A stretch of 8,782 nt of DNA from an uncultured Terrimonas sp. (GTDB lineage: Bacteria; Bacteroidota; Bacteroidia; Chitinophagales; Chitinophagaceae). The stretch spans positions 1 through 8,782 of the forward strand of contig CAMPJQ010000080.1 of assembly GCA_946886925.1 (NCBI GenBank), given 5' to 3'. Positions within the stretch are counted from its first letter, which is position 1; each line of letters opens with the position of its first letter. The position numbers and the translations under genes were made by a program. Of the stretch, positions 1-8,782 are shown in pieces. The notes below the pieces were generated by a model. The model was not told the origin of the DNA and ran no database searches. It was given only the letters and a program-made list of their open reading frames with translations.

Positions 1-56
1 GGGGGATGGACAGTAAGCGAAGGTCAGATTTGAATACTTTTTTAAATAATAATAAT

Positions 57-950
57 ATGCAGTCAATCGGGATTGACATGGGAGGAACCAATATCAAAGG
101 AGTATTGATAAACGATAAGGGTGACATCCTCCATGAAATACAATGCAAGACCAAGGAAAAGGAAGCCGTGTACTGGAAAGGAGCGATAGCCGACATGCTG
201 CATAGTCTTCAACAAAAATCGTCCGGCAAAAATGCTCCTGTGGGTTTATCGGCCCCGGGATTGGCAGGCAGTAATAATGATTGCATAAAACTAATGCCGG
301 GCCGGCTTGAAGGTTTAGAAAATTTTGTATGGGCTGATTATCTTAAAACGCAAACATGGGTGCTCAACGATGCGCATGCCGCTTTAATGGCAGAGGCAAA
401 ATTTGGCGCAGGCAAAGGATGCGGCAATGTTATTTTATTGACACTGGGCACTGGTGTAGGCGGAGGCATTATGATAAACGGTGAATTGCACCAGGGCTTA
501 TTAAACAGGGCCGGGCATATGGGCCATGTAATGCTCAATGCAGACAGCGATGGATGTGATGTTACCAATATGCCGGCCAGCCTTGAAGACGCAATAGGCA
601 ATTGCACCATAGAACAAAGGAGTTTCGGGAAATTTTCTTCAACCTATGAACTGGTTCAGGCATATAAAGACGGCGATACCTTTGCAACATATGTATGGCT
701 CCATTCTGTAAAGCGGCTAGCTGTAGCCCTTTGCTCATTTATCAATATTCTTTCTCCTGATATTATTATTCTTGGCGGAGGGATAGCACAGTCCGGTGAT
801 GATTTATTTAAGCCGCTTGACAAGTTTATGAATATCTTTGAATGGCATCATTCGGGTGTGCGCACGCCTGTTGTGCAGGCCATATTTGATGAATATTCAG
901 GGGCAGTAGGAGCAGCCAGCTTTGCTTTACATAAAACCTTACCACACTAA
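57..950 (+). CDS. ROK-family sugar kinase-like protein (atypical)
   Basis: ROK proteins are cytoplasmic ATP-dependent sugar kinases or sugar-responsive regulators. No N-terminal helix-turn-helix is visible, so a kinase is the better reading. Numbering from the ATG at 57 (297 residues): phosphate-binding DMGGT at 7-11, SAPG at 65-68, LNDA at 103-106 with D105 as the expected catalytic base, LGTGVGGG at 130-137, and a C-terminal ILGGGI near 238-243. Two family signatures are altered. The usual ExGH sugar-binding motif reads HMGH (154-157), and the Cys-rich zinc motif that normally follows keeps only C167. The frame stays open to an ATG at 6, but the added 17 residues are polar and Asn-rich and the family starts only a few residues before DxGGT, so 57 is preferred. 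The gene ends 9 bp before the SIS gene, so the two are probably co-transcribed. The substrate is unknown, and the altered motifs leave room for a changed specificity or a non-catalytic sensor role. Confidence 0.88.
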   Translation: MQSIGIDMGGTNIKGVLINDKGDILHEIQCKTKEKEAVYWKGAIADMLHSLQQKSSGKNAPVGLSAPGLAGSNNDCIKLMPGRLEGLENFVWADYLKTQTWVLNDAHAALMAEAKFGAGKGCGNVILLTLGTGVGGGIMINGELHQGLLNRAGHMGHVMLNADSDGCDVTNMPASLEDAIGNCTIEQRSFGKFSSTYELVQAYKDGDTFATYVWLHSVKRLAVALCSFINILSPDIIILGGGIAQSGDDLFKPLDKFMNIFEWHHSGVRTPVVQAIFDEYSGAVGAASFALHKTLPH

Positions 951-959
951 ATTTTTATC

Positions 960-1739
960 ATGAATGTTATCTGGGATTATCTGCAACATTCCCGAAAAAT
1001 TATTGAAACCGTTGAAACGCAGCAAAAAGCTATACAACAAGCCGCAAAATGGTTTACAGAGAGCATTTTGCAGGGTCGGATGGTGCATGTATTCGGTTCG
1101 GGGCACAGCCGCATTATGGTGGAAGAAATGTGGCCGCGGTATGGATCATTTCCGGGGTTTAATCCTATAGTAGAGCTATCGCTCACCTTTCACAACCTGG
1201 TGGTTGGCGCCAATGGTCAGCGGCAGGCCATGTTTCTTGAAAATGTAGAAGGACTGGCCGAAAGGATTTTACGCAACTTTGATGTAAAGGAAAACGATAG
1301 TGCGCTCATCATTTCATCCAGCGGATGTAATATAGTCCCTATTGAAATGGCGGAACTGTTTCAGCAAAAAAAAGTGAAGGTAACGGCTATTCTCACCCAA
1401 AAACATGCAGATGTTTCTTCCAGCAAAAGAAAAGACGGGAAAAAATTGGGCGACTTTGCAGATCTCATTTTGGATACAGGCGCTCCGGCAGGCGATGCCA
1501 TGATCCGGATCCCGGACCTTGAAACACCCGTTGCACCTGGCTCAACAGTCGGCGGCGTTTTACTGATCAATTCCATTAAGGCAGAAACAGCCAGACTGCT
1601 AACCGAAGCGGGAAAACCTCCGAAAGTATTATCGGCTGCATGTGTAGTGGGTGCAGAAAAAGCAAAGGAACTGTTTGAGAGCGCCTATGACGAACATGCC
1701 CATCGCCTTGCTGGTTTATATAAAAATGTAGGAAATTAA
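960..1739 (+). CDS. SIS-domain sugar-phosphate isomerase-like protein (UPF0309 type)
   Basis: A 259-residue protein with one sugar isomerase (SIS) domain. This fold binds phosphosugars and occurs in aldose-ketose isomerases, in MurQ-type etherases and in regulators. Visible pieces are an N-terminal helical segment (1-40), VFGSGHSRIMVEEM at 44-57 (first phosphate-loop region), IISSSGCN at 117-124 (the Ser-rich phosphosugar-binding loop), the stretch around LDTGAPAGDA at 171-180, and PGST at 193-196. Length and motif order resemble the uncharacterised UPF0309 group rather than GmhA or GlmS. No helix-turn-helix is present, so it is not an RpiR-type repressor. It lies 9 bp after the ROK gene and 14 bp before the core-MetE gene, consistent with one mRNA. 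By context it probably acts on the product of the ROK kinase; that link is inference. The upstream sequence is T/A-rich with no Shine-Dalgarno. Confidence 0.88.
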   Translation: MNVIWDYLQHSRKIIETVETQQKAIQQAAKWFTESILQGRMVHVFGSGHSRIMVEEMWPRYGSFPGFNPIVELSLTFHNLVVGANGQRQAMFLENVEGLAERILRNFDVKENDSALIISSSGCNIVPIEMAELFQQKKVKVTAILTQKHADVSSSKRKDGKKLGDFADLILDTGAPAGDAMIRIPDLETPVAPGSTVGGVLLINSIKAETARLLTEAGKPPKVLSAACVVGAEKAKELFESAYDEHAHRLAGLYKNVGN

Positions 1740-1753
1740 AATAACACAACAAT

Positions 1754-2779
1754 ATGCATACGCCTGTACGTACAACAGTGGTTGGTAGTTATCCTTTTCC
1801 AGGATGGCTGGAATTTGCATCGCAGCACTTAAACGAATTTGGACCCGCCGATATAGAAGAAGTAATTGAAGATGCCGTTATTGCCGCTATCCATGACCAA
1901 ACAACGGCGGGGCTCGACGTAATTACCGACGGAGAACAGACAAGGCTCGATTTCAATTTATCTTTTTATGGCTATATCAAAGGAATATCGCCCGATGAAA
2001 GTGAAACAAGGCGTTTTGGACCTGCCGCACACGACCAGAGAGGAAAACACCGGATAACCGAAACACTTTCTGCTCCAAAAGGATTGGGGGTAGTAAAAGA
2101 ATTTTTACGTTTAAAAAAATTAGCACCGCAGGGGCCTGTGTTAAAAGCAAGCATACCGGGACCGTATACCTTAAGTGGAAGATTATTGCCGAACAACGAA
2201 TACAAAGACCGGTACGCAATAACCGAAGCTATCCTTCCCTTTATACAAAAGGAACTGGAAGAACTGGTAGTGGCAGGATGTACTGAAATTACGGTTGATG
2301 AGCCCTCTATGAGTTGCTATGCATATAAAGAAGACACCAAAAAATTTGCGGCTATATTCAACAAAACTGTTGAACCCGTGGTGGGCAAATGCAATCTTTC
2401 CACGCATTTATGCTTTGGCAATTTTAAAGGAAGGCCTGTGGGTTACCGGAGCATAAAACCGATGATACCGGATTTTCTTGACCTTAAAGTCAATGAAATA
2501 CATATTGAAATGGCAAACCGCGAATTTGCGGAGATAGAATTACTCGAAACTTTTGCCAAACGAATGAATGTTGCAGTGGGGATCATTGACGTAAAGAATT
2601 ATTACATTGAAACGGCGGAAGATGTAGTGGAAAGAATTAAAAGATGCCTGCAATATATTCCCGCGGAAAAGCTATCTGTAGCTCCCGACTGCGGATTAAG
2701 CCAAACTGCAAGATGGGCATCAAGACAAAAACTAATTAACATGGTGAAGGGTGCGAAAATGGTGAGGGAGATGATTTGA
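1754..2779 (+). CDS. Core-MetE: short cobalamin-independent methionine synthase-like methyltransferase
   Basis: This 341-residue protein matches only the catalytic C-terminal barrel of MetE; classic MetE is about 750 residues with a duplicated N-terminal half that is absent here. The family moves a methyl group onto homocysteine held by a zinc thiolate. All four expected zinc ligands are present: H218 and C220 (THLC), E252 (HIEMA) and C313 (PDCGL). Other barrel signatures are VVGSYP at 9-14, TDGEQTR at 58-64, VDEP at 181-184, and GIIDVKN at 276-282, which sits where MetE has its YDxHS segment. The body is intact and catalytically plausible. Single-domain core-MetE proteins are known, and their methyl donor is not always methyl-tetrahydrofolate; some take methyl groups from a corrinoid protein and the MesD type works with MesX. 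No corrinoid protein or MesX is seen here. Clustering with ROK and SIS genes is unusual, so another thiol acceptor or methyl donor is possible. Confidence 0.88.
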   Translation: MHTPVRTTVVGSYPFPGWLEFASQHLNEFGPADIEEVIEDAVIAAIHDQTTAGLDVITDGEQTRLDFNLSFYGYIKGISPDESETRRFGPAAHDQRGKHRITETLSAPKGLGVVKEFLRLKKLAPQGPVLKASIPGPYTLSGRLLPNNEYKDRYAITEAILPFIQKELEELVVAGCTEITVDEPSMSCYAYKEDTKKFAAIFNKTVEPVVGKCNLSTHLCFGNFKGRPVGYRSIKPMIPDFLDLKVNEIHIEMANREFAEIELLETFAKRMNVAVGIIDVKNYYIETAEDVVERIKRCLQYIPAEKLSVAPDCGLSQTARWASRQKLINMVKGAKMVREMI

Positions 2780-2784
2780 GGAGA

Positions 2785-2812
2785 TTGCAGGTTACAAGTT
2801 GCAGCTTGCAAG
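2785..2812. repeat. Degenerate 7-bp tandem repeat, four units
   Basis: Four consecutive heptamers fit the consensus TTRCARS (TTGCAGG, TTACAAG, TTGCAGC, TTGCAAG). They begin 6 bp after the core-MetE stop codon and fill part of the 90-bp gap before the metallohydrolase gene. Two other intergenic gaps in the window also carry 7-bp-period repeats of different sequence. No function is assigned. Confidence 0.7.
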
Positions 2813-2869
2813 GCAACAGTGTCTGCGAGGTAAGTTATAAACGCGCTTAAGCAGTTTAAAATAATTTAA

Positions 2870-3715
2870 ATGATTCCGGCTGTTATAAAGGATAATGATT
2901 TTATTGCACAGGTGCAGCGATATGAAAATGACAAAAAAAATTTTCATCTGTGGTGGCTGGGGCAAAGTGGCTACCTGCTGCTATGGCAGGGAAAAAAAAT
3001 ACTGATTGATCCCTATCTTTCGGATTCCCTCACAAAAAAATATACAGGTACCCATAAGCCGCATACGCGAATGAGCGAGCGTGTGGTTAACCCTGACTTG
3101 TTAAAAAATATTTCCATTGTAAGCTCCAGTCATAACCACACCGACCATTTAGATGGTGAGACTTTAATACCCATCATTAAAAATAATCCTGGCGTCCGCT
3201 TCATTATCCCCGAAGCCAACAGGAGCTTCGTTGCCGGCAGAACACAGGCAGCGGAAGCATTTCCTTCGGGCATGAATGAAGGAAAGCATATAACTTTTGG
3301 TGATTTTACTTTTCATGGTATTGCTGCTGCACACAATGATGTTGACCGGAATGAAAAAGGAGAATGCCTTTATATGGGGTATATTATACAGTTTGGCAAT
3401 TACACCATTTATCATAGCGGCGATACGCTTTGGTATACCGGGCTCGAAAAAATACTGCGTCCGTTTCAAATAAACCTGGCATTGCTTCCCATTAACGGAA
3501 ATGATCCCGCAAGAGGTGTTGCAGGCAATCTTAATGTGCAGGAAGCTGCAGATTTAGCTAAAGCCGCGGGCATACAACATGTTATTCCCTGCCATTATGA
3601 TATGTTTACTTTTAACACTGCAAACCCTGCTGACTTTGCTGTTAAAGCCGAAGCAGTTGGGCAAGCCTATACTATTTTACCCATTGGAGGACATTGGAGC
3701 AGCGAAGTTTTTTAG
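2870..3715 (+). CDS. UlaG-like metallo-beta-lactamase-fold hydrolase
   Basis: A 281-residue MBL-fold metallohydrolase, predicted cytoplasmic as no signal peptide is seen. The N-terminal WWLGQSGYLL (28-37) and ILIDPYLSDS (44-53) resemble the UlaG (L-ascorbate-6-phosphate lactonase) branch. The metal site is complete: HNHTDH gives H88, H90, D92 and H93; H155 lies in AAAHND; D185 lies in YHSGDT; and H242 lies in PCHYD. It is shorter than E. coli UlaG (about 350 residues), and UlaG-like proteins have many substrates, so lactonase activity is a guess. The gene follows core-MetE after a 90-bp gap with no recognisable promoter box, so read-through from the upstream operon is likely. The start at 2870 follows an A/T-rich stretch and leaves a normal N-terminus. 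The gene ends 14 bp from the stop of the convergent GNAT gene, and no terminator hairpin is seen between them. Confidence 0.87.
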   Translation: MIPAVIKDNDFIAQVQRYENDKKNFHLWWLGQSGYLLLWQGKKILIDPYLSDSLTKKYTGTHKPHTRMSERVVNPDLLKNISIVSSSHNHTDHLDGETLIPIIKNNPGVRFIIPEANRSFVAGRTQAAEAFPSGMNEGKHITFGDFTFHGIAAAHNDVDRNEKGECLYMGYIIQFGNYTIYHSGDTLWYTGLEKILRPFQINLALLPINGNDPARGVAGNLNVQEAADLAKAAGIQHVIPCHYDMFTFNTANPADFAVKAEAVGQAYTILPIGGHWSSEVF

Positions 3716-3729
3716 GCACTCAAAGTGTA

Positions 3730-4137
3730 TTACTTCAATTCATCGGCGTGATCTATATAAAAGCAGTGCTCGTGCCGCCTCATCCCGATATGCGGATAAT
3801 AGTTTACAGCGGCGGGAGCCGACAGCAAGATCAGTTTTGCTTTAGGCGCTTCTAATTGTGTGCGCCGGATCAGTTCTTTTCCAATACCCTTATGCTGGTA
3901 TTCCATGTCAACAGCCAGGTCTGATAAATAGGTACAAAATGAAAAATCGGTCAGTGAACGGGCTACGCCAACAATTTCGCCATTATCCCTTGCTGTTAGT
4001 ACAAGATTTCCGTACGCAAGCATGCCAGCTATACGTTCCGGATCATTAACCGGCCTGCGCTCCCCAAGTGTAGATCGTTGCAATACCTGTACAAACTCTT
4101 CCGGCCCTAAATTATTTTCAACCTGATAGCTTATCAT
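3730..4137 (-). CDS. Small GNAT-family N-acetyltransferase
   Basis: A 135-residue single-domain GNAT, which transfers an acetyl group from acetyl-CoA to an amine. The central strand LSDLAVDMEYQHKGIGKELI (71-90) is motif A; QHKGIG (81-86) is the Q/RxxGxG/A pyrophosphate loop that binds coenzyme A. AAVNYYPHIGM (109-119) fits motif B with the usual aromatic residues before a GM turn. The reading frame extends upstream to 4215, which would overlap the 373-residue gene by 68 bp and add a non-homologous tail. The ATG at 4137 removes the overlap, leaves 10 bp between the genes and gives the family's usual length, so it is preferred. It is probably translated from the same mRNA as the upstream gene. 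The substrate cannot be read from the sequence. Confidence 0.85.
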   Translation of the reverse strand: MISYQVENNLGPEEFVQVLQRSTLGERRPVNDPERIAGMLAYGNLVLTARDNGEIVGVARSLTDFSFCTYLSDLAVDMEYQHKGIGKELIRRTQLEAPKAKLILLSAPAAVNYYPHIGMRRHEHCFYIDHADELK

Positions 4138-4147
4138 TTCGATTTGT

Positions 4148-5269
4148 TTAAAAGATATATCTGTAGGTGATATGCTTTTTAGAAAAAGTAGCGCCTGTTG
4201 CTTCATGCAGCGCAATCATTTTGGTATTAAAATCACCAACCCACGATAATTCAAGTTCTTTATACTGCTGAAGCGGCAATACATATTCCTTTAACTTGAT
4301 GATCATGGCAGCCTCAAGTCCATGCTTCTGAAATTTTGCTTTGGTTCCCATAATAATGGCCCGCATCCGCTTATTCTTATGACTCCATTTGTTCACCAGA
4401 AATTTTAGTTTGCCCCACAACCCCAGCTTACCATTCAAATTACTGATCAGTTCATTGGTGTCGGGAACAATAACCACCAGCGATGCCGGTTCCCCGTTTA
4501 CATAAGCAAACCAGATCAGCTTCTCATCCATGATGACCTTTATTTTTTCAAATGTTTCCCGGATAGTAATGTCTGTTATAGGAGTAAAGTTTTCAAAATC
4601 TTTCCAGGCATCGTTGTATATCTCTTTAAAATCACCGGCAAACCGTGGAAACTCATTTTTTTTCAGGTGTTCAAAATGATATCCCGGTTTTTTTACCACC
4701 CATTCTGCAATCTTTGTAAAGCGTTCCGGAAAAGGTTTGTATATTTCTATTGAATTGGAAATTTGTTCATACAGCGGCTCAAAACCGTACCGCTCATATA
4801 ATCTTTTGTAATAAGGAGGATGATAGTTCATACCATAATACGGTACAGCGAAACCTTCTACGAGCAGCCCCCACCACATATCATTCTCTCCAAAATTTAC
4901 CGGGCCATCCATTGCCTTCATTCCATTTTCCGAAAGCCAGGCCTTAGCAGTATCAAACAAAAGGTCAGCAGCGTCCTGGTTATCGGTGCATTCAAAAAAA
5001 CCACATCCCCCTGTTGGTTGTTCAGAGAGGTATGCTTTTTTGTTGTTGATGAAAGCGGCTATGCGGCCAATTACCCTTCCATCTTTGTCCTTCAATATCC
5101 ATCGCATACATTTACCGTGTTGATGATAATTGTTTTTGCGGGGATCAAACACCGATTCAATATCATTGTTTAAAGGGCATACCCAGTTGGGATCATTTTT
5201 ATATATTTTTTTAGGGAGATCAAGAAAGGATTTTCTTGTGGCTGCACTGTTAACTTCTATAATTTCCAT
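4148..5269 (-). CDS. YghO-like protein with tandem acetyltransferase-like (GNAT) halves
   Basis: A 373-residue soluble protein of the group related to E. coli YghO, annotated as GNAT-like with no established reaction. Typical landmarks are NDPNWVCPL at 25-33, the GRIAAF strand at 68-73, GGCGFFEC at 87-94, GPVNFGENDMWWGLLVEGF at 122-140, and YHPPYYKRLYERYGFEP at 149-165. A second half carries MGTKAKFQKHGLEAAM at 307-322 and ELSWVGDFNTKMIALHEATGA at 340-360, the latter resembling the end of a GNAT fold. The classic Q/RxxGxG/A coenzyme A loop is not obvious, so acetyl-CoA use is unproven. The start at 5269 is the first ATG and gives the normal N-terminus. The small GNAT gene follows 10 bp downstream. 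The gene is divergent from argS, and the MITE-like element lies between them. Confidence 0.85.
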   Translation of the reverse strand: MEIIEVNSAATRKSFLDLPKKIYKNDPNWVCPLNNDIESVFDPRKNNYHQHGKCMRWILKDKDGRVIGRIAAFINNKKAYLSEQPTGGCGFFECTDNQDAADLLFDTAKAWLSENGMKAMDGPVNFGENDMWWGLLVEGFAVPYYGMNYHPPYYKRLYERYGFEPLYEQISNSIEIYKPFPERFTKIAEWVVKKPGYHFEHLKKNEFPRFAGDFKEIYNDAWKDFENFTPITDITIRETFEKIKVIMDEKLIWFAYVNGEPASLVVIVPDTNELISNLNGKLGLWGKLKFLVNKWSHKNKRMRAIIMGTKAKFQKHGLEAAMIIKLKEYVLPLQQYKELELSWVGDFNTKMIALHEATGATFSKKHITYRYIF

Positions 5270-5327
5270 ATGTATTGCGCTTAGCTACTGCATTTCTACA
5301 AAATAACATAAAAAAAGGATTGAAGCC

Positions 5328-5335
5328 ACATATCC
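5328..5335. repeat. Left 8-bp direct repeat (probable target-site duplication)
   Basis: ACATATCC lies immediately outside the left terminal inverted repeat, and an identical copy lies immediately outside the right one at 5450-5457. With two more matching bases (CC) the shared string is 10 bp, but those bases overlap the right inverted repeat, so 8 bp is the consistent boundary. Such paired copies are the usual mark of a transposition event. Confidence 0.75.
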
Positions 5336-5449
5336 GGGTGTATTCCAAATTGTCGCCGGTTGGTGGAGACACCTACCGGGGCGTCTGCCGTGGGCGGTGT
5401 CTTCACCGCCCACATGAAGCAAAGCAATGCGACAATTTGGAATGCACCC
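5336..5449. mobile_element. 114-bp MITE-like element with 21-bp terminal inverted repeats
   Basis: The left end (5336-5356, starting GGGTGTATTCC) and right end (5429-5449, ending GGAATGCACCC) are inverted repeats matching at 20 of 21 positions. An identical 8-bp direct repeat flanks both sides. The inside (5357-5428) holds three back-to-back hairpins and no open reading frame, so it encodes no transposase and would have to be mobilised in trans. An 8-bp duplication is typical of several insertion-sequence families (for example IS1595, IS256 and IS66), but no family can be assigned from the ends alone. It sits between the divergent YghO-like gene and argS, and its right end overlaps the predicted argS promoter. 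The alternative reading is a fixed structured regulatory or RNA element, with the flanking repeat a coincidence. Confidence 0.75.
5356..5413. other. Three consecutive hairpins inside the 114-bp element
   Basis: Hairpin one (5356-5379) has 10-nt arms CCGGTTGGTG and CACCTACCGG with one T-T mismatch and a GAGA loop. Hairpin two (5380-5389) has arms GGC and GCC around GTCT. Hairpin three (5390-5413) has perfect 10-nt arms GTGGGCGGTG and CACCGCCCAC around TCTT. They abut with no spacer and are enclosed by the 21-bp terminal repeats, so a single strand could fold into a cloverleaf-like shape. No T-run follows, so this does not look like an intrinsic terminator. Confidence 0.7.
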
Positions 5450-5466
5450 ACATATCCTTATTTTTG
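5436..5466 (+). promoter_or_regulatory. Bacteroidota-type promoter of argS
   Basis: TTTG at 5436-5439, a 19-nt spacer, then TATTTTTG at 5459-5466 match the known Bacteroidota housekeeping consensus (TTTG, 19-21 nt, TAnnTTTG) at every fixed position. Transcription would begin a few bases after 5466, leaving a short leader of under about 20 nt before the argS ATG. The -33 box lies inside the right inverted repeat of the MITE-like element, while the -7 box lies outside it. Confidence 0.7.
5450..5457. repeat. Right 8-bp direct repeat (probable target-site duplication)
   Basis: ACATATCC is identical to the copy at 5328-5335 on the other side of the 114-bp element. It falls in the spacer between the -33 and -7 boxes of the argS promoter. 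Confidence 0.75.
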
Positions 5467-5489
5467 CAGTCTTTTAAAAATGTGGGTTC

Positions 5490-7271
5490 ATGTCCGTTAC
5501 ATCAGGTATTCAGCAGGCTGTTATTAAAGCACTGGCGCAACTGTACAGCCAGCCATTCAGTGCAAAGGATTTCCAGATCAATCAAACCAAACCAGAGTTT
5601 GAAGGCGATTATACCGTTGTTTTATTCAGCCTGTTAAAACCGCTAAAACAATCTCCTGATGCTTTGGGAAAAGCTATGGGCGTACATTTAATAGAAACAC
5701 ACCCTTCTTTATTTTCTTCCTTCAATGTTATCAAGGGCTTTTTGAACCTCACCATCACCGACGCTTACTGGGTTGCCGTATTGAACGATGAATACATGAA
5801 TACTGCATATGGCAAAAAAGAAAAGAAAGGAAAAACAATCGTGGTGGAATATTCTTCACCCAATACCAACAAACCCCTGCACCTGGGGCACCTGCGCAAT
5901 AATTTTTTGGGATGGAGCGTAGCTGAAATTTTAAAAGCAGATGGATATGATGTGGTAAAAACATGCATTGCAAACGACAGGGGCATACATATATGCAAAA
6001 GCATGGTTGCCTGGCAAAATTTTGCTAACGGAGCCACCCCCGAAAGTACCGGCATGAAGGGTGATCATTTTGTTGGAGATTATTACGTACAGTTTGGAAC
6101 GGAATTTAAAAAAGAAGTACAGGCCTTAAAAGCCACGGGAATGAGTGAAGAAGCCGCAGAAAAAGAAGCACCCATTATGAAAGCAGCCCAGCAAATGCTG
6201 GTAGACTGGGAAGCAGGAAAACCTGATGTAATAGCGTTATGGAAAAAGATGAATAGCTGGGTATATGCAGGCTTTGATGTTACTTATAAAAGGATTGGCA
6301 GCGATTTCGATAAAATGTATTATGAAAGTGACACCTATTTACTGGGGAAAAAATTAGTGGAAGAAGGGCTGCAAAAAGGGGTATTCTTTACAAAAGATGA
6401 TAACAGTGTATGGGTTGATTTAACTGCGGAGGGCCTCGACGAAAAAATAGTACAACGAAAAGACGGAACAGCAGTTTACATTACGCAGGACATAGGATTA
6501 GCGGTTAATAAATACGAAGCTTACCAATATGACCAGAGCATTTATGTTGTGGGCGACGAACAGAATTATCACTTTAAAGTGCTAAAACTGATATGTGAAA
6601 AACTGGGGCTGCCCTCTTCCGAAGGTATTTACCACCTCAGCTACGGAATGGTGGAGCTGCCTTCGGGTCGTATGAAAACAAGAGAAGGAACAGTGGTTGA
6701 TGCCGATGACATTATTGATGAGATGATAAAAGTGGCAGCACAGAAAACCGAGGAGTTGGGCAAGGTAAAAGATTTTACTGTTGAGGAGCTCGGCAAACTC
6801 TATAATACGATTGGACTCGGCGCATTGAAGTTTTTTATCCTGCGGGTTGATCCGAGGAAAAGGATGATCTTCAACCCCGAAGAAAGTATAGATTTTCATG
6901 GTTTCACCGCCTCCTTTGTTCAATTCTCACATGCAAGAGCAAAAGCCATTCTTAGGAATGAACGGCCGGATAACGACTTTGCACTGCAACACAGCGAAGC
7001 CCTGCTGCCTTTGGAAAAAGAACTGATCATTTTGTTAGAAAAATATCCCGCTGCCATACAGCAGGCCGCTTTCGAACACAACCCCTCCGTAATAGTTAAC
7101 TATTGCTACGAGCTTGCAAAAACATTCAATTCCTTTGTAACAGAACACCGGGTGCTGAAAGCCGAAACGGGAAATAAAAAACAGTTGCGCCTGCGCATCT
7201 GCCAGCTGACGGCCAATGTTATTGCCTCGGGTATGGGGTTGGCGGGAATTGAGGTACCGGAGAGAATGTAG
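5490..7271 (+). CDS. argS: Arginyl-tRNA synthetase (class I)
   Basis: The cytoplasmic enzyme charges tRNA-Arg with arginine using ATP and is essential. The 593-residue protein has the full family layout: an N-terminal tRNA-contacting domain (about 1-90); the catalytic Rossmann fold with SSPNTNKPLHLGHLRNN (122-138), where HLGH is the HIGH motif; AYITQDIG-type residues at 328-336 and VVGDEQNYH (353-361); SGRMKTREG (392-400) as the KMSKS-equivalent loop; and a C-terminal all-helical anticodon-binding domain from about 470 ending in GIEVPERM, a typical ArgRS C-terminus. It looks intact. The ATG at 5490 fits the family N-terminus and sits just after a strong promoter match; a nearby ATG at 5480 is in another frame. 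It is transcribed alone, divergent from the YghO-like gene, with a long non-coding stretch after it. Confidence 0.97.
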   Translation: MSVTSGIQQAVIKALAQLYSQPFSAKDFQINQTKPEFEGDYTVVLFSLLKPLKQSPDALGKAMGVHLIETHPSLFSSFNVIKGFLNLTITDAYWVAVLNDEYMNTAYGKKEKKGKTIVVEYSSPNTNKPLHLGHLRNNFLGWSVAEILKADGYDVVKTCIANDRGIHICKSMVAWQNFANGATPESTGMKGDHFVGDYYVQFGTEFKKEVQALKATGMSEEAAEKEAPIMKAAQQMLVDWEAGKPDVIALWKKMNSWVYAGFDVTYKRIGSDFDKMYYESDTYLLGKKLVEEGLQKGVFFTKDDNSVWVDLTAEGLDEKIVQRKDGTAVYITQDIGLAVNKYEAYQYDQSIYVVGDEQNYHFKVLKLICEKLGLPSSEGIYHLSYGMVELPSGRMKTREGTVVDADDIIDEMIKVAAQKTEELGKVKDFTVEELGKLYNTIGLGALKFFILRVDPRKRMIFNPEESIDFHGFTASFVQFSHARAKAILRNERPDNDFALQHSEALLPLEKELIILLEKYPAAIQQAAFEHNPSVIVNYCYELAKTFNSFVTEHRVLKAETGNKKQLRLRICQLTANVIASGMGLAGIEVPERM

Positions 7272-7282
7272 GACGGCTGCCG

Positions 7283-7303
7283 GCAATCAGCTATGAGCAA
7301 TGA
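7283..7303. repeat. 7-bp tandem repeat, three units
   Basis: Three heptamers of the form GCWATSA (GCAATCA, GCTATGA, GCAATGA) begin 12 bp after the argS stop codon. The next bases no longer fit. The period matches the repeats at 2785-2812 and 8744-8757, although the sequence differs. Confidence 0.65.
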
Positions 7304-7613
7304 GTGTGTTTTAAAGGTTTTTAAATTAATAGTCGGTGTATTTAAGCCGAAATTTTCCTCGGTAATATTTACTGTTTTATCCTGAACAGGATTATACGCT
7401 TGAAAGTAAAAAGTGCCGGAAATAATATTCGGGCAAGGCATCTTCTTTATTGCATTTTGAACAAATGAAAAACGGTGCAAGCAGCAGCCAGACCATACAA
7501 TTTTTTAAACGAATAATCCGTGTTTTCATAACCAGCCTTTTAGATGTTTCGCTTTGAAACACAATAACAGGGCGGCATGAAGAATGTTGGGAATATGCTA
7601 TTGCTGTGCCAAA

Positions 7614-7689
7614 AGTGAAACCTGAGAAGTAAAAATAGTGAATAATGGTAGTGAAAAGAATTCACCTTTGCCTGTTCACTTCCTTTCAC
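7614..7689. repeat. Cluster of AGTGAA copies followed by inverted TTCAC copies
   Basis: AGTGAA occurs at 7614, 7637 and 7650; TTCAC occurs at 7661, 7675 (as TTCACT) and 7685. The innermost pair forms GTGAA, AAGAA, TTCAC at 7651-7665. Three direct copies facing three inverted copies within 76 bp could be a multi-site protein-binding region or a decayed repeat. It lies about 40 bp beyond the 3' end of the lipoprotein gene. Confidence 0.4.
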
Positions 7690-7725
7690 CTTTATCCCCG
7701 CCCGATTGGCATTCAGCCGGGTTTT

Positions 7726-8166
7726 CTAATTTCTTTCAAAAGTAAGGAAATCAGTATGACCGTCTCCCCCACTCGTGTGTTCCAGCCTTAGCTTATTGTT
7801 TGTACGTTCTGTTACTAACCAGTCTTCACTTATTTCTTCAAAGGGATCGGGGGCATTAAAGTGCAGGATAAATTTAACCCTACTGTCGTCGTTGCCTGCC
7901 ACCCAGGTACCGTTTACGGTATTACTGGCTTTTACTGCAGTTACTGCTCCGTTGCTGTTAAATGTAAATGTATAACCGGAGAAATCGGCTGTATGGTCTA
8001 CGTCCCGTTCAAGGTAATATGTAACCCTCCAGGTTCCTGAAGATACGGTTGTACTGACAGCAGTAGTTGTTCGCGTGGAATTATCGTCTTTTTTACAGGA
8101 GGACACAACAAACAAAGCTAAACAGCATGCGTAAAAGCACGCCCTGTTGAAAGAGGTTTTAATCAT
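7726..8166 (-). CDS. Small secreted lipoprotein, probably lipocalin-like
   Basis: A 146-residue protein with a type II signal peptide: a short basic start (MIKTSFNR), a hydrophobic core to residue 22 and a lipobox VSSC with C24 as the lipidated cysteine. The residues after it, KKDD, resemble the lipoprotein export signal (a lysine followed by acidic residues) that directs some Bacteroidota lipoproteins to the outer face of the outer membrane. A Ser/Thr-rich linker (about 29-44) leads to a domain beginning GTWRVTYYLERD, with alternating strands such as YTFTFNSNGAV and NTVNGTWVAGND and an ending LRLEHTSGGDGHTDFLTFERN. That pattern is common in small lipocalin-like proteins of this phylum. No catalytic motif is seen and the function is unknown. 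It lies 96 bp downstream of the DoxX gene on the same strand, and that gap has no clear promoter. Confidence 0.8.
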   Translation of the reverse strand: MIKTSFNRACFYACCLALFVVSSCKKDDNSTRTTTAVSTTVSSGTWRVTYYLERDVDHTADFSGYTFTFNSNGAVTAVKASNTVNGTWVAGNDDSRVKFILHFNAPDPFEEISEDWLVTERTNNKLRLEHTSGGDGHTDFLTFERN

Positions 8167-8262
8167 ATGCTATTACTTTTTGCTTACAAAGGGTAGATTA
8201 TTCTTAAGCGTGCTTCACTTTTACTTTTCATAATTTTTGGGCTACCGCTACTTTAATGTACG

Positions 8263-8712
8263 TCATTCTCTTGGTTCCGGTTGCCTGCGCATTTGTTCAT
8301 CTACAGAAATAGGGCCGCTGCCGCTTACCAAAAAAAAGATCAGTAATGCCAAAACAAGTATGGATAACCAAAGTCCTTCATTGGGCGATAAAATCCCCGC
8401 ATCCGCATTAACAAAAAAAACAGCTCCCAATAAGATGGGTATCTGTACCAGGCATGCCAAACGGGTAAGCAGCCCAAAAGCGATCAATGCGCCGCCAACA
8501 ATATGCGCGAACACTACATAATGCGCCAATACGCCCAGCGACATGGAACCGAGAAATTCGTTTTTAGCAATGAGTGCGCTCAACTGATCCATGTTATTGA
8601 TAAATTCCACCCCTCTTATAAAAAGAAATATACCCAGCAACATGCGGATGAAATCGAGCCATTTGGGATGATGGGTGTCTCCCCATCTTTCCATACTTTG
8701 AATGAGGTTCAT
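8263..8712 (-). CDS. DoxX-family inner-membrane protein
   Basis: A 149-residue protein with four predicted membrane helices (about 18-38, 57-80, 84-103 and 113-131), the layout of DoxX-family proteins. Features are FIRMLLGIFLFIRGVEFI in helix one, AHIVGGALIAFGLLTRLACL spanning helix two and the following turn (typical of the family's G-x-L-T-R-x-A segment), and a polar C-terminal tail ending RRQPEPRE. DoxX proteins were first linked to a terminal quinol oxidase and others act in redox or sulfur stress; nothing here decides between these. The start at 8712 places about 17 residues before the first helix, as usual. The lipoprotein gene follows on the same strand after 96 bp, so co-transcription is possible but not shown. 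Confidence 0.87.
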   Translation of the reverse strand: MNLIQSMERWGDTHHPKWLDFIRMLLGIFLFIRGVEFINNMDQLSALIAKNEFLGSMSLGVLAHYVVFAHIVGGALIAFGLLTRLACLVQIPILLGAVFFVNADAGILSPNEGLWLSILVLALLIFFLVSGSGPISVDEQMRRQPEPRE

Positions 8713-8743
8713 ATGGCAAAGTTTTAGATGAAGAAAGGAGTGA

Positions 8744-8757
8744 ATACAAAATACAAA
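8744..8757. repeat. Two exact copies of a 7-bp unit upstream of the DoxX gene
   Basis: ATACAAA occurs twice in tandem, 31 bp before the DoxX start codon on the opposite reading. On the gene's strand this reads TTTGTAT twice, so it supplies two TTTG tetramers. No well-spaced TAnnTTTG box follows, so a promoter is not called. Confidence 0.5.
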
Positions 8758-8782
8758 ATTCTTCCGGAATATTATATAGATG

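Follow-up and report, generated by a model that had tools for sequence, protein, structure and literature searches.

A 114-bp element beside argS in an uncultured Terrimonas belongs to a MITE family that prefers sites upstream of Bacteroidota promoter boxes

The stretch of DNA that we analysed (the window; 8,782 nucleotides from an uncultured Terrimonas sp.) holds a 114-bp segment with matching inverted ends, lying at 5336-5449 in the spacer between argS and a divergent gene. We asked whether this segment is mobile DNA or part of the argS control region. An earlier note had read it as a MITE-like insertion, and our script recheck agrees exactly with the coordinates given there. The left terminal inverted repeat, GGGTGTATTCCAAATTGTCGC (5336-5356, plus strand), has like ends at many copies, and differs at one of 21 positions (20/21 identical) from the right one, which reads GGGTGCATTCCAAATTGTCGC on the minus strand (5429-5449). 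Identical 8-bp copies of ACATATCC flank the two ends (5328-5335 and 5450-5457), also as claimed before. These ends form the sole 21-bp inverted repeat of the window (at most one mismatch, 40-300 bp spacing); when the window was resampled 200 times with a first-order Markov model, no such repeat arose, and a repeat finder ranks the element first among 40 inverted pairs (27 nt, 89%). Open frames of 51-120 aa run across the element and its flanks, and no listed frame of at least 50 aa is confined to its 114 bp, in line with the earlier statement that nothing is encoded between the ends. As in other MITEs, the element is short and lacks a transposase gene (related pairs are mostly 103-150 bp long), and it combines terminal inverted repeats with a target duplication, exact at 8 or 9 bp in 51 of 107 pairs of the family.

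The downstream gene, argS, encodes arginyl-tRNA synthetase (5490-7271, plus strand; PF00750, PF05746, PF03485), and the divergent gene encodes a 373-aa protein that matches no Pfam family at 1e-5 (4148-5269, minus strand). Farther upstream, positions 6-3715 hold genes for ROK-family, SIS-domain, cobalamin-independent methionine-synthase-like and metallo-beta-lactamase-superfamily proteins, among which we saw nothing unusual. A place in the argS promoter spacer would suit a fixed regulatory palindrome of argS (an attenuator, terminator or RNA element) that resembles a MITE, and so would the strong fold, which other copies keep by compensatory changes. A search with ArgS matched 12 of 13 genomes, and the region upstream of argS was read in 10 of these. 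Closest by ArgS were Agriterribacter humi (G008; 93% identical), a member of the Chitinophagaceae, and an uncultured Sphingobacteriales bin (G002; 89%). The window's DNA accordingly stems from Agriterribacter or a near neighbour of it. At the insertion place A. humi carries GATTGAAGCCACATATCCTTATTTTTGCAG, uninterrupted and with one copy of ACATATCC; the joined window flanks align with it at 552 of 600 positions, gap-free at the junction, and alignment runs across the junction in 7 of the 10 relatives. At the argS site none of the 10 has the element; one of them, L356, has other extra sequence upstream of argS. The empty site in A. humi refutes a fixed argS structure, and related copies at many unrelated sites with their own duplications speak against it too, as does the absence of any Rfam family at gathering score anywhere in the window; we consider that explanation highly improbable. 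A single copy conserved upstream of argS with no empty site, the outcome that the earlier note had set against its own reading, was looked for in the relatives and not found, and the kind of empty site that it proposed to seek in sister strains exists in exact form in the closest relative, A. humi. The 114-bp element is younger than the split between A. humi and the window's lineage, a fairly recent insertion, as had been supposed.

If the element is mobile, copies should occur elsewhere with duplications of their own. In a public genome set 77 stretches contain the end pattern GGGTGNATTCCAAATTGTC, 75 of them Bacteroidota by title and one Streptomyces. Searching 19 genomes picked for having the end, the 114-bp query matched 18, seven with 11-35 matches and 11 with 1-5 (partial matches included); some other members of the Chitinophagaceae are rich in copies, with as many as 35 matches in one genome. 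Ends with at most three mismatches numbered 200 in five genomes, against 0 for a backward-read control pattern; two Chitinophagaceae bins, ACE_BAC11 and ACE_BAC13 (G003 and G004; L112-L118), hold 50 and 75 end matches in several variants. The family is patchy in the Chitinophagaceae, since only 18 of 288 sampled genomes hold the exact wider-family end GGGTGYATTYMAAATTKTCGC. Five full-length matches, 87-90% identical to the window's element, head the list for G002, and three of the five MITE pairs fetched from that genome bear a TTTAAA end variant. Among 107 distinct end pairs, the window's included, flanking duplications are exact at 8 bp in 34 and at 9 bp in 17, and neither in 56; flanks of 8 bp agree within one mismatch in 50 of the 107, against 0.14% for flanks of different elements. 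A held-out set of 57 pairs gave 14 exact 8-bp and 6 exact 9-bp duplications, with neither in 37. Chance or degraded end pairs were retained in every count. The expectation that each copy would have its own 8-bp duplication holds, with 9 bp allowed as well, for roughly one pair in two, and fails for 56 of the 107. Among plasmids the MITE query found three matches, all at chance level (E 1), and among phages none; four end-bearing stretches of viral contigs, three of them near-identical around the end, had no convincing partner end. Three Bacteroidales bins (L026, L035, L052) have this end near the edge of a contig, in each case with one common sequence after it, which suggests an unassembled longer repeat with these ends.

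The element had been called undescribed-looking, and a search of the literature on the end sequence and on MITEs of Chitinophagaceae, Bacteroidetes and ISKra4, in titles and the starts of abstracts of mostly open papers, returned no description of its family. It belongs to an apparently new MITE family, one of soil and sludge bacteria. The Cardinium endosymbiont is a member of the Bacteroidota. A MITE is described from it (PMC9769881), and BrickBuilt and other MITEs of Porphyromonas gingivalis are likewise Bacteroidota MITEs, these with IS-like ends (PMC4596501). The ends given for the latter in that source, CCGAAAGGTCTC and AAGACCTTTGCA, differ from those of the window's family, and its text contains neither CCAAATT nor GGGTG. 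A 443-bp element with the family's ends in a Prevotellaceae bin (L075:4618-5060) holds a tandem repeat of about 21 bases; BrickBuilt, too, holds a tandem repeat (PMC4596501).

Which enzyme could move such an element? Frames neighbouring the ends clustered into no common gene. Forty-two of 44 selected frames (all but the two longest, of 1127 and 1454 aa) were scanned with Pfam; of the 86 families matched, the 25 listed include a phage integrase but no DDE transposase, and seven stretches of G003 and G004 with wider-spaced or odd single ends showed no transposase in their frames by eye. ISL3 was tried first as the transposase family and rejected; six of its loci, L119-L124, had no end matching better than 14/21, and a weak cross-match (22.9 bits) led to L125. 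This locus, from a Ferruginibacter bin, is an insertion sequence whose protein matches Pfam UPF0236 and, among NCBIfam models, best ISKra4 and then ISLre2. In all, eight pairs of family ends lie 1252-1285 bp apart and enclose a UPF0236/ISKra4-like protein, as expected of autonomous elements sharing the ends of a MITE. Five of the eight have 8-bp duplications (GCTCTTCC, TCTTTTTT, TTTTTAAA, CAAGAGAG and AGGCAGCA) and three have none; one of these three, L127, has a right end that matches at only 16/21. The copy flanked by AGGCAGCA is that of G002 (L156), with a TTTAAA end that differs from the window's at 2 of 21 positions and a transposase broken by stops. The full-length insertion sequence proposed as a check was accordingly found, at 1.25-1.29 kb and with ends of the same family; an intact one with exactly the window's TTCCAA variant (GGGTGYATTCCAAATTGTCGC ends) was not, L156 being the nearest. 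Near transposase sequence, that variant was seen solely beside a remnant in G014, where 27 bp separate an exact GGGTGCATTCCAAATTGTCGC end from a match to the last 32 aa or so of the transposase (a 32-aa C-terminal match, E 3e-5). Two further end pairs, 390 and 366 bp apart (L136:1438-1827 and L137:1442-1807), hold C-terminal transposase fragments, with no duplication seen; they resemble products of internal deletion, intermediate between an insertion sequence and a MITE. The Ferruginibacter insertion sequence (L125:1257-2541; also L126, L144, L286) contains two copies of a 14-base palindrome, CCGATAGCTATCGG, and of the five loci with it four are one and the same place. A stretch like it interrupts the L125 transposase next to the conserved GAIES motif and is possibly a separate small repeat.

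The transposase itself is split over two frames, with the junction at a run of A residues (seen in 10 of 11 loci). The second frame is +1 in 7 of 10 loci, -1 in two (L125 and L156) and in frame in L157, and both -1 loci have broken genes. Asp157, Asp230 and Glu339 of P0019, a relative of the L125 transposase, are invariant in 11 of 11 aligned proteins; by motif we take them to be the DDE catalytic triad. Against the NCBIfam ISKra4 model, P0019, P0033 and P0105 score 201.4, 202.8 and 197.5 bits (cut-off 205), and against the ISLre2 model the same three full-length proteins score 110-121 (cut-off 200). Matches to P0019 occur in 17 of 294 Chitinophagaceae genomes, fragments included. The same query gave no match in 23 of the 32 genomes searched via end-bearing loci, among them the copy-rich G001, G003, G004 and G011, where movement would need a transposase that is lost, unassembled or more distant. 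Plasmid records with transposase relatives number 41, all less than 60% identical. Those listed that cover more than 90% of the query are cyanobacterial, 27-28% identical and labelled ISKra4 family transposase, hypothetical protein or nothing, and shorter matches are labelled ISKra4 or ISLre2, among others. The PDB gave no sequence relative, its sole match being an unrelated kinetochore chain (E 0.08).

Among described systems the partner insertion sequences come closest to the ISKra4 family and its ISMich2 group, with which they share, as described in PMC3942029, a UPF0236/Mutator-type DDE transposase, the lack of passenger genes and a two-frame transposase. In the ISMich2 group (ISKra4 family, p-MULT 4), compared here by its description, the frames are joined by a -1 frameshift (PMC3942029), whereas the second frame of the partner sequences is mostly +1 (7/10 loci). 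The three full-length partner proteins, at 197.5-202.8 bits, fall just under the ISKra4 cut-off of 205.

Together the data make it very likely that the element is a MITE moved in trans by an ISKra4/ISLre2-type transposase and inserted after the split from A. humi; the copies, duplications, empty site and insertion sequences with same-family ends uphold the earlier reading. Mobilisation in trans by an ISKra4-type enzyme is very probable. The 114-bp element, non-autonomous for want of a transposase gene, would depend on a DDE enzyme from the ISKra4/ISLre2 (Mutator-superfamily) assemblage, supplied by the 1.25-1.29-kb insertion sequences that carry the same kind of 21-bp ends. This enzyme would join both ends to the target and leave duplications of 8 or 9 bp, and it would have placed the element between argS and its divergent neighbour once the window's lineage had separated from A. 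humi. A palindrome of the REP/BIME kind, spread by a RAYT (Y1 HuH) transposase, would equally be short, hairpin-rich, present in many copies and intergenic: only 3 of 93 tested first-set elements lie inside frames of at least 120 aa, compared with 648 of 1030 positions drawn at random from these loci. REP elements are not known to have target duplications. The 8- and 9-bp duplications common in the family, and the 21-bp ends that it shares with insertion sequences encoding DDE transposases, leave that origin next to no credence.

Two inner hairpins lie on the plus strand between the ends, CGGTTGGTG-GAGA-CACCTACCG (5357-5378), with one T-T mismatch in the window copy, and GTGGGCGGTG-TCTT-CACCGCCCAC (5390-5413). 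The 130-nt stretch of element and duplications gives z -9.6 when folded as plus-strand DNA and -9.0 when folded as minus-strand RNA, and 0 of 200 shuffles did as well. Furthermore, 31 window-type copies align with the two hairpins beside an end-to-end stem, a three-way-junction fold. Over 39 fold pairs and 30 distinct sequences, 93.4% of cells pair. Ten pairs have double changes (reached by 7 of 500 shuffles), as do 55 cells, and the covariation score stands at 0.152 (no shuffle of the 500 reaches either of the last two; at most 0.055 when slid). Kinship of the copies inflates scores of this sort, and the transposase constrains the end stem. The number of further pair types, 25, was reached in 59 of 500 shuffles and is the only one of five measures that does not support the fold. 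Stem pairs of both hairpins covary, and two pairs of hairpin 1 switch on both sides, in 11 copies each. The copies keep the three-way-junction fold by compensatory changes; it may act as DNA or as RNA, and we infer that the hairpins matter for transposition or persistence. Intergenic hairpins of some Chitinophagaceae call for caution: they are mobile DNA, not riboregulators.

Where do the copies insert? The Bacteroidota -7 promoter box, TANNTTTG, occurs in the outward flanks of 214 first-set ends 25 times at offsets 24-41 and 15 times at 42-190. The 24-41 interval was picked on this set and then fixed before a held-out test of 58 elements, of which one, near a contig end, was dropped. At 24-41 the remaining 57 elements (114 ends) had 16 boxes in 2052 positions; at 42-190 they had 10 in 16915 (binomial p 6e-10). 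The prediction named G014 and G117, and eight elements of other genomes, fetched earlier but unanalysed, also entered. Recounts limited to the named genomes (98 ends; 15 boxes/1764 against 9/14532, p 1.6e-9) or to loci fetched after the prediction (86 ends; 13/1548 against 8/12744, p 2.5e-8) gave the same picture. Two of the 214 first-set ends duplicate others, their removal changes nothing, and no end is common to both sets. Over both sets 8 boxes lie at offsets 1-23 (7544 positions), 41 at 24-41 (5904 positions) and 25 at 42-190, so that a box is about 13 times commoner per position at 24-41 than beyond. Peaks stand at 38-41 (18 boxes) and 27-31 (15), about one helical turn apart. The MITE family prefers sites 24-41 bp upstream of Bacteroidota -7 boxes, and this preference is the most interesting result of the analysis. 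A strict box at 24-41 accompanies only 25 of 107 first-set and 16 of 57 held-out elements, so most insertions have no recognisable box. A strict box also stands at 28-40 in four of the eight IS-size copies, which points to the transposase itself as the source of the preference.

Could survival alone account for this pattern? Loss of insertions from promoters and genes, the remainder being random, would leave near-promoter positions without any targeting. The rarity of insertions in long frames (3/93) fits such loss, as do the fewer boxes per position at 1-23 than at 24-41, the 82 of 107 and 41 of 57 insertions without a strict box at 24-41, and a weak first-set enrichment of inward-pointing boxes in the same interval (5, p 0.03). 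Survival alone, however, predicts no sharp fall past 41 bp, where the count drops from 41 boxes in 18 offsets (24-41) to 3 in 19 (42-60). Inward-pointing boxes at 24-41 numbered 0 in the held-out set and 5 overall (p 0.16), and none of three scrambled motifs was significant there (highest GTTTNNAT, 8 boxes, p 0.07). We judge survival without targeting unlikely, and infer that the preference stems from contact with RNA polymerase or promoter DNA.

Targeting of this kind has precedents. TnGBS and related insertion sequences insert 15-17 bases upstream of the -35 (Guerillot et al.; PMC3942029); that study, on Mutator-type transposases that target sites upstream of promoters, relied on a predictor of sigma-A promoters (PMC3942029). 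Thirteen ISKra4-group insertion sequences with near-perfect ends gave a similar but lower promoter signal on both sides, and within p-MULT 4 that paper ties promoter-upstream insertion to the ISKra4 group only (PMC3942029). The present family resembles TnGBS, ISLre2 and ISKra4-group elements in its position-specific promoter excess outside the ends, and the 13 ISKra4-group elements in having near-perfect ends and promoters on either side (PMC3942029). By arithmetic, and with a spacer of 19-20 bp, the main peak at 38-41 puts the junction about 13-17 bp before the -33, a distance comparable with the 15-17 bases of TnGBS. Unlike TnGBS and ISLre2, the case here consists of MITEs and a two-frame IS lineage, with a Bacteroidota -7 motif and a second peak at 27-31 bp. 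Going by its name, ISHhy1, one of the 13 ISKra4-group elements, is presumably from Haliscomenobacter hydrossis; it would already be a Bacteroidota element, so promoter targeting in Bacteroidota is not new as such. MITE targeting beside the divergent Bacteroidota type of promoter offers a testable case in which a transposase would track the transcription apparatus of the phylum it lives in; insertions of this sort could help to locate promoters in bacteria that have been little studied.

The transposase family, the upstream-of-promoter preference and the conserved inner hairpins go beyond the earlier note, and so does the argS promoter at the insertion point. The argS -7 box, TATTTTTG (5459-5466, plus strand), fits the motif TANNTTTG, and eight of the 10 relatives read (L353-L360) have its context TCCTTATTTTTGCAG in front of argS. 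The element ends 9 bp before this box (strict box at offset 10), and the native upstream half of the promoter is therefore displaced by 122 bp. The window's own insertion is atypical, lying inside the argS promoter and off the 24-41 rule on the argS side. ArgS is normally essential, and argS expression must for that reason survive the insertion. A TTTG in the right end (5436-5439, plus strand), a candidate -33 element as read from the letters, lies exactly 19 bp before the argS box, and it is plausible that this TTTG and the native box form a hybrid promoter that drives argS. Among 64 promoter-like boxes in the fetched loci, TTG stands at 19-20 bp eight times, a weak peak, and at 14 bp seven times, the latter probably argS orthologues. 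Hybrid geometry is not enriched in the family: of 328 ends, two have a strict box at offset 10, and one of the two is the window's. That these MITEs form a promoter-seeking class, whose transposase would read the Bacteroidota initiation complex or promoter DNA with two preferred positions upstream of the -33, and whose TTTG would make a working hybrid promoter for argS, is a tentative proposal that we hold to be rather doubtful as a whole.

On the other side of the element, TATTTTGT (5298-5305, minus strand) stands 31 bp beyond the left end and falls within the second peak of the family (27-31). It matches just 4 of the 6 fixed bases of TANNTTTG; by eye, ACAAAATAAC is kept in 6 of the 10 relatives and TCAAAATAAC in one. 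TATTTTGT is a possible -7 box, and with it a candidate promoter element, of the divergent gene.
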